This document shows, one piece after another, positions 1 to 64,000 of a stretch of 64,000 nt of DNA. A program made the position numbers and the translations under genes. Source of the stretch: Acetobacter garciniae (lineage in GTDB: Bacteria; Pseudomonadota; Alphaproteobacteria; Acetobacterales; Acetobacteraceae); NCBI RefSeq assembly GCF_017377735.1, contig NZ_JAFVMH010000009.1, positions 1 through 64,000 on the forward strand, written 5' to 3'. Every line of letters starts with the position of its first letter. Position 1 is the stretch's first letter. The notes beneath the pieces were generated by a model. It made no database searches. It saw only the letters and a list, made by a program, of their open reading frames with translations, and was not told where the DNA came from.

Positions 1-382
1 CATGCTGCCGCGCACGGACGATCTTGGAAGGTTCGAACTCTGTGGTGATCAGCCTGCCACCCCCATTGTCGCGCAGGGCCGCGGCAAGATGGATTGTCGA
101 GATCCCGAAGGATGTCCCAAACTCCATAATGTGTTGCGCCTTCATAGTGCGGGCCAGCATGTACAGAAGCCTGCCTGTTTCGCGTGAGACAGGAAGCCAC
201 AGGTCTTTTGCAAGACCATAGAACTGCACGTAGTCATCCCTACTGCCGACCAGACGCTGCAATTCTTCTGGGGCCAGATTAGAGATGGCAGGGCTCGTGG
301 CTGCGTCCGCCTCGGCGAACAGCCGGTCGAGCAGCGGAGCAACAGGTGAACTCCTCAGAATGGGAGCTTTATCAGGGGTCAT
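1..382 (-). CDS. Class I SAM-dependent methyltransferase (O-methyltransferase-like), N-terminal part
   Basis: The frame is open from an ATG at 382 to the left edge, giving about 127 residues. It contains a SAM-binding motif I of the form EFGTSFGISTIHLAAAL, followed by an acidic ribose-binding strand (TTEFEPSK). This arrangement is typical of predicted O-methyltransferases that modify small molecules in the cytoplasm; the substrate cannot be read. The gene is divergent from the TetR regulator at 487, with about 100 bases between the starts, so that regulator probably controls it. The catalytic C-terminal half lies outside the window. Confidence 0.75.
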   Translation of the reverse strand, partial: MTPDKAPILRSSPVAPLLDRLFAEADAATSPAISNLAPEELQRLVGSRDDYVQFYGLAKDLWLPVSRETGRLLYMLARTMKAQHIMEFGTSFGISTIHLAAALRDNGGGRLITTEFEPSKIVRARQH

Positions 383-486
383 AATGTAATCTCTGTTCAG
401 TAACGGGATTGCTGCGCTTTACCTTGCGCACCCCGCAAAAATACGATTGATTCATCGCGTTTCCTATTCGCATTCCTTGGAACACC

Positions 487-1122
487 ATGACCGATCACCG
501 CAACCCAAGGATTTCCGTCCGCAAACAGCCCGGCCAGGCGCGTTCGGCCGCACTTGTCGCCACGATTCTGGAAGCGGCTGTTCGTGTTCTGGCCGAGGAA
601 GGCGCCACACGCTTCACCACAGCCCGTGTGGCGGAGAAAGCCGGCGTGAGCATCGGTTCGCTCTACCAGTATTTCCCCAACAAGGCCGCCATCCTGTTCC
701 GGCTCCAGACCGACGAATGGCGTGAGACGACCGCGATGCTGCGCGATACGCTTGAAGATGCCGGCAAACCACCGCTGGCGCGTTTGCGAGTACTGACTCA
801 TGCTTTCATCCGTTCGGAATGCGCGGAAGCATCCGTCCGTATAGCACTCGACGATGCCGCTCCCCTCTATCGGGATGCACCAGAAGCCGCAGAAGTGCGA
901 CAGGCGGGGACTGAGATCATCGAGCGCTTTATGCGCGAAGTCCTGCCGAACGCCACGAACGACGAGCGCACCCTGGCAGGTGATCTTATCAGGACGACTT
1001 TCGGTGCCGTCGGCAAGGCATTCTCGGAAACACCCCGAAGCGATGAAGAAATCGCAGCCTATGCCGACGCCATGGCCGATATGTTCGAAGCGTATCTGCT
1101 CCGGCTCTCCGGAAACATCTGA
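487..1122 (+). CDS. TetR/AcrR family transcriptional regulator
   Basis: This 211-residue protein has the usual TetR length. An N-terminal helix-turn-helix at about residues 20-70 shows the conserved pattern FTTARVAEKAGVSIGSLYQYFPNK. The C-terminal two thirds is a variable helical ligand-binding domain. It is divergent from the methyltransferase at 382, so it most likely represses that gene and itself from the shared 383-486 interval. No operator could be defined with confidence. The ligand is unknown. Confidence 0.88.
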   Translation: MTDHRNPRISVRKQPGQARSAALVATILEAAVRVLAEEGATRFTTARVAEKAGVSIGSLYQYFPNKAAILFRLQTDEWRETTAMLRDTLEDAGKPPLARLRVLTHAFIRSECAEASVRIALDDAAPLYRDAPEAAEVRQAGTEIIERFMREVLPNATNDERTLAGDLIRTTFGAVGKAFSETPRSDEEIAAYADAMADMFEAYLLRLSGNI

Positions 1123-1293
1123 TCGGAATCTGTTATCCAGCCGTCGGCCGCTCTACGAGAGTCAGATCACCTTTCGGCTCAGTCAGGCGACGCCCCAAGC
1201 CAAACTCACACACATGTGATCTTCGACAAAATTACGCTGGATTACCTTTTCATCTGTTTCCTATGTGTTTCCTGCGGCGTGTTTCGGGCACAA

Positions 1294-1318
1294 AAACCCG
1301 CCTATTTAGGGCGGGTTT
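1294..1318 (-). terminator. Rho-independent terminator behind a recombinase remnant
   Basis: A 9-base inverted repeat AAACCCGCC / GGCGGGTTT with a 7-base loop is followed on the minus strand by a T run. It lies 8 bases beyond the stop codon of the serine-recombinase remnant at 1326-1463, so it is probably that gene's original terminator. Confidence 0.75.
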
Positions 1319-1325
1319 ATCGTGT

Positions 1326-1463
1326 TCAATCACGGACTTGTGCCTGGTTGCGGGGGCCTGCGACCGCTGCCATCATAAAACGGGCTTCCCTCTGGTTTCC
1401 TTTGCCATGGGCGAGATCGAGGATACCCGTCAACTTGCCGCGTAGGGAGATATGAACCTCGCC
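1326..1463 (-). pseudogene. 3' remnant of a large serine recombinase
   Basis: Minus-strand translation gives about 45 residues beginning GEVHISLRGKLTGILDLAHG and ending VAGPRNQAQVRD before a stop. It closely matches the C-terminal tail of the recombinase at 33790-35427 (GEVHISLRGELMGILDLAHA...AAVAGPRN). Everything upstream is missing because an IS3-family end abuts it at about 1464. It contains the 13-base initiator-tRNA-like motif at 1345-1357. Confidence 0.75.
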
Positions 1464-2026
1464 TGAACAGCCCCGGTTTTACCGGAGAGCGATTTGTTCA
1501 GTAATCAGGCTGCGATATCAAGTCTGCTCTGATCTGCATAGAAGACCCGTTCGGCTTCGGCGGGCGGCCTGTAGCCGATTGGCGCCAGCAGGCATCAGTT
1601 ATTATACCAGTCCACCAATCTGAGGGTTTTCCATTCGACCTGCGCCATGGATTTCCATGGCCCCAGATGATGGATGACCTCGGCCTTGTATAAACCGTTG
1701 ATCGTCTCCGCCAGTGCATTGTCGTAGCTGTCACAGACCGTGCCGACCGAGGCGTCGATGTCAGCCAGCGCGGTATATCGGATCGACAGGTATTGTGATC
1801 CACGGTCCGAATGATAGATCAGCGCCTTGTTTCCCGCGGGCTTTCGTTGCCAGATGGCCTGTTCAAGGACGTGGAGCACAAACTGGGTGGTCATGGAAGT
1901 CGAGACTTTCCAGCCCACGATCCTGCGGGCGAACACATCAATGACGAACGCCACATAGACCATGCCATTCCAGGTCTGGACATAGGTAAAGTCTGAGACC
2001 CAGAAATGAGTCTGGGGGCATTTATG
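1464..2026 (-). mobile_element. IS3-family insertion sequence remnant with broken transposase
   Basis: The minus strand encodes the C-terminal DDE core of an IS3-family OrfB: WVSDFTYVQTWNG, FVIDVFARRIVGW, HSDRGSQY (second catalytic Asp) and a DNALAETINGLYKAE block with the catalytic Glu. The reading frame is interrupted by a TGA at about 1595 after LVDWYNN, with the family tail continuing beyond it to a stop at 1505. The N-terminal half and OrfA are gone; sequence before about residue 70 of the frame is unrelated. The outer end at 1464 reads like an IS3 terminal repeat (TGAACAGCCCCGG). It is a dead copy inserted in a recombinase gene. Confidence 0.8.
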
Positions 2027-2552
2027 GTCGCTCTGGGAGGTGGGAGTACCACGGGGGGCGTCAAGTCGGCCTCTACCGCCCCTACGACAATGCAGAATAC
2101 AGTGCATGTGGACATACCAGCAGGCTCGCTTGCCAGCGTGTCGCGGCAGTTTGCAGCCACGACCGGCACGAAGCTGGAATATAATTCCCGCATCGCGCAA
2201 GATTTGTCGCTGCCGGGCCTGCACGGAGACTTCTCGGTGCAGAGTGGTTTTTCACAAATTTTCGGTCGTCATGGCCTTGCGGTGTTGCAGGGCCGTTCGG
2301 GATATTTCACGATCGTATAATAATCTTTTGCTATTATGCTGGGGTCCGATCCGTGTCCAGAATACAGGTATATCCCAGCAGGATCTTGTTGGCGCTGGAA
2401 AGGGATATGTTGCAGACAACACGATGGCAGGAAGCGAGACCGATACCAACGTACGCGAAATTTCTGTTTCGATATCCATCGTGACCAGAACCCAAATGGA
2501 TGATCAGAGAACCCGGACTGTAGACAGGCGGTTCGCTATACATCTGGTGTAG
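2027..2552 (+). pseudogene. 5' fragment of a TonB-dependent receptor (STN domain plus start of plug)
   Basis: The first part encodes an STN (secretin/TonB short N-terminal) domain (VDIPAGSLASVSRQFAATTG...RIAQDLSLPGLHGDFS), ending at a stop at about 2318. In another frame, from about 2345, comes a degraded version of the signature shared by the three intact receptors here (GKGYVADNTMAGSETDT...IVTRTQMDDQ). There is no barrel; homology stops by 2552. The fragment abuts the IS3 remnant, suggesting that IS activity and deletion destroyed a fourth receptor. Confidence 0.75.
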
Positions 2553-2631
2553 TTGCTGTCCCGTTCGGGCCCCTATCGTTCGGAACAGATAATATGTGGG
2601 TGAGAAGGTGCAGCGGCCGGGACGGCCAGGA

Positions 2632-4125
2632 TCAGGGGTGCCACAAGGTTTCCCTGACAGCGAAGGGATCTTTTTTCTGCTGGAGTGCGTGGACTGAAAG
2701 AGACAGGATGGTCCGTTCCGAAAGACCATATGACGACCAATGGGAACCATCTGGGAGAACTGGCGTGGGATCGGCGATAAAGCTTCGCCATATCGCATGA
2801 ACCTGCCTCGCAAACACTTCGTTCAACCCATGATAGCGCTGGGGCAGATTCTCCACATGCATTCCTTCCCGCCACCAGACTTCTGCCAGTTCCGCTCCAT
2901 GCGCAGCGCCGGTTTCATCTGCCTGGATGTCACCATAGAGATATTTGTAAACAGGCTGGGTCTGACAGAGCAAAGATGCGTACCGTGTCGTCGGGTTTTG
3001 AAACACAAGATCACCGGCTATGGCGCGCCACAACCCGATCGGGCTGTGTTCGGGTAACGCCTGCCGGTAGCGTTCGACCATGATCTGCCCGCTTAGTCCT
3101 AACGGTCGTACACGCGGGTCCAACAGTGGGGCAAGGGCATTATATGTCAGATGTGGATGCATCCGCGAATGCGTAAGATACTCCGCCGACGTTGTGCCGA
3201 TCATGACGGGTATGGGGGCTACGCCGCCCATGGTTACAGCCTGCTCGGGAGGATATGGCAGGGTATGAGGGTCGATAACGGGCTGGAAGGGAATGCCCAC
3301 GACCGTGACGGAGCCGTCGCGGTGCCAGTCATGACTTTCATAGGATTCATCACATATCTGCTTTTGGGCGTTCAGGATATTCGCAATGTCCATCGTTTCC
3401 AGCGCAAAGCCCTTCCCTCCCAGACAGGACAGGAACCGTTCTGTCGTCCGCCGGGCGCAATGGATTGGCAGGACGGCGGGCGTCGCGCCGGACTGTATCA
3501 ACGCGCGGGAAAAAAGTCCGTGCGCCTCGGGCATGGCCATCAGTGTCGCGACGGCGAAGCCACCGGCTGAACGCCCCGCAAGTGTCACACGCGCGGGATC
3601 GCCCCCAAAACTGGCGATGTTATCGCGCACCCATTTGAGTGCGCAGATGATATCGAGCAGCCCCCGATTATCCGGTGCCCCATCCAGGTGCAGAAAACCC
3701 AGCGCCCCCAATCGATAATTCAGGGTGACTTCCACAATCCCGTTGGCTGCGAAAGCCCCGCTCTGCAGAACAGCCTCATTCGCTGAACCCACGGCATAGC
3801 CACCCCCATGAACCCAGACAAGAACAGGTGCCTTGTCATGCGTATCCTGTGTGCGGATATTCAGTGTCAGGCAGTCTTCCCCCGCGTTCAGGGCGGATGT
3901 AGCACCCCGTCCCACCGGCCCATAGGTGGGAATCTGAGGGCATACTGGCCCATGGGCCAGAGCGGGACGCACACCCCGCCAGGGCTTGGGTTCCTGCGGC
4001 AGGGCAAAGCGCCTGCCGGCTGACAGAGGTGCCGCATAGGGCACCCCCAGAAACGTATGAATTCCATCAATCAGACGGCCTTCAAGACGACCATACTGCG
4101 TGCGAACATGTGTCACGTTAACCAT
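2632..4125 (-). CDS. Type B carboxylesterase (alpha/beta hydrolase)
   Basis: The 497-residue protein has full family length. It shows the type B signatures EDCLTLNI (about 83-90), the oxyanion motif HGGG (106-109) and the nucleophile elbow GRSAGG with Ser186; an Asn-Tyr-Arg block and later acidic and His candidates complete the fold. There is no evident signal peptide, so it is probably cytoplasmic. It is the last gene of the receptor-ABC operon, 22 bases after the permease at 4148. A role in hydrolysing an ester of the imported compound is an inference from position; the substrate is unknown. Confidence 0.85.
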   Translation of the reverse strand: MVNVTHVRTQYGRLEGRLIDGIHTFLGVPYAAPLSAGRRFALPQEPKPWRGVRPALAHGPVCPQIPTYGPVGRGATSALNAGEDCLTLNIRTQDTHDKAPVLVWVHGGGYAVGSANEAVLQSGAFAANGIVEVTLNYRLGALGFLHLDGAPDNRGLLDIICALKWVRDNIASFGGDPARVTLAGRSAGGFAVATLMAMPEAHGLFSRALIQSGATPAVLPIHCARRTTERFLSCLGGKGFALETMDIANILNAQKQICDESYESHDWHRDGSVTVVGIPFQPVIDPHTLPYPPEQAVTMGGVAPIPVMIGTTSAEYLTHSRMHPHLTYNALAPLLDPRVRPLGLSGQIMVERYRQALPEHSPIGLWRAIAGDLVFQNPTTRYASLLCQTQPVYKYLYGDIQADETGAAHGAELAEVWWREGMHVENLPQRYHGLNEVFARQVHAIWRSFIADPTPVLPDGSHWSSYGLSERTILSLSVHALQQKKDPFAVRETLWHP

Positions 4126-4147
4126 ATTCCCCGCGTTGTCCCCTGCT

Positions 4148-4942
4148 CTATCCTGCCAGAGCGCGGCGGATGTCTATGCCGCGTTCAATCACCACCACGG
4201 GAATCATGCTGGCCAGGACCACCAGTACAGACAGGGCTGCCACCTGCGGATCTGTCCGGAACTGGATGTAGTGGTAAATTGCGAGCGGCAAGGTTGTGGC
4301 GCGATGTCCTGCGATGAACAGGACGATAACGGCCTCGTCAAACGAGAATAAGAAGGCGATCAGTCCCGCTGCAACCAGCGTTGCGCGCAATGCGGGCACC
4401 GTCACGCGCCAGAATGTCTGCCACGGTGTGGCCCCATGCAGGCGCGCTGCTTCCTCACACGCGGGGTCCAGCCCTTTCAGCCCGGACAGCACGATCCGCA
4501 CGACATAGGGCATGGTGATACCTACATGCGCAATAATAAGACCGCTGAGCGTGTCCAGAAGCCCCAGAGGCTGCAATGTCATCATCAACCCCACCGCAAG
4601 CACGATATGGGGTACCACCATGGGGGAAAAAAGCAGGGCCTGTATGACGGAACGGCCGGGAAAAACTTTTCGCCCCAATGCCAAAGCCGCCCCTGTGCCC
4701 ACTGCCAGCGATACCCCGGCCGCCGCCGCCCCCACGAGGAGACTAAGCAGCCCTGCATGCAAAAACGCGGTATTGTGCAGAACCGCGGCGTAAGACCCCA
4801 AAGACAGATGTTCGGGAGGGAAACGCAGGTAAGGTCGGGTATCGAACGAAACCACCAGCACGACCACAAGCGGTGCCAGCAGAAAGGCGTACAGGGCGAT
4901 AATCAGCCCCCTCCAGCACAACAGCCCCAGCGCGCGGTTCAA
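4148..4942 (-). CDS. ABC transporter permease (PotC/FbpB-like)
   Basis: This 264-residue polytopic membrane protein has about six hydrophobic helices. The cytoplasmic EAA loop reads EEAARLHGATPWQTFWRVTVP, which docks the ATPase. Length and loop fit the second permease of a spermidine/putrescine- or iron-type importer. It overlaps the upstream permease by four bases (ATGA), showing translational coupling. With the genes to 7932 it forms a complete binding-protein-dependent importer. Confidence 0.9.
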   Translation of the reverse strand: MNRALGLLCWRGLIIALYAFLLAPLVVVLVVSFDTRPYLRFPPEHLSLGSYAAVLHNTAFLHAGLLSLLVGAAAAGVSLAVGTGAALALGRKVFPGRSVIQALLFSPMVVPHIVLAVGLMMTLQPLGLLDTLSGLIIAHVGITMPYVVRIVLSGLKGLDPACEEAARLHGATPWQTFWRVTVPALRATLVAAGLIAFLFSFDEAVIVLFIAGHRATTLPLAIYHYIQFRTDPQVAALSVLVVLASMIPVVVIERGIDIRRALAG

Positions 4943-5805
4943 AACCGTTCCTCCATGCGTTGGAGAATACGCTGGTAGACAGAAATGACGCCTCCGAACA
5001 GCAGCAGCAACAGAATGGAGAGTGCCCCTGCTACCTGCCAGTTAAGGGTGAGCGTTGTTTCATTGAAAATTTCTGTGGCGAGCACGAACACCCGCCCTCC
5101 CCCCATGAGTTGGGGCGTGACCAGGGAACTGACAGCCAGGACAAAAACCAGCAATGCTGCTGTCATAAGCCCCGGGAGCACCAGCGGCAGGATTACACGT
5201 CGGAACACCTGCACGGGTGTCGCCCCCAGCAGGGCGGCCGCCTGTTCGATTTCCGTGTCCAGTCGCCCCAGATTGCTCAGGATGGATATGATGGCATACG
5301 GCATCAGGATTTCCGTCAGCGCGATCACTGTTGCCAGGGTGCCGTTGTCCAGCCTGACAGGCATGGCCAGCATCCCGGACCACAACAGCATGTCGTTGAT
5401 CATGCCATGCCGCCCCAGAATGACCATCCAGCCATAGGTGCGGATGACGGTGGAGGTCAGCAAGGGCGCGATAGCCAGGGCGGCCAGAACCCCACGCCAG
5501 CGCGTGGTGGAGCGGGCCAGAAAGAGTGCTATGGGAAAGGCCATGGGCACGGCAAGACACGCCGTCAGCAATCCAAGCCACACAGTTTTCCAGAGCACCC
5601 ACCAGTAGAAGCTATCCCCCAGCACGTGCTGATAGGCTTGCAGCGTAAAACCGGGAAGCGTCACACCATCGCCGCTTCTGGGCAGAACCGATATCCGCCC
5701 CAGCCATACCAGCGGCAGCAGAAACGTTACGGCCAGCGCCAGCAGCCCCGGCGCGAGCAGAAGCCCCCGCAACCAGCGAGGGGGTGCCTGCATGCTCCCG
5801 CTCAC
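4939..5805 (-). CDS. ABC transporter permease (PotB-like)
   Basis: The protein has about 288 residues with multiple membrane helices and an EAA-type loop (IEQAAALLGATPVQVFRRVILP). The open frame continues upstream to 6063, but that part only mirrors the ATPase gene. The likely start is a GTG at 5805 overlapping the ATPase stop (GTGA); an ATG at 5793 is the alternative. It pairs with the permease at 4148 to form the membrane channel of the importer. Confidence 0.88.
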   Translation of the reverse strand: MSGSMQAPPRWLRGLLLAPGLLALAVTFLLPLVWLGRISVLPRSGDGVTLPGFTLQAYQHVLGDSFYWWVLWKTVWLGLLTACLAVPMAFPIALFLARSTTRWRGVLAALAIAPLLTSTVIRTYGWMVILGRHGMINDMLLWSGMLAMPVRLDNGTLATVIALTEILMPYAIISILSNLGRLDTEIEQAAALLGATPVQVFRRVILPLVLPGLMTAALLVFVLAVSSLVTPQLMGGGRVFVLATEIFNETTLTLNWQVAGALSILLLLLFGGVISVYQRILQRMEERF

Positions 5806-6878
5806 ACCGTATCCTCCGCGACAAGGCGCATATCCCGTGGCAACCATGAAAGCTGGACATCCTGCCCGATGCTCACCCCGGCGGGTAGAGGCGCCCCCTG
5901 CTCCACGCACAGACGAAGCTGACCTGCTCTGGCGGCGACAATGTAGCGGTCCCCCGTATAGACAATGTCTTCCACAATTGCAGAGCAGGTGTAAGCATCT
6001 GCCTGTGGCGCGCCAAGCTGAACATGGTGGGGGCGTACAAGCAGAATGCCCGGGCCTTCCCACGGCGGGATATCGGCCGGCAGGGGCACCGGGCCCAACC
6101 CTTCGACCTCCGTGCTGCCGGAACCGCCATACCGGGCGAACAGAAAATTACTGCGCCCGACAAAGGAGGCGACAAACCGGCTGGCTGGACGGTCATAGAT
6201 CTCGACAGGTGTTCCAATCTGGCGGACATGCCCGTCAGACATGACGGCCACGACATCCGCGATCGAAAGCGCTTCTTCCTGGTCGTGTGTTACGAATACC
6301 GAGGTAATGCCCAGACGACGCTGCAGGCTACGGATTTCATCGCGCATGATGCCCCGCAGCTTGACATCCAGATTGGCCAGAGGTTCGTCCAGCAAAAGGA
6401 TATCAGGCTCGATAGCAAGGGCGCGAGCCAGGGCCACGCGCTGCCTCTGCCCGCCGGAAAGATCGGCAACCCGCCGGTGTTCCAGTCCCCCCAGATGCAT
6501 GAGGTCCATCATGTCGCTCACGCGTTTGCGACAGGCGGCATCCTTTATGCCGCGCACCTCCAGCCCGAACGCGATATTGCGGGCGACATCCAGGTGAGGG
6601 AACAGGGCATAGGACTGAAACACCATGCCCATGTTGCGTTTGTGCAGTGGCACGCCGATCATGGAACGCCCGCCAACCAGTACCTGCCCTGAATCCGGCG
6701 TTGTCAGCCCGGCAAGCATTCTCAGCAACGTGGTCTTGCCACAGCCCGAAGGCCCGAGCAGCGTAAGCATGCGCCCACGTTCCAGTGTAAGGGTGGCATC
6801 CGCAACCGCGGGAGTAGTGGAACCCGGATAGGCTTTGCGCAGGTTCTGGACAGTCAGGTAGGACGCGGCATCAACCAC
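5802..6878 (-). CDS. ABC transporter ATP-binding protein (PotA/FbpC-like)
   Basis: It carries Walker A GPSGCGKTT, Q-loop region MVFQSYALFPH, signature LSGGQRQRVALARAL, Walker B ILLLDEP, and the H-loop in VFVTHDQEEAL. A C-terminal TOBE-like domain follows (about residues 260-358). The open frame reaches 6932, but a GTG at 6878 overlapping the binding-protein stop (GTGGTTGA) is the better start and gives a normal N-terminus (VVDAASYLTVQNLRKAYPGS). It energises the importer made by its neighbours. Confidence 0.92.
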   Translation of the reverse strand: MVDAASYLTVQNLRKAYPGSTTPAVADATLTLERGRMLTLLGPSGCGKTTLLRMLAGLTTPDSGQVLVGGRSMIGVPLHKRNMGMVFQSYALFPHLDVARNIAFGLEVRGIKDAACRKRVSDMMDLMHLGGLEHRRVADLSGGQRQRVALARALAIEPDILLLDEPLANLDVKLRGIMRDEIRSLQRRLGITSVFVTHDQEEALSIADVVAVMSDGHVRQIGTPVEIYDRPASRFVASFVGRSNFLFARYGGSGSTEVEGLGPVPLPADIPPWEGPGILLVRPHHVQLGAPQADAYTCSAIVEDIVYTGDRYIVAARAGQLRLCVEQGAPLPAGVSIGQDVQLSWLPRDMRLVAEDTV

Positions 6879-7932
6879 TGATAACCTCCCGCTGGATACG
6901 CCGTACCCATTCGCTGTAATGCGCGCTGACAAACCGCCAGTCGAGTTGCATGGCCCGCGCTGCGGCCTCCGGCGGTCCTGATATGGCTGACTTCAGGGCC
7001 TCGGGCAGCACGACATGGTTGTTGACTGGCCCATAATAGGCTCTTTCCGCAAACGCTGCCTGAACATCGACAGAAAGGGCATGGTCGATAAACGCCTGGG
7101 CCAGTTCGCCCTGCGGAGCGCGCGCCGTCAGGTTCAGCGTGTTGATCTGCGCCACACTGCCTTCACGCGGGATAACCGCGGACAGCATCCCCGGATTAGC
7201 CTGCGCAATCATGCGCGCGCGTCCGTTCCAGCCCACACCCAGTGCTACGGTTCCAGCCAGCAGAAGGGTATAAATATCCGGCTGGGCGTTCCATGTTGCG
7301 ACCAATGGCGCGAACCGACGCATTACGGCCAAGCCGGGCTCTATGCTCCGCCGGTAGTCACCGCCTTGCATACGCGTCAGCAAAGGCAGGAGAACGACGC
7401 CCCGCGTGTCTTCCACAGGCAGGCAGATCTGATCCGCCAGATCGGGGCGTGCCAGATCGAGCCAGCTACCTGGCGGGGATTTCAAAGCACGTGTATCGTA
7501 TAAAAGGGTCAGATTATCTGTTGAAAACGCAACACCATACATGCCTTCGGGCCGTCCCCATGGGGGGATTGCCGCAAGGCTGGGCATGGCCTGCTCCGCC
7601 AGCGGTGCCAGAAGATTTTCCGCCGTCGCCAGAAAGGAGATCGAGATATCGGTAATGGCCACATCGATCTGGGGGGCTTGGCGTTCCAGTCGCAACATGG
7701 CCAGCATCTGGGCGGAATTCATGGCCGGTCTGTAAACAACCCTGACATCTGGCCGCTTGCGCTCAAACGTATCCATGACAACCGTGCGAAAAATACTCTG
7801 AAACGGGCCCGCGAAACCCGCCACCGTCAGCACGGTCGTGGCGTCTGCGCGGGCACCCGTCGCGAGCGTGGAGCCCGCTGCCGTAGCCCCGAGCAGAAAA
7901 CCGCGCCGGTTCAGGAGGCGTGGCGCATTCAT
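6871..7932 (-). CDS. Tat-exported ABC substrate-binding protein (PotD/spermidine-putrescine type)
   Basis: The 353-residue protein starts at an ATG at 7932 that overlaps the dipeptidase stop (ATGA). The N-terminus has a twin-arginine signal (NRRGFLLGATAAG) followed by an alanine-rich cleavage region (ATGARADA), so it is periplasmic. The mature part has the two-lobed layout of family 1/PotD binding proteins (VLTVAGFAGPFQSIF near the start, YGVAFSTDNLTLLYDT in the hinge region). The ligand is not deducible; polyamine-like, peptide-derived or chelate ligands are possible. Confidence 0.85.
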   Translation of the reverse strand: MNAPRLLNRRGFLLGATAAGSTLATGARADATTVLTVAGFAGPFQSIFRTVVMDTFERKRPDVRVVYRPAMNSAQMLAMLRLERQAPQIDVAITDISISFLATAENLLAPLAEQAMPSLAAIPPWGRPEGMYGVAFSTDNLTLLYDTRALKSPPGSWLDLARPDLADQICLPVEDTRGVVLLPLLTRMQGGDYRRSIEPGLAVMRRFAPLVATWNAQPDIYTLLLAGTVALGVGWNGRARMIAQANPGMLSAVIPREGSVAQINTLNLTARAPQGELAQAFIDHALSVDVQAAFAERAYYGPVNNHVVLPEALKSAISGPPEAAARAMQLDWRFVSAHYSEWVRRIQREVISG

Positions 7933-8933
7933 GTTTCTGTCGTCCATGTCGCGCGGAAAATACGGAGCCAGTTTTCTCCGAGAATTTTCGTGATCCGCGT
8001 TTCCGACCAGCCGCGGCGGAGCATGGCTGGCGCAAGGTTGGGTGTTTCGGCAATTGTTGCGATCCCCGCCGGTTTGCGGATAACCGTCTGGGCGAAATTG
8101 GTCAGTTGCCGGGCATAGCCCTTGTCCCGGTTCGCCCAGACCTGCCACGGACCGGGCCGGGGGTGACCCGTGCTGAAATCCGTGCCGATAGCCACGTGAT
8201 CTTCCCCCACAAGGTTGAGAACATAGGCCATGGCGTCCAGATAATCTTCTATCGTGGCGTCGTTGCCGGCTTTCAGGCCCGGCGCGAACAGGCTGAGACC
8301 GATGACCCCGCCCTTGGCCGCGCAGGCCTTGAACAGATCGTCGGACTTGTTACGTTTGACATCATGCAACGCCCGGGGCAGCACATGGGAAATGCAGACC
8401 GGTTTGCTCGAATGCGCGATGACCTCTGCCGCGGTAAGGTCACCAACATGGCTGAGGTCGCACAGCACACCATGGCGGTTCATTTCGGCAATGACTTCAC
8501 GGCCAAAACCCGTCAAGCCGCTGTCGCGTAGTTCCAGATATCCCGCGCCGGAATAGTTCTGTGTATTGTAGGTCAACTGCATGATGTTGACGCCAAGAAG
8601 CTTGAACAGCCGGATGTAGTCCAGCCTGTCTTCCAGGGGCGAGGTATTCTGCCAGCCAATGCTGATACCCGTCCGCTGTGTGTGCTTGGCCGTTTCAATG
8701 TCGTCCACCGTACGGACGGGCATGATCAGATCCGCATTATCCGCGAAAAGCTGTTCCCATGTGCGGATATACGCCATGCCTTCACTGAAGTTTTCCCACA
8801 GGAGAGAGGCCGCATTCACCATGGTCAGGCCGGCAGCACGCATTTCCTCGAAAACAGGCCGACTCCACGCGCAGGTCTGAAGACCGTCGATTACCACGCT
8901 GTTGCCGTAGAGAACCTGTGCATCCCGTGTCAT
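7929..8933 (-). CDS. Membrane dipeptidase family protein (peptidase M19)
   Basis: The 334-residue protein matches zinc dipeptidases of the renal-dipeptidase type. It shows DLSHVGD, the CISHVLPRALHDVKRNKSD region, and an IGTDFSTGHP block near the C-terminus, where metal ligands and substrate contacts fall. The N-terminal HxD metal motif appears altered (VVIDGLQTCAW), so zinc binding may be atypical. There is no signal peptide. It overlaps its neighbours by four bases on both sides. It may cleave an amide or dipeptide in the imported compound; this is inferred. Confidence 0.82.
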   Translation of the reverse strand: MTRDAQVLYGNSVVIDGLQTCAWSRPVFEEMRAAGLTMVNAASLLWENFSEGMAYIRTWEQLFADNADLIMPVRTVDDIETAKHTQRTGISIGWQNTSPLEDRLDYIRLFKLLGVNIMQLTYNTQNYSGAGYLELRDSGLTGFGREVIAEMNRHGVLCDLSHVGDLTAAEVIAHSSKPVCISHVLPRALHDVKRNKSDDLFKACAAKGGVIGLSLFAPGLKAGNDATIEDYLDAMAYVLNLVGEDHVAIGTDFSTGHPRPGPWQVWANRDKGYARQLTNFAQTVIRKPAGIATIAETPNLAPAMLRRGWSETRITKILGENWLRIFRATWTTET

Positions 8934-10387
8934 GGTGTTGCCTCCTTTTTATTGCTGGTCGTTACAACCTGTTCAGGCGACCATTCGTTACCAAGCAGTT
9001 CTGAGCGGCTGTATTCACTGAACTGTGTCAGGACGATCTGTGCATCTTCGCGCAGCAGGGATGAGACAACGCCGCGCGCGAGACGCTGGGCTGCTTCGGT
9101 CAGCCCGGGGGCACCGCTGGTCAGTTTACCGTGGCTGAGTGTTGCATCGAAACTGAACGCGTAAACGTGCGAAAGATTAAGAGCATGTTGGTGGTTCTTG
9201 GCCCTGAATGAAAAATCGTCGGCCAGATCGGGCAGTGCGGCTAGCCCTGGGCAGTTTTCACCCAAGGCCGGGGTAAAGCTGTCCCGCCACAGGCGGATCA
9301 GGGGGGCAAGGCGGTGCAGTTCGGGTCTTTTATCCAATGCGCAGGCAAACCCGGTTGCGAAAATAAGGTAGTCCAGTTCCACCTCGTCATGGGGGGTGCG
9401 CACGACCAGCCCGTCGGAGCGTTCTCGTGCGTCCACTATGGGGCTGCCCAGATGCATGCGGGCGTTGGCATGACGGAAGACGCGTAAAACGCTTTCACGC
9501 GGGGCAGGAACCGGAAAATCATATCCCGATCGCATGATTTTCCATTTAACTTCATCGGGAAGTGTCACATAGCCGACAATCAGCCCCTCATGACTGATCC
9601 CGCTGAACTTGTCGATATCTGGCAGGCATTCACGCCTTACAAACAGATCAACCGCGCTGGCTCCTGCCTCCAGCGCGGTTGCCGCATTATCCATGGCGGA
9701 AGATCCCGCTCCGACGACACCAACCCGCTTGCCCTGCAGGGCTTCGAAATCGATCGGATCAGAAGAATGTGCATACAAACGCCGGGGAATTTTGCTGGCT
9801 ACAGGTGGCAGGGCCGGCTGGCCAAGTCCGTCAATTCCGGTGGCGATCACTACCCGGCGGGTGGTCAGCGGCGCAGGATTGCCCGTGACCGAGACCGCAA
9901 TCAGTCCATTATCACAAAAGGCAATATCCGTGACGTCAGTCTGATTACGTACAGGCAAGGCAAGAACCTTGCGATACCAGCACAGATACGCCATCCACAG
10001 AGGTGTCGGAATTTTATCCAGCTCGTTCCAGGCATCTATTCCATACTGTGCGCTGAACCATGCCCGGAATGTCAGGGCGGGAACACCGAGTGCGGGCCCC
10101 ACGGCGGTTTTGGGGGTCCGGAGGGTGCGCATGCGCGCGTAATTCAGCCACGGACCTTCGCGCCCCCGCTCTGCTCGGTCGAGGCACAGTACGGATGTCA
10201 CGCCCTGAAACTGCAGCGCCGCCGTGGCGGCAAGTCCCAGCATGCCACCACCGATGACAATAACATCATAATCCGGTGCGCCTTCGCCGCTTTTGCGCGA
10301 TACCCAGGGGCGGGCGGGAAGATTCAGTTCTTCCAGTTCGCCCCTCAGCCGCTCTTCCAGCCCGACCAGTCCATTATTTTGAGCCAA
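8930..10387 (-). CDS. NAD(P)/FAD-dependent oxidoreductase (flavin monooxygenase-like)
   Basis: The 485-residue protein has an N-terminal FAD-binding Rossmann motif (VIVIGGGMLGLAATAAL, about 41-57) and a second dinucleotide motif (VGVVGAGSSAMDNA, about 221-234). An ATGF-type strand (YLIFATGFACALDK) is typical of flavin-containing monooxygenases and N-hydroxylases. The likely start is a TTG at 10387, supported by GGAGG nine bases upstream, and overlaps the LysR stop. It probably oxidises the imported compound; the substrate is unknown. Confidence 0.85.
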   Translation of the reverse strand: MAQNNGLVGLEERLRGELEELNLPARPWVSRKSGEGAPDYDVIVIGGGMLGLAATAALQFQGVTSVLCLDRAERGREGPWLNYARMRTLRTPKTAVGPALGVPALTFRAWFSAQYGIDAWNELDKIPTPLWMAYLCWYRKVLALPVRNQTDVTDIAFCDNGLIAVSVTGNPAPLTTRRVVIATGIDGLGQPALPPVASKIPRRLYAHSSDPIDFEALQGKRVGVVGAGSSAMDNAATALEAGASAVDLFVRRECLPDIDKFSGISHEGLIVGYVTLPDEVKWKIMRSGYDFPVPAPRESVLRVFRHANARMHLGSPIVDARERSDGLVVRTPHDEVELDYLIFATGFACALDKRPELHRLAPLIRLWRDSFTPALGENCPGLAALPDLADDFSFRAKNHQHALNLSHVYAFSFDATLSHGKLTSGAPGLTEAAQRLARGVVSSLLREDAQIVLTQFSEYSRSELLGNEWSPEQVVTTSNKKEATP

Positions 10388-11351
10388 GGGCTTTGTCCTC
10401 CGTGCCTGCTCTGAACAGCCGCTTTTGAAGTGTTTCCAGGTCTTCAGGCGGATGACGGGAAAAACCCGGAATCAGGTCTTGTGCAAGTTGGCCGATGCTT
10501 TCGATCAGACGTTCGACCTCTATGTTCAGTGGCCTGAAAACAGGCGTCAGCACACTCCAGACCCAAGGTATTATTTCGGCCAGGGGTCGCACAACCGTGC
10601 CCTGCACGGGAATACCATAGGCCGTGACCGGTTCGACCAGGGCAATGCCCAGATTTTCCCGTGCCGCCAGAACCGCGGTCAGGGATGTGTTGGTTTCAAG
10701 CCGGGCCTGGGTGCTGACGCCGCTGGACTTCAACGCCGCATCGACCACACCTCTGAGCCGGAAGGGGTTGGCCACAGTCAGCACCTGCCTGTTGTACAGG
10801 TGCTTGAGCGAAATGATGGCTTCTCCTGCCAACGGATCGTGTTCGGACAGGACCGCCACGCAGGGGGCTTCCCCGATCCAGTGCAGATGCACGTTTTCAT
10901 GTTCCAGAGGCAGTGTGGCCAGCCCGAGATCAATGCCGCCATCAGCCACGGCGTGGCATACGCTTTCCGATGTCATGGCTGTCAGCGTCGTGGTGATGTC
11001 AGCATCCATCCGGGCTATCGCCCTTGGCACAATCCCGCTTGCAAGGGCGGGCGTCGCCCCAACCGTGATCCGCCTGCGGCCCGCGCCACTGGCAATTTCG
11101 CGCACCTTGTCCTCGATCGAGCGCAAGCCGATAAAAGAACGCCGGACTTCCTCATAAAGCAGCATAGCGTCTTCGGTCGCCCTGATACGCGTACCCGACC
11201 GCTGGAACAGCGTCAGGCCCGTGGCCTGTTCCAGTTCGAGTATCAGACGACTGACAGCGGACTGCGTTCTTTCAAGATATTTTGCAGCCCCTGTCATGCT
11301 GCCGATGGATACGACAGCATGAAACGCCTCGATTTGCCGCATTGTGAGCAT
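10374..11351 (-). CDS. LysR family transcriptional regulator of the receptor/ABC operon
   Basis: This 325-residue protein has the standard LysR build. An N-terminal winged helix (MRQIEAFHAVVSIGSMTGAAKYLERTQSAVSRLILELE) is followed by a periplasmic-binding-like effector domain. It starts six bases after the receptor stop, on the same strand, so it is co-transcribed with the receptor above it and the catabolic and ABC genes below. It is the obvious local regulator, probably responding to the imported molecule or a product. Confidence 0.9.
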   Translation of the reverse strand: MLTMRQIEAFHAVVSIGSMTGAAKYLERTQSAVSRLILELEQATGLTLFQRSGTRIRATEDAMLLYEEVRRSFIGLRSIEDKVREIASGAGRRRITVGATPALASGIVPRAIARMDADITTTLTAMTSESVCHAVADGGIDLGLATLPLEHENVHLHWIGEAPCVAVLSEHDPLAGEAIISLKHLYNRQVLTVANPFRLRGVVDAALKSSGVSTQARLETNTSLTAVLAARENLGIALVEPVTAYGIPVQGTVVRPLAEIIPWVWSVLTPVFRPLNIEVERLIESIGQLAQDLIPGFSRHPPEDLETLQKRLFRAGTEDKALGSK

Positions 11352-11357
11352 AAGAGA

Positions 11358-13775
11358 TCAAAAACCCGTGCTAATTCCAACAACAGTCGCAAATCCACCA
11401 CCCAGGTAATAGGCCGGCGCGCTTCCTGCTATGGATGTACCATAGATGCCCCGGGTTGTCTTGGCGTTGGTTTTTGCCGTGTAGATACCCGACAGGTAAT
11501 TGCTGTCCCCCACATTGATCAGGTTCACCATAATCTGCGGGCTACGCAGGAAGCCGATGGATTTCATGCGGTAGCCAAGCGTGATGTTGGCGGTCTTGTA
11601 GGCAGGAATGCTCTCGTCATCCATGAATGTGGAATACTGGGAATCAACATAGTTGAAGTATACATTCCCGAAAAAGCGCCCGTCATCATAGGACACACCG
11701 ATTGATGCCGTGAACTTGGGGCTCATGATGGCGGTTTTACCCTTGGTCGGCAGGTAGTCATTCCCGACTGCGATATTGTTATCGAGGGTGGCATGCAGAT
11801 ACTGCCCCGACACATACGGGCTGAAATGGTGCCATGGCCGCAGGGCAATTTCAGCCTGCGCGCCCCGGGTTGTCTGGCCACCGGCATTGATGAAGTTCGT
11901 GGTCAATGCACCATCCACATAAACCGAACTGGAGACCTGCCGGTTCGTAAAATTATAGTTGAACAACCCGACAGAAATATTGACCAGTCCCGTGTGCCTG
12001 AAGCCCAGTTCCTCGCTGATCGCATATTCGTTCTTAAGGTCGGTCCGTCCCCGGGTGGCAAGCTTGCCGGTGGACATATTGAAAGCGTCAAAATACGGCA
12101 CGTCCGACGCCGGGGCGTGGAAGCCGGTCGATGCATTGAAGAAGACCGTATCCTGCGGTGTAATTTTGTAACTTACAGACATGCGCGGCAAGGGCGTCGC
12201 CGTGTTGGTAGACCAATGATACGTCGACCCCGGGATAGCGTTGGTGCCCGAGCGGGACATGAGCACTTCCTTGAAACCGCCCGTGATATCAAGGCGGTTG
12301 TTCAGCAGGGAAAGCGTGTCCTCGATATAAAAGCCGTTTACCTGCTGCATCAGATGGAAATTCTTTGTCGCAAGCACAGCCCCGGATTGCGTGTGAATGG
12401 TGCCGTCCATAATGTTGCCCGCACTGCTGACAGGAGCATAATCGTACAGGGAATTCTTGTTCAGATTCCCATACCAGTAGCCCACGCGCAGCGTATTGAT
12501 ACCCGTGTGCAGTGCAAGATTGCCAGTAAACCCTGTATTATAACTGTTGGAACCGGCCAGGGCGGCAACGGCGGCACTGCCATTGTAAACTGTAGGGAAA
12601 TCAATTGCCCCGGCAGACTGGTTTCCATAATAGATGTTGCCAGGGCTCAACGTCGTAGCACTGGGCACGGACCCGCTCATCCACTGATAATACGGCGTGA
12701 GATCAGCACTCAGGCTGTTCGTCAGCTTGAAGTGCGTGGGCACGCTGAGCATGAGCGACGTACGATCGTACTGGAATTCACGGTAATAGTCCGTAGACCC
12801 GGGCTTATAGCTGCCCGCATAATTGTAGGACCGGCCATATTGCTGCCACTGCGCCAATGACAGATAACGTGTGGGAGATTCATCCACTGTGTTCCACGTA
12901 AACACGGCGGCGGTATGGCTCCCTTCTCCCCAGCTTTTGGTCAGCTTGGCATCCACATGGTAGCGGCGGTTCGTGCCGGGACCACGCCAGTTGTTGTTGC
13001 GGGTGTAGGATCCCGAAACAAATGCGTAGATTCCTGAATGACCAAGTTCTCCAGTGTCGAAGCGCAGGAAGTCCTTGTTCGTGGCATGTGTCCCACCACT
13101 TAGTTCCAGAAAGCCGCCACGTTTGCTCGACGGGTTCCGAAGCTCCGCCGAAATCTGCCCGCCTACCGCACTGTAGGACGGGGTCGCGATGTCACTGCTG
13201 CCCTGTGTCAGGTCAATACGGGAGATGTTTTCCGTATCCGCCCATTCCGAAGTATCCGCAATGCCATAGACAGGATCGCCCGCCGGCATGCCTTCAAAAA
13301 CAAGTCCGAGTTCAGTGACGTCCATGCCTCGCACGCTGATACCGGCATGGTCCGATAGTCCCAGGGGGTCTGCGCCGCCGACGACCGCACCGGGTGACAT
13401 CTGTAAAAGGCTCAAGGCATTGGAGGTCTGGGCCTGCTTGGCAATGAAATCGCGCGTTACGCCACTTTGCAGGTGCGGAGTCGTCTGCGGCGGCAAAAGC
13501 CCGCCCCCAGCGGTAGTATTGCTGACCCCGTCCGGCGCGCGCGTAAAGACCACATCCAGTTCTTCTCGCTGACGTGCGCTGATCGGGCCAGTGCGCGTCT
13601 TCTTGTTGGCATCCGATGGTGCACCAGATCGTGTCAGCGCGGGCTTATGCGCCTGCGCCGCCTTGTTCGAAAGGGGCTTTTTCGGGGCCGGCGTGGTCGC
13701 CAGTGCTGTCGAGCTCATGCACGTGAGGACAAACGCTACCGGAATGAAACGCATTTTCGTGATCACGAAAACCAT
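11358..13775 (-). CDS. TonB-dependent outer membrane receptor, non-FecA type
   Basis: The 805-residue protein starts at an ATG with a GGAG eight bases upstream. A signal peptide (MRFIPVAFVLTCMSSTALA) is followed by a proline/lysine-rich linker, a plug (GISVRGMDVTELGLVFEGMPAG) and a 22-strand-type barrel ending in an aromatic residue (STGF). It lacks the STN signalling domain found in the three FecR-linked receptors, so it probably transports without surface signalling. It heads the minus-strand operon reaching the esterase at 2632 and so supplies the outer membrane step. Confidence 0.9.
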   Translation of the reverse strand: MVFVITKMRFIPVAFVLTCMSSTALATTPAPKKPLSNKAAQAHKPALTRSGAPSDANKKTRTGPISARQREELDVVFTRAPDGVSNTTAGGGLLPPQTTPHLQSGVTRDFIAKQAQTSNALSLLQMSPGAVVGGADPLGLSDHAGISVRGMDVTELGLVFEGMPAGDPVYGIADTSEWADTENISRIDLTQGSSDIATPSYSAVGGQISAELRNPSSKRGGFLELSGGTHATNKDFLRFDTGELGHSGIYAFVSGSYTRNNNWRGPGTNRRYHVDAKLTKSWGEGSHTAAVFTWNTVDESPTRYLSLAQWQQYGRSYNYAGSYKPGSTDYYREFQYDRTSLMLSVPTHFKLTNSLSADLTPYYQWMSGSVPSATTLSPGNIYYGNQSAGAIDFPTVYNGSAAVAALAGSNSYNTGFTGNLALHTGINTLRVGYWYGNLNKNSLYDYAPVSSAGNIMDGTIHTQSGAVLATKNFHLMQQVNGFYIEDTLSLLNNRLDITGGFKEVLMSRSGTNAIPGSTYHWSTNTATPLPRMSVSYKITPQDTVFFNASTGFHAPASDVPYFDAFNMSTGKLATRGRTDLKNEYAISEELGFRHTGLVNISVGLFNYNFTNRQVSSSVYVDGALTTNFINAGGQTTRGAQAEIALRPWHHFSPYVSGQYLHATLDNNIAVGNDYLPTKGKTAIMSPKFTASIGVSYDDGRFFGNVYFNYVDSQYSTFMDDESIPAYKTANITLGYRMKSIGFLRSPQIMVNLINVGDSNYLSGIYTAKTNAKTTRGIYGTSIAGSAPAYYLGGGFATVVGISTGF

Positions 13776-14173
13776 GACGAGAGCTCCAAACCACAGCGAT
13801 TTGCCGTAGTTATATAAATAAACGAACCAGATGCGTTACTCGTTATATGATATTTGAGAATGACATTGCAATAGGAATTCTATAATATCATCACATAGAC
13901 CCTCTGCAGGCAACCAAGCGCTCAAGATTCAAGGGAAAGGAATGGAAAAATATTAAATATTACCCTTAAATATCATATGGTTGTTATTTTTTATAACTAA
14001 ACAGCGTGGTGATTTGCAGGCCGAGAAGTTGGCCAAAAATAACACGATAAAATTAATTATTCATCGCATGAATGGTTATAATTTTGATCTTAATTAAAAA
14101 ATAAACGAACGTTCGCAGTTGTTTTTTGGTTGGGGCATCCAACCCTATCTTCCGTAGCGAAAGGGCATCACCA
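13776..14173 (+). promoter_or_regulatory. Divergent intergenic region with a perfect palindrome
   Basis: This AT-rich 398-base gap separates the receptor (leftward) from the isomerase (rightward). It holds CGAACGTTCG (14106-14115), a perfect 10-base palindrome just ahead of the isomerase and within the motif AATAAACGAAC, which also appears near 13820. Such sites suit a TetR dimer, and a TetR remnant lies at 15892. A TGAGAATGACATTGCAA stretch near 13857 resembles a weak Fur site. No gene is visible here. Confidence 0.5.
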
Positions 14174-14827
14174 GTGAACAAAATCGACGCACCGCTCGTG
14201 GTCGAAGCATTTTACGGCATCTCCTCTCCCTGGGCGTATCTAGGTTTTCCCCGGCTAAGAGAGATTGTGGCGAAAGAAGGGGCCCGTTTAGTCCTGCGTC
14301 CTATCCGTATTATTCAAGCCAATGGGGGAATTCCCCTGAGAACGCGCCCCGTCGCCCGTCAGGCGTATCATCGTGTGGAATTGCTTCGGTGGCGTGAGTT
14401 TTTACGGCTTCCGTTGAATTTGGAGCCAAAATTTTATCCATGTCGGACTATAGAACCTGCCGCACGGTTGGTTATTGCAGCAGATCGTCAGGGCTTCGAT
14501 GGAGCTGCGCTCTCGTGGGGGATTCAATCGGCACTCTGGTCCGAAGACAGAGATATTGCCGATCCCGCGACTCTCTGCTCGCTGGTGGAGGAATGCATCG
14601 GAACCGACGGGAAAGCTCTTATGGCGACATCAGACACGCCCGAAGTCATGGGGGCGTGGCTGGATAACCTTCAGGACGCCGAGCGTCTCGGCATTTTCGG
14701 TACTCCCACTTACGTTTTCGACAATGAATTATTCTGGGGACAAGATCGTCTGGATTTTTTGGAACGTAAATTACAGAGCGTAAAAAATTTTGACCCTGCG
14801 CCGAACGTGCCCTCAGTTTTGAGTTAG
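14174..14827 (+). CDS. DsbA-family oxidoreductase / 2-hydroxychromene-2-carboxylate isomerase-like, C-terminus altered by IS
   Basis: The GTG at 14174, preceded by AAGGG, gives a 217-residue protein. The thioredoxin-like DsbA/HCCA fold is indicated by [18 protein letters not shown] at the N-terminus (SSPW in place of the CPxC of DsbA) and [25 protein letters not shown] near the end. That pattern marks glutathione-dependent HCCA isomerase-like enzymes rather than disulfide oxidases. The last six or so codons come from the IS element that begins at 14808, so the native C-terminus is probably slightly changed. Confidence 0.8.
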
Positions 14828-15676
14828 GGTCTGTGGGTTGCTGTATGCGTTGCCGGTGTGTTGAGCGAAAGCCTCTGGTGTCATGCCATTGAGGCTGGTG
14901 TGGGGCCTGACGGCGTTGTAGTCGGCTCGCCAGTCGTCGATGACCGTCCGAGCATGGCTGATGTTGCGGAACAGATGCTCGTTGAGGCATTCGTCGCTGA
15001 ACCGCCCGTTGAAACTCTCGACGAACCCGTTCTGCTGCGGCTTTCCCGGTGCGATATAGTGCCACAGCACCGACCGCTTTTCATGCCAGGCCAGGATCGC
15101 ATTCGAAGTCATCTCGGTACCGTTGTCACTGACGATCATCAGCGGCCAGCCGCGATGTTCCCCGATCCGGTCTAGTTCGCGGCCGAGCCGTTCGCCTGAC
15201 AACGACGTATCCGCCACCAGCGCGAGGCATTCGCGCGTGTAGTCGTCCACCACCGTCAGCACGCGGAACCGCCGTCCGTTGTTCAGCGCGTCCGAGACGA
15301 AATCCCGGCTCCAGCGCTGGTTCGGCCCGTCGGGCAGCATCATCGGCGAGCGCGTGCCCAGTGCCCGTTTCCGGCCGCCACGCTTGCGGACCGACAGCCC
15401 TTCCTCGCGATACAGCCGGCACAGCTTCTTGTGGTTCATTGCTAGCCCCTCCCGGTCGAGCAGGATATGCAGGCGCCGATAGCCAAATCGCCATTGCTCC
15501 GCAGCCAGTTTGCGCAGCCGCCCCCGCACTGCGGCATCATCCGGGCGGCGTGACGCATAGCGCCACGTCTTCGGGTCCATGCCAATGAGCCGGCAGGCCC
15601 GTCGCTGCGAATAGTCTTTCGCCCGGATCGCCCAGGCCACGGCGTCTCGCCGCAAACCGGGCGTCACGAGTTTTTT
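14813..15676 (-). CDS. IS3-family transposase OrfB (rve integrase domain)
   Basis: The conserved part runs from about [17 protein letters not shown] to the stop. It contains a helix-turn-helix-like segment ([18 protein letters not shown]), an HTH_21 region, and the DDE catalytic core: Asp in [14 protein letters not shown], Asp in [11 protein letters not shown], Glu in [19 protein letters not shown]. All three acidic residues are present. In this family OrfB is made by -1 frameshifting from OrfA, which explains why the frame upstream of 15676 carries no normal start. Confidence 0.85.
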
Positions 15677-15849
15677 ACCAGCAGTTCCTTCAGCGTCGAG
15701 ACGTCCATCACGCCGTATTTCGACCGCCAGGTGTAAAATGTCGCATCGCTGATCCCGTGCTTGCGGCACGAATCGGCCGCCGACGCACCCGCCTGCTGCT
15801 CTTTCAGTATCCCGATGATCTGTTCCTGGGTGAAACGCGCTTTCTTCAT
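15664..15849 (-). pseudogene. IS3-family OrfA with internal deletion
   Basis: The 61-residue frame begins [19 protein letters not shown] and carries the OrfA helix-turn-helix ([21 protein letters not shown]). It then jumps from the YGVMDVS region straight to [10 protein letters not shown]. Family members have a leucine-zipper stretch of about 25 residues here, so that segment appears to be deleted between related MDVS-like sequences. Without it OrfA/OrfAB multimerisation would probably fail. Confidence 0.7.
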
Positions 15850-15891
15850 CGTCCGTCTCCAATGGACAGACCTTACTTCAAATCGAGGGCA

Positions 15892-16165
15892 TTTCAGGGG
15901 GCAAGAAGGCTCTCCTTGCCCTTTGGCATTTCTGGCCACTGACGTTGCTAAACAGGAAGGCGAGATACGAGAAACTTATACGCAGGTCTATAAAGATATC
16001 GTCGACAAAGTCGGCGCACTTCCCACCATCAAAGATACAGATAGCGCTCTTGCCATTAGCGCGCTCATGATCGGAGGCGTAGCGGTTGCTCGCGCACTCA
16101 ATGATGACGAACTTTCTCGTGACCTCTTAAAGTCGTGCCGTAAATTTGTGGAAGCTTTCATCTGA
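15892..16165 (+). pseudogene. C-terminal remnant of a TetR family regulator
   Basis: Only about 90 residues remain, beginning inside the frame at about GSPCPLAFLATDVAKQEGEI and ending RDLLKSCRKFVEAFI. This is the typical C-terminal dimerisation region of TetR proteins (GCPxAALxxDVA pattern). The DNA-binding half was lost where the IS3 element sits. It probably once controlled the isomerase at 14174 through the palindrome at 14106. Confidence 0.7.
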
Positions 16166-16329
16166 CCGCAAAGAGACGGAGGTCTAGTGCTCTCGGGCCT
16201 CGGAACGATTCCAGACGATTGATCTTAAGGATCATCATCCCGATTCTCGCCCTTCCCTACCCTCCCGTGTCACGCCCCGCGCGTCCGGACACTACGCGAG
16301 ATTTCTCTACCGACTGATTCCTAAACGCC

Positions 16330-16353
16330 AAAAGGCCGCTTGCGCGGCCTTTT
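16330..16353. terminator. Hairpin terminator, potentially bidirectional
   Basis: AAAAGGCCGC and GCGGCCTTTT form a perfect 10-base stem around a TTGC loop, with T runs on both strands. It sits 27 bases before the left direct repeat, the same arrangement seen at 1294/1345, 33748/33793 and 42678/42753. Confidence 0.75.
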
Positions 16354-16379
16354 AAGGTATTGATTTTGTTTGTGGATTT

Positions 16380-16437
16380 TGGTTGCGGGGGCACGGTCTG
16401 GCCGATACCGACATTCGTTGGAGATCGCAATTTGATC
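16380..16437 (+). repeat. Left copy of direct repeat with initiator-tRNA 3'-end core (candidate att site)
   Basis: It begins TGGTTGCGGGGGCACG, identical over 16 bases to 42753-42768. Similarity continues as CCGAT-N-CC-N-ACATTC and GCAAT. The first 13 bases are the complement of GCCCCCGCAACCA, the 3' end of the E. coli-type initiator tRNA. No complete tRNA is attached. The 26.4 kb between the copies starts and ends with sigma-FecR-receptor modules. Confidence 0.6.
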
Positions 16438-16672
16438 CCTTGTCTCAGAATATTAAGCACGAACCACTGCCGACACACAGCGCCGGTCATTGGGACGAAC
16501 GACCTTCCTGTTTTTATAGAGCCGCCAGATCGCTACCTGCCATGCCCAAAAAACCGATCCATAACCCAGACTGCTCCCTCTCTTTCCTTGAAATTGAGAG
16601 CCATTCTTAATATTGTTTGTCGTGCTTTGGGAGGTCAGATTCGATTTCGGTGAGCACCTGGAACAGGATGCC

Positions 16673-17209
16673 GTGGCAAGCAACGAGACAATTCTTTCGA
16701 TCTATCTGGACAACAGGCCCCGCTTTCTGAATCTCGCGGCCAGGATTGTTGGTTCCCGCTCAAAAGCGGAGGACATCGTGCAGGATGCCTTCGTCAACGT
16801 GTCCCAAGCTGTCGGTAGCGGCACAGTCATCATCAGTCCGCTTTCCTACTTCACACAAATTGTCCGCCGCCTTGCCCTGGATCATATCAAGTCAGGTAAG
16901 GTCCGATTTGAAGAAACGCGCAGCGAACAAATTCTTGCAGCACTTTCAACTGATTACAGAACCCCCGAAGATTCGTCTGTCTCACGGTCGCAGCTTGTTG
17001 TTATTGCGACCGTTCTGGACAAGCTGCCTCCCCGTACCCGCATAGCGTTCGAAATGCAGCGATTTGGCGGGTATAAACTGCGCGAAATCGCCGAAACTAT
17101 GGATATATCCATAGGTCGGACGGCCCAATTGATTGCCGACGCATTCAAGGAATGCAAAGCGGCTCTGGACGAACAGGCGGTTTCAACCGAGAAAGACCGC
17201 GCTCCTTGA
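16673..17209 (+). CDS. ECF sigma factor, FecI-like (module 1)
   Basis: The GTG at 16673 is preceded by a purine-rich CAGGA and gives about 178 residues; a TTG at 16613 is an alternative. Region 2 is visible as SRSKAEDIVQDAFVNV and region 4 as PPRTRIAFEMQRFGGYKLREIAETMDISIGRTAQLI. FecI-type factors are held by a FecR anti-sigma factor and released when the receptor binds its ligand. The matching FecR and receptor follow on the same strand. Confidence 0.9.
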   Translation: MASNETILSIYLDNRPRFLNLAARIVGSRSKAEDIVQDAFVNVSQAVGSGTVIISPLSYFTQIVRRLALDHIKSGKVRFEETRSEQILAALSTDYRTPEDSSVSRSQLVVIATVLDKLPPRTRIAFEMQRFGGYKLREIAETMDISIGRTAQLIADAFKECKAALDEQAVSTEKDRAP

Positions 17210-17287
17210 AAACAGGACATCTGGCTCGTCACCTTATAAGGAGCGCTGCACGAACGCGGCGCAAGATCATTCTTCAATGTGGATCTT

Positions 17288-18286
17288 ATGAACACATCCC
17301 CGACCGACGATGATTCACAGGCGGTCTCGGAGGCTACCGATCTCCTCGTTCTTCTCGTGGATGATCCGACCAATGCATCGCTGCATGCCAAAATCCAGAA
17401 ATGGCGGAAAGCAAAGCCCGCGCATGATGCGGCATGGCTGAGCATGGTCGATATCTGGCATCTGACCGGGGATATAGGGCCAGTCGCTCTCCCCCTTGAT
17501 ACCTCGACTGATAGTCAGATTAGCATAGGATTACCGAAGTCTCCGGCATCACCGCGTCGCCGCGCCATATTTCTGGCGAGCGCCTTGTGCATGATCGGTC
17601 TCGGTTTCCTGTTTGGTGATGATATCCGTCTTTCTCTTATGTCGGACTATCGAACTGGAACGGCTGAAAACCGGATTATCCAGTTACCCGACGGCAGCAC
17701 GGCAACACTCGGCGCGCGCTCGGCCATTGCTCTACGCTATACGCCCCAAGCGAGGCAGGTCCAAGTGCTGGCCGGTGAGGTTTTTTTCAGTGTCCGCCAC
17801 GATGACGCCCATCCCTTCACTGCCATCGCAGGTGGGGCAACCGTGCGCGATATAGGAACGCGCTTCGACATCGACAAAGAGAAAGATCGGATCGTAGTCG
17901 CTGTGAACGAAGGCAACGTCGGTCTCACCTACGGCACTGCAGCCCCCTCTCCTGAACGACACATGACAGCAGGGGACGTCATCTCGATCGACCTGCGGTC
18001 CAGGACTATGACAACATCCCGCATGGACCCCGGCGAGATCGGCTCGTGGCAACAGAAACGCCTGACTGTCAGCGACGCAAGTGTTCACTCCGTCGTGGAA
18101 ACGTTCCGCCGCTATTATCCTGGGATCATCGTCTCCTACGGCGAAGACCTCAATGCGTCCCATGTCGCCGGAACATACGATCTGACGGATATACCGGGCG
18201 CGCTTCGGGCTGTCGCTGCACCAACGCATGTCGCCGTTCGGGAAGTTGGCTCCCACTTTCTGCTCATTGGCGGAAAGCTGTTTTAA
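17288..18286 (+). CDS. FecR-family anti-sigma factor / signal transducer (module 1)
   Basis: The ATG at 17288 gives 332 residues. An N-terminal cytoplasmic sigma-binding part (LLVLLVDDPTNASLHAKIQKWRK) is followed by one membrane helix (RAIFLASALCMIGLGFLFG). The periplasmic FecR domain contains IQLPDGSTATLGARSAI and VLAGEVFFSVRHDDAHPF. The C-terminal STN-like part (VVETFRRYYPGIIVSYG) contacts the receptor signalling domain. It relays ligand binding from the receptor at 18459 to the sigma factor at 16673. Confidence 0.9.
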   Translation: MNTSPTDDDSQAVSEATDLLVLLVDDPTNASLHAKIQKWRKAKPAHDAAWLSMVDIWHLTGDIGPVALPLDTSTDSQISIGLPKSPASPRRRAIFLASALCMIGLGFLFGDDIRLSLMSDYRTGTAENRIIQLPDGSTATLGARSAIALRYTPQARQVQVLAGEVFFSVRHDDAHPFTAIAGGATVRDIGTRFDIDKEKDRIVVAVNEGNVGLTYGTAAPSPERHMTAGDVISIDLRSRTMTTSRMDPGEIGSWQQKRLTVSDASVHSVVETFRRYYPGIIVSYGEDLNASHVAGTYDLTDIPGALRAVAAPTHVAVREVGSHFLLIGGKLF

Positions 18287-18404
18287 TCCCGATGACCGAA
18301 CGAAGCCTGCCCCATCCTGTTCTCGATAGCCATCGGATACCCCACTTTTTTCGCGCAAGCCCCCTATAAAAACGCCTTCCTCATTCTTCTCATAATTAGG
18401 CGAA

Positions 18405-18419
18405 TGCGAAGCGTTCGCA
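18405..18419. promoter_or_regulatory. Fur-box-like palindrome upstream of receptor 1
   Basis: TGCGAA-GCG-TTCGCA is a perfect 6-3-6 palindrome (7-3-7 with flanking bases), the spacing of a classical Fur site such as TGAGAA-TCA-TTCTCA. It lies about 40 bases ahead of the receptor start. Binding by Fur is inferred. Confidence 0.5.
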
Positions 18420-18458
18420 TGAAATGCGGCGAAGAACGAGAAGGAGCGGTTGACAAGG

Positions 18459-20987
18459 ATGTCACCCAACGAACCAAGAGCCACGTGTCACGCGCGGCGT
18501 TTTCGGCACTATCTGATGATCGGCATCGCGCAGGTCGCGTTATCGCAGGGGACTCCTTCTTTGGCAGCGGCGGAGGATGCGCCGCGACAAAGTGCCGAAA
18601 TCAAAAGTTTCCATATTCCGGCGCAGCCGCTCTCCAGCGCGCTGGCAGCCTTCGGGCTGCAGTCCGGCCGACAAACATCTTATGATCCCGCCATTGCGAG
18701 AAATGTCCAAACCAGTGGTGTGTCCGGCGCGATGACGCCAGAAGCCGCTCTTTCCTCACTGCTTAATGGGACGCCTGTACAGTTCCATAGACTGAATGCT
18801 CACACGCTCGTCCTCGAACGAAAGAATGCTACCAACATCACGCTCGGCCCTGTCCGTGTGGGTGGCACTGTTGCGCACCAAGACCCAACCGGACCCGGTG
18901 TTGGTTACGTTGCTGAAAACACTATGGCGGGGACAAAGACTGATACTTCTATTACGGAAATTCCCAACTCTGTATATGTGATTACCAAGCAGTTAATGGT
19001 GGATCAGCAACCACAGAATGTTGCGGAGGCACTACGTTATATGCCCGGGGTATATGCGGAACAGGGAGGGACTACAGGTAATGGTGCTGCTCAAGCCAAC
19101 GGTGGTGGCACGATTGTCCAACGAGGCTTCACCTCGTCTCAATTCATTGATGGTCTTATGGCGCATTCTGCAGCCGCTGGTGAAACTAGCTTTTTGGACA
19201 GAATTGAAGTTGTAAATGGACCCGCATCCGTGATGTATGGGCAAGTGACTCCCGGAGGAATGATCGGGATGACCTTAAAAAAGCCTACCAACACCCCGCT
19301 TCATCAAGTTTCAGTCGGCTTCGGAAACTGGGGACGTTATGAAGCTACGGTCGATGTCAGCGACAAGATAACAAAATCGGGTAATGTTCGATATCGTATT
19401 GCTGCCATTGGTGTTACTCAAGGAACACAAACGGACCATGTGGATTACCACAGAGTTGGTGTGCTTCCATCCATCACATGGGATATTGATCGCAATACAA
19501 ATCTCACGCTTCTAGGTTCTTATATGTATACGCCCGGGGATGGTCTTGGCGCATACTACCCAGCACTGGGAACTCTTGTATCCAACGGAGAAGGGCGGAT
19601 TGCCCGGCATACATTTTTGGGGACTCCCAATTGGAACACTAGTGGCGAAAAAGACGCTATGTTTGAATATCAATTTAGCCATAAATTCAATAAGTTCATC
19701 AACTTTAATCAAACATTCCGTTGGGAGAAATCCCAAAGAACAAGCAAAACATCTTATTTTGACTACATGTACAGTAAAGACGAAATCGCCATTCAGCCGT
19801 GGAATCAGTGGTCAGGGAGCACTCAGGCTGCGCTTGACACTCGGTTGCTTGGAAAATTCAAGACAGGTCCGGTCCAGCATACTTGGGTAGTCGGATCGGA
19901 TTTTAGACAATACAATTATACCCTCGGTGACGATTTTGACTTTGCAAGCGAGCCAATAGTTAATGTGTACAACCCTCAACCAAACTACAAACCATGCTTT
20001 AATGCGAATTCAGCAGATTGTTATTTAGTACAAGGGAAAAATAATTACGGATATTTTCAAGAGGGAGTTTATTTTCGAGACCAAATTAAGTGGAGAGGGC
20101 TATCTGTAATTCTTGGCGGACGCGAAGATTGGGTAAACTATAGTGCTCATAGCTCAACAATATATCCAGGAAAAAATATTACAAAAGACACAGCTCCGCA
20201 ACCTCAGACAGCCTTCACATGGAGAGCCGGAGTTGTATACAACTCCGATATCGGACTCTCGCCTTACTTTAGCTACTCAACGTCGTTCATACCACAGACG
20301 GGCACCAATTGGCTAGGTCAACCATTTTCACCCTTGACGGGTAAGCAGATGGAAGCTGGTTTAAAATATAAAGTCCCTGGGAAGGATATTCTTATTACAG
20401 GGTCGGCTTTTCATATATTAGAGAATCACTACTTAATATCAGACTTAGCTCACAATAGTAGCGAAGATGCAGGGACAGTTAAATCTCAAGGATTTGAGAT
20501 GTCCGCGAATGCAAACATAACAAGAAATATAAAATTTGTAGGATCATATACGTATGAGGATGTTCGTTACGCGAATAGCAATTTGACTGCTCGGAAATAC
20601 GATCCTGTTGCGATGTCGTATGTAGGAACGGCTATCAGCGAATCTGGCAAGTTCGTTCAGATGGTACCTCGGAATATGTTTAACGCATTTGTGGATTATA
20701 CATTTAAGAACTCATATATGAATGGGTTCGGAATTAATAGAGGTATCCGATATATAGGCTTTACATATTCCACAGCAGTTGAGTCTTATAAAGTTCCAGC
20801 GTTCATGCTTTTCGATATTGGTGCACATTATTATTTCGCTGCATCCATTCCGTCTCTTAAAGGACTGAAAGCACAGTTGGCAATTTCCAACCTCACAAAC
20901 AAATATTATGTTACGAGCTGTCAATCCTATCAATGTGAGCTAGGGCAGGGCCGAAAAGTTTATGGTAATCTCACGTATAATTGGTAA
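18459..20987 (+). CDS. TonB-dependent siderophore receptor with STN signalling domain (module 1)
   Basis: The ATG at 18459 is chosen over the TTG at 18450. A signal peptide precedes an STN domain (FHIPAQPLSSALAAFGLQSG, about residues 45-120), then the shared linker GPVRVGGTVAHQDPTGP. The plug is FecA/FpvA-like (FIDGLMAHSAAAGE, VNGPASVMYGQ) and the barrel ends GNLTYNW with a terminal aromatic residue. Cysteine pairs occur in a mid-barrel loop (CFNANSADC) and near the end (CQSYQC). The second half is much more AT-rich than the plug. It should import a ferric chelate and signal through FecR. Confidence 0.93.
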   Translation: MSPNEPRATCHARRFRHYLMIGIAQVALSQGTPSLAAAEDAPRQSAEIKSFHIPAQPLSSALAAFGLQSGRQTSYDPAIARNVQTSGVSGAMTPEAALSSLLNGTPVQFHRLNAHTLVLERKNATNITLGPVRVGGTVAHQDPTGPGVGYVAENTMAGTKTDTSITEIPNSVYVITKQLMVDQQPQNVAEALRYMPGVYAEQGGTTGNGAAQANGGGTIVQRGFTSSQFIDGLMAHSAAAGETSFLDRIEVVNGPASVMYGQVTPGGMIGMTLKKPTNTPLHQVSVGFGNWGRYEATVDVSDKITKSGNVRYRIAAIGVTQGTQTDHVDYHRVGVLPSITWDIDRNTNLTLLGSYMYTPGDGLGAYYPALGTLVSNGEGRIARHTFLGTPNWNTSGEKDAMFEYQFSHKFNKFINFNQTFRWEKSQRTSKTSYFDYMYSKDEIAIQPWNQWSGSTQAALDTRLLGKFKTGPVQHTWVVGSDFRQYNYTLGDDFDFASEPIVNVYNPQPNYKPCFNANSADCYLVQGKNNYGYFQEGVYFRDQIKWRGLSVILGGREDWVNYSAHSSTIYPGKNITKDTAPQPQTAFTWRAGVVYNSDIGLSPYFSYSTSFIPQTGTNWLGQPFSPLTGKQMEAGLKYKVPGKDILITGSAFHILENHYLISDLAHNSSEDAGTVKSQGFEMSANANITRNIKFVGSYTYEDVRYANSNLTARKYDPVAMSYVGTAISESGKFVQMVPRNMFNAFVDYTFKNSYMNGFGINRGIRYIGFTYSTAVESYKVPAFMLFDIGAHYYFAASIPSLKGLKAQLAISNLTNKYYVTSCQSYQCELGQGRKVYGNLTYNW

Positions 20988-21303
20988 AATTTTACCGCCC
21001 GCAACTGCACCGACTTTCTTCCTTTAAAATCAGTGTGTTGCCCCTCGTCTCGAGGCCAAATTCGAGGGGCCGCCTCGCTGCAAGATGCGTGGGTTGCCCC
21101 TGGCAACATTCGGGGGGCGAGCCATGCCAAACTCATCGGGTGGCACCGTGCAACATGCGTAGTGCGTTCCTGCAACATCCATGAAGCCGATGCCCTGACA
21201 TTTTTCTTCCGGAACATGCCCAGGTATTGGCCTCTTCTGTACGACGGAATACGAAAATGCCCGTTGTGATCTCCTTTTATCTCCCTTTTTCCGGCTCCGT
21301 CTC
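20988..21303. other. Intergenic region between receptor 1 and LysR
   Basis: No gene is seen. The region is dominated by two tandem copies of the receptor-associated repeat (21037-21178), then about 125 bases leading to the LysR start. Confidence 0.5.
21037..21178 (+). repeat. Receptor-downstream repeat, two tandem units
   Basis: Each unit has TTGCCCC, then CCAAATTCG or TGCCAAACTC, then TGCAAGATGCGTG or TGCAACATGCGT, then CAACA. Related single copies lie at 59353-59428 and, inverted, at 38193-38263, in every case between a receptor stop and the next regulator start on the same strand. The role is unknown; operator, promoter or recombination site are options. Confidence 0.6.
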
Positions 21304-22305
21304 ATGACTGACCCCGACACGCCGTTGCCCGGCGTCCCCGGCCCGTCCGGTCCCCTGACACGAGACCGGCTCTACCATCTTCTGGCGACTGGCCATATCG
21401 CGCTGCCCGCCCTGGTGCAGGCGCTGGTCGTCGCCGAACAACTCAACTTCCACCGTGCCGCCGAGATCCTGGGCATCAGCCAGTCCATGATCAGTTCCCG
21501 CCTGATGGTGCTGGAAGAAGCTCTCGGGGTGACACTGTTCGAGCGTCGCCGCTTCCAGTCCCTGCGCCTCACCCTGCATGGCCGGGCCTTTCTCGACCTG
21601 ATTGCCCCGGCGCTACTCCAGATTGGCCGCGCGCTGGGCACAACGGACCTGGGCCGCGATGATCGCCGTGAAGTGCTGTGCATCGGCCTGCAATCGCCGA
21701 TTGTCACGGGTGCGCTGGCCGACCTGCTGCGCACCTTTCATACCTCTTTTCCCGAGATCGCCTTTCGTCCGCAGGAGACCTCCCCGCAGGACGTGCTGGG
21801 CGATCTCCGCGCCCGGCGCGTGGATGTGCTGTTTGCCCCCGATTTCCTGTTCACGGAAGCCCCTCTGCACGACTTCCTCGAAACCTGCCCGCTCTGGACC
21901 GAGGAAATGGTCATCGCCCTGCCGCTGGATGATCCGCTGGCGACGCAGAACCGTGTGGGGTGGGCCGATCTCACGGGGCGGAAGTTCCTGACCCGCACCG
22001 ATGGCATCAGCACAGGGCTGATGGAACTGGCGGACCGTTATCTACGTGATGTGGATGTGCCCCATGCAATCGAGACGCTGCGTGTCGGGCGGGATACGCT
22101 GATGGTGCTGGTGTCACTCGGTCTGGGCGTCGCGCTGACTACGCAATCGGCGCAGGGCCTGGCACTTGAGGGGCTGGTATACCGCCCGATCGGGGAAGAG
22201 CCCGTGATCCTGCCCTTTTACGCCGCGTGGTCACGGCACAACGTCACTCCACCCCTGACGGCCCTGCTTCGTCTGGCCCGCCAGATGGCCCCGCAGGCGG
22301 ATTGA
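21304..22305 (+). CDS. LysR family regulator next to conjugation genes (copy 1)
   Basis: The 333-residue protein has a winged helix at about residues 35-95 (ALVVAEQLNFHRAAEILGISQSMISSRLMVLEE) and a LysR effector domain. It resembles the LysR at 59426 (same position relative to receptor and transfer genes, similar helix-turn-helix). Its 3' end overlaps the convergent ribbon-helix-helix gene by 62 bases. In related ICEs a LysR gene sits convergent to the end of the trb operon; here it abuts the relaxase region instead, suggesting that the trb operon was deleted. Confidence 0.88.
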   Translation: MTDPDTPLPGVPGPSGPLTRDRLYHLLATGHIALPALVQALVVAEQLNFHRAAEILGISQSMISSRLMVLEEALGVTLFERRRFQSLRLTLHGRAFLDLIAPALLQIGRALGTTDLGRDDRREVLCIGLQSPIVTGALADLLRTFHTSFPEIAFRPQETSPQDVLGDLRARRVDVLFAPDFLFTEAPLHDFLETCPLWTEEMVIALPLDDPLATQNRVGWADLTGRKFLTRTDGISTGLMELADRYLRDVDVPHAIETLRVGRDTLMVLVSLGLGVALTTQSAQGLALEGLVYRPIGEEPVILPFYAAWSRHNVTPPLTALLRLARQMAPQAD

Positions 22306-22732
22306 CCGCGCGGTGTTCCCGAAACGCCGCAATATCGCGACTGCGTTCCTTGAGGAAACGGTCCCGTGTCGCGAGATTACGCAGCAGGACGGTCAGGAAA
22401 TTCTGATACCGCTCGCGTCCGCGCGCCTTCGCGGCTTCCTGGGCATCTGGTGGCAGAGGAAGCTGGGCGTTCATCCATGCCCGCACATAGAGCGCCAGCG
22501 TTTCCCCCAGAATGGACAGATCCTCGTCCATGCCATCCATCTGTCGGGAGAGATGATCGAGACGCCGGATGAGTGCTGCTTCCCGCTGCCCCGCGTCATC
22601 GCCCGTGAGAAAGGACTGCACGGCCATCTCGACCACGGCGGATTTCGACACCTTCTGCCGGGCGGCCAGAAGGGAGACCTCGTTCAGCAGACCGGTCTCG
22701 AAATACACATTCATGCGACGACGGACAGGCAT
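22244..22732 (-). CDS. Ribbon-helix-helix (CopG-like) conjugation protein
   Basis: The 162-residue protein has an N-terminal ribbon-helix-helix segment (RRMNVYFETGLLNEVSLLAARQKVSKSAVVEMAVQSF) and a helical C-terminal half. ICEs of this type carry such a CopG-like gene between traG and trbB. Here neither neighbour is present and the C-terminus (after about residue 145) is encoded antisense to LysR, so it may be a junction product. It lies about 125 bases after the relaxase on the same strand. Confidence 0.7.
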   Translation of the reverse strand: MPVRRRMNVYFETGLLNEVSLLAARQKVSKSAVVEMAVQSFLTGDDAGQREAALIRRLDHLSRQMDGMDEDLSILGETLALYVRAWMNAQLPLPPDAQEAAKARGRERYQNFLTVLLRNLATRDRFLKERSRDIAAFREHRAVNPPAGPSGGPDEAGPSGVE

Positions 22733-22765
22733 CACGACCTCCGGGATTGAGGGGTTCTGGCAATC

Positions 22766-22830
22766 GTGACGCTTTCCGTCACCGCTGCAAGCCGTAAACA
22801 GGGGCTGTCGTACAATCGGCGGTGTTTACG
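22766..22830. promoter_or_regulatory. Inverted repeats upstream of the ribbon-helix-helix gene
   Basis: Two inverted repeats are visible: GTGACG/CGTCAC (22766-22782) and CGTAAACA/TGTTTACG (22793-22830). They precede the CopG-like gene on the minus strand, where autoregulation by a ribbon-helix-helix protein would be expected. Function is inferred. Confidence 0.35.
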
Positions 22831-22859
22831 TAAGGAATAGGTATGGTCGCCTTGTTTCC

Positions 22860-24629
22860 CTACAGCCCCAGCCCGCGCGAGCGTCCGATCTGCCAGCCGA
22901 GTCCGCCGTCTTCACTCACCGAAAGCGTCATGTCCCGGTTGCGGTATCGCCCGATCTCGGGCTTCCAGGGCACCAGCGCCATCTCATAGCTGTTCTCCAT
23001 CAGGGCATAGCTGCCGCTGGCCAGATGCACCGGCCCTGACAGCTTGCCGGAAATGCTCTCGAACGGCCCCATAGGCCGCAGGGCAAGATTTTTCCGCGCG
23101 GCCATCTCCTGCCCCACACGCTCGACCTCGCGCGCCTCCAGCGTCGCCAGCAGGTTGCGACGGTAGCGTGTGGCCCCGTCAGGATCACGGATGGCATCGC
23201 CCCGCTCGATATGGTGCGACTGACGCCGGGTCATGGCCTCCCCGACCTCGCGCCCGAAGCCCGCCGCCGCGCGGTCGCCGTCACGACCGGACACCAGCCT
23301 GCGGTCCAACCAGGTCGCGCCGTCCGAACCGATCTGGGCCTCCAGGTCCAGCGTGGACAGCAATCTGACCATAGCCTTCGGGGACCGCGCCGCGTCATAG
23401 GCGACAGCGCGTTGCGCGAAATCCTCGGGGATGTGCCAGTGATCCGCGTCCAGCCGCTCGACGATGGCCGCCCGACGCAGGGCCTCCAGCCGCCGGACAT
23501 GGCCCTGCACCAGTTCCTCGGGGTTGCCTTTCCCCTGCCAGCGGTCAAGCTGCAACCGATCCAGATGCTCCGAAGGTCGGTAAATCCCCTCCCGCGCCAT
23601 CGCGGCGATGGACCGGTCGGACGGACGCTCGCGGACACTGCCCGCACCAATGCTGACGATGGCCCCGTTGCTTATGTCCTCCACCTGCGCGGGATCGAAG
23701 CCGGGAACGTGATGCACACGCCCGTCGATCCCGTCCACGACAAGAGACAGTTTTTCCCCCAGTTCATCGCTGAGATGCCGGTCAATCAGCCGCCCCACAA
23801 CGGGCGTGTCAGGCACCTCGCCATGCAGACGGAAACTCGCCGGATCGCGCTCCTGATCCGGGCCACGTGCCTTCAACGCGCGATGCATCTGCTTCGTGAT
23901 ATCGCCCTGCTCGCCCAAGGCTCGCAGGGTGTCCTCCAGCCTGTCCTCCAGTTCCCAGATGCCGGGTGAGGTCTGTTGCGCCAGCCCCATGCGTTCCAGC
24001 TTCGCCAGACGCGACAGACGCAGGCTTCTATCCACCCAATCGGACGATCCCACCTCAACGCCGGGCCGCATATCGACACGCCCCTCCTGTGTCTGCTCCA
24101 GCAGGGCGCGATCCAGCCGCGTGAAACGGTCCTGGCCGATCTCGGCTTCCAGCTTCCGGCGCTGCTCAATCTCGGTGACGGGGCCAAGTTCCAACGTCAC
24201 CAGTTCGGAGGCGCGTTCGCGAATACCCTGGCCCATATACTGTCCGTTGATGACCAGATTTTCCCCGAGATCATCGCGGCCATTGATGACGACATGGACA
24301 TGCGGATGGGCGGTGTTGAAATGGTTCACGGCCACCCAGTCCAGAGGGGTGCCGAGATCGGCTTCCATCTGCTTCATCAGGTCGCGCGTAAAGCCCGTGA
24401 GGTCCGATAGGCGCTCGGCGTCTTCGGGCGAGACGATCATGCGGAACTGATGTCGGTCGTCTGCCCCGCGTTCGAGAAATGCGCGGCCATCGGCGCGGTC
24501 GATATCCGCGCCATAGAGGACGCCGCGCTCGCCATCGCGGGAGGTTCCATCGCGCTGGATATAGCGCAGATGGGCGGCGGCCCCGCCGCCCTTTCCGGCC
24601 TGCCGCACCACCCGCGCCTTCACGGTCAC
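22860..24629 (-). CDS. rlxS: RlxS-type relaxase with DUF3363 domain, N-terminally truncated
   Basis: The open frame of 589 residues starts at a GTG (24629). Relaxase motifs are present: a possible catalytic Tyr23 in HLRYIQRDG and the metal-binding triad HPHVH (His108, 110, 112). The rest is the long DUF3363-type C-terminal region. Related relaxases have roughly 80 more residues in front; that part is recognisable here but broken (see 24630-24874). The protein would nick oriT and lead the strand in transfer; whether this shortened form works is uncertain. Confidence 0.85.
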   Translation of the reverse strand: MTVKARVVRQAGKGGGAAAHLRYIQRDGTSRDGERGVLYGADIDRADGRAFLERGADDRHQFRMIVSPEDAERLSDLTGFTRDLMKQMEADLGTPLDWVAVNHFNTAHPHVHVVINGRDDLGENLVINGQYMGQGIRERASELVTLELGPVTEIEQRRKLEAEIGQDRFTRLDRALLEQTQEGRVDMRPGVEVGSSDWVDRSLRLSRLAKLERMGLAQQTSPGIWELEDRLEDTLRALGEQGDITKQMHRALKARGPDQERDPASFRLHGEVPDTPVVGRLIDRHLSDELGEKLSLVVDGIDGRVHHVPGFDPAQVEDISNGAIVSIGAGSVRERPSDRSIAAMAREGIYRPSEHLDRLQLDRWQGKGNPEELVQGHVRRLEALRRAAIVERLDADHWHIPEDFAQRAVAYDAARSPKAMVRLLSTLDLEAQIGSDGATWLDRRLVSGRDGDRAAAGFGREVGEAMTRRQSHHIERGDAIRDPDGATRYRRNLLATLEAREVERVGQEMAARKNLALRPMGPFESISGKLSGPVHLASGSYALMENSYEMALVPWKPEIGRYRNRDMTLSVSEDGGLGWQIGRSRGLGL

Positions 24630-24874
24630 CCGCCGGCCCCCCCGCTGCTAGTGCTTCCATCCCGCGACGCCACGGGCGCGGACAAAGGACGCGCCCCGCC
24701 CCCGTCCGACACCCTGCCGGATGGGTGCGGCACGCCCTGGACGACGGGGCGCTGGCGACGCCCCTCCCGCCTTCCCGGCGGGCGTCAGGGAGCGGGCACG
24801 CGCCTGCCCACGCCGCCTTTGGAGCGGATACGTCCCGGACGGGGGCGGAAGCCAGTTTCGTCATTCCGGTTCAT
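24630..24874 (-). pseudogene. Broken 5' end of the relaxase gene
   Basis: An ATG at 24874 opens the family N-terminus (MNRNDETGFRPRPGRIRSKG), but that frame stops at 24785. The remaining leader (SLTPAGKAGG...GRGRGASFVRARG) reads in the relaxase frame, one base out of register, and is cut by a TAG at 24648-24650, seven codons before the GTG at 24629. A G7 tract lies at the lesion. So at least one indel and one nonsense change separate the original start from the catalytic domain. Confidence 0.65.
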
Positions 24875-24995
24875 GGAAATCCTCCCCCGACAGGGCGGTT
24901 TTCAGGAAGAGTGCCAGCGTGATGTCGGAAAACCGCCATTTCTGAAAGATCGCGGCACGCGGGCCTGTTTTGAAGAGTGCCGGTCGGAAATCCCC

Positions 24996-25064
24996 CAACC
25001 CCATGTGCAGACAGAGAAAAATCCGGCCCGCGACATCAGGAGTGCCGGATGCCTTTATCTTGCC
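24996..25064 (+). repeat. 69-bp repeat, copy A
   Basis: Nearly identical (three differences seen) to 35904-35972 in the same orientation, with weaker similarity extending about 60 bases upstream from CGCCATTTCTG. It includes an ATCCGGC/GCCGGAT inverted repeat. It lies between the relaxase and transglycosylase genes in an otherwise gene-free stretch (24875-25165), a position where oriT or a promoter could lie; neither is proven. Confidence 0.6.
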
Positions 25065-25165
25065 CTCGCTCTTTCTGTTCTTACACTACCACAAAACGAT
25101 CTTTCACAATACCGAAGAATCCACGCCAGACGCCGCACGAATACTACAAACCCACCGGAACCGCG

Positions 25166-25843
25166 TCAGCGTGCGCTCTTTTGCGAGAGGGGGACGAACA
25201 GGCTGGCGGGTGATGCGCTGGAAGGCATGGCGTGAACAAAAATCGGCATCACCTGCGCCGCGTCCTGGGCAACGCTTCGGGATGCAAAAGGACCGACGAA
25301 AATTGGACTCCCGGACAGCGTTTCGCGTGGCGTTCGCGCTGTAAAATCCACGCCGGAAATCGTGCCACCGATCGACTCTCCATGTAGCAGCCGGATGACT
25401 TTCGCAACGTATTTTCTCGTCTCGTCGGGCAGCGTTTTTCCTGATGTCAGAAGCTGTTCATACCGTCCGGGACCGGCATTGTAAGCGGCAAGAAAACCAG
25501 CATCGCCGTAGCGGTCATGCAGCCACCGGAGATACGCCGCACCTGCGACAATATTGTCGCGCGGATCGTATGGATCAGCTCCAAGATTCAACGCCGCACG
25601 CAATTCCCGCCACGTCTCGGGCATGATCTGCATGAGGCCCATCGCGCCCCTGGGTGATATCGCAGACGCATCACTCTGGCTCTCCGCACGCATCACCGCC
25701 GTGATCCATGCAGGCGGGATATTCGCCCGCGCGGCGGCCTCGGTAACATAGGTCTCGAATGGTGCAGCGCAAACAGTCTGCACGGGCATTGCAATCCCGC
25801 TGCAAACTGTCAGCACACCAAGCGTGTTTTTAACGTGACGCAT
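25166..25843 (-). CDS. Lytic transglycosylase (SLT domain), conjugation-associated
   Basis: The ATG at 25843 overlaps the end of DUF736 and gives 225 residues. A signal peptide (VKNTLGVLTVCSGIAMPV...CAA) precedes the SLT domain: ITAVMRAESQSDASAISPRGAMGLMQIMPETW with catalytic Glu54, then AAYNAGPGRY. Such enzymes open the peptidoglycan for the type IV secretion channel. It belongs to the operon running from the AlpA-like gene to the relaxase. Confidence 0.9.
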   Translation of the reverse strand: MRHVKNTLGVLTVCSGIAMPVQTVCAAPFETYVTEAAARANIPPAWITAVMRAESQSDASAISPRGAMGLMQIMPETWRELRAALNLGADPYDPRDNIVAGAAYLRWLHDRYGDAGFLAAYNAGPGRYEQLLTSGKTLPDETRKYVAKVIRLLHGESIGGTISGVDFTARTPRETLSGSPIFVGPFASRSVAQDAAQVMPIFVHAMPSSASPASLFVPLSQKSAR

Positions 25844-26168
25844 GACGTGGATCAGGTCGGTTCCAGACCAGCCGGAAACTGTCGGAACCGTCACGCTCGG
25901 GCATCAGCCGGGCACGCAAGGGAGAAGCAAACAGCGGATCGTCGATCAGCACGGCCAGCCACAGGCCGATGCGCTCGTTCTGCCGTACCCAGGCACAGCC
26001 GACCTGCGCCGCATCGTCTTCCAGACCACGCAGGACGCGATAATCGGGCGCATTTTCCGACGTGCGGTTTACGTTCGGAACGATGGAGAGATCGTCGGCC
26101 ATCAGGAAGGTGATGATCTGCCCGAAAAACCCGTTGGCCGTGTGCGTGAAGGTGCCGAGATGGATCAT
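25830..26168 (-). CDS. DUF736 family protein
   Basis: The 112-residue protein starts at an ATG (26168) overlapping the TraF stop by four bases. The beginning IHLGTFTHTANGFFGQIITF and the central VPNVNRTSENAPDYRVLRG are hallmarks of DUF736, a small family found almost only in plasmids and ICEs of Alphaproteobacteria. The function is unknown. Its fixed place between traF and the transglycosylase suggests a role in transfer. Confidence 0.85.
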   Translation of the reverse strand: MIHLGTFTHTANGFFGQIITFLMADDLSIVPNVNRTSENAPDYRVLRGLEDDAAQVGCAWVRQNERIGLWLAVLIDDPLFASPLRARLMPERDGSDSFRLVWNRPDPRHASR

Positions 26169-26704
26169 GACCGATCTCCTTTGGTGTGGGGAGCATGAGA
26201 AGCGGGAAGCCACAGCGGGACCGCGCGCCCGATCACCGATGCAGCAGGAAGCGGGCCGAAATACCGTCCGTCGAGGCTGCGCGGTTCCGCCGGGTTCATG
26301 ACGAAAATCTCGTCCGGTCCCAGCCAGTGACAGCCCTGCCAAACGGGCAGCGGGCGTCCGCGATGGTCACTGGCCAGCGCGTCGCCAGCACGTTCGCCGT
26401 CGATCGTGACGCTGCCTTTTGTCCGGCACACGTTTTGTCCCGGCAAAGCCGCGACAGGCTTCAGGAGCGGGACGCCGAAGGGCAGATACCCGCGCGACGA
26501 CAAGAGCAGCGCCAGCCGGTCGGGCAACCGGATCGCGGCCATATCTCCGACATGGAGCGCGCTGCCGGGACGCACCCGATACAGCCCCACCGGGACGCTG
26601 GCCGTCTCGTTCCAGAGCAGCTTGGGCGCGACATGCACGGCGGCGGACGCACCAACCACCAGCACGGCAAAATATGTGCCGAAGAACCAGGCACGCCGGG
26701 TCAT
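26165..26704 (-). CDS. traF: S26-family signal peptidase TraF
   Basis: The 179-residue protein has an N-terminal membrane helix and the S26 dyad: Ser36 in ETASVPVGLYRV and Lys82 in LLKPVAALPGQNVC. A later GPDEIFVMNP...SLDGRYFGPL block is also typical. TraF processes and cyclises the conjugative pilin in RP4-type systems. Its pilin substrate gene (trbC) is absent from this element. The start at 26704 overlaps the DUF2840 stop (ATGA). Confidence 0.9.
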   Translation of the reverse strand: MTRRAWFFGTYFAVLVVGASAAVHVAPKLLWNETASVPVGLYRVRPGSALHVGDMAAIRLPDRLALLLSSRGYLPFGVPLLKPVAALPGQNVCRTKGSVTIDGERAGDALASDHRGRPLPVWQGCHWLGPDEIFVMNPAEPRSLDGRYFGPLPAASVIGRAVPLWLPASHAPHTKGDRS

Positions 26705-27168
26705 GACAGAAGCCTCCTGCGCGCGAGCCACGCCTCATGGCGCTCGCGCGTATAGGGTGAAACCCGCTGTCCGGCGGCAATCCGCGCGCCTACCTGCCGC
26801 CAGTAATCGGGGGATATGGCGGACGGATCGAGGGCCATCGCCTCGATGGCGTCGATCGCTTCCAGCGCGCACCGGACCTTCGGCCAGCTGGACAGAGCGA
26901 GTAGCGATTCAGCGCCGGGACGGACGAAGGGAATGGTCTGGAACGGCTCTCCCGCGTTCACGGTCCGCACGATGTCGAGGCAGAAGATGACAGTGCCATA
27001 ATCGTTGGCGGTCCAGCGGACGAAGGCGAACACGCTGCCCGGTGCGAAGCGCATCAGCCTTCGACGGCGGTCGAGGATACGATCCTCCACGGGATGGCCG
27101 AAGCGCAGCCATTGCTCGATGCGCTTCTCGATCCAGGTCAGTTCAACCTGGGCCAGCGCGGCGGTCAT
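26701..27168 (-). CDS. DUF2840 domain-containing protein
   Basis: The 155-residue protein shows the DUF2840 pattern (HPVEDRILDRRRRLMRFAPGSVFAFVRWTANDYGTV) and no catalytic motif that I recognise. The gene overlaps traF and the AlpA-like gene by four bases each. This family is known almost only from this rdfS-traF operon of proteobacterial ICEs. Function unknown. Confidence 0.85.
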   Translation of the reverse strand: MTAALAQVELTWIEKRIEQWLRFGHPVEDRILDRRRRLMRFAPGSVFAFVRWTANDYGTVIFCLDIVRTVNAGEPFQTIPFVRPGAESLLALSSWPKVRCALEAIDAIEAMALDPSAISPDYWRQVGARIAAGQRVSPYTRERHEAWLARRRLLS

Positions 27169-27413
27169 GGCGTCTCTCCCGTGCGCCGGGCGGGGATTTC
27201 ACCCTGCGGGCCGCTGCACCGCCGCGCGCCCGCGTTCAGCCACGCGGTCAGGTCGGCGACGGCATAGACGACGCGGCCACCGATCTTGTGATAGATGGGG
27301 CCGGTGCCCATCGAGCGGTGCTTTTCCAGCGTGCGCCCGGACAGGCCCAGAAAATGCGCCGCCTCTGGGGTGCGCAGCAGGCGCGGCGGCATGGACTCAG
27401 GCAGATGAATCAT
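27165..27413 (-). CDS. AlpA/RdfS-like helix-turn-helix protein (candidate excisionase)
   Basis: The 82-residue protein contains a MerR/AlpA-type helix-turn-helix (LLRTPEAAHFLGLSGRTLEKHRSMGTGPIYHKIGGRVVYAVADL). In the Mesorhizobium symbiosis ICE the equivalent gene, rdfS, encodes the recombination directionality factor that promotes excision and is switched on by FseA. Here it also heads the transfer operon, with the DUF6499-DUF2285 pair just upstream. A GAAGGA ribosome site precedes the ATG. An 11-base C run (minus strand) sits 18 bases upstream. Confidence 0.8.
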   Translation of the reverse strand: MIHLPESMPPRLLRTPEAAHFLGLSGRTLEKHRSMGTGPIYHKIGGRVVYAVADLTAWLNAGARRCSGPQGEIPARRTGETP

Positions 27414-27430
27414 GATTGTGTCCTTCTCGT

Positions 27431-27441
27431 GGGGGGGGGGG
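27431..27441. repeat. Homopolymer of 11 G (C on the coding strand) in the leader of the AlpA-like gene
   Basis: This is the longest homopolymer noticed in the window. It lies in the 5' leader of the transfer operon, where slippage would alter leader length or promoter spacing. Confidence 0.8.
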
Positions 27442-27685
27442 CGTCCGACAGGGACGGCCCGACACGGGAAGGCTGGCTAGGAAATGGCACTGTCGGCATG
27501 GTCGTTTTTGGGGGAAACAGAAAACGTCCATCACTCATTTGCCGCCGTCTGCCCGCTTAACCACGCGGAAATCACCAGAGATACGATCGAAAAACTGACG
27601 GTAAAATCGAAAGGTTTACATGTCAGACTGGATCACGAGCGGGTTTGCGCGGCGATGGCGGCATGGTCGGGGTACTGACACCCTG

Positions 27686-28294
27686 TCAGGGGCGCGAGCG
27701 GCGTCTGCTCCCGCCCGCCTGCCATGTCAGAAAGCGTCGATAGCCTCCTGCCAGTGTCCGCCGTCCGCGCGCCAGCGTGCGCCGCACCAGCCCGCGCGCG
27801 GCATTGTCGCTCCATTCGTCACGCGACCGCTGGTATCCGAAAAGGGTCTGGCCGATGTCCCATTCGCTGGCTCCCGCTGCCTTCGCATCCATCGCGGCGA
27901 GGGACTGGCGATACAGAAGTTCGGTGCGCGGTGTCATGGCGCGATACGGTCCCGGATCGGCCCGACCGGAAAGGGCGTGGCAGAAGCGCAGGAAAGCCCA
28001 GGCGCGCACGCTGCCCAGATCGTCAGGAACAAGTGCGGCGCTGTACTGCCGCCCGGCGACGGGTTCCTCGTCCAGCCAGAACCGATGCGTAACTCCCCGT
28101 TCGGTCCAGATCAGATAACAGCCTTCGGTGTCGAGGTAGCGTCGTGCGGCGCTAAAAACAGACCACGGCACCGTCCGGTGGCTGGCACCAAGACGCGCTG
28201 GTGCCGGTTCAAGGGGAATAATGAGCGGGAGAAACTGATAGAGCCAGAACAGACTGGCCTTCTCAGTTGAAAGGGCGGGATCGACCGGAACAAA
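27686..28294 (-). CDS. DUF2285 part of an FseA-like activator (copy 1, expressed by +1 frameshift)
   Basis: From the junction at 28294 the frame gives 202 residues: FVPVDPALSTEKASLFWL, then a helix-turn-helix-like DUF2285 C-terminus (ELLYRQSLAAMDAKAAGASEWDIGQTLFG...RRTLAGGYRRFL). No good start codon or ribosome site lies at the junction; upstream codons overlap the DUF6499 gene in another frame. In Mesorhizobium, FseA is made from two such ORFs by programmed +1 frameshifting and activates rdfS. The same arrangement and direction are seen here, just ahead of the AlpA-like gene. Confidence 0.75.
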   Translation of the reverse strand, partial: FVPVDPALSTEKASLFWLYQFLPLIIPLEPAPARLGASHRTVPWSVFSAARRYLDTEGCYLIWTERGVTHRFWLDEEPVAGRQYSAALVPDDLGSVRAWAFLRFCHALSGRADPGPYRAMTPRTELLYRQSLAAMDAKAAGASEWDIGQTLFGYQRSRDEWSDNAARGLVRRTLARGRRTLAGGYRRFLTWQAGGSRRRSRP

Positions 28295-28424
28295 CCAACC
28301 CCCATTTATGCGCGAGCGCACGAAATTCCGGCGTGTCCGGCATAAGTCTTGACCAGAGTGCGTAATCATGCCGGTATTCAGGCATCCGGCGCAGATATTC
28401 CCAGGCGAGTTCTGTTTCCGGCAT
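28263..28424 (-). CDS. DUF6499 part of an FseA-like activator (copy 1)
   Basis: This 53-residue gene (ATG 28424, TGA 28263) reads MPETELAWEYLRRMPEYRHDY...PEFRALAHKWGL, the DUF6499 domain normally fused in front of DUF2285. After WGL the sequence TTG-G-TTT-GTT allows skipping of one base to enter the DUF2285 frame, giving about 245 residues in total. Without the shift only a short peptide is made. Programmed shift versus mutation cannot be settled from sequence, but copy 2 shows the same register change at the same place. Confidence 0.75.
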   Translation of the reverse strand: MPETELAWEYLRRMPEYRHDYALWSRLMPDTPEFRALAHKWGLVCSGRSRPFN

Positions 28425-28582
28425 GAGGGACGCTCCTGCTCGGGCCGTAACGGCACGGAGAACGGGTCCAACATCATGATTTTTCGCGGATTCCGGCTGT
28501 AAAGCGCCATTTTCAGATCATTTGATTACGAAGCCAGATCGACGGGATCACGATAAATAACAAATGGAGGGGCCGCAGGCCC

Positions 28583-28632
28583 CTTCCGCTCGCGGCGCGG
28601 GAGTGTCGCGTTGTCACGGCAAAAAATGGGTC
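28583..28632 (-). repeat. About 45-bp repeat, copy A (inverted relative to 36052)
   Basis: On the minus strand it reads CCATTTTTTGCC-GTGACAACGCGACACT, matching 36052-36098 on the plus strand (CCATTTTTTGCC-AGGACAACGCGACACT). It lies about 160 bases upstream of the DUF6499 start. Confidence 0.6.
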
Positions 28633-28727
28633 GTGGTGATGCGCGATATTGAGTGCGGATATAAAGAACAATCGCGAGTCGGGCTTGCCCGGCGAGCACC
28701 GCACGCGCGGGCCATCGGGCCGCGCGT

Positions 28728-28761
28728 CCCCGCCGCCGATCCGCCAGGATCGGCGGCGGGG
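28728..28761. terminator. Perfect 15-bp GC-rich hairpin
   Basis: CCCCGCCGCCGATCC and its exact complement flank a 4-base loop, 46 bases beyond the stop of the methyltransferase remnant. No U run follows, so it may be a structural element rather than a classic terminator. Confidence 0.5.
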
Positions 28762-28806
28762 CTGTCCCGCAGCGGGTAAGAGGCCGGAAAGAGAAAAAGC
28801 GGGGGC

Positions 28807-29271
28807 TTACGCCGCCCGCCTCTCGCCCCAGTAGGCCAGCCGCCGGGAGGCTGTGGCGGCGTGGGTTTCGTCTAGTTCCATGCCCAGCCAGTCGCGGCCA
28901 AGATGCTGTGCCGCGACCAGGGACGAACCGGAACCGCAAAACGGGTCTATAACCAGCCCGCCAGCCGGGCAGAACGCATGAATAAGGGGCAGCAACGCCG
29001 CGACGGGTTTTTGCGTCGGGTGCATTTTGTTGCCGGAATAGGGCATGTCGATCACGTCCGGGATGGGCTGGCGGGGGAGTTTCGCGTCGCCCTTGGCCAG
29101 CAGGTAGGCCGCTTCGTGGGTGTAGCGGACAAAGCGGGCAGATGACGCATAGGACTTGCGGAAAATGATATGTCCCACGGGCCGGAAGCCTGCCGCCTTC
29201 CATGCCGCCATGAACAGGTCAATCCGGTTCCAGGCATAGAAAGACGCGGCAAAGCCGCCATCTTTTTGCAT
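28807..29271 (-). pseudogene. 5'-truncated N4/N6 DNA methyltransferase
   Basis: The 154 residues match the C-terminal half of phage/ICE-type DNA methylases: GGFAASFYAWNRIDLF, HPTQKPV, and the SAM-binding motif I DPFCGSGSSLVAA, followed by GMELDE. The N-terminal catalytic DPPY motif (motif IV), which precedes this in the family, is missing. An upstream ATG (29281) in another frame suggests a fused 5' end. It is probably inactive. Confidence 0.75.
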
Positions 29272-29622
29272 TGTCGGTCATGTCCCTGACTCCTTGGCTG
29301 GTAAAATCGCCGGTGGAAGCACCCTGCGTGCTTCCCGGAGGCGGGTGACCGCGCGGGAGAGTTGGGGACAAATGACAGCGGGAGTGGCCGGGGTGCGCGC
29401 CAGCGGGGCAACGCCCTGCGCCGTCGCGCGGCCCTGCTACTCTGTAGGCGGCGTTTGGGGGAAGAGAGGCGAAGGGCTTTTCTTCCCCGTCTTTTCTTTG
29501 TTTTGAGGTCGCTGTTTTTACGAATGCGCCGATAATATCCGCATGGCACCGCACGGCATCTTTCGCGTGCGTCCAGTCCTGACCATGCTTGTCCTGAACG
29601 GGGTCAACCGACCGGACGGGAC
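29272..29622. other. Intergenic region, no feature recognised
   Basis: About 350 bases between the methyltransferase remnant and a small plus-strand gene. I see no conserved protein, repeat or hairpin of note. Confidence 0.4.
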
Positions 29623-29628
29623 ATGCCC

Positions 29629-29817
29629 ATGCGCGCGCCGAAGCAAAAATTGCGGATCACGGTAGTGCCGCGCGAGGCACCACCTGCCAGCATGTCGGCG
29701 AATGATGTTGCGTTGCTGCTCGCCCGCCTGATCGGACGGCAGATCGCCCGTGAACAGGCGTCACAGGTAGCCGTGAAGCTCCCTCCCCCGTCCAGTCAAT
29801 GCGACAATTCTCGCTGA
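29629..29817 (+). CDS. Small protein with ARLIGR motif
   Basis: The 62-residue protein (ATG 29629; ATG 29623 also possible) contains LLARLIGRQIAREQ. The small protein at 35429 has the related IARLIGRRMAREY, so both belong to one family of ICE-borne short proteins, the second sitting one base ahead of a serine recombinase. The function is unknown. Confidence 0.5.
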   Translation: MRAPKQKLRITVVPREAPPASMSANDVALLLARLIGRQIAREQASQVAVKLPPPSSQCDNSR

Positions 29818-29871
29818 AAGACGGTTTATACGTATAATACGAGCATCGTCATTCCAGCAGGATATCCGCCA

Positions 29872-30066
29872 ATGCCCACCGTGGGTGTCCTCGAGTTCCA
29901 GCGCAAGTTCGGCGAGTTCCAGCATCAGGCCCAGCGTGAGCCGGTCGAGATTACCCACCACGGTCGTCGCGAATATGTACTGTTGTCCGCCGATCATTAT
30001 AACTGGCTCCGCGCGGGGGCAGGATCAGGACAAGGATCGTCCCGCCTGTCTCGTCGCGGCCAGTGA
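29872..30066 (+). pseudogene. Phd/YefM-type antitoxin, C-terminus lost
   Basis: It opens MPTVGVLEFQRKFGEFQHQAQ and continues EITHHGRREYVLLSADHYNWL, the Phd/YefM DNA-binding fold. After about residue 48 the sequence becomes low-complexity and runs in another frame over the toxin remnant. A deletion seems to have fused antitoxin and toxin genes. Confidence 0.65.
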
Positions 30067-30349
30067 TAGTCTCCAGCGACCCCGCTATGTTGTGCTCCTA
30101 CCAATCACCCACACGCCGCCTTCGGGCGATACGGTTGGGATCGAGATACCGGCGGAGGTCAAGGCGGCGATCGGGCTGGATGATGCGCCAAGCTGGGTGA
30201 TTGTCTCGGATTACAATGTCGACGAATGGCCGAGTGATGGCGTGTCGCCGGTTCCCGGCAAGCCGGGCAGCTTTGCCTATGGCTTTATCCCGCTGGATCT
30301 GTTTGCCCCGATCAAGGCGGAGTTCGTCGTCCTCCCCGTCAGAAGATAA
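30020..30349 (+). pseudogene. PemK-like toxin remnant, N-terminus lost
   Basis: The frame carries DRPACLVAAS, VVLLPITHTPP, EIPAEVKAAIGLDDAPSWVIV and FAYGFIPLDLF, as in alphaproteobacterial PemK-like growth inhibitors. No start codon of its own is visible; it joins the antitoxin fragment at about 30020. Both halves of the module appear dead. Confidence 0.65.
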
Positions 30350-30397
30350 AGTCTTACCTTACGTCTCTGACACTCAGAATACCGACAAAAAAGATGA

Positions 30398-30427
30398 TTA
30401 CACCCATTGTGCCCACAATGGGTGTAA
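30398..30427 (-). terminator. Hairpin terminator
   Basis: TTACACCCATTGT and its exact complement surround GCCC. On the minus strand a T-rich tract follows, so it can end transcripts coming from 30534. Confidence 0.6.
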
Positions 30428-30533
30428 AAAAATGAAATACGCTTGACAATATAAAATATTATATTTTTATGACAACATTATAAAATAAATATATCATATT
30501 TCTCATATAAAAAAAATTTATATAATTCTTTAT

Positions 30534-30914
30534 TTATGACCGACCCATTGAACTAAGGGGGTAATTACTTCCATTTTCTTTAACGCGCACTTCAGTTTCA
30601 ACTTTTGCCCCAAATTTTATTTTCTCACCAACAACCTTGCCAGTTTTTACATCCCATTCATCAATCAAGCATTCTAGCATTTCCCTTTCCAAAATACTTT
30701 CCATTTCTCTCCATTCCCGATTGCCACCTTTGTCCTCACCCAATCGATAAATATCAAAACTTGATATTCTATTATCGTTTTCATTATCTCTAGAAACGTC
30801 TACTATAACAAGTTTATTGTACCACTTCACCACATCGGAAGTATCAAATTTGGGCTGCATTTTTTCCTCAAAAATTCTATTGAAGTCTGTATCCGGAAAG
30901 AAAATCTTATCCAC
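30534..30914 (-). CDS. AT-rich hypothetical protein
   Basis: The 126-residue protein (MDKIFFPDTDFNRIFEEKMQ...) has no motif that I recognise, no membrane helix and many charged residues. Its base composition is far more AT-rich than the surrounding ICE genes, which points to recent acquisition. It lies between two terminators (30398-30427 and 30924-30957), so it forms its own unit. No strong ribosome site was noted. Confidence 0.5.
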   Translation of the reverse strand: MDKIFFPDTDFNRIFEEKMQPKFDTSDVVKWYNKLVIVDVSRDNENDNRISSFDIYRLGEDKGGNREWREMESILEREMLECLIDEWDVKTGKVVGEKIKFGAKVETEVRVKENGSNYPLSSMGRS

Positions 30915-30923
30915 AGAAATATT

Positions 30924-30957
30924 AAAAAAAGCCCGTTAAATAAACGGGCCTTTTTTT
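30924..30957. terminator. Bidirectional Rho-independent terminator
   Basis: A GCCCGTT/AACGGGC stem is flanked by A7 on one side and T7 on the other, so it works on both strands. It separates the 30534 and 30962 genes. Confidence 0.85.
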
Positions 30958-30961
30958 GCGA

Positions 30962-31180
30962 TTAAACATTACGCCAATGATCCGGGATTCTCTTATCATC
31001 CAAATGACGCACACGTGCTACATGAGGCACATAGCCACGTGCTTTCGCCCACTGAATTCCCTCAGCTTGAGTATTAGTAGAGTGTAAAACGCTACTTGCT
31101 TGATCCTCAACTACATAATGAGAAATTGGATCACCATCACGTCCGCGAGGACGAGCCTCTACGTAAACAGATTTCGACAT
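30962..31180 (-). CDS. Small DUF2188-like protein
   Basis: The ATG at 31180 has a strong GAAGGAG site. The 72-residue protein reads SKSVYVEARPRG...ISHYVVEDQASSVL...QAEGIQWAKARGYVPHVARVRHL, resembling short DUF2188-type proteins of unknown function common in proteobacterial accessory regions. It lies in the same AT-rich patch as its neighbour. Confidence 0.6.
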   Translation of the reverse strand: MSKSVYVEARPRGRDGDPISHYVVEDQASSVLHSTNTQAEGIQWAKARGYVPHVARVRHLDDKRIPDHWRNV

Positions 31181-31502
31181 AATAATCTCCTTCACAAGCA
31201 GACATGGTATTTGTATCTGGTCATTTTAAGATCTGTAGGTATAAATAAATTGCAATGCAGTAAATCATATAACGCATACCGTGCCATTTAAATTTAATAA
31301 CTGAAATATAGATATCCACGGTTACGATAAAAAAGCAGCCACTAAGTTGTCCGCACATTGATGTCGGCCTAGCTTTCGTACACCTGACCCACCGCCAACT
31401 TTCATGTCGCAGCAAAACAACGAAGCCGTGTCGTAGTTAACGTTTTTTCTTCCAATTGTCGCACAAATGTATTACGTTTGTATTGACATTAAGGAGGTAA
31501 CT
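31181..31502. other. AT-rich intergenic region
   Basis: About 320 bases without a gene. The only feature seen is the imperfect palindrome at 31463-31481, just ahead of the antitoxin. Confidence 0.4.
31463..31481. promoter_or_regulatory. Putative toxin-antitoxin operator
   Basis: ACAAATGTATTACGTTTGT is a near-perfect palindrome 22 bases before the antitoxin ATG, where antitoxin autoregulation sites usually lie. An AAGGAGG ribosome site follows. Confidence 0.45.
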
Positions 31503-31766
31503 ATGTCTGCCGTGACGTTCCGCGTCGATGATGCTCTCAAATCCACTGCCGTTGCTAAACTGGCCGCGCACGGCCTGTCTCTCTCCGATGTCCTGCGCGA
31601 TACGCTGGCCTATATCGCCGAGACCGGCCAGCCGCCGGTAAAGCGGCGGCTTGTGACCGACGAAGATGCAAGGCTGATCGAAATCGTCCGCGAACGCCTC
31701 ACCGATCCCGCCCCCCGCCACCGCATGACGCTGGCGGAGCTCAAGGCCCGCCATCCCGATGACTGA
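31503..31766 (+). CDS. RelB/DinJ-like antitoxin
   Basis: The ATG at 31503 has an AAGGAGG site. The 87-residue protein opens AVTFRVDDALKSTAVAKLAAHGLSLSDVLRDTLAYIAET, a ribbon-helix-helix of the RelB/DinJ type. The C-terminal half should wrap the toxin. It overlaps the toxin gene by eight bases, the normal arrangement for co-translated pairs. Unlike the pair at 29872-30349, this module is intact. Confidence 0.85.
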   Translation: MSAVTFRVDDALKSTAVAKLAAHGLSLSDVLRDTLAYIAETGQPPVKRRLVTDEDARLIEIVRERLTDPAPRHRMTLAELKARHPDD

Positions 31767-32103
31767 ATACGCGATCGAATTCGATGATCGTGCACTTCGG
31801 GAGTGGGACGGGCTGGACGGAAGCATTCGCAGGAAATTCGAGAAAAAACTCGAAAAACTGGTTCTGAACCCGCATTCTCCCAGCAATGAACTGCACGGCG
31901 ATCTTGCCGGATTCTACAAAATCAAGCTGCGACAGGCCGGCTATCGCCTTGTCTATCAGGTCGTGGAACAGCGGATCGTCATCTTCGTCATCGCTGTGGG
32001 ACGCCGCGAGGATAATGAAATTTACACGGCGGCAACCGGGCGCGTCCCAGAGACGCCAGCCGATCGGACAAAGCCGCCCAGTGGTAAACGTCGCAAAAGA
32101 TAA
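31759..32103 (+). CDS. RelE/ParE-family toxin
   Basis: The 114-residue protein opens TEYAIEFDDRALREWDGLDGSIRRKFEKKLEKL and has LHGDLAGFYKIKLRQAGYRLVYQV, the RelE fold with the basic residues used for mRNA cleavage. An extended basic tail (TKPPSGKRRKR) is present. It would cleave mRNA at the ribosome when free of the antitoxin at 31503. It probably stabilises the surrounding element. Confidence 0.85.
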   Translation: MTEYAIEFDDRALREWDGLDGSIRRKFEKKLEKLVLNPHSPSNELHGDLAGFYKIKLRQAGYRLVYQVVEQRIVIFVIAVGRREDNEIYTAATGRVPETPADRTKPPSGKRRKR

Positions 32104-32135
32104 ACCATACGCAATTACACGCCAGGAGACCCGCC

Positions 32136-33887
32136 ATGACCCGTGTCGCGCTCTATGCCCGCTATTCCTCGGACAACCAGCGGGCGGCCTCGATCGAGGA
32201 CCAGTTCCGGCTCTGTGAAGAGCGCGCCACACGCGAGGGCTGGCAGGTGGTGGATTACTATCGCGACGCGGCCATCTCCGGGGCCAGCATGATCCTGCGC
32301 CCCGGCATCCAGACCCTGCTGCGCGACGCCCAGGCCGGGCAGTTCGATGTCGTGCTGGCCGAAGCGCTGGATCGTGTCTCCCGTGATCAGGCAGACGTCG
32401 CCACCCTGTTCAAGCGCCTGCAATTCGCAGGTGTCCAGATCATCACCGTGGCGGAAGCGGAAATCTCCGAACTGCATGTCGGCCTGAAAGGGACGATGAA
32501 CGCCCTGTTCCTCAAGGATCTTGCCCTGAAAACCCATCGCGGCCTGCGCGGGCGGGTCGAGGCGGGCAAATCTGGTGGCGGCCTGTGCTACGGCTATCGC
32601 GTCATCCGGCAATTCGATGCACATGGCGAGCCGATCCGGGGTGATCGCGAGATCGACCCGGTGCAGGCGGAGATCGTCCGCCGCATCTTTCGCGAGTTCG
32701 CAACCGGGCGCAGCCCGCTTTCCATCGCCAGCCGCCTGAATGACGAAGGTATCCCCAGCCCCACGGGCGGCAAGTGGAACAACACCACGCTGCGCGGCAA
32801 CACCCTGCGTGGGACCGGCATCCTCAATAACGAGTTGTATGTTGGACGGCTGGTGTGGAACCGGCTTCGCTACCTGAAAGACCCACAAACTGGTAAGCGC
32901 GTCTCGCGGCTGAACCCGCAATCGGAGTGGATCATCACCGACGTTCCCGAACTGCGGATCATGGACGACGATCTGTGGCAGTCCGTTCGTACCCGGCAGG
33001 CGAAGATCACCGAGAAGGGGGCGGTCATCAGCGCGGGCATCCGCGCTTCGAACAGTCGCCTCAATGGGCAACGTCGCCCGAAGTCCCTGCTGTCGGGGCT
33101 GGTGTTCTGTGGTATGTGCGGTGGTCCCTGCTCCATCCGGGGTGGCTACCGCTTCGCCTGTTCCAACCACATGGATAACCGCTCCTGCACCAACAAGGCC
33201 ACCATCCGCCGCATGGAACTGGAAGAGCGGATGCTGTCCGGTCTGAAAGACCGGCTGATGACGCCGAAAGCGGCGGCGGAAGCCATGCGCTCCTATGTCG
33301 AGGAAACCAACCGCGCCAATCACGAACGCCGCGCCAGCACGGCGGGATGGCAGGCGGAACTGACCAAGCTGCGCAAGGGGCTGAAACAGATGCTCCAGGT
33401 CATCGAGGACGGCGGCTACACACGCGGCATGGTCGAGCGCATGCGCGAGATAGAAGCCCGCGAGGACGAACTGGTCGCCCTGCTCGCTGCCCAGCCTCAG
33501 GACGTGCCGGATATCCATCCCAATGTCGCGGCGATCTTCAAACAGAAGGTCGAACGCCTGACCGAGACGCTGAACCATCCCGAGGACCGGCAGGAAGCGT
33601 CCGAGGCCATCCGCGCGCTGATCGAGAAAATCATTGTCACACCGGGCAAGGTTCGGGGCGAGATACACGCCACTCTGCATGGCGAGCTTGGCACGCTGCT
33701 CGACTTTGCGGCTTCTCGTGGCAACGGAAAACTGGCTCAAAAGAAAAACACTCCCGAAGCCGAGGCTTCGGGAGTGTCGGTATCGGGTATTGCGGGGGCC
33801 TGCGACCGCCGCCGTCATAAAGCGGATTTCCCTCTGGTTTCCGTTGGCATGGGCGAGATCGAGGATACCCATCAACTCGCCGCGTAG
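32136..33887 (+). CDS. Large serine recombinase
   Basis: A GGAG precedes the ATG. The 583-residue frame has the resolvase catalytic domain (MTRVALYARYSSDNQ, with the nucleophile Ser in ARYSSDNQ), the E-helix and the 'recombinase' domain, a zinc-ribbon-type segment (CGMCGG...CSNHMDNRSCTNK) and a coiled-coil C-terminus. The last 35 or so residues, after the hairpin at 33748, are read antisense to the convergent recombinase, so the native end is probably near 33745. It would integrate, excise or invert an element. Confidence 0.9.
   Translation: MTRVALYARYSSDNQRAASIEDQFRLCEERATREGWQVVDYYRDAAISGASMILRPGIQTLLRDAQAGQFDVVLAEALDRVSRDQADVATLFKRLQFAGVQIITVAEAEISELHVGLKGTMNALFLKDLALKTHRGLRGRVEAGKSGGGLCYGYRVIRQFDAHGEPIRGDREIDPVQAEIVRRIFREFATGRSPLSIASRLNDEGIPSPTGGKWNNTTLRGNTLRGTGILNNELYVGRLVWNRLRYLKDPQTGKRVSRLNPQSEWIITDVPELRIMDDDLWQSVRTRQAKITEKGAVISAGIRASNSRLNGQRRPKSLLSGLVFCGMCGGPCSIRGGYRFACSNHMDNRSCTNKATIRRMELEERMLSGLKDRLMTPKAAAEAMRSYVEETNRANHERRASTAGWQAELTKLRKGLKQMLQVIEDGGYTRGMVERMREIEAREDELVALLAAQPQDVPDIHPNVAAIFKQKVERLTETLNHPEDRQEASEAIRALIEKIIVTPGKVRGEIHATLHGELGTLLDFAASRGNGKLAQKKNTPEAEASGVSVSGIAGACDRRRHKADFPLVSVGMGEIEDTHQLAA
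33748..33777 (-). terminator. Perfect 14-bp hairpin terminator between convergent recombinases
   Basis: ACACTCCCGAAGCC and its exact complement flank a GA loop. On the minus strand TTTTTCTTTT follows, so it suits the leftward recombinase. The same hairpin-then-GTTGCGGGGGC layout occurs at 1294, 16330 and 42678. Confidence 0.8.
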
Positions 33888-35427
33888 GGAGATATGAACC
33901 TCGCCCCGCTTGTCGCCGGGGTTGAGCACGATCCCACCAATCAGCGAGCGGATGGCCTCCGCCGCCTCCCTGCCCCCGTCCGGATCGTCCAGCGCCTCGG
34001 TGAACCGCTCCACGTTGCGCCGGTAGTGCGTGGCAATGTTGGGATGCACGTCGGGAATATCCGCCGGGGCCTGCGCCAGACGCTCCATGATCTCCGCCTT
34101 CTGGCGTTCCAGATCATCCATGCGGGCCTTCATGGAGGGCTGATACATCCCGTCCTCGATGGCCGTAATGATAGCCCGTATTGACCGGTCGATCTTGTCC
34201 AGCACCTTGCGGTCCGCAATCGCCTGGCCCCGCCGCTCATGGTTGAGGCGGTTCACTTCCTCTGCAAACGCCCGCACCGCCTCGGCCACGCTATCGGACG
34301 ACACCAGCCGGTCTTTCAGCCCTACCAGCACCCGCCTCGATCCGCTGGCGCGGGATGGTACGGTTATTGGCGCAGGTGCCCCGGCGGTGGTGGTTCAGGC
34401 AGCCAAACCGGCTGTTGACAATCATGCCCACCTTGCCACCACAGCAGCCACAGGTGAGCAGCCCGGAAAGAAGGGAGACAGGCCGGTTCGCCAGATGCAG
34501 CTGCCTTGCGCGGCCTTCCAGCGTGTTCGTCGGGCATGGGCCGACCTTCGCCGCGATGGCCGCCTGACGGGTTCTGACGGCCTGCCACAAACCATCATCC
34601 ACGATTTTGAGATGTGGGACTTCGGTCCTGATCCACTGGCTTTCCGGGTTGGGACGCGAGACCCGCTTACCAGTGCTGGGGTCTTTGATGAAGCGTTGGC
34701 GGTTCCACACCAGCACGCCCGCATAGAGTTCGTTATGGAGGATACCCGTCCCCCGCGAGACATGCCCCCGGATGGAGGTATCGCCCCAGGCGCGACCCAG
34801 CGGGCCGGGCACCCCCTCCTTGTTCAATTCCACCGCAATGGAACGCGGGCTTTGTCCGGCGGCGAAAGCGCGAAAAATACGGCGAATGGTGTCAGCTTCC
34901 TCGGGGATGATCTCACGATCCCCCCGGATCGGCTCGCCATTGGCGTCCAGCTTTTTGACCACGCGATAGCCGTAGCAGAGGCCACCGCCCGCCTTGCCCT
35001 TCTCCACCCGGCCCCGAAGCCCGCGATGGGTTTTCATTGCGAGGTCTTTGAGGAACAGCGCGTTCATCGTGCCTTTCAGGCCGACATGCAGTTCCGAGAT
35101 TTCCCCCTCGGCCAGCGTGACGATGGAGACACCTGCAAAACGCAGATGTTTGAACAGGGTCGCTACATCGGCCTGATCGCGCGAAATGCGGTCCAGCGCC
35201 TCAGCCAATACCACATCGAACTTCCCGGTCTGCGCATCCCGCAGCAGCGCCTGGATGCCGGGCCGCAGGATCGTGCTTGCCCCTGAAATGGCGGCGTCCT
35301 GATAGGTCTCCCCAACCCTCCATCGTTCCCGCGCTGCGTGCTCACGACAGAGGCGAAACTGGTCCTCGATCGAGCTTTCGCTCTGGTTGTCCGATGAATA
35401 GCGGGCATAGAGCGCAACACGGGTCAT
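33790..35427 (-). pseudogene. Second large serine recombinase, frameshifted
   Basis: The N-terminal frame starts at 35427 (MTRVALYARYSSDNQ, catalytic Ser present) and ends at 34291 shortly after the zinc-ribbon (CGCCGG...CLNHHRRGTC). The family continues in another frame (VLVGLKDRLVSSDSVAEAVR...GEVHISLRGELMG) down to about 33790. One base appears to be missing near 34331-34336 (IEAGAG in place of IEARVL). The C-terminal tail is the same as the remnant at 1326. It is convergent with the intact recombinase at 32136 and about equally old in domain content. Confidence 0.8.
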
Positions 35428-35428
35428 G

Positions 35429-35656
35429 TCAGCTTTCTCCTTCCGGCCTGTCCGTCCCGTCCGGGCCATCGCCGGGAGGGGGATGATTGTCGTTGGCGGC
35501 GACATGCGCCGCGACATACTCCCGCGCCATGCGGCGACCGATCAGCCGGGCGATGCTGAACGCCACCCGGTCGAGTTCCTGCCGGGCGTCGATCGGCCTG
35601 TTATCGTTGGCCGGGACACCGGGTGCGCGGCCTGGCGCGTCGTTCCTGTCTCCCAT
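35429..35656 (-). CDS. Small protein preceding a serine recombinase
   Basis: The 75-residue protein (ATG 35656) ends one base before the recombinase start, so the two are co-translated. It contains the IARLIGRRMAREY motif shared with the small protein at 29629 and a proline/aspartate-rich tail. The tight coupling suggests a recombinase accessory or directionality role, but no known fold was recognised. Confidence 0.6.
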   Translation of the reverse strand: MGDRNDAPGRAPGVPANDNRPIDARQELDRVAFSIARLIGRRMAREYVAAHVAANDNHPPPGDGPDGTDRPEGES

Positions 35657-35903
35657 TGGTTGCGTCCTTTCCGTGCGGGAAAGGGAAAACCTCGGGGATA
35701 CGGCCAACTTACCGCAAGACCTCATGCAACACATAGAAAAACCGTGCGGCCATAGAGAAGAATTACTTACATGAGCGTAAACGGATTTCTTGCACGAAAG
35801 CAGCACCCAAAACGAACAGTGCCAGCACAGAATGCGCCTTTCCGCCATTTCTGGAAACGGCTGGCTCGTGTCTTCAAAAAGATGGCACTCTACGGAAACT
35901 CCT

Positions 35904-35972
35904 CAACCTCATGTGCAGACAAAGAAAAATCCGGCCCGCGACGTCAGGAGTGCCGGATGCCTTTATCTTGCC
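35904..35972 (+). repeat. 69-bp repeat, copy B
   Basis: Direct copy of 24996-25064. A shortened, inverted relative occurs near 37140-37165 (GGCAAGATAAA). Confidence 0.6.
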
Positions 35973-36051
35973 TTCCTCATTCTTCCTCTTTCCGGCCTAG
36001 GCTTTCCAGATTCGATGCCCTTCACAAGCTGGACAATCCACCTTCCACCCG

Positions 36052-36098
36052 ATCCATTTTTTGCCAGGACAACGCGACACTTCACGCCGCGAACGGAA
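36052..36098 (+). repeat. About 45-bp repeat, copy B
   Basis: Matches the complement of 28583-28632, as described there. Confidence 0.6.
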
Positions 36099-36287
36099 GG
36101 CGTCGGCTACGCCGCCGCGTGTCCTGTGTTGTCCCTTTATGGGGCGCATTCAGCCAGTGCTCCGGCGTCCAATGGACGGCCTACGGCGCTCCCGCGCTGC
36201 GCTCGCCCAGAGCCAGAAAAGACAGCAGAACCGGGCATGTCCGCATAGCTCAGGACGCAAGGAGCCGGAGAGTTCCCCCGCACATCA

Positions 36288-36725
36288 TCAGGCACGTGCT
36301 TTTCCCGTTCGCCCGTAAATTTCCAGTCGCGTCGTGACCAGATCATATCCCATCCGCTCCGCGATTTTCTGCAAAAGCGCGTCCAGTTCCTTATCGTGAA
36401 ATTCCTCCACCTTGCCGGACTCAACGTCGATCAGATGGTAATGCTGTCCATGATCGGTGGCCTCATAACGGGCGCGACCCGTGCCAAAATTCCGACGCTG
36501 GAGAATGCCCCGTTCCTCGAAAATCCGGACCGTCCGATAGACGGTGGCAACCGAAATTTTCGGATCAATCACGATGGCCCGACGGTACAGTTCCTCGACG
36601 TCGGGATGGTCATCGGCCTCGGACAGCACATAGGCGATCACACGCCGCTGGCCAGTCATTTTCAGGCCCTTCTCGCGGCATCTTTCCAGTAGCGGCGAGT
36701 CAATGTCATCGTGCGTTTTTGTCAT
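36288..36725 (-). CDS. fur: Fur family iron-responsive regulator
   Basis: The 145-residue protein has the Fur winged helix (MTGQRRVIAYVLSEADDHPDVEELYRRA...ISVATVYRTVRIFEERGIL) and the metal-binding/dimerisation half (DHGQHYHLIDVESGKVEEF). Metal ligands of the HxH type are present, but the C-terminal CxxC zinc site of some Fur proteins is absent, as in many alphaproteobacterial members. It lies inside the 26-kb segment with two iron-receptor modules, so it may give the element its own iron control. Confidence 0.88.
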   Translation of the reverse strand: MTKTHDDIDSPLLERCREKGLKMTGQRRVIAYVLSEADDHPDVEELYRRAIVIDPKISVATVYRTVRIFEERGILQRRNFGTGRARYEATDHGQHYHLIDVESGKVEEFHDKELDALLQKIAERMGYDLVTTRLEIYGRTGKARA

Positions 36726-37313
36726 ACCCAGAGCGTAACCGTTGCCCCTGTTTCAATCCACGTCCAATGATGCAGACACCCCGCCACCGAATGACAAAAT
36801 CCGTGCAGATCAGCGGCAGAACGAGCACATATTGGCCGATCTGTCAGAGATAGAAAACCAACCAGTTCCCGTCAGAAATTTTGCACCCAACCTCCACACC
36901 GAACGCTGTTCGGGAGTTAGGTTTCGCACATCTGACGAACACGAAAACGGGGAAAAAATTACACGGTCTCTTGCATCCCCGAAGCGGCCCGATACGCAGT
37001 TTTTCGCCCGCGATCCGGTCGATTTCCGGCCAGAACGTGAAAGAGCATATTCCAGCGCTCCCGGTCGCAGGATCATGCTATCGTGGCGCGGTCTTTTCGG
37101 GGTGATTTCAGGTATTCGATAGATACAGGGAAGAGAAGAAAGAGGAAGGCAAGATAAAACGACCTGCCACGTCGGGCGACAAAGCGCGATCGCGCCTTGT
37201 CTTCTTGTGTGCAGGTCTGGTCGGTCGTGTGCAGGATTTTCAGTTCTCACGCAGTTTTCTGCTTCTCTGATCTGCACAGAGGCTATTTTTAGCACAAAAC
37301 GTCTTTTCCCTGA
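36726..37313. other. Intergenic region between Fur and the second DUF2285 gene
   Basis: No credible gene. It holds the fur promoter, a short inverted relative of the 69-bp repeat near 37140, the palindrome GCGCGATCGCGC (37184-37195) and a direct repeat TGTGCAGG (near 37208 and 37232). Confidence 0.4.
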
Positions 37314-37895
37314 TCATCCTTCCGTACGGAGAGCAACATAACCCCCTTCGACCAGACGCAGCCCTTCCGCCGTCCAGTCTCTGGCGGACCGTCGCCAGCC
37401 ATGATCGATCCATTCATGATTGGAAAGTGTCAGCGCCCGTGGGTTGATCAAACGGGCCGCAATCTGGCGCTTACCAAAGCCCGCGCGGTCCATATCGAAC
37501 GCATGCAGACAGCGGATCAGATGCAGGGACCGGAACGGCGTAATGACCGGCGGAATACGGTGAGGAATACTGAACCCGAGATATCGGAACATGAAGCGTC
37601 CCGCCTCGTAATAACGGCTCCTGAACAGGGGATCGAGCGGGATCACCACCGCAGGCCGTTTCATGACGTCAGGGCTATCCATCAGGAAGGAGAACGTCCC
37701 GAAGGGTCCAGCCACGGTCACGCCGCGTCCGGCGTCATCTTCATGATCCAGCAGGACACGACCCAGAGCTTCGAAATTCAGCGACAGGAAATCGGAAAAG
37801 CCACGTGGTGCTTCTGTCAGACTGATGATGCGCGTTGTGTCTTCCCTGCGCCAGATCACAGGCTTGCGGGTGATGGGAATGTCAGGATCGTGGAC
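37314..37895 (-). CDS. DUF2285 part of an FseA-like activator (copy 2, expressed by +1 frameshift)
   Basis: From the junction the frame gives 193 residues: VHDPDIPITRKPVIWRRED, a beta-rich middle, and a DUF2285 helix-turn-helix C-terminus (LHLIRCLHAFDMDRAGFGKRQIAARLI...GWRRSARDWTAEGLRLVEGGYVAL). It is entered from the DUF6499 frame by skipping one base in a T5 tract (37896-37900, plus-strand A5). The protein is diverged from copy 1 but has the same length and order. No AlpA-like target gene follows. Confidence 0.72.
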   Translation of the reverse strand, partial: VHDPDIPITRKPVIWRREDTTRIISLTEAPRGFSDFLSLNFEALGRVLLDHEDDAGRGVTVAGPFGTFSFLMDSPDVMKRPAVVIPLDPLFRSRYYEAGRFMFRYLGFSIPHRIPPVITPFRSLHLIRCLHAFDMDRAGFGKRQIAARLINPRALTLSNHEWIDHGWRRSARDWTAEGLRLVEGGYVALRTEG

Positions 37896-38094
37896 AAAAA
37901 CGCAACCCCCATCGGTCACGGAAAGCCGCCCACAGGAGAGAGGGATTGTCACTCGCCCCTGCTCGTAGGCCGGTATCGCGATAGTCGCTGACATAGCGGG
38001 ACCAGCGGCGCATGAAGGCCCCGGCAAGGGCGGAGGCTGACAGAGTCCTGAGGATGGCCAGATCGGCCTCGGAATGCCAGATGTCCAGTGGCAT
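37882..38094 (-). CDS. DUF6499 part of an FseA-like activator (copy 2)
   Basis: The 70-residue frame (ATG 38094) reads MPLDIWHSEADLAILRTLSA...LLWAAFRDRWGLRF and stops soon after. Reading CGT-TTT, skipping T, then GTC-CAC restores a 259-residue DUF6499-DUF2285 fusion. The DNA around both junctions shares TGGGGGTTG. It starts about 100 bases after the receptor-downstream repeat at 38193-38263. Confidence 0.72.
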   Translation of the reverse strand: MPLDIWHSEADLAILRTLSASALAGAFMRRWSRYVSDYRDTGLRAGASDNPSLLWAAFRDRWGLRFCPRS

Positions 38095-38192
38095 GGGAGA
38101 CGTCCCTTATCGGCGGGAGAGCCACCGACCGGGCGCGACGAACCACGCCGCGCACATCAGGCAGCCCCGCGTTTTTGATTACATGCAGACTT

Positions 38193-38263
38193 CACGCGTG
38201 TTGCAGCGTGACCTCACGGATATTGCACACCCTCGCCCGCCGAATTTGGCATGGGCGTGCAAT
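38193..38263 (-). repeat. Receptor-downstream repeat, single unit (module 2)
   Basis: On the minus strand it reads TTGCACGCCCATGCCAAATTCG, in pieces, then GTGTGCAATATCCGTGAGGT and TGCAACACGCGT. This matches the units at 21037-21178 and 59353-59428. It lies between the receptor stop (38317) and the DUF6499 start (38094). Confidence 0.6.
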
Positions 38264-38316
38264 ATAAAGTGTTAGAATTTCAGGCGGAAATCGCGTGGGT
38301 TTTGGCGGGAGAAATT

Positions 38317-40866
38317 TCACCAGTTGTAAGTCAAACTACCATAGAGGCGCCGCCCTTGACCAGTATAACAAAATGAATCGTCGCATCTTGTTAGATAATA
38401 CTTATTTGTTAGATTTGAAACTGCGAGTTGTGCTTTCAATCCTTTAAGAGTCGAAAATTGTTGACCAAAATCATAATGCGCGCCGATATCAAACAATATA
38501 TAAGAAGGGCTTTTGAACGACTCAACATTATCTACGTAATTCGACCCTACATATCTCATACCCCAATTGATACCAAGTCCTTTAGCAATTGTGGTAGGAA
38601 CTGTATAATCCGCAAATACCGAGAACATGTTTCGTGGCATTTGTGGCACGACTTTACCTTTTTCAGAAATGGCGTCACCGTAAGAATTTCCGTAAATGTC
38701 TACTCGTTGCGCCGTCTTATTCGTCTTAGCGAAACGAATATCAGTATAAGTATAGGATGCCACGAGCCGAAGGTCTTTAGTGATATTCGCATTTGCAGAG
38801 ACCTCAAATCCCTGAGAGCGCACTTTACCAACGTCTGAACTAAATCCAGAGTGTTCCAGATCACTTATAAGATAGTGGTCTTCGTCAATACGAAAAGCAG
38901 ACGCTGTAAGAAGAATATCCTTACTTGGTACCTTATATTTCAGTCCAGCCTCCATCTGCTTCCCCGTCATAGGAGAGAAGGGTTTTCCCAGATAATCTGT
39001 CGATCCGCCTTGAGGAATAAAAGATGTCGAGTAACTGAAATAGGGCGAGAGGCCAAATTTAGTATTATATATCAAACCAGCTCTCCACGTGAACGCATGT
39101 TGCGGCTCTGGTGCTTTCCCTAGGCTCGATTTTGTTATAGTGTGAGAAGAATTATCGTTATTAACAGAATATCTCTTCTGGTTATAATTTACCCAGTCTT
39201 CACGCCCTCCAAGAAGAACAGATAAGCCTTTCCACTTAATTTGGTCCTGAAAATAAACTCCCTCCTGAAAATAATTATAGGGCCCCGTGCTTCCATAGAC
39301 TTCACACGCGGCCGAGTGAATATTTACACATACAGGGGTATTCGTCGTTGGGTTATATAAATTTTGAGTATAATCTTGCGTCCAATCATAATATGCATTC
39401 TGCATATATTCTAGTTGCCTGAAATCAGAGCCAACAACCCAAGTATGTTTTATTTCTCCTGTAGAAACGTTTCCATAAATACGTGAGTCCAGCCCTACAG
39501 TTGTTGATCGTGAATGAATTGACCACGGACGAAGGCCTACATCGGAGCCGTCGTATCCGGTAGTATAAGTATTTTCCGTATTATTCTCTGATTTTTCATA
39601 CCTGAACGTCTGAGAAAACGAGATAAATCTATTGAAGTCATGCTTGAACATATATTCAAACATCGCTTCTTTCTGGCCTTCTTCATTGTAGCTTTTATAA
39701 CCAGTAAACGTACTTCGTGGAATACGACGACAATTTCCATTCTGAATTAAAGTGCCGCAGATAGGATACTGTAAGTAATTCGTGCCATCCCCTGGTGTGT
39801 ACATATACATACCAAGTAAAGTCAGTGAGGTCTTCGGATCAATATCCCACGTGATTGATGGCAAAACTCCCACCCGATGATAATCAATGTGGTCAACCTG
39901 TGTTCCGGAGGTTACGCCGATTGCCGCCACACGATAGCGTAGATTGCCACTTTTTGTGATCTTGTCGCTTGTGTCTACTGTCGTTTCATAGCGTCCCCAA
40001 CTTCCGAAACCCAATGAAACCTGATGTAACGGCGTATCAGTTGGTTTTTTGAGGCTGATCCCTATCATTCCGCCTGGATTGGTCTGTCCGTACATCACAG
40101 ACGCTGGACCATTCACCGCTTCGATCCGTTCTATAAAAGCCGTTTCGCCCGAACTTGCACTATTGAGTGCCAAACCATCGACAAATGATGTTGTAGAAAA
40201 TCCTCGCTGCAATATTCCGCCAGCGCTTCCTATAATTCCTCCACCATTACTGTAATTTCCATCTGCTTCTGAATATACACCAGGTGTATAGCGGAGCGCT
40301 TCAACCACATTCTGAGGCTGCTGGTCCTGCATCAGTTGCTTTGTCACGACATAAATCGAATTGGGAATTTCCGTGAGTGGTGTATCGGTTTTGGTTCCGG
40401 CCATCGTACTTTCTGCAACATAACCCACACCAGGGCCGGTCGGATCCTGATGCGCAACAGTGCCACCCACGCGGACAGGACCGAGGGTGATATTGGCTGA
40501 CACTTTCTTAATAATAACGCTATGAGAACCTGAAACCTGATAAGTAAGACCTGTTCCAGCCAGCAAACGAGAAAGAGCGACATCAGGCGCAAAGTTACCA
40601 GCCACACCCGGACTGTTCATTTTTGCTGTGAGAGTATCGGGGACTGATATTTGCCACCCACTTTGGATACCAAAAGTGGTTAAAGCGTTCGCCAAAGGCT
40701 GCGGGCTGATTTGAAATGACTGTGTGGCAGCAGATACAACCGGCGCTGCCGTGGCGGATACCGTCCCGATGGCTACGCCACCCAACATAGTCGATGAAGC
40801 AAGAAATAAAGCTCTTCGCGCCCAAAAAGCTTTGGAATAAGAAACTGTCCAACCTGTCCGCGCCAT
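38317..40866 (-). CDS. TonB-dependent siderophore receptor with STN signalling domain (module 2)
   Basis: The 849-residue protein has a signal peptide, an STN domain (FQISPQPLANALTTFGIQSGW), the linker GPVRVGGTVAHQDPTGP, a plug (FVDGLALNSASSGE, VNGPASVMYGQ) and a barrel ending GSLTYNW. Loop cysteine pairs occur at CVNIHSAAC and CDDSFC, at the same places as in the other two receptors. Plug and last strands are close to modules 1 and 3, while barrel loops differ and the DNA there is AT-rich. It should import a distinct ferric chelate and signal to the FecR at 40998. Confidence 0.93.
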   Translation of the reverse strand: MARTGWTVSYSKAFWARRALFLASSTMLGGVAIGTVSATAAPVVSAATQSFQISPQPLANALTTFGIQSGWQISVPDTLTAKMNSPGVAGNFAPDVALSRLLAGTGLTYQVSGSHSVIIKKVSANITLGPVRVGGTVAHQDPTGPGVGYVAESTMAGTKTDTPLTEIPNSIYVVTKQLMQDQQPQNVVEALRYTPGVYSEADGNYSNGGGIIGSAGGILQRGFSTTSFVDGLALNSASSGETAFIERIEAVNGPASVMYGQTNPGGMIGISLKKPTDTPLHQVSLGFGSWGRYETTVDTSDKITKSGNLRYRVAAIGVTSGTQVDHIDYHRVGVLPSITWDIDPKTSLTLLGMYMYTPGDGTNYLQYPICGTLIQNGNCRRIPRSTFTGYKSYNEEGQKEAMFEYMFKHDFNRFISFSQTFRYEKSENNTENTYTTGYDGSDVGLRPWSIHSRSTTVGLDSRIYGNVSTGEIKHTWVVGSDFRQLEYMQNAYYDWTQDYTQNLYNPTTNTPVCVNIHSAACEVYGSTGPYNYFQEGVYFQDQIKWKGLSVLLGGREDWVNYNQKRYSVNNDNSSHTITKSSLGKAPEPQHAFTWRAGLIYNTKFGLSPYFSYSTSFIPQGGSTDYLGKPFSPMTGKQMEAGLKYKVPSKDILLTASAFRIDEDHYLISDLEHSGFSSDVGKVRSQGFEVSANANITKDLRLVASYTYTDIRFAKTNKTAQRVDIYGNSYGDAISEKGKVVPQMPRNMFSVFADYTVPTTIAKGLGINWGMRYVGSNYVDNVESFKSPSYILFDIGAHYDFGQQFSTLKGLKAQLAVSNLTNKYYLTRCDDSFCYTGQGRRLYGSLTYNW

Positions 40867-40997
40867 AATCTGCGTGCCCCTTCGGCCATGTCCATCCTAT
40901 TGAGGCTGCGATCACTATATGAGAATGACACGCATTTTCCTCGTCATTGTGAACACGAACGAGGAGGCATTTTTAATCGCACCGGGGCGAAAAAAAA

Positions 40998-41960
40998 TTA
41001 GCGATTAAGGATAGTCATCCAGGGTGTGACATTCCAGATACGCGCATTCTGGCCATCTGCCAGCGTCTGGAGGGCTGATCGTGCGTCAGAAAGCTTATAC
41101 AACCCGCTTACCTTCTCAGCACCAAGATCGTAGCCATGCACCAGGACAGTCCCACGCAGATAGTGACTTAACACCCCGACCACTTCGGAAACAGGCTGAC
41201 TATGAGCAACATAGAACCCCTGCGCCCATAAACCGACTTCCTGCGGAACGATAGCGTCCGTTACACCCTTCCCGGCCTTCACTTGAAACATCTGTCCAGC
41301 ATCAAGCTGCACCGGAGCGTCATGAGAGGCGACATTCTCAACCGAGACGCGACCTTCGCGCACCGCGACAGCTTCTGTTACGGTTCCGCCTGCTTTCACA
41401 TCAAACACGGTGCCAACATCTGTAATCGTTAATTGACCAGCAATCACCCTAAAAGGATGGGCCGAATCATGCCTGACGGTGAACAGCGCTTCGCCCTTCA
41501 CCAGGCGCACTTCACGCTGTCCTTTCGTATAATCTGTATCAATGGCGCTCTCTGGAGCCATGACAACCTGGCTGCCATCAGCAAGGACAACAGTGCGAGT
41601 TTCCGCCCACCCGGTCACATTGTCCGCCCGCAAACGCAGGAGTGCATCCGGTCCCCAGATAATACCTACCAGAGCGGCAGCCGCAGCGAATGATACTGAC
41701 GCGATAAACCGCCGACGAACAGCGGCTGCGCGATATTGCAGAACAACGGGAGACGTCGTGTCCTGAGTTGGTTCCACTCTGCGTAGAACGGACATGGTAT
41801 GCGAAATCTGCGCCCATTCCCGTCGGCGCTCAGGCTTTTCCTGAAGCCAGGCCTCAAAGCGCGCCTGAAGGTGCGCGTCATCAGGGTCGTCACGCAATAC
41901 AAGAAGCCATTCCGCTGCATTGGAAGGCTGAAACTCATTAACCTCATCCTGCACGTTCAT
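40998..41960 (-). CDS. FecR-family anti-sigma factor / signal transducer (module 2)
   Basis: The likely start is the ATG at 41960 (320 residues). A DUF4880-type cytoplasmic N-terminus (AAEWLLVLRDDPDDAHLQARFEAWLQEKPERRREWAQ) precedes a membrane helix (FIASVSFAAAAALVGIIWG). The FecR domain has VVLADGSQVVMAPESAI and LVKGEALFTVRHDSAHPFRV, and the C-terminal STN-like segment is VVGVLSHYLRGTVLVHG. It lies between sigma factor and receptor on the minus strand, the mirror image of module 1. Confidence 0.9.
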   Translation of the reverse strand: MNVQDEVNEFQPSNAAEWLLVLRDDPDDAHLQARFEAWLQEKPERRREWAQISHTMSVLRRVEPTQDTTSPVVLQYRAAAVRRRFIASVSFAAAAALVGIIWGPDALLRLRADNVTGWAETRTVVLADGSQVVMAPESAIDTDYTKGQREVRLVKGEALFTVRHDSAHPFRVIAGQLTITDVGTVFDVKAGGTVTEAVAVREGRVSVENVASHDAPVQLDAGQMFQVKAGKGVTDAIVPQEVGLWAQGFYVAHSQPVSEVVGVLSHYLRGTVLVHGYDLGAEKVSGLYKLSDARSALQTLADGQNARIWNVTPWMTILNR

Positions 41961-42057
41961 GGACAGATTCCTTCCGGGTAGCCATTGCCCCTTGGAGCAT
42001 TGCAATAGGCCCCAACAAGAACACGTTCATGGATAACTGTTTTCGTCCGATAAACAG

Positions 42058-42561
42058 TCATTCAGACGAATAGAGGTGCTTGCGGCAATGCTCCAGCCCC
42101 TGCGCGATGATGCGATGTACGGACCCAATAGGAATATCAAGCTCAACTGCAATTTCTCGCAGCTTCCACCCCTCGAACCGACACAACAAAACAGCTCGTT
42201 TTGTTTTCTCAGGAAGCCCGTCAAGCGCAGCCATAACTGCTTCTAGTTCCTGACGGCCAGACATATTCGTCTCCGCGTCGGCTGTAGGAGCCGGAACGGA
42301 ATCTGTGGTGCTCTCATCCGCCTGCACGAAGCATTGCCGCTCACGCCCCTGCGCCCGATACCTGTCCACGGCCAAGTTGCGCACAACACGATATAGAAAA
42401 TGCAGAGGTTTCTCGGGCTTCTCAGAGGACTGGCACCTGATCCAGACCTCCTGGAGCAGGTCTTCGGCATGCACATAGTCGCCCGTTATCCGGGCTGCGT
42501 ATTTCAACAGATCACCGCGATTGGCGAGGTAGCATGTCAGCAGGTCACTGTTGCCCGCCAC
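42058..42561 (-). CDS. ECF sigma factor, FecI-like (module 2)
   Basis: A GTG at 42561 with GGAAAGG upstream gives 167 residues; a GTG at 42579 is possible. Region 2 is seen as YVHAEDLLQEVWIRCQ and PLHFLYRVVRNLAVDRYR, region 4 as LPEKTKRAVLLCRFEGWKLREIAVELDIPIGSVHRII. It would be released by FecR at 40998 to transcribe the receptor at 38317. The upstream AAATGCGAACGGTTCTTATT stretch resembles a degenerate Fur site. Confidence 0.9.
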   Translation of the reverse strand: MAGNSDLLTCYLANRGDLLKYAARITGDYVHAEDLLQEVWIRCQSSEKPEKPLHFLYRVVRNLAVDRYRAQGRERQCFVQADESTTDSVPAPTADAETNMSGRQELEAVMAALDGLPEKTKRAVLLCRFEGWKLREIAVELDIPIGSVHRIIAQGLEHCRKHLYSSE

Positions 42562-42677
42562 CGAAACACCTTTCCACACTCACTCCGGCCCAGCTACACG
42601 GAGCCGCCCTCTAAATAAGAACCGTTCGCATTTTAATTACGCGAAGGTTGCTCTGAGGGCAAGGAGAACAGATAGAG

Positions 42678-42717
42678 ACCCGCTGCCATAGGCCCGATAG
42701 GGCTAACGGCAGCGGGT
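42678..42717. terminator. Hairpin before the right direct repeat
   Basis: ACCCGCTGCC and GGCAGCGGGT form a 10-base stem with a further internal GGCCC/GGGCT pairing. The U run is poor. It occupies the same place relative to the repeat as the hairpin at 16330. Confidence 0.55.
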
Positions 42718-42752
42718 TCTACACGTCTATGATGAGGGATTTATGATGGAAG

Positions 42753-42808
42753 TGGTTGCGGGGGCACGCAAGCACCGATTCCCACATTCACTTCAGGCAG
42801 CAATATAA
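42753..42808 (+). repeat. Right copy of direct repeat with initiator-tRNA 3'-end core (candidate att site)
   Basis: Sixteen bases (TGGTTGCGGGGGCACG) are identical to 16380-16395, and about half of the next 40 also match. It separates the module 2 sigma factor from a truncated exonuclease gene. Confidence 0.6.
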
Positions 42809-42851
42809 ACCAGTTATATCAGTCTTTAGGACTTTTATCGATTAGCGAGGC

Positions 42852-43265
42852 ATGCACGGATGCTCCAAGCTCGCTCTTCTGGCGATGAGCAGTGGCTTCT
42901 ACTATGACAAACAGAGGGCTGTCCACGACTGCTACGCGACGCTCGAACTTCTTTCACGTACCCTCCCGGTGAGTGGGCGGCAAACGTTCCCAGCCTTGCT
43001 CGCCTCAGCCAGAAGGAAGACCATACGCTGTTGGGCAGAAGGCTCTCCCTTTGACACGAAGGATGTTCTCAAACAGCGCGGATATCGCTGGAGCGGCGGA
43101 GAGAACGGCACGCCGCGCTCATGGTGGATTGATGTCCCCGATGCAGACTTCCTAACTGAAAAGGCATTCTTATGTGCCGAGATATATAAGCGCGATGCGA
43201 CGTTTCCGACCGCGGAGATCACGGCATTCAATAGGTATTCCGAACGGGTTAGACCGGTGACATGA
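42852..43265 (+). pseudogene. C-terminal fragment of a 3'-5' exonuclease (PolC epsilon-like)
   Basis: The 137 residues read GFYYDKQRAVHDCYATLELLS, then SPFDTKDVLKQRGYRWSGGENGTPRSWWIDV, the C-terminal part of DnaQ-like exonucleases, including the final HxxxxD of the active site. The N-terminal DxE catalytic motif is missing. The truncation falls within 100 bases of the right direct repeat, so the gene was probably cut when the 26-kb segment formed. Confidence 0.65.
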
Positions 43266-43455
43266 TTGGTGCGATTTGAACCGCTCCGCTTTTCCCAGAG
43301 CCTTCAAATCTGCAGTGGCGGGGGATGTCCGCTCACGCCTCTTCGCAGACCTTGCCGGCTAAATCTTCGATTCCAGAAAGCGGACATGAACGCACGAATT
43401 ACGAACGTTGGTCTATGCCGATCCCGGCGCGGTGCAGTGCTCGGCGGGTGTAAGA

Positions 43456-44283
43456 CTAAATTCGACCTGGGCGAACGAAGCGCCGTGCACCCGACCTCAA
43501 GAGGCCCGTTACCGGATCAACCCTCTGCCCAAGCTGGTCTCGCCATTCGACCGCATTGAGCATTGGCGACACCTCTACCTCCAGCCCATTGAGGAACCGA
43601 CGTTCTCCGATGACGAGGCCGATTTGTTCGGGCGGACCACGGGTGTAAAGCGCCGCCAATTGGGGCGCGCCTCCAGACAGGGGATCGTCGCCCGAGATGA
43701 TAGCATCTTGGAATGCGGAAAGGATCGCCCGACTGCGGTTGCCGATATCGGAGACCAACCATTTGATCCGATGCTCTCTTGCTGCATCCTGACCTGTGCC
43801 GAAAGACTCAATAAGCCCGGTAGTCGCCGGAATGGCGATAGGCGACGACGTGCACTGCCGTTCGGTGATATTGTAATCAATCCTCCATGCACGAAACTCC
43901 GTATTCGGCCAATCAGCCGAGCGCATCAGGTGGTGGATGGTGAAGTCGAGGGAGGGTGTCGCAACAGTCGTCGCTACGCAGCGCCGAACCGCGCCGAGCA
44001 CCGCTTGGTGCTGTTCGTCCGCCGTCGCAAGTGGATCGATCAAGATGCCCGCCTCAATCGCCGCCGACACCTGGCCTAGGATAAGACTCGGAAGGACAAC
44101 ATCGCCACAAAATCCGAAGAGATGTGGCGCGGTTGTTACCGCGAATACCTTGCGACCGCTGTCCCATCGACGGTCGGCGGTATTCCAAGTGATCCTACTG
44201 TCAGACGCGAGATAGACAGCGCGGGGCTTGTCGGGGGATTCTCCGGTGTCGCTGAAAGACACCCAGGAAAGGAGTGTGGTCAA
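43456..44283 (-). CDS. Proteasome-like Ntn hydrolase of unknown role
   Basis: The TTG at 44283 has GAGAGG nine bases upstream and gives 275 residues. It opens M-TTLLSWVSFSDTG, then RAVYLASDSRITW and GRKVFAV. After Met removal the Thr would sit like Thr1 of proteasome/HslV subunits, with Asp28 and Lys45 matching the Asp17 and Lys33 positions. Later GTGQDAAREHRI resembles the glycine-rich turn of the fold. It is 68 bases downstream of the AAA ATPase on the same strand, so they are probably an operon. Substrate and partner are unknown. Confidence 0.7.
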   Translation of the reverse strand: MTTLLSWVSFSDTGESPDKPRAVYLASDSRITWNTADRRWDSGRKVFAVTTAPHLFGFCGDVVLPSLILGQVSAAIEAGILIDPLATADEQHQAVLGAVRRCVATTVATPSLDFTIHHLMRSADWPNTEFRAWRIDYNITERQCTSSPIAIPATTGLIESFGTGQDAAREHRIKWLVSDIGNRSRAILSAFQDAIISGDDPLSGGAPQLAALYTRGPPEQIGLVIGERRFLNGLEVEVSPMLNAVEWRDQLGQRVDPVTGLLRSGARRFVRPGRI

Positions 44284-44351
44284 ACTGTGCCTCTCAGGAC
44301 GATGTCATATAGTGACGTACAACAAAGTATCTAATGACCTGTTGCACAATA

Positions 44352-46682
44352 TCATACGGCACCGCGCGTAAGATCACGGACCATTCGGCAGTAGATTTTA
44401 AGCTCCTCAACGTTCGTTTCCTCGTTCACGCTTCCAGATACCGGGGCATGATGGAAATTCCTGGTATAAAAATTGATTTCTTCTAGTGTTTCTAAAGCTG
44501 CCTTATAAACATAATCTGCCTGAGCACTCTTCATAATTCGGATGATGCCGTCCAGCGTTTCGCTCTGCGTAAAGCTCTGCGGGTCTGCCTGTCTATAGAA
44601 ATACTCCAATACCTTGCGGAGCAACGCGCGGATTTCGGGCGGATCGCCAACAGTGTCGTCGAGAAAGTCGAGCATTTTTGTACGCTCGGTTTCGTGCCGC
44701 GGCAGGGTCGAAGTCTCTATATCGAAGCGCGTTAACGTTGAGATGCCCGGCGCGCCGGTCTGAACGGCAACACATGTAATAAGAGCATGATCGATGCGTT
44801 CCCACAGGAGCCTAAGAAAGGCTTTGTCGTGGGAGAGGACAATGACCTGTTTGGATTTAGAAACCAATTTCTTGATTTCGTTTGCCGTAAATGTTCGGCG
44901 GAATTCATCAAGGCTTGTAAACGGATCGTCCAAAACGACAATCGTTTCCGCAAGACGTGAGTCCGATGCTAGTGATGCCAAGAAAAACGCGAGAGCCAAA
45001 ACCGATTTGTCACCCGTTGACAGAGTGTTCCGGAAACTTGGTTGAGCAATATTGTCGTCACCGCTTCGTGGAGGAACACGTACATTCTTTATCAAAATGT
45101 GATATTCTGCAGCCGGTTCTTTGCTCCGGAAATTTGGCTTCTGGTAGTCGATTTCAAACCCAGCTCCCAGTCTATGTAGATAGGTGTTAATATTTCCACC
45201 TAAGGTCGTCGCTACGGTATTAGAATATGTAGTTAACTCGGCTCGACGTCTGGCACGCTCGTTTGTGTAACGGGTCTTATTCTCATCCGCCTTCTGTCGG
45301 CTAAGAACGGCCGTTTGAATTGTCGCGTCGGCCCGGAGGCGCCGCGCGTTCAAGAGTGCAAGCTGGGCTTTCAGGTTGCCAAGATTACCCGCCGCGTATT
45401 TTGCACGCAAAGCATTGAGCGTTGTACGATGGGCCTCAATTTCTTCGTTTAACGTGAGAATACCTTTCCTTCGCTCGCTCCAGATCGCAAGTGTATTTTG
45501 CAAATCTGGATGCGCTACTGGCTCAGCTAGATCTTCTTGTTTCAATTCAAAAAAACGGTTGAGGGCGCGTGCGCACTCCTCCAGCTCTCCTATCAACTCT
45601 TTGACTGTATCGCTGTTGTCTTCTGGCGCCAGTACCCCTGTGAGGGTACACCAAGCCTGCCAACGGCTCGCGTTCTCTGCCAGCTTACCCAGCACCTGTT
45701 TTTTAAAATCTCCATTAATATAACGCTGAAGCGTAGCGCGCCGCTTGCGAACCTCAGCTGAGAGGAGTTTGTATTGATTGCTAAAGAATACAGTATAGGT
45801 ATCTATAAGCGTACGATCTGCCAAAAACTGGCCACAAAAGGCGCATTTATCCGAGTTCTGATATTGTAGCCCAGCTTCAAGCCATGCCTCTTGGGGCAAG
45901 ACAAGTTCATCACCCTTTGCAAGCTGCCTGCTATGCTTTGCAATGTGATCATGAAGCGCCTGATGAGCGCCAGTGGCCATGTCGTCAATTCCACGATCAA
46001 GGACATTCTGAAAGATAGCGGCCTCAGTCGGCACGTCCAAGGCGTCAGGAAGCGTTAGTCGGGCGATCTCCGCCGATTTCTCAACGATCCCGATTTCGGT
46101 TGTCTTCTCGTCGATTAAGCGAATGATTGCATCGTCGGTTTCGAGAGCAACAAAGGCTGGGAGCTTCAATTGAACGTTGTGCGTTCGCAAAGCCGCATTT
46201 ATAATCGCCTCGGCATCTCGGAAAGCTTTATCGAATTCATTGACCTGATCGGTCAGTTGGTCGATAGCTCGAACCAGCAAAACTCCGGTCGATCCAATCA
46301 CGATACCATATTGTCGCTTGAGATGATCCAAGGACACTGCATCGCCGGAATAGACGTTATCGTTAATGAAACATTGGTCATACACCGCTATCATCGGCCT
46401 GTGACCTGTCCATACTCCTAAAGAATATTCTGCTGGCAGCCTTTCGAAAAGAAGACGGACCTTCTGAGTGCCGGCACTTGCAAGCGTCTCCCGGCCTTCT
46501 ACGATCGCGGCAGACCCGGTCGCGGCGGACCGCAGGAGATCCGCCAGTGTAGACTTTCCCCAGCCGTTTTCGCCGAAAACAAGCAGGACTTTCGTGAACG
46601 TAATCCGCGACGCCTCAAGGCGTTCAAACCGACCGACCTTTTGAACTTCCAATATCTTGCTGAGCATCGCGTAATCCGGCAC
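44352..46682 (-). CDS. AAA family ATPase, SMC/PrrC/RloC-like (AAA_13 type)
   Basis: The 776-residue protein has Walker A GENGWGKST (37-45), a long helical middle with a CAFC hook-like motif (280-283), an ABC-type signature (LSTGDKS, 554-560), Walker B VVLDDP (582-587) and a VLSHD H-loop (615-619). This is the AAA_13 layout of PrrC/RloC-like anticodon nucleases and related defence ATPases. I did not find a clear HEPN or PrrC nuclease motif in the last 150 residues. The start is a GTG at 46682 or an ATG at 46667. The Ntn hydrolase gene follows. Confidence 0.8.
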   Translation of the reverse strand: MPDYAMLSKILEVQKVGRFERLEASRITFTKVLLVFGENGWGKSTLADLLRSAATGSAAIVEGRETLASAGTQKVRLLFERLPAEYSLGVWTGHRPMIAVYDQCFINDNVYSGDAVSLDHLKRQYGIVIGSTGVLLVRAIDQLTDQVNEFDKAFRDAEAIINAALRTHNVQLKLPAFVALETDDAIIRLIDEKTTEIGIVEKSAEIARLTLPDALDVPTEAAIFQNVLDRGIDDMATGAHQALHDHIAKHSRQLAKGDELVLPQEAWLEAGLQYQNSDKCAFCGQFLADRTLIDTYTVFFSNQYKLLSAEVRKRRATLQRYINGDFKKQVLGKLAENASRWQAWCTLTGVLAPEDNSDTVKELIGELEECARALNRFFELKQEDLAEPVAHPDLQNTLAIWSERRKGILTLNEEIEAHRTTLNALRAKYAAGNLGNLKAQLALLNARRLRADATIQTAVLSRQKADENKTRYTNERARRRAELTTYSNTVATTLGGNINTYLHRLGAGFEIDYQKPNFRSKEPAAEYHILIKNVRVPPRSGDDNIAQPSFRNTLSTGDKSVLALAFFLASLASDSRLAETIVVLDDPFTSLDEFRRTFTANEIKKLVSKSKQVIVLSHDKAFLRLLWERIDHALITCVAVQTGAPGISTLTRFDIETSTLPRHETERTKMLDFLDDTVGDPPEIRALLRKVLEYFYRQADPQSFTQSETLDGIIRIMKSAQADYVYKAALETLEEINFYTRNFHHAPVSGSVNEETNVEELKIYCRMVRDLTRGAV

Positions 46683-46944
46683 ATGGTTCGGCCGGTTGCA
46701 CGTTCATCGTTTCAGTGATGGACCCGAAGCGGCAGTCCACTATGGCTTTAACCCGAATTCGTTCGCAAATCGAGCGGAAACAGAGGCACGTTCCTTTACC
46801 CTTCGGACTGTCCGCGTCATCAGGTTTGCTGGACAACGAAGCAGTCCGGGCTTTTGAATGAACCCCGCCGGTATTGACGGAGACGTCCGCTTTCACGTGT
46901 TTTTGCCTCGAAGAAGACAGACCGCTGCCCTCCTATGGCTGCCA

Positions 46945-49900
46945 TCAGAAACTTCTATCTTTCCTCCACTGCGCGAGGCGCTCCACCAGCAGATAGAGCG
47001 CAGGCGTTGTGAACATGGTCTGCGCCTGGCTGACGAGCAGGCCACCGATCAGCGCGATGCCCAGCGGCTGGCGTAGCTCCATCCCGTAGCCCCCCATCAG
47101 CACGAGCGGGAGGGCGCCGAGGGCTGCGGCAAAGGTGGTCATGACGATGGGCCGCAGTCGCAGCAGACAGGCCTCCCGAATGGCATCCCGCGCTGTCATG
47201 CCGTGTGCGCGTTCGGCATGGACAGCAAAATCCACCAGTAGGATCGCGTTCTTGAGGGAGATACCAGTCAGCAACAGCATGGCGATCACCGCCATGCCCG
47301 AGAACGGCAACCCGAAGAGATCGAGGGCCATGATGGCCCCGATCCCGGCCGAGGGAATGGTGGAGAGAATGGTCAGCGGATGCCACACGCTTTCATAGAG
47401 CATGCCCAATGTCAGATAGACGGCAAGCACAGCGCCGATGATCAGGATCTCGCTGTCATGGGTGCTTTTTCCAACATCCCCTTCATCGCTCTGCAACTCT
47501 CCGGTGATGGTTTCCGGCAGATGCAGGCTGCGCCATTCCTGATCGATAATGGCCTGTGTCTGCGACAGGCTCACACCGGGAGCCAGTTCCAGCGCCAGAG
47601 AGGCGGAACTGGCGTAGCCGATATGGGTGACGGCCACCGGATCGAGGCTTGGGGTAATCCGGGCCACCACCGACAGCGGCACCAGCGTTTCCGCTCTCGT
47701 CGCCACGGCCGATCCGGTGGACGCATTCGCCCCGCCCGCCAGAGAATTGGCGATCTGGTTTCGAAACGCCGTGGCACTCGTCGATGCCGTGGTGCTGGCT
47801 GTGGCTGATGTCACCACCCGGATGGTGTTGGACGCCGAACTGCCCGAAGCGGAGCCTCCCGAGGGGCTGATCCAGAACTGTTTCAGGATCTCGGGGTCGC
47901 GCTGGAAGCGGTTTTTCACAGTCAGCACCACGTTGTATTGCCCGTGTGTCGTGTAGACGACCGAGGTCGTGGTCTGGCCCAGCGCGTCGGACAGGGTGTT
48001 GCCTATAACCTGCGGCGTGACACCAACGCGGGCGGCGGTGTCACGGTCGATCGCCAGCGTGATGCCCTGCCCAGGCGGATCGACGTCCGGGTCCACATCC
48101 GTGAACTCCGGATGATGCCGCAGGGCTTTCGCCAGTCTGCGTGTCGCCGGTCCCAGCAGCCGGTCATCCTCGCTGCGCAGGATGTAGCTGACCCCGCTGC
48201 TGTTCGAGCCGACCCGCATCATGATGTTACCCGGTGCCTGGGCATGGTATTCGGCGTGGATATCTTTCCCCATCTGGGCCACGACGCGAGCGGCCACTTC
48301 TGTTCCCGACGCCCGCCCGTTGGACAGATCGCACAGCGTGGCGAACACCATGCCATGGCTGGAACCCTCGCCGGTATCGAGATAGGCGATGACATGGCTA
48401 ACAGCGGGATCGGACAACAAGACCTGACTGAACCGTTCCAGCCGGGCTTTTGTCCGCGCCAGTGAACTGCCGCTGCCGCGCGACCCGCCCGAAACAATGC
48501 CGATATCCTGACGCGGGAACACAACCTTTGGCATGCGGGTGAACAGGAATACCCCCACCAGCAGGGTCAGTGGCAGCAGCAAGGCCGTCTTGCCGGGATG
48601 GGTCAGGCAGATTTCCAGAATGCGGCGATACCGGCTGCCGCTGTGTTTTTCATGGGCCAGAAAATCTGGGGCAGACATTTCTGGATGAACGGCTGTTCTG
48701 TTCTCAGAAAACCGCATGCACAACGCCGTCAGACAGGGCGTCACCACGCAGGACAGAACCAGCGACACCGTCACGGCGATCCCCACGGTGCCGGCAAATT
48801 CCCGGAACAGCCGCCCCGTCAGACCGGAGGCCAGTCCGATCGGCAGAAACACTGCCAGCACGGAGACGGTGATGGAGAGCAGCGTGAACGCCACCTCACT
48901 GGCCCCGGCAATGGCGGCCTCGTTGATGGAAAGCCCCCGCTCACGCATGCGGATGATGTTCTCGATCACCACGATAGCGTCATCGACCACTAGGCCCGTG
49001 ACAACCGTCAGCGCCATGAGCGAGAGATTGTCCAGCCCGAAGCCCGCCAGATGCATCGGCCCGAGGCTGGCGATCAGGCAGCACGGCACGATGATCGCCG
49101 CCGCCACGGATGCCGTCCACGAGCGCAGGAACACCCACACCACGGCCAGCGCCAGAACACAGGCGGCCAGCAGCGTGACCAGCGTATGATGCAGCGAGGA
49201 CCGGATCACCGCCGAGCCATCCCGTGCCACCGCAATGTCCGCGCCCGGCGGCATGAGCGTGCGCAGTTGTGGCAGACGGGCCTTCACCGCATCGACTATC
49301 CCGACCAGATTGGCTCCCGGCTGGGCACGCACCATCAGCGTGAGGGCGGGTTGCCCGTCAAAGAACGCGGCGGCGTTCACGTCCTGCATGCTGTCCGTGA
49401 CGGTCGCTACATCGCGCAGCCGGATCGGACGCCCGCTTTTGTAGGCAATCACCAGATCCCGATAGGCATCGGCGTGTTCGGCCTGATCGTTGACCGCCAG
49501 CTGGTAGCGCCGGTCGCCCATATCGATCACACCTTTGGGCGTATGCGCATTGGCCGAAGCGAGTGCTGCGCGCAGGTTCTCGAACCCCATGCCGTATTTG
49601 AAAAACAGCAGCGGGTTCATTTCTACCCGCACCGCAGGCGCGGAACTGCCCATGAGCGCCACATCGCCCACACCCTGTACCTGCAACAGCATGGGCCGCA
49701 GCGTCGTGTTCACCAGATCATACAGCTTCGCCATGGACTGCATGCCCGGTGTCACCGCCAGGATCAGCACCGGTGTCGCATTGGGGTTGGCGCGGTGATA
49801 GCTGGGGTCAGATCCCGGTGTGGTCGGCAGATCCCGTCGGGCGGCTCTTATGGCCGCTTCCACGTCACGGGCCGCGCCATTGAGATCACGGCCCAGCTCA

Positions 49901-50184
49901 AACCCCAGCGAGATGGAGGTCTGCCCCCTCGTGGAGGTGGACTGCATCTGCGTCACACCGGCGATATTGCCCAGATGCCGTTCCAGCGGGGCGGCCACGG
50001 TGCGGGCCATGACCTCGGGCGAACCGCCGGCATTCGACGCCGAGACTGAAATCACCGGCAGATCGACATCGGGCAGGTCCGAGACCGGCAGGAGGGGCAG
50101 CGCCATCAGGCCTGACAGCACGGCGGAAAGCAGCAGAAGGAGCGTCGCTACCGGGCGACGGACAAACCAGGCGATGAATTTCAA
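46945..50184 (-). CDS. RND-family efflux pump permease (HAE1/MdtB-like)
   Basis: The 1079-residue protein has the 12-helix RND layout: N-terminal FVRRPVATLLLLLSAVL, two large periplasmic loops, the charged relay in TGLVVDDAIVVIENI, and a repeat of the motif set in the second half (GISLKNAILLVDFAV). A Ser/Ala/Thr-rich insert (GSASGSSASNTIRVV...) lies in the second periplasmic loop. No membrane fusion or outer membrane partner is present in the window. It ends the iron-energy operon, so export of a chelator is possible but unproven. Confidence 0.92.
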   Translation of the reverse strand: MKFIAWFVRRPVATLLLLLSAVLSGLMALPLLPVSDLPDVDLPVISVSASNAGGSPEVMARTVAAPLERHLGNIAGVTQMQSTSTRGQTSISLGFELGRDLNGAARDVEAAIRAARRDLPTTPGSDPSYHRANPNATPVLILAVTPGMQSMAKLYDLVNTTLRPMLLQVQGVGDVALMGSSAPAVRVEMNPLLFFKYGMGFENLRAALASANAHTPKGVIDMGDRRYQLAVNDQAEHADAYRDLVIAYKSGRPIRLRDVATVTDSMQDVNAAAFFDGQPALTLMVRAQPGANLVGIVDAVKARLPQLRTLMPPGADIAVARDGSAVIRSSLHHTLVTLLAACVLALAVVWVFLRSWTASVAAAIIVPCCLIASLGPMHLAGFGLDNLSLMALTVVTGLVVDDAIVVIENIIRMRERGLSINEAAIAGASEVAFTLLSITVSVLAVFLPIGLASGLTGRLFREFAGTVGIAVTVSLVLSCVVTPCLTALCMRFSENRTAVHPEMSAPDFLAHEKHSGSRYRRILEICLTHPGKTALLLPLTLLVGVFLFTRMPKVVFPRQDIGIVSGGSRGSGSSLARTKARLERFSQVLLSDPAVSHVIAYLDTGEGSSHGMVFATLCDLSNGRASGTEVAARVVAQMGKDIHAEYHAQAPGNIMMRVGSNSSGVSYILRSEDDRLLGPATRRLAKALRHHPEFTDVDPDVDPPGQGITLAIDRDTAARVGVTPQVIGNTLSDALGQTTTSVVYTTHGQYNVVLTVKNRFQRDPEILKQFWISPSGGSASGSSASNTIRVVTSATASTTASTSATAFRNQIANSLAGGANASTGSAVATRAETLVPLSVVARITPSLDPVAVTHIGYASSASLALELAPGVSLSQTQAIIDQEWRSLHLPETITGELQSDEGDVGKSTHDSEILIIGAVLAVYLTLGMLYESVWHPLTILSTIPSAGIGAIMALDLFGLPFSGMAVIAMLLLTGISLKNAILLVDFAVHAERAHGMTARDAIREACLLRLRPIVMTTFAAALGALPLVLMGGYGMELRQPLGIALIGGLLVSQAQTMFTTPALYLLVERLAQWRKDRSF

Positions 50185-50276
50185 GGAAGATGTCCCGTCC
50201 CTGCGGGAGGGCTCACTCTATAAGACGATCGATGCGGGCATTTTTTCAGAGAAAGACGAAAAATATCCGGCGTCTG

Positions 50277-50795
50277 TCAGCGGGCCTCCAGATCATGCCC
50301 GGCTGACGGTGTGACCGTGATGGCGGCGGCCTGCACCGCCAGACCATGCTCGGCCGCGACCCGGCGCAGCACTGTGGCGACTTCCGGCGCGTTGCAGGCG
50401 ATCTTCCGACCCGTGCCGGCTTCCACGAAGGTGATCGCAAGGGCTGCCTTGCGTTCCGGCGCCACGCTGTAGAGCCACTGCCGGTCGGGTGTGACATCCC
50501 GGCGCAGGATGCCCCGCTCTACGAAGAGATTGAGATTGCGTTGGATCGACCCCTGCGAAGGCGCGTGACCATCCTCCATCATCTTTCCCAGCGTTTTCCA
50601 GATTTCCACCGCCGTCGCGCGTGGCCCGGCTTCGAGGATGCCGTGCAGCAGGATGCGCCGCAGATCGGTCATCTTGATGCCGACCTCTTCGCAGCAGTCT
50701 TCCAGCCTGCGCACGGCGCTGCGGCTGGCGCCCATGCCGGGGCGGATCTCACTCAGGGACGGCGAGGAACGGCGGTATTCGGAAAAGGCAAGCAT
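50277..50795 (-). CDS. Fur-like winged-helix regulator, diverged
   Basis: The 172-residue protein has a Fur-type DNA-binding half (DLRRILLHGILEAGPRATAVEIWKTLG...APSQGSIQRNLNLFVERGIL). The metal-sensing half is altered: the usual HHHH/HxH block is replaced by RQWLYSVAPERKAAL. It may therefore respond to something other than free iron. It sits between TonB and the RND pump on the same strand and probably regulates this operon. Confidence 0.75.
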   Translation of the reverse strand: MLAFSEYRRSSPSLSEIRPGMGASRSAVRRLEDCCEEVGIKMTDLRRILLHGILEAGPRATAVEIWKTLGKMMEDGHAPSQGSIQRNLNLFVERGILRRDVTPDRQWLYSVAPERKAALAITFVEAGTGRKIACNAPEVATVLRRVAAEHGLAVQAAAITVTPSAGHDLEAR

Positions 50796-50851
50796 GGGTT
50801 TGATCCTGTCACGATCAGGGAAAGGGAATGAAAACCGAAACGGCGAAAAAC

Positions 50852-51724
50852 TCAGTTCCCACCGGAATGGATGTAGAATTCGACGGGAACCGTCAGGGTG
50901 ATGGGATCCCCCGCGACACTGTCCGGTGGAATGGGCAGAGGCTGGGCGCGTTTGGGGAGCGCCACCGCCTCCTGATCCAGCAACGCATGGCCGGAGCTGC
51001 TGGCGAGTGTGACCGAGAGCACATGCCCTTTGCGGTCCATGGAGAACGTCACGGTGGGCACACCTTCCTGATGGTCCGCCATGGCGTCGGACGGGTAGCG
51101 CTTGAATTTTTCCAGTTGCGCCAGCAGCGCGCCCTGCCAGGTGACAGGATCATGCGACGCCTTTAACGACGAGGCACCCGGTGCCGGGGCTGCCTGCGTG
51201 GGCGCGGGCGGCGCTTCCGACGACGGTGGCGCGGTGGTCGCCTCGGCGGGTGGCGTCTTGTCCGGGATCGGCTTTTTGAGCATCGGCACCGGCTTCTGCT
51301 TCTTCACCAGCTTCTTTGGCTTCTCGGGCTTGGGCACCGGGATCGGCGGATTGGGCGCGGGTGATGGAGGTGCGGTGATCTTGGGTGGTTCGACTGGCGC
51401 CGGATCAGGGATGGACTGGGTCTGTTGTGGTCCTGGCGGCAGGTCCGTGGGCGGGGTCGGTGTCGAAACCGGTTCCGGAGCCATGTCGATGGCGATGGCC
51501 GCAGGTGGTGGTTCGGGCACCGCCATGACCGGCGGTGGCAGGCGCATGATCCACCACACGGCTCCGCCACCGACCGCCAGCACGGCGAGGAAGGACAGGG
51601 CCCAGCGCAGGGCGTCCTCACGCCGGGCCAGACGAAGCTGCCCGCGCTGCCAGTCGGCAAAGGACATGACCGAGTTTTCGACAGCCTCACCCTGCCCCTG
51701 CATCATGTCTGCGGTGCTGCTCAC
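50852..51724 (-). CDS. tonB: TonB energy transducer
   Basis: The 290-residue protein starts at a GTG overlapping the ExbD stop (GTGA). One membrane helix (LRWALSFLAVLAVGGGAVWWIM, about 40-61) precedes a long proline/lysine-rich periplasm-spanning region (PPITAPPSPAPNPPIPVPKP, KKLVKKQKPVPMLKK). The C-terminal receptor-binding domain has YPSDAMADHQEGVPTVTFSM and ends VPVEFYIHSGGN. With ExbB and ExbD it powers the receptors in this window. Confidence 0.9.
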   Translation of the reverse strand: MSSTADMMQGQGEAVENSVMSFADWQRGQLRLARREDALRWALSFLAVLAVGGGAVWWIMRLPPPVMAVPEPPPAAIAIDMAPEPVSTPTPPTDLPPGPQQTQSIPDPAPVEPPKITAPPSPAPNPPIPVPKPEKPKKLVKKQKPVPMLKKPIPDKTPPAEATTAPPSSEAPPAPTQAAPAPGASSLKASHDPVTWQGALLAQLEKFKRYPSDAMADHQEGVPTVTFSMDRKGHVLSVTLASSSGHALLDQEAVALPKRAQPLPIPPDSVAGDPITLTVPVEFYIHSGGN

Positions 51725-52212
51725 GGTGTCCCTCCGGATGCTGCGGTAGGAGGCGCATTGCTGGGCGGCACGGGCGTTGAACCGGCTTCGCTCCCTTCTT
51801 CCTGTCCCTGAAGGTTGACCAGAGCGACCTTGAGGTATCCCGCAGTGCGCAGCTTATCCATCACGCCCATCAGCGTGCCGTAATCCACCGTCTTGTCGGC
51901 CCGCAGGAAGATGCGCTCATCCTTGTTGCCCTTGGTCGCAGTTTCCAGCGCACCGGGAAGAGCATCGGTGCTGACGTCAGCCTCCCCCAGCGCGAGACCA
52001 TGATCGGCTTTTACTGTCAGGAATACCGGATCATCGGGGCGCGGTGTGGGTTTCTCCGACGAGGACGGCAGGTCCACCGGCACATTCACGGTGGTCAACG
52101 GAGCCGTGACCATGAAGATCACCAGCAGGACCAGCATCACGTCGATAAACGGCGTGACATTGATCTCGCTCGCCTCATGCGGGTTCTCATCTGTGTGACG
52201 GATACGGATCAT
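51721..52212 (-). CDS. exbD: Biopolymer transport protein ExbD
   Basis: The 163-residue protein has one N-terminal membrane helix with the essential acidic residue (EINVTPFIDVMLVLLVIFMV, Asp24) and a periplasmic domain ending in a proline/alanine-rich tail. It begins five bases after ExbB and overlaps TonB. It forms the proton channel of the TonB motor. Confidence 0.92.
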   Translation of the reverse strand: MIRIRHTDENPHEASEINVTPFIDVMLVLLVIFMVTAPLTTVNVPVDLPSSSEKPTPRPDDPVFLTVKADHGLALGEADVSTDALPGALETATKGNKDERIFLRADKTVDYGTLMGVMDKLRTAGYLKVALVNLQGQEEGSEAGSTPVPPSNAPPTAASGGTP

Positions 52213-52217
52213 GCCGC

Positions 52218-52960
<743 letters not shown>

Positions 52961-52964
<4 letters not shown>

Positions 52965-53212
52965 GAGAGACCTCCTTTGGAAGACGGTCTGCGCCACGCC
53001 CGGATCAGGCAGATGACCGTAACAATGAGGGGAATGGACAGGGCGGCCCACGACAGGGCCAGCCAGATGCCCTGCTGGCCCAGCAGGGCGGACAGCAGGC
53101 CGAAGATGGTGAGCAGGCCCAGCGCGATCGGCCACGGCCAGACGGCGACGGGGTAACGGGATGCCGAAACAGGCCGGGATGGCATGGGGATTTCGGGAGA
53201 GACGGCGTTCAT
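52961..53212 (-). CDS. Small two-helix membrane protein of the iron operon
   Basis: The 83-residue protein has two hydrophobic segments (WPIALGLLTIFGLLSALLGQ and LALSWAALSIPLIVTVICLI) and a basic C-terminus. It is coupled by 4-base overlaps to the PepSY gene above and ExbB below, so it belongs to the same machine. I do not recognise the family. It could assist PepSY-linked ferric reduction or the TonB complex. Confidence 0.7.
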
Positions 53213-54456
53213 CGTGCGTCCCCCGCCGTTAGGACAGGAACAGCCGCATCGTCCGGGTCATCCAGTTCATACCCCAGCGCCCGCAGACGGGCATCGGTGG
53301 CGATCCTGCGCTTGCCCGCCCACAGCACCAGACCACTGACCAGCACCCCGATCACCACCACATCGAGCAACGCCCAGAGGATTTTGAGCGGCATGCCGCC
53401 ATAATCGCCGAAATGCAGCGGGCGGGAGATTTCGAGGAAGCGGAGATACCATGGCATCGGATACGCCCCGGTCAGTTCGCCCGTGCGGGCATCGACCAGA
53501 ACCGGGGTAAACAGACGCGCCCGCAGGGGTGTGTTCCCACGGGTCCAGAGCACGTAATGCACCGGGCTGCCAAAGGACGCGCCGGGGAATGACAGGCCCG
53601 TGACTTCATTGCCGGGGGCGGCTTTGGCCGCCGTGTCGAACGCGGCCTGCACCGAGGACAGATGATCCTGCGCCGGCACGGGCAGATTGGCATAGGGTTT
53701 GAGTATCTGCCGCACATCGGTCACGCGCCACAGGCCGAACAGTGGCGTCTGGAGTTCATTGACCAGCCCGGTAAAACCCACGACTGTCGCCCAGACCAGT
53801 GTGGCGGCCCCCAGCAGGTTGTGCAGGTCCAGCCATGTCAGGCGTGAAGCGCGATCCCTCCTGACCGAGCCGAACGGCAGCCGTTTCATAAAGCGGCCAT
53901 AAAGCACCGTGCCGGACACCAGCGAGGCCACAAAAACACCGCCCATCGCGCCAAGAAACAGGCGACCCGGCAGATAGGCGAACAGGCTGGTATGGAGCCG
54001 ATTGCAGATCCCCATGATGATGCCGGTCCAGGTGCGTGGCTCCTTCGGGGCATCCGCCGGGCGCGACTGCTCCAGCACTTTCGCCGTGCGGGCGTCGAAC
54101 TTGATCCAGTGGCCGGAGTGCCGGTCCGGGTAGTTCTCATCGTCTTTCAGGGCCTGCCAGCTTGGGGCCATGGAGACCAGAACAGCGGGTTCATCATCAT
54201 CCGGATTGACGCTGGTGATGATCTGGCCGGGATAGAGCGCACGCGCCTTGTCCACGATGACATCCAGGCTGGCGTTGGGCGTTCCCGGCGGCAGAACCTC
54301 GTAAGGCGGGTCATCGTCGCCGACGAACGTGTCCCAGATCTGCTCGGAAAACAGCAGCGGCAGGCCAGTCACGCAGACGATCAGCAGGAACAGCGTGCAG
54401 ACCAGGCTCGTCCATTTATGGACCACGAACCAGCGGCGAAGCGCACGGGTGGTCAT
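53209..54456 (-). CDS. PepSY-associated membrane protein (iron-regulated, FsrB/PiuB-like)
   Basis: The ATG at 54456 gives 415 residues. The start RRWFVVHKWTSLVCTLFLLIVCVTGLPLLF, later LHTSLFAYLPGRLF, WLDLHNLLG and RPLHFGDYGG, and a C-terminal helix form the PepSY-TM pattern with conserved membrane histidines. Such proteins are linked to reduction of ferric siderophores in the cytoplasmic membrane. It heads the ExbB-ExbD-TonB operon and is divergent from the module 3 sigma factor. Confidence 0.88.
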   Translation of the reverse strand: MTTRALRRWFVVHKWTSLVCTLFLLIVCVTGLPLLFSEQIWDTFVGDDDPPYEVLPPGTPNASLDVIVDKARALYPGQIITSVNPDDDEPAVLVSMAPSWQALKDDENYPDRHSGHWIKFDARTAKVLEQSRPADAPKEPRTWTGIIMGICNRLHTSLFAYLPGRLFLGAMGGVFVASLVSGTVLYGRFMKRLPFGSVRRDRASRLTWLDLHNLLGAATLVWATVVGFTGLVNELQTPLFGLWRVTDVRQILKPYANLPVPAQDHLSSVQAAFDTAAKAAPGNEVTGLSFPGASFGSPVHYVLWTRGNTPLRARLFTPVLVDARTGELTGAYPMPWYLRFLEISRPLHFGDYGGMPLKILWALLDVVVIGVLVSGLVLWAGKRRIATDARLRALGYELDDPDDAAVPVLTAGDAR

Positions 54457-54923
54457 GGAAACCGCACGCTCACAAGTGCGTGTAATAGTGAGTCGCAACT
54501 CTGTTTTGCGTAAAATTCTGCCGGGTCCATTACATCTACGCGCCTTCGCATGCGTCGGAAATCGGGAATATTTCGCTGATGACCGGCTGATCACAAACGG
54601 TCCGCGACAATTCCCTCACCTAACAAAGACGATCAAAAAACGGCTTTTTTCTCGGAGCCCTGAAATTTTTTCAGATAACATATTGAAACGCCTGCCTGTC
54701 ACTTCCTCGAACAAGTGGATCATGTCGCTTGCCGCTCCGTTCCACAGCACCAGGACATTCTGGTTTATCCCAAGCCACGGCCATTTCCGGCGGCACTGTG
54801 GAATGTGAAAATATTGCGACTTTTTCTCATTTGCGTTACAGGCATGAATCGCATTGACATGCTGTCCGTCTCTAAGGATCAACCCCAACCCGTCATGACC
54901 GATGACATGAATGGACCAAGCAC
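54457..54923. other. Divergent intergenic region, PepSY operon / module 3
   Basis: About 470 bases hold the promoters of both units. TTTTTCTCATTTGCG and GAATCGCATTGA near 54816-54865 resemble loose Fur half sites, but no clear palindrome was found. No gene is seen. Confidence 0.4.
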
Positions 54924-55430
54924 GTGACGTCCTGGAGCACACTTCTGACAACGCTTTTCCGATCTGAACAACGGAAGGTCGAGGCGCTTGCCAGGAGGAA
55001 ATGTGCGGATCCGGAACAGGCTGCGGACGTGGTGCAGGATGCGTTCATGCGGCTCAGTCGGCTGGCTGAACCTGAGGCCGTCAACAACCCGGGACATCTC
55101 CTCTTCACCACGGCATCCAACATCATGCTGGATTATAACCGTCGGATCAGACGTGAGCGAAACCGGGATGGAGGAAGTGTAGCCCCTGACCTCCCCTGCC
55201 CCGTTCCCGATGCCGAGGTCCAGCATGCTGAAAAGCAGCGCAGGGCCATTCTGCGGGAAGCAATCGCCGCTCTCCCCGACGAAACACGTGACATCTTCAT
55301 CCGCTTCCATCTCGAGGGACGCAGTTACCGTCAGATCGCGGAAGAAAAAGGGATGGACCTGCGCCGTGTGGAATATCATCTTCGTGACGCCATGAAAGCC
55401 TGCCGCCAGTACGCCAGCGACCATCAGTGA
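54924..55430 (+). CDS. ECF sigma factor, FecI-like (module 3)
   Basis: A GTG at 54924 gives 168 residues. Region 2 is visible as PEQAADVVQDAFMRLSRL and HLLFTTASNIMLDYNRR, region 4 as LPDETRDIFIRFHLEGRSYRQIAEEKGMDLRRVEYHLRDA. It is the first gene of the third sigma-FecR-receptor module and should direct transcription of the receptor at 56734. Confidence 0.9.
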   Translation: MTSWSTLLTTLFRSEQRKVEALARRKCADPEQAADVVQDAFMRLSRLAEPEAVNNPGHLLFTTASNIMLDYNRRIRRERNRDGGSVAPDLPCPVPDAEVQHAEKQRRAILREAIAALPDETRDIFIRFHLEGRSYRQIAEEKGMDLRRVEYHLRDAMKACRQYASDHQ

Positions 55431-55515
55431 CAGTCATTTACGCGTCACCGCAAACAGGATCATGGTATCCTGACCTGTCGCCTGTTACACCTGCGGAAAC
55501 GATAAACGAGACAGC

Positions 55516-56505
55516 ATGTCCGCCTTCTGGGCGGCTGGATATCTGAACGTGCAGAACAGGAATGAACCGTCAGGTGACGCATTTGATGCGGCCAATGCCT
55601 GGTATCATCGTTTGCAAGGGGACAATGTCACTGAGGCAGATTGGGATGCTTTTCGTAGATGGTGTGCACAGAGCCCTGACCATGAGGCAGCCTGGGAAGA
55701 CGTCCAGACTTTTGCATCGGACATCAGGATAACGCTTGCACAAAAACCACCAGTGCCCGCGCGCAGCACCATCCGACGCCCCCGAGGTTCACGCCGTTCG
55801 GTCCTGGCGTTAGGCAGCCTTGGTCTGGCCATCGCCTGTATCGCCATGCTGTCCAGCGGTTGGAGTGACTGGCTTCAGGCGGATTACCGCTCTGGCCAGG
55901 GCGAACAGAAAACGGTGACATTGGCGGATGGGTCTGTTGCAACGCTCAGCCCGAATAGCGCCCTGAAGATCCTGCCTGACACACATGGACGAGGCCTCGC
56001 CCTGCTCCATGGAGAGGTATGGTTTTCTGTCCGTCACGATAGTGCGCACCCGTTCTACGTTCTTGCCGGCAAAGGCCGAGTGACCGATGTCGGCACGCGC
56101 TTTGATCTCAGATATCTGGACGGACAGACAAACGTCACCGTGGAAGAAGGCGTGGTTGACGTTGCCTATGGCCCCCCTCCCCCCGATCACGTCAGGCTGA
56201 CGGCAGGACAGGATATCTCCTACGGCACAGGCGGTCTCGGCGGCATACAGGCAGTTGATCCTGATGACATTGGCGCATGGCGCAAGGGGAACCTCGTTTT
56301 CCGTCAGAAGCCGCTTGTGGAAGTCGTCGCGGAACTCAACCGGTATGGCAGCACGAAGCTCGTGCTCGCCAGCCTTCAGGGGCGTAACAGGCCCGTTTCC
56401 GGCACGTTCGTCATCGGTCAGGAAGACACAGCCCTAAACGCCCTTCACGAGGCCTTTGGACTCAGGATTCTACGCTTCACGCGTTATCTGACCGTCCTCT
56501 ACTGA
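55516..56505 (+). CDS. FecR-family anti-sigma factor / signal transducer (module 3)
   Basis: The 329-residue protein has the sigma-binding N-terminus (DAANAWYHRLQGDNVTEADWDAFRRWCAQSPDHEAAWEDV), a membrane helix (VLALGSLGLAIACIAMLSSG), and a FecR domain (VTLADGSVATLSPNSALKI, LLHGEVWFSVRHDSAHPFYV). The C-terminal STN-like segment is VVAELNRYGSTKLVLAS. It lies 85 bases after the sigma gene and transmits receptor occupancy. Confidence 0.9.
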   Translation: MSAFWAAGYLNVQNRNEPSGDAFDAANAWYHRLQGDNVTEADWDAFRRWCAQSPDHEAAWEDVQTFASDIRITLAQKPPVPARSTIRRPRGSRRSVLALGSLGLAIACIAMLSSGWSDWLQADYRSGQGEQKTVTLADGSVATLSPNSALKILPDTHGRGLALLHGEVWFSVRHDSAHPFYVLAGKGRVTDVGTRFDLRYLDGQTNVTVEEGVVDVAYGPPPPDHVRLTAGQDISYGTGGLGGIQAVDPDDIGAWRKGNLVFRQKPLVEVVAELNRYGSTKLVLASLQGRNRPVSGTFVIGQEDTALNALHEAFGLRILRFTRYLTVLY

Positions 56506-56676
56506 TCCTTCATCCAGCTTTGACACGATCAGCGATGACCTGATCCAAAGAGCAAATACCGTTTCTGATACCGGCCAGACCTCTCAGACAGCACTCTTTT
56601 TCACATCACAAAAAATAAATTCATAAAAATTTTCCGAAAGTGCCGGGTTCCGTCGTCTTCACAAACAAGATGCAAG

Positions 56677-56691
56677 TGAGAATGCTTCTCA
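56677..56691. promoter_or_regulatory. Fur-box-like palindrome upstream of receptor 3
   Basis: TGAGAATGCTTCTCA is a 6-3-6 palindrome close to the classical Fur half site TGAGAAT, 43 bases before the receptor start. It parallels the site at 18405. Confidence 0.55.
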
Positions 56692-56733
56692 TATCAGAAA
56701 GCATTCCCGGAAGATGACAGGGAACCAGAACAG

Positions 56734-59304
56734 GTGAGCGGACTTCATATACACTCCAGATGCCTCCCCTCGCGATGCGGAATGGCGCGACTGCTGCTAA
56801 CAACGTCTCTTTGCTGCTCGGTCGGCATTGTCGCCAGCATCGGGCAAGCCAAAGCAGCAGCTACCGTCAGCCCCACCGAACAAACTTTTTCTTTTTCCAT
56901 TCCGGCACAATCGCTGGATGGAACACTCGCCGCTTTTTCAAAGATCACGCATGTCCAGACTGTCGCGGCCGGTGAATTAACACGTAATGTACGTTCCCCA
57001 GGTATCAGCGGCACTCTGACGCCTACCGCAGCCATGAATGTCCTGCTCGGTGGCACTGGCCTAAGACCCCGGATCAGTGGAAATGTCATTATTATTCAAA
57101 AAGAAACTGCTAATATCACCCTTGGTCCAGTGCGTGTCGGTGGCACCGTTACGCACCAGGATCCGACCGGACCCGGTGTCGGATATGTTGCCGAGAACAC
57201 GATGTCAGCAACAAAGACCGACACGCCAATAACTGAAATCCCGAGTTCGATTTACGTTGTAACTAAACAGCAGATGCTCGACCAAGGCGCACAAACAGTC
57301 ATGGACGCGCTGAAATACACAGCGGGCCTTTATGCTGGCGCTTCTGGCACTTTCAATAACGGTAATGCAGCAGCGGATAGTATATCGTTTTATCAAAGAG
57401 GCTTCTCTACAAACCAGTTTGTCGATGGTCTTTTAAGCAACTCGCAAAGTGCAGGCGAAACAGCTTTCTTGGAGCGTATTGAGGCCATCAATGGGCCCGC
57501 GTCAGTTATGTACGGCCAGACGACACCGGGTGGCATGCTTGCCATGAGCCTCAAGAAGCCAACTGACACGCCTTTGCATCAAGTTTCTGTCGGTTTTGGT
57601 AATTGGGGACGATATCAGTCTACGGTTGATTTTAGTGATAAACTCACCAAATCTGGCAATCTACGATATCGGGTCGCTGCGATTGGCGTAACCCAAGGGA
57701 CGCAAACTGACCATGTCGATTACCACAGGGTTGGTGTACTGCCGTCTATAACATGGGACATCGATCATAAAACGTCTCTGACCCTTCTCGGGATGTATAT
57801 GTATACGCCAGGGACAGGCATCAGTCAGTCTAATGACTATCCTTTGAAAGGGTCATTAATTACGGACGGATATCGTCGAATTCCACGAAGAAATTTTCTT
57901 GGTGCCACTAACTGGAACACGCAAGCAGATACAACCGCAATGTTTGAATACCAGTTTCAGCATAAGTTTAATAAGTATATAAATTTCAGCCAAACATTTA
58001 GATACGAGCAAAGTAGCATGAATGATAAAGATTCATACTACGATGGTTCTGTAAATTCCGAAGAGGTATATCAGGCGCCAGAATGGGCTAAAGAGACTTT
58101 CAAAACTACCGCTCTTGATACCAGAGTATACGGAAAATTTCAGACAGGACCGTTACAACATACATGGGTTGTTGGCTCTGACTTTAGATCTTATCATTAT
58201 AATTGGTATTACCAGAGAGACAAAACGACGGGGGGGGATTTTATTGTAAATATGTACAACCCGGGGGCAAGCTATACCCCTTGTTTTAGCACCTCTGTTT
58301 CAGCTGGCTGTAAAGGATCATTCGGCACATCGCGGTATGATTATTTTCAAGAGGGTATATATTTTCAAGATCAGATCAAGTGGAAGCGCTTATCAATCCT
58401 GTTGGGGGGTAGGCAAGATTGGATAAATTATAATGGGCACGCTTTGAGCCACACCTACAACAATACCAATGGACAAAATATTACAACAGAGACCCCAGGA
58501 AATACGGCACCACAACCAGCGAGCGCTTTTACCTGGAGGGCGGGTATCCTTTATAATTTCGCTTTTGGATTAACTCCTTATTTTAGTTATTCAACATCCT
58601 TCGTTCCTCAGACTTCAACAAACTATCAAGGGCAGCCGTTCGCACCATTGACTGGGAAGCAACTGGAAGTTGGTCTAAAATATAAAGTTCCTAACAGGGA
58701 TATTCTGTTGACAGCTTCAGCTTTTCATATCGATGAAGACCATTATCTAGAGCAGGACCCGGTCCACACTAATTACAGCCTTGATGCGGGAAGAGTTAAG
58801 TCTCAAGGTTTTGAAGTCTCAGCGAATGCGAACCTTACGAAAGATCTGAGAATGATAGCCTCGTATAGTTACGTGGATATCCGGTATGCAAAGACAAACA
58901 AAACAGCAAAGCGGTATAATCCTTATACAGGATTAACTTATGGTGACGCCATTTCTCAAGAAGGAATGTTCGTTCCCTATGTGCCACGCAATATGTTTTC
59001 ATTATTTTTGGATTACTCTTTACCTCGAAGCGTTTTCAACGGATTTGGTGTGAACGGCGGCTTGCGTTACGTTGGTTTTACTTATGCTGGAAATGTGGAG
59101 TCGTTTAAGTCGCCTGCATATTTCCTGTTTGATATTGGCGCCCACTACGATTTTGGTGCATCCATTCCTGCCCTGAAGGGTTTAAAAGCACAGCTAGCAA
59201 TTTCCAATTTAACGAATAAATATTATGTCACACGATGCAATAATAGTGATTGTTATGTGGGTCAGGGACGGCGAGTGTATGGAAATTTGACGTATAATTG
59301 GTGA
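56734..59304 (+). CDS. TonB-dependent siderophore receptor with STN signalling domain (module 3)
   Basis: The GTG start gives 856 residues: signal peptide, STN domain (FSIPAQSLDGTLAAFSKITHV), the linker GPVRVGGTVTHQDPTGP, a plug (FVDGLLSNSQSAGE, INGPASVMYGQ) and a barrel ending GNLTYNW. Loop cysteine pairs occur at CFSTSVSAGC and CNNSDC. N- and C-terminal parts are close to the other two receptors, while the barrel differs and is AT-rich. It is probably specific for another ferric chelate, induced through the FecR at 55516. Confidence 0.93.
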   Translation: MSGLHIHSRCLPSRCGMARLLLTTSLCCSVGIVASIGQAKAAATVSPTEQTFSFSIPAQSLDGTLAAFSKITHVQTVAAGELTRNVRSPGISGTLTPTAAMNVLLGGTGLRPRISGNVIIIQKETANITLGPVRVGGTVTHQDPTGPGVGYVAENTMSATKTDTPITEIPSSIYVVTKQQMLDQGAQTVMDALKYTAGLYAGASGTFNNGNAAADSISFYQRGFSTNQFVDGLLSNSQSAGETAFLERIEAINGPASVMYGQTTPGGMLAMSLKKPTDTPLHQVSVGFGNWGRYQSTVDFSDKLTKSGNLRYRVAAIGVTQGTQTDHVDYHRVGVLPSITWDIDHKTSLTLLGMYMYTPGTGISQSNDYPLKGSLITDGYRRIPRRNFLGATNWNTQADTTAMFEYQFQHKFNKYINFSQTFRYEQSSMNDKDSYYDGSVNSEEVYQAPEWAKETFKTTALDTRVYGKFQTGPLQHTWVVGSDFRSYHYNWYYQRDKTTGGDFIVNMYNPGASYTPCFSTSVSAGCKGSFGTSRYDYFQEGIYFQDQIKWKRLSILLGGRQDWINYNGHALSHTYNNTNGQNITTETPGNTAPQPASAFTWRAGILYNFAFGLTPYFSYSTSFVPQTSTNYQGQPFAPLTGKQLEVGLKYKVPNRDILLTASAFHIDEDHYLEQDPVHTNYSLDAGRVKSQGFEVSANANLTKDLRMIASYSYVDIRYAKTNKTAKRYNPYTGLTYGDAISQEGMFVPYVPRNMFSLFLDYSLPRSVFNGFGVNGGLRYVGFTYAGNVESFKSPAYFLFDIGAHYDFGASIPALKGLKAQLAISNLTNKYYVTRCNNSDCYVGQGRRVYGNLTYNW

Positions 59305-59352
59305 AATTTCCCCGCCCGAAACTACAGCGCTTTTTTTCAGTAAGTTCAACAC

Positions 59353-59428
59353 GTTGCCCCTCGTTTCCATGTCAAACTCGTGAGACGCGCCTGAGCAAGA
59401 TCCGTGAGGTTACACGGCAACAGGCGTG
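59353..59428 (+). repeat. Receptor-downstream repeat, single unit (module 3)
   Basis: The unit reads TTGCCCCTCG, then ATGTCAAACTCG, then GAGCAAGATCCGTGAGGT and GGCAACAGGCGTG. It ends on the GTG that may start the LysR gene at 59426, as described for 21037-21178. Confidence 0.6.
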
Positions 59429-60475
59429 GAATACGCTCCCCACCCCAAAAACTTTCGCGAAACTGGAGAAACCTGTTCGGAGACACGTCCTGTGGGATCA
59501 CACCAGAATGATGCGCAGAACGACAGGAACATGCTCTTCCGCCTGATCGTCAGCGGTCAGATATCCCTTACCTCACTGGTTGAGGCTCTCGCGGTGGCAG
59601 AACATCGTAATTTCCGAAAGGCCGGTGAAACCTTACGGATTTCACAATCTTCTATCAGCAACCGGATCGCCACCCTTGAAGATATTATCGGTTTCCGCCT
59701 GTTTGAACGCCGCAACGGCGTGCATGTCACCTACGAGGGGCAGCAGTTTCTCTCCATCATCAATGAAGCCGTCAGTTTGATTGACCACGCACTCCGTCCC
59801 ACCCGCCTGCTTCCAGTCACCACTGAAAGCAGGCTTATGGTCGGTGTCCAGTCCTCAAGCGCGGGAGGATTTCTGCGCAATATTCTCGACCGTTTCGTAA
59901 AACATTCGCCTTATGTTCGGCTGATCTCGGGCGAATTCGCCCCTGATCTTCTGATCTCCGGACTGCGACGACGCGAGATCGATATTGCCTTTACCCCTGA
60001 CGTTCCACCACCTCGGACACTGGCCCATGATATCCTGTGCGTCATGCCATTATGGACTGAAACCATGATGGCGGCACTTTCCGAGCATGACCCCGTGGCG
60101 ATGCAGGAGGCCGTGACATGGAACGATCTTGCGGATCATACCTTTTTGGTTCGCCGGGAAGGCATGGGATCATGGCTTATGGCGCAAGCCCTTCCCTATC
60201 TCGAACAACATGGCGCACCACCCCGGATCGAACGCATGGTGGTTGGGCGAGACACCCTGCTGGCCGATGTCGTGCGCCGCCAGGCAGTGGCCCTCACCTC
60301 GGCCGCCACAACAAGCCTGTCGGTGCCGGGCGTGCGTTTGCTCCCCCTTGCAGGTGATCCCATCCTCCTGACATTTCATGCCCTGTGGTCACGCCAGAAC
60401 CACAATCCAGCGCTCCAGACGCTTCTTAAACTGGTGAGGACGGTGAAGCCCCCGAACGCTTCTGACGCCACCTGA
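59426..60475 (+). CDS. LysR family regulator next to conjugation genes (copy 2)
   Basis: The open frame has 349 residues; the real start may be the GTG at 59426 or an ATG at 59531 (MLFRLIVSGQ). The winged helix is LVEALAVAEHRNFRKAGETLRISQSSISNRIATLED, similar to the LysR at 21304, and both follow a sigma-FecR-receptor module. The gene is convergent with DUF2274 and overlaps it by 50 bases, the normal ICE arrangement. It may link iron status to transfer; this is a guess from position. Confidence 0.85.
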   Translation: MEYAPHPKNFRETGETCSETRPVGSHQNDAQNDRNMLFRLIVSGQISLTSLVEALAVAEHRNFRKAGETLRISQSSISNRIATLEDIIGFRLFERRNGVHVTYEGQQFLSIINEAVSLIDHALRPTRLLPVTTESRLMVGVQSSSAGGFLRNILDRFVKHSPYVRLISGEFAPDLLISGLRRREIDIAFTPDVPPPRTLAHDILCVMPLWTETMMAALSEHDPVAMQEAVTWNDLADHTFLVRREGMGSWLMAQALPYLEQHGAPPRIERMVVGRDTLLADVVRRQAVALTSAATTSLSVPGVRLLPLAGDPILLTFHALWSRQNHNPALQTLLKLVRTVKPPNASDAT

Positions 60476-60668
60476 GAAAAGCCCTGTCGGAGAGAATGAA
60501 TTTCTCGATCATTGGTGCTATCAATTTCTGTGGCGTGACACTCTGCTGGTACAGGGCGTTCATGGCTTCCGCATAAGCCAGAAGATCACGATGCACAGGT
60601 GCGGGCAGATCGATTGTAAGCCGAACCGGTTTTTCATCGGGCAGAGCACTGATTTTCAGATCACTCAT
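60426..60668 (-). CDS. DUF2274 domain-containing protein
   Basis: The 80-residue protein reads MSDLKISALPDEKPVRLTIDLPAPVHRDLLAYAEAMNA, a ribbon-helix-helix-like pattern that defines DUF2274. This family nearly always follows trbI in proteobacterial ICEs, as here (8-base overlap). The function is unknown; a DNA-binding regulatory role in transfer is plausible. Confidence 0.85.
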   Translation of the reverse strand: MSDLKISALPDEKPVRLTIDLPAPVHRDLLAYAEAMNALYQQSVTPQKLIAPMIEKFILSDRAFLRWRQKRSGASPSSPV

Positions 60669-61860
60669 GATCCGTTTCTCCTTTTACATGCCATGGGCGG
60701 ACGACCAGATCCCGATTCAGGATTAGGGTGAACGGCAGGCCCGGCCGGTCGGTCAGGGTGGGCTGGACGTTGAGGCTGCGCTCGATGAGTCGGTTGCCGA
60801 CCATGGAGAAGCCGTTGCTGGCACCGGAGCGGATGGCCTGCATGAGATTGTTTTCATTCCACGACGTGCCCGCCTCCGAACCCACGCTGAGCAGGGTCGT
60901 GACCAGAGCCGCCTTGAAAAGCTGCCCCCAGTGATTGTTCACCTCGTCGGACAGTCCAGACTGGCCTATGGCGTCGCCGCCGGGGAGCTTCTCCAGTACG
61001 AGGCTCTCGCCATCGGGGAAGATCAGCCGTGTCCAGATGATCTGGGTGCGCTGCTGCCCGAAGGAAATTCCGCTGTTATATGCCCCGAACAGAGTGCTGC
61101 CCTGGGGGATCAGCAGGTAGCGACCGGTCGGGCTGTCATAGACGTTCTGGGTGACATGGCCGGTAATCTGACCCGGCAGGTCGGAACTGATCTTTGTGTT
61201 CAGTGCGCCGGCGATCACCGTGCCCGCCTGCAGGACATAAGGTGAGGCCGGGGGCATGACGCGGTCGGGGCTGACGGTCATGCGGTCCGGCTGGCCCGCC
61301 AGAAAGGCACGGTTGCCAGATTGTGCGTCGGTCGCAGGGGCCGGTGGTCCCTGAGAGGCAGGAGCGCCCGAGGCGGGCGGCATCGTCTGTTCGTCGGCGC
61401 GGTCACGTTCCCCCGTCTGCACGAACAGCCGGCTGGCGATCGCGGCCTCGACTTCCTGCGCGGCCCGCCGGTTATCTCCACCTGATGAGGCTTTCCCCTG
61501 CCCCTGTGCTTTCAGGATGGTGTGTCCCAGATCGCCGGGCAGCGCGGGACCGAGCTTCGGGACGCCATTGCCGACATAATCGGACGGCAGCCCCGCCAGC
61601 CCGTCGGCGGACGGACGCACATCCGTGTCCTGGCTGGCGGCCGGTGGCGCTTTGTGGCTGCTGTTCTCCAGCGCGTAGCCAAGTGCCAGACCAATGGCGA
61701 GCATCCCTGCCCCGCCGAGCGCCCAGACCACGGTGCGGTTAAGACGCACCACGCGCGGCCGTTCCGCCCGCAGGCGCAGGTCGGGCAGTGATGATGCGGA
61801 ATTTCCCCCTGTAGTGGCGGCCGCTGGATTTTCTCCCACTGTCGGTGCTTGCCCGCTCAT
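60661..61860 (-). CDS. trbI: Conjugal transfer protein TrbI (VirB10-like)
   Basis: The 399-residue protein has a cytoplasmic N-terminus, one membrane helix (VVWALGGAGMLAIGLALGYAL), a proline-rich periplasmic stretch and the VirB10 beta-barrel domain (YVLQAGTVIAGALNTKISSDLPGQI, TGRYLLIPQGSTLFGAYNSG). TrbI spans both membranes and gates the outer membrane pore of the type IV secretion channel. It overlaps trbG by four bases. Confidence 0.93.
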   Translation of the reverse strand: MSGQAPTVGENPAAATTGGNSASSLPDLRLRAERPRVVRLNRTVVWALGGAGMLAIGLALGYALENSSHKAPPAASQDTDVRPSADGLAGLPSDYVGNGVPKLGPALPGDLGHTILKAQGQGKASSGGDNRRAAQEVEAAIASRLFVQTGERDRADEQTMPPASGAPASQGPPAPATDAQSGNRAFLAGQPDRMTVSPDRVMPPASPYVLQAGTVIAGALNTKISSDLPGQITGHVTQNVYDSPTGRYLLIPQGSTLFGAYNSGISFGQQRTQIIWTRLIFPDGESLVLEKLPGGDAIGQSGLSDEVNNHWGQLFKAALVTTLLSVGSEAGTSWNENNLMQAIRSGASNGFSMVGNRLIERSLNVQPTLTDRPGLPFTLILNRDLVVRPWHVKGETDHE

Positions 61861-62858
61861 GTTCGACGTCCGTCAGTGCGTACGATGCGCACCCGCTGCT
61901 CGGAGTGCTTATCCCCCAGCCGCAGCTCGGCGGCAGCGAACAGCCGGTCCACGATCATCCAGTTCTGCCGCACCCGGTAATTGACCAGTTCCGGACCGCC
62001 ATCGGCTCCCAGCACGAAGAGCGGGGGCAGTTCCCCCTGCCCGATCCCAGCCGGAAAGGCGATATAGACTTTGTGGCCATCATCGAACGCCCGGCCGGGC
62101 AACCAGGGTGGTGTCCCGCCTTTCACCGGCTGGATGGTGTAACGGAAATTCAGCGCGGCCAGATCCAGCCCCGTATCCACCGGCGCTGTATCATCGGCCG
62201 CATTGTCCTGCCGATGCAGGGCGATCAGACCATCCTCGGGGTAATCCCACGACACCGACGCCATGTAGGTCGCGGGCGTGGAACGCAGTTCCGCCAGATA
62301 GGTCCGCCGGTCGGTGTTGACGATCAAGTTGGTGGTCAGGTCCGGCCGCGTCGGCTTGACCAGGATATGGATGCGCCTCGTTGCCCCCGCCCCGCTTTCG
62401 GTATCGCCAATGATCCAGCGCACGGTGTCACCGGCCGCGACGGGCCCGGTGCCGACCAGCTTCTCCCCCTGCTGAAGCATGATGTCGGTAATTTCACCGG
62501 GCGAGGTATAGACCTGATAGAGGGCACCCGGAGAATAGGGATAGACCTGCACCGCGTTGATGAACCCGGCCCGCGTGGGCTGGATGCGGGCCGCCAGATT
62601 GGCCTGCGTCACGCGCGCTGTGGGGTCAGCGACTTCGGGGGCCGGATGGACCGCAAGTCGTGAGGGCAACGGCTTGAGCTGGCCCGGCAGGGGAAGCGGT
62701 TTCGGGACTTCCACCACCCGCACCGGCTTCGGTGGGTCCGGCAGACGTGTTGCCTGAACAGCGTCATCGTAGCGGATGACGGGCGGATGGTAACTGCCCG
62801 CGCAGCCAGCCAGAGGCAGGATCAGCAACGGCAGGACACGAAGAGCGCGACGGATCAT
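61857..62858 (-). CDS. trbG: Conjugal transfer protein TrbG (VirB9-like)
   Basis: The 333-residue protein starts with a lipoprotein-like signal (LPLLILPLAGCAGS, lipobox Cys19), unusual for VirB9 but seen in TrbG. The VirB9 core is visible (YPYSPGALYQVYTSPGEITDIMLQQGE, then WIIGDTESG) and the C-terminal part has PAGIGQGELPPLFVL. It builds the outer membrane ring with TrbI. Overlaps with neighbours show one operon. Confidence 0.92.
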   Translation of the reverse strand: MIRRALRVLPLLILPLAGCAGSYHPPVIRYDDAVQATRLPDPPKPVRVVEVPKPLPLPGQLKPLPSRLAVHPAPEVADPTARVTQANLAARIQPTRAGFINAVQVYPYSPGALYQVYTSPGEITDIMLQQGEKLVGTGPVAAGDTVRWIIGDTESGAGATRRIHILVKPTRPDLTTNLIVNTDRRTYLAELRSTPATYMASVSWDYPEDGLIALHRQDNAADDTAPVDTGLDLAALNFRYTIQPVKGGTPPWLPGRAFDDGHKVYIAFPAGIGQGELPPLFVLGADGGPELVNYRVRQNWMIVDRLFAAAELRLGDKHSEQRVRIVRTDGRRT

Positions 62859-63541
62859 TGGCCCAGCTCCTTTGACCAGTTGATGGCGGAGACGTAGATG
62901 CCCAGAGGGTTTTTCCTGAGATGGTCGGCATCGCGTGGCGTGCGCAGAACGATCGAGACGATGGCGGTCCAGCGTTCGGTGCCGCTGAACGCCCCGTCGC
63001 GGTAATGGCGCTCGGTCCAGGCAACCCGGAAGCTGCCGGGCGAGGCCCGGATCACTGAAGCGATATCCACCTCGACCTGCTCGTGCCCGATGCGCGAGAA
63101 CGGATCGTTGAGGCGGGCATAGTCGTTAAGCGCCTGCGCGCCTGACGTGGTGGTGAAATCATAGGCACGCAGCCAGTTCTGCCGGACCACCACGGCGTCC
63201 GACGACAGGGCGCGCACGTCATGGACAAACTGCGCCAGATACCAGGCGATCTGCGGATCGGCGGGCATATAGCCCGCTGTCGCGGGGGCCACGACCTGCG
63301 CCTGCCCTAGCCGGTCCACCTGCACCACCCACGGCGTGATGGTGCCGTGCATAGACTGCCAGACCAGGCCAGCCCCAAGACCGGCGGACAGGAACAGGGA
63401 ACCGAACGCCATCAGCCGCCAGTTACGGGCCTGGATGCGGGCGGAACCGATCCGTTCGTCCCAGATCTGGGCCGCTTTCTGATATGGTGTCACGGGTTCG
63501 GGCGTGGTCCCGTAGCGTGTGGTCGAGCGACGGAACATCAT
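62855..63541 (-). CDS. trbF: Conjugal transfer protein TrbF (VirB8-like)
   Basis: The 228-residue protein has a short cytoplasmic N-terminus (PYQKAAQIWDERIGSARIQARNWR), one membrane helix (LMAFGSLFLSAGLGAGLVW) and a periplasmic VirB8-type domain (WTERHYRDGAFSGTERWTAIVSIVL). VirB8 proteins are assembly factors of the secretion channel. The order TrbL-TrbF-TrbG-TrbI is standard for this family. Confidence 0.92.
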   Translation of the reverse strand: MMFRRSTTRYGTTPEPVTPYQKAAQIWDERIGSARIQARNWRLMAFGSLFLSAGLGAGLVWQSMHGTITPWVVQVDRLGQAQVVAPATAGYMPADPQIAWYLAQFVHDVRALSSDAVVVRQNWLRAYDFTTTSGAQALNDYARLNDPFSRIGHEQVEVDIASVIRASPGSFRVAWTERHYRDGAFSGTERWTAIVSIVLRTPRDADHLRKNPLGIYVSAINWSKELGQ

Positions 63542-64000
63542 TCTTTCTCCGAGAGATCAATGGACGCCGAGCCACCGCCGCCATCGGCGGAGCGGATAAT
63601 ATGAGCGGCTTCAGCAGCATGGGCTGCGGCATTGCGGCGCTTCATCTTCTGCGCCCAGCGGGGCGGTTCGCCAGAACCGCCACCATCGCCACCAGCCGGA
63701 CCCTCACCGGTAGGGCCGCCACCCCTGGGGCCACCCCCTTCTCCGGCAGGACCACCCCCACCTGATGGAAACGGCCCGCTGCCACCAGTTTCGTCACTCT
63801 CTCCACCGCCCATCCCGCGTGCGGCCCAGCGTCCACCGGCGGCGTAGCTTTCTTTGAGGGATGAACCGGCACGCGAGGCCGCTCCTTTGACGGCATTCGC
63901 GACGTTCCCGCCGACGGCCCGGCCTATGCCTCCGATCCCGGCGGCCATGCTGCCCGCACCACCTGATGCGCCTGCGGCTCCAGCCGAATAGGCGGACGTG
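63538..64000 (-). CDS. trbL: Conjugal transfer protein TrbL (VirB6-like), C-terminal part
   Basis: The frame is open from the right edge to the stop at 63538, with no start in the window. The visible part is the Gly/Ala-rich C-terminal tail (GAAGASGGAGSMAAGIGGIGRAVGG) and a glycine/proline-rich segment ending in PRWAQKMKRRNAAAHAAEAAH, typical of TrbL. The polytopic membrane half lies outside. TrbL forms the inner membrane channel; the gene overlaps trbF by four bases. Confidence 0.88.
   Translation of the reverse strand, partial: TSAYSAGAAGASGGAGSMAAGIGGIGRAVGGNVANAVKGAASRAGSSLKESYAAGGRWAARGMGGGESDETGGSGPFPSGGGGPAGEGGGPRGGGPTGEGPAGGDGGGSGEPPRWAQKMKRRNAAAHAAEAAHIIRSADGGGGSASIDLSEKE

Follow-up and report, generated by a model that had tools for sequence, protein, structure and literature searches.

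The frameshifting of FseA is one brake on the transfer of many proteobacterial mobile elements. In M. loti the slip codon is reportedly UUU, and the slippage from UUU to UUC is said to have been described by Ramsay et al. in PNAS in 2015. FseA is made by a low-frequency programmed +1 frameshift that ~61% of 4709 FseA homologues need, and the WGL tripeptide adjoining the shift site is coded by UGGGGG, which resembles a ribosome binding site, all as given in PMC10359603, where RovC, an activator of type VI secretion genes, is treated as a distant relative. A gene order in which rdfS heads an operon with traF, upstream of a relaxase gene, is described for ICEMlSym and related elements (PMC11963761). 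Programmed +1 frameshifting of FseA-type activators is already published, for thousands of homologues (PMC10359603), as is their fold, and what I wish to discuss here is a locus from Acetobacter garciniae, called copy 1, whose altered shift site is a rare variant without the usual slip codon. A search of the open-access literature returned no earlier description of this UGU variant, and its novelty is not certain.

Two reading frames upstream of a transfer operon

Copy 1 lies on the minus strand of the window, by which I mean the whole stretch of 64,000 nucleotides analysed (positions 1 to 64,000 of contig NZ_JAFVMH010000009.1), and consists of two overlapping frames. The zero frame (28263..28424; ATG at 28424, stop at 28263, 53 codons) matches DUF6499, the N-terminal half of FseA (PF20109, 42.4 bits against a cut-off of 23.8), and carries the AWEFLRR-like motif of the FseA family as AWEYLRR. 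Downstream of it, as in that family, the +1 frame (27686..28294) matches DUF2285/RovC, the C-terminal DNA-binding half (PF10074, 65.1 bits against 26.4, scanned as 27686-28510), and the register changes by +1 directly after TGG GGG TTG (W-G-L). These matches and the split at WGL bear out the first-pass annotation, which had described such an overlap and called the pair an FseA-like activator, and from its sequence copy 1 is predicted to be an FseA-type transfer activator. That annotation had also stated that the DUF2285 part has no start of its own, which is not strictly so, since the +1 frame can be read without a stop from an ATG at 28510, ahead of the DUF6499 start, although DUF2285 is the only domain found in this longer frame (28510-27686).

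The genes that follow on the same strand have the expected order, as had been claimed for the pair on the basis of its position directly upstream of an RdfS-like gene heading a traF-relaxase operon. First comes a small HTH_17 gene (27165..27413, PF12728, 34.9 bits), rdfS-like by match and by position, followed by a DUF2840 gene (26701..27168, PF11000, 227.7 bits), a traF-like S26 peptidase (26165..26731, PF10502, 86.5 bits), a DUF736 gene (25830..26342, PF05284, 86.5 bits), a lytic transglycosylase (25166..25894, PF01464, 89.2 bits) and a DUF3363 relaxase (22860..24629, PF11843, 400 bits), whose MobA/VirD2-like nuclease match (PF03432) falls just under the cut-off (24.0 versus 24.6 bits). A similar series (HTH_17 gene, DUF2840, S26 peptidase, DUF736 and DUF3363 relaxase) stands behind L015, another copy in this genome, and the same HTH gene, recognized by motif, lies downstream of the corresponding A. 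estunensis locus.

Between copy 1 and the rdfS-like gene there is an inverted repeat (27498..27531, minus strand), ATGGACGTTTT-N12-AAAACGACCAT, with 11-nt arms, one mismatch and 12 nt between them; it is the single repeat found in the 277 bases before rdfS and stands 84 nt 5' of the rdfS-like ATG. L075, the nearest relative of copy 1 in the tree discussed below, has a matching repeat with a different spacer 82 nt before its own rdfS-like ATG. When trimmed, the repeat fits two hexamers 16 bp apart, the form published for the FseA box (PMC10359603), which makes it a candidate box. Support for it comes mainly from the repeat common to copy 1 and L075, because the arms in other loci, aligned by eye, differ in their letters and an equally good repeat arose in 2% of 200 shuffled versions of the copy 1 region; a scan for dyad words in 30 upstream regions scored 6, the largest value in 20 shuffles being 5. 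A run of 11 C on the minus strand (27431-27441), located 17 nt 5' of the rdfS-like ATG, is the sole homopolymer of at least 10 in the window, the longest C run at the corresponding place of L075 being 3, and such a tract could be hypermutable and vary the expression of the transfer operon.

A split shared across the genome and the family

All seven DUF6499 matches in the genome are split by +1 at the same protein position, and DUF2285 is matched nine times, eight of these over the family cut-off. The split is not a lone indel, because the seven copies are split alike, and L015-type sites recur in four named species, so that a lone indel or a sequencing error is out as an explanation; a lone indel among homologues that are otherwise in frame, the outcome that would have counted against programming, was not seen here or among 216 homologous hits (209 with +1). 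The second copy in the window (L012, 38079-37329) had been put forward as showing the same register change at the same place, and this stands for the register and the protein position and fails for the nucleotides, since copy 2 has the usual CGT TTT TGT and copy 1 has GTT TGT TCC and lacks an in-frame UUU there. L015, for its part, has a TCC TGT site.

Copy 2 (37329-38079) has a near twin at C23:44239-44989, in which WGL has become WRL (TGG AGG), and none of the genome's five DUF2840 matches adjoins copy 2 or this twin. Two serine recombinases in opposite orientation (32136-33887 and 34291-35517) lie between the transfer operon and copy 2, and no tyrosine recombinase was found among the 28 window proteins scanned. 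Elsewhere in the genome, the gene for a short protein without DUF6499 (L008, C43:72568-72801; DUF2285 match 42.2 bits) directly precedes that of a coupling protein (T4SS-DNA_transf, 259.8 bits). This position would suit a QseM-type antiactivator, a label that I infer, and a further DUF2285 match without DUF6499, below the family cut-off (C23:5208-5429), is another candidate QseM-like antiactivator.

The survey drew DUF6499 loci from the family and class of the host and from protein searches, with loci from a pattern scan added, and classified them with HMMs built here and trained on +1 loci. The DUF6499 hits number 216, many being repeats of a locus already counted, and comprise 209 with the +1 arrangement, three in frame, one at +2, one in the same frame with a stop and two without DUF2285; this share cannot be set beside the published 61%, because the HMMs were +1-trained and only 13 of 154 contexts came from the class-wide search. 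Those 154 distinct +1 sites are what is left once identical contexts are removed and L086 and L095, in which W-G-L could not be placed, are dropped. The fifth codon counted from W is UUU followed by C or U in 145 of them (W-G-L-x-F) and UGU in eight, copy 1 included, and in the remaining one (L088) UUU comes one codon later. Three of the UGU loci (L129, L140 and L143) were supplied solely by a scan whose pattern demanded TGGGGG and TGT; if they are left out, the counts are 145 UUU, five UGU and one later UUU among 151.

In the 50 codons before the site Phe is coded 204 times by TTC and 137 times by TTT, and since UUU nevertheless fills the slip position in 145 of 154 sites, this codon is under constraint at the nucleotide level; 145 TTT out of 145 would have a chance probability of 4e-58 on the assumption, which does not hold, that rows are independent. 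The codon before UUU is CGA in 94 of the 145 canonical sites, while CGA accounts for 55 of 9484 codons in the window, and a CGA there may help to stall the ribosome. UGGGGG codes for WG in 118 of the 145 UUU sites and in all eight UGU sites (in three of the eight by choice of pattern), and the codon before UGU is GUU or UCC, and hence ends in two pyrimidines, in 8/8, compared with 6/145 for the UUU sites, a difference inflated by shared ancestry. The UGU contexts read GTT TGT T in copy 1, GTT TGT C in L161, and TCC TGT T or TCC TGT A in a six-context lineage that includes L015; L161 and L206 have no U after UGU, and the +1 codon there is GUC or GUA. Alignment of homologues had been proposed as the check on programming: it upholds a +1 split and a WGL position conserved across the family, and it also places copy 1 among the eight sites in which the conserved slip codon has been replaced, so that the argument from conservation carries over to the split and not to the shift site of copy 1.

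Five of the surveyed loci (L043, L062, L069, L070 and L087) have a +1-frame TGA directly after GGG, two codons before the slip codon, and the shift in these must occur at codon 3 (Leu) or later, because TGA stops the +1 frame before that. The same stops leave no usable upstream start for a freestanding DUF2285 protein, though a downstream one is possible, which bears on whether the two frames are simply two separate proteins, as put forward for the Azorhizobium genes rihF1a and rihF1b, for which separate start and stop codons are stated (PMC9601964). The +1 frame of copy 1 is indeed open back to its ATG at 28510; the register and position of the overlap are, however, fixed across the 154 contexts, and substitutions predicted to break the contact between the two domains are reported to abolish activation (PMC10359603), so I regard two separate proteins as highly improbable.

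The five stops also exclude, in those loci, a slip on GGG by which tRNA-Gly would move to GGU, copy 1 then yielding W-G-W-F-V-P and the L015 lineage W-G-Y-P-V-P. It can be reasoned that GGG-U permits re-pairing at positions 1 and 2, and GGG is present in 8/8 UGU sites, though 3/8 were found by a pattern requiring it. Such a slip would, on the other hand, replace the conserved Leu of WGL, for which all six L015-lineage contexts retain the zero-frame codon TTA; the slip on GGG can be given little credence.

Recurrence of the UGU site

A first pattern was scanned for in 84,980 species, each represented by one genome, with real and chance matches told apart by eye, and 18 stretches were returned, of which four are real and gave the L015-type loci in the four named species, and 14 show no DUF6499 by eye and were taken as chance. 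A somewhat different pattern, which allowed only C or T directly before UGU, gave seven matches in 397 genomes of the family, six of them real (two in the A. garciniae genome itself), and three matches beyond that genome in 347 genomes of the class, all taken as chance; it added no new real locus. The pattern hits L235 and L240-L242 likewise show no DUF6499 by eye and were taken as chance. TTA TCC TGT is common to A. conturbans, A. estunensis, K. intermedius and K. saccharivorans.

In a quick tree of 103 proteins, from which the residues of the site were excluded and in which long branches are flagged near L075 and L161, the UGU rows fall in three places, namely copy 1, L161 and the six-context L015 lineage, and well-supported branches force three changes at the site. 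A single clade of all eight UGU rows is rejected (p-AU 0.00022), as is a clade of the seven without copy 1 (p-AU 0.00041), with the caveat that both groupings were chosen on the trait and the second after the tree had been seen. On the simple reading of the tree, the UGU variant appears to have been gained three times. The usual UUU is present in L075, the row nearest to copy 1, and in L205, which is joined to the L015 lineage. L205 and L081, the canonical rows nearest to two of the UGU lineages (the L161-L081 fork having a support of 88 and no star), carry UCC before UUU, and a stepwise path to the UGU sites is therefore suggested, in which those sites that already had a codon ending in two pyrimidines may be the ones able to lose UUU.

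Selection, and possible decay of copy 1

Selection was gauged from NG86 values of dN and dS. Within the L015 lineage dN is below dS in both frames for all pairs tested (with L002-L140 at 0.15/1.68 over the N part and 0.22/1.16 over the C part), and in four more distant pairs the 30-nt site is 90 to 97% identical against a gene average of 62 to 72%, with 4 to 12 of 769 windows of the gene as conserved as the site; for L002-L206 the values are 93% against 63%, with 9/769 windows as high. Between copy 1 and L075, too, both frames show purifying selection (dN/dS 0.136/0.51 in the N half and 0.41/1.13 in the C half), a result that does not date the UGU change. The DUF6499 halves of these two genes are 78% identical (dS 0.51) and the DUF2285 halves 53% (dS 1.13), an unevenness that may point to recombination between FseA genes.

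The main rival to a working copy 1 is that the copy is decaying: the loss of UUU would have ended frameshifting and with it FseA, in which case the element is inert or owes its transfer to another of the six copies. UUU is, after all, otherwise kept in 145 of 154 sites, and the two serine recombinase genes between copy 1 and copy 2 may mean that the element is rearranged. The copy 1/L075 site is 73% identical against a gene mean of 65%, with 255 of 721 windows as high, a low value expected equally from replacement of the site and from decay. Copy 1 is moreover a single sequence with no close relatives confirmed in the genome and viral contigs searched, its nearest relative being 55% identical, and a plasmid search for copy 1 and the L015 type returned only one record that matches part of the DUF2840 gene at 77%, together with DUF2285 proteins ~30 to 36% identical in 8 and 5 records. 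L161 is also a single sequence, and long-term maintenance is seen in the L015 lineage only. Set against decay are the two open frames of copy 1 with dN below dS relative to L075 (again leaving the UGU change undated), the intact inverted repeat, rdfS and operon, and the fact that the same change occurs in two other lineages, one of which conserves it across species, and on balance I find decay unlikely.

A proposed shift one codon upstream of the usual site

I lean instead, if only slightly, towards copy 1 as a working FseA-type activator that is made by a +1 shift moved one codon upstream of the usual site. The shift region (28304-28278, minus strand) reads TGG GGG TTG GTT TGT TCC GGT CGA TCC and, by comparison with other sites, forms a variant cassette in which the canonical slip site (zero-frame UUU then C or U, fifth codon from W) is absent and UGU-U stands in its stead. 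FseA would be made from copy 1 only when a ribosome passes by +1 from the DUF6499 into the DUF2285 frame, and it would do so without the usual tRNA-Phe slip from UUU to UUC. The SD-like TGGGGG (28304-28299), which codes for WG, would hold the ribosome across the three nucleotides of the spacer codon TTG (28298-28296), a distance like that of prfB, with GTT (28295-28293) as the proposed P-site codon; a slowly decoded TGT (28292-28290) would occupy the A site, and the overlapping +1 codon GTT (28291-28289) would be accepted there in its place, P-site re-pairing being weak or absent. The resulting protein would have the sequence W-G-L-V-V-P-V-D-P, with Val in place of the usual Phe, and it would bind the inverted repeat at 27498-27531 and switch on rdfS, traF and the relaxase. 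In the L015 lineage the corresponding cassette would be UGGGGG, a spacer codon, UCC in the P site and UGU in the A site. By reasoning on base pairs, a move from GUU to UUU, or from UCC to CCU, restores pairing at positions 2 and 3 but not at position 1, which is weaker than in prfB. UGU is moderately infrequent, and not strikingly rare, in the window (33 TGT versus 42 TGC).

Other routes into the +1 frame were considered and set aside. A slip on UGU itself is rejected by reasoning only, tRNA-Cys being unable to pair with GUU at two of three positions, and a slip at an upstream in-frame UUU-C (GAA TTT CGT) would replace the conserved AHKWG stretch; a UUU-Y occurs within 20 codons before W in 12 of 154 loci. 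A stem-loop stimulator was also rejected, the 141 nt folded around the site having shown nothing unusual (z -0.23).

It is possible, though I hold it as the more tentative proposal, that the UGU sites together make up a second site type, in which a two-pyrimidine codon and UGU behind an SD-like element have replaced the usual site at least three times independently, with Val-tRNA entering on the +1 codon without proper P-site re-pairing. Searches relying on UUU-C would miss UGU-type FseA genes or call them broken. Natural pairs that differ at the shift site and are alike in protein family and operon (L205 versus the L015 lineage, L075 versus copy 1) make the need for P-site re-pairing in bacterial +1 shifting directly testable.

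Comparison with known systems

RovC of Yersinia (PDB 6xz5), after which the Pfam family is named, shares the DUF2285/RovC DNA-binding domain with copy 1 and gives only a marginal sequence match to it (E 0.31). FseA of ICEMlSym R7A (msi172-msi171), like copy 1, has its DUF6499 and DUF2285 halves in two frames and is reported to shift by +1 next to a WGL coded by UGGGGG (PMC10359603), and its activation of rdfS-traF-relaxase through an inverted-repeat box (PMC10359603, PMC11963761) is like the role predicted for copy 1; where it differs is the slip site itself, copy 1 having GUU UGU instead of UUU-C.

In the layout of its cassette copy 1 resembles prfB, with an SD-like G run, one spacer codon, a shift codon and then a triplet starting in UG (AGGGGG UAU CUU UGA in prfB as given in PMC13245932, UGGGGG UUG GUU UGU in copy 1), and if GUU is the shift codon, the SD-like element stands one codon before it at 28304-28290, the kind of short SD distance described as promoting +1 shifting (PMC12661321). 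Unlike prfB, copy 1 presents the sense triplet UGU and not the stop UGA in the A site, its GUU to UUU re-pairing is mismatched at position 1 and thus weaker, and it has no link to a release factor. The proposed absence of P-site re-pairing is instead a feature of Ty3 and yeast antizyme (PMC12661321), and the Ty3 site GCG AGU U has the very +1 codon, GUU, that is proposed for copy 1 (PMC12661321), although these are sites of eukaryotic ribosomes, with no SD-like element and with other P-site codons. If the reading of a second site type is true, bacteria would have in the UGU sites a natural equivalent of the Ty3 mechanism, with spacing like that of prfB.
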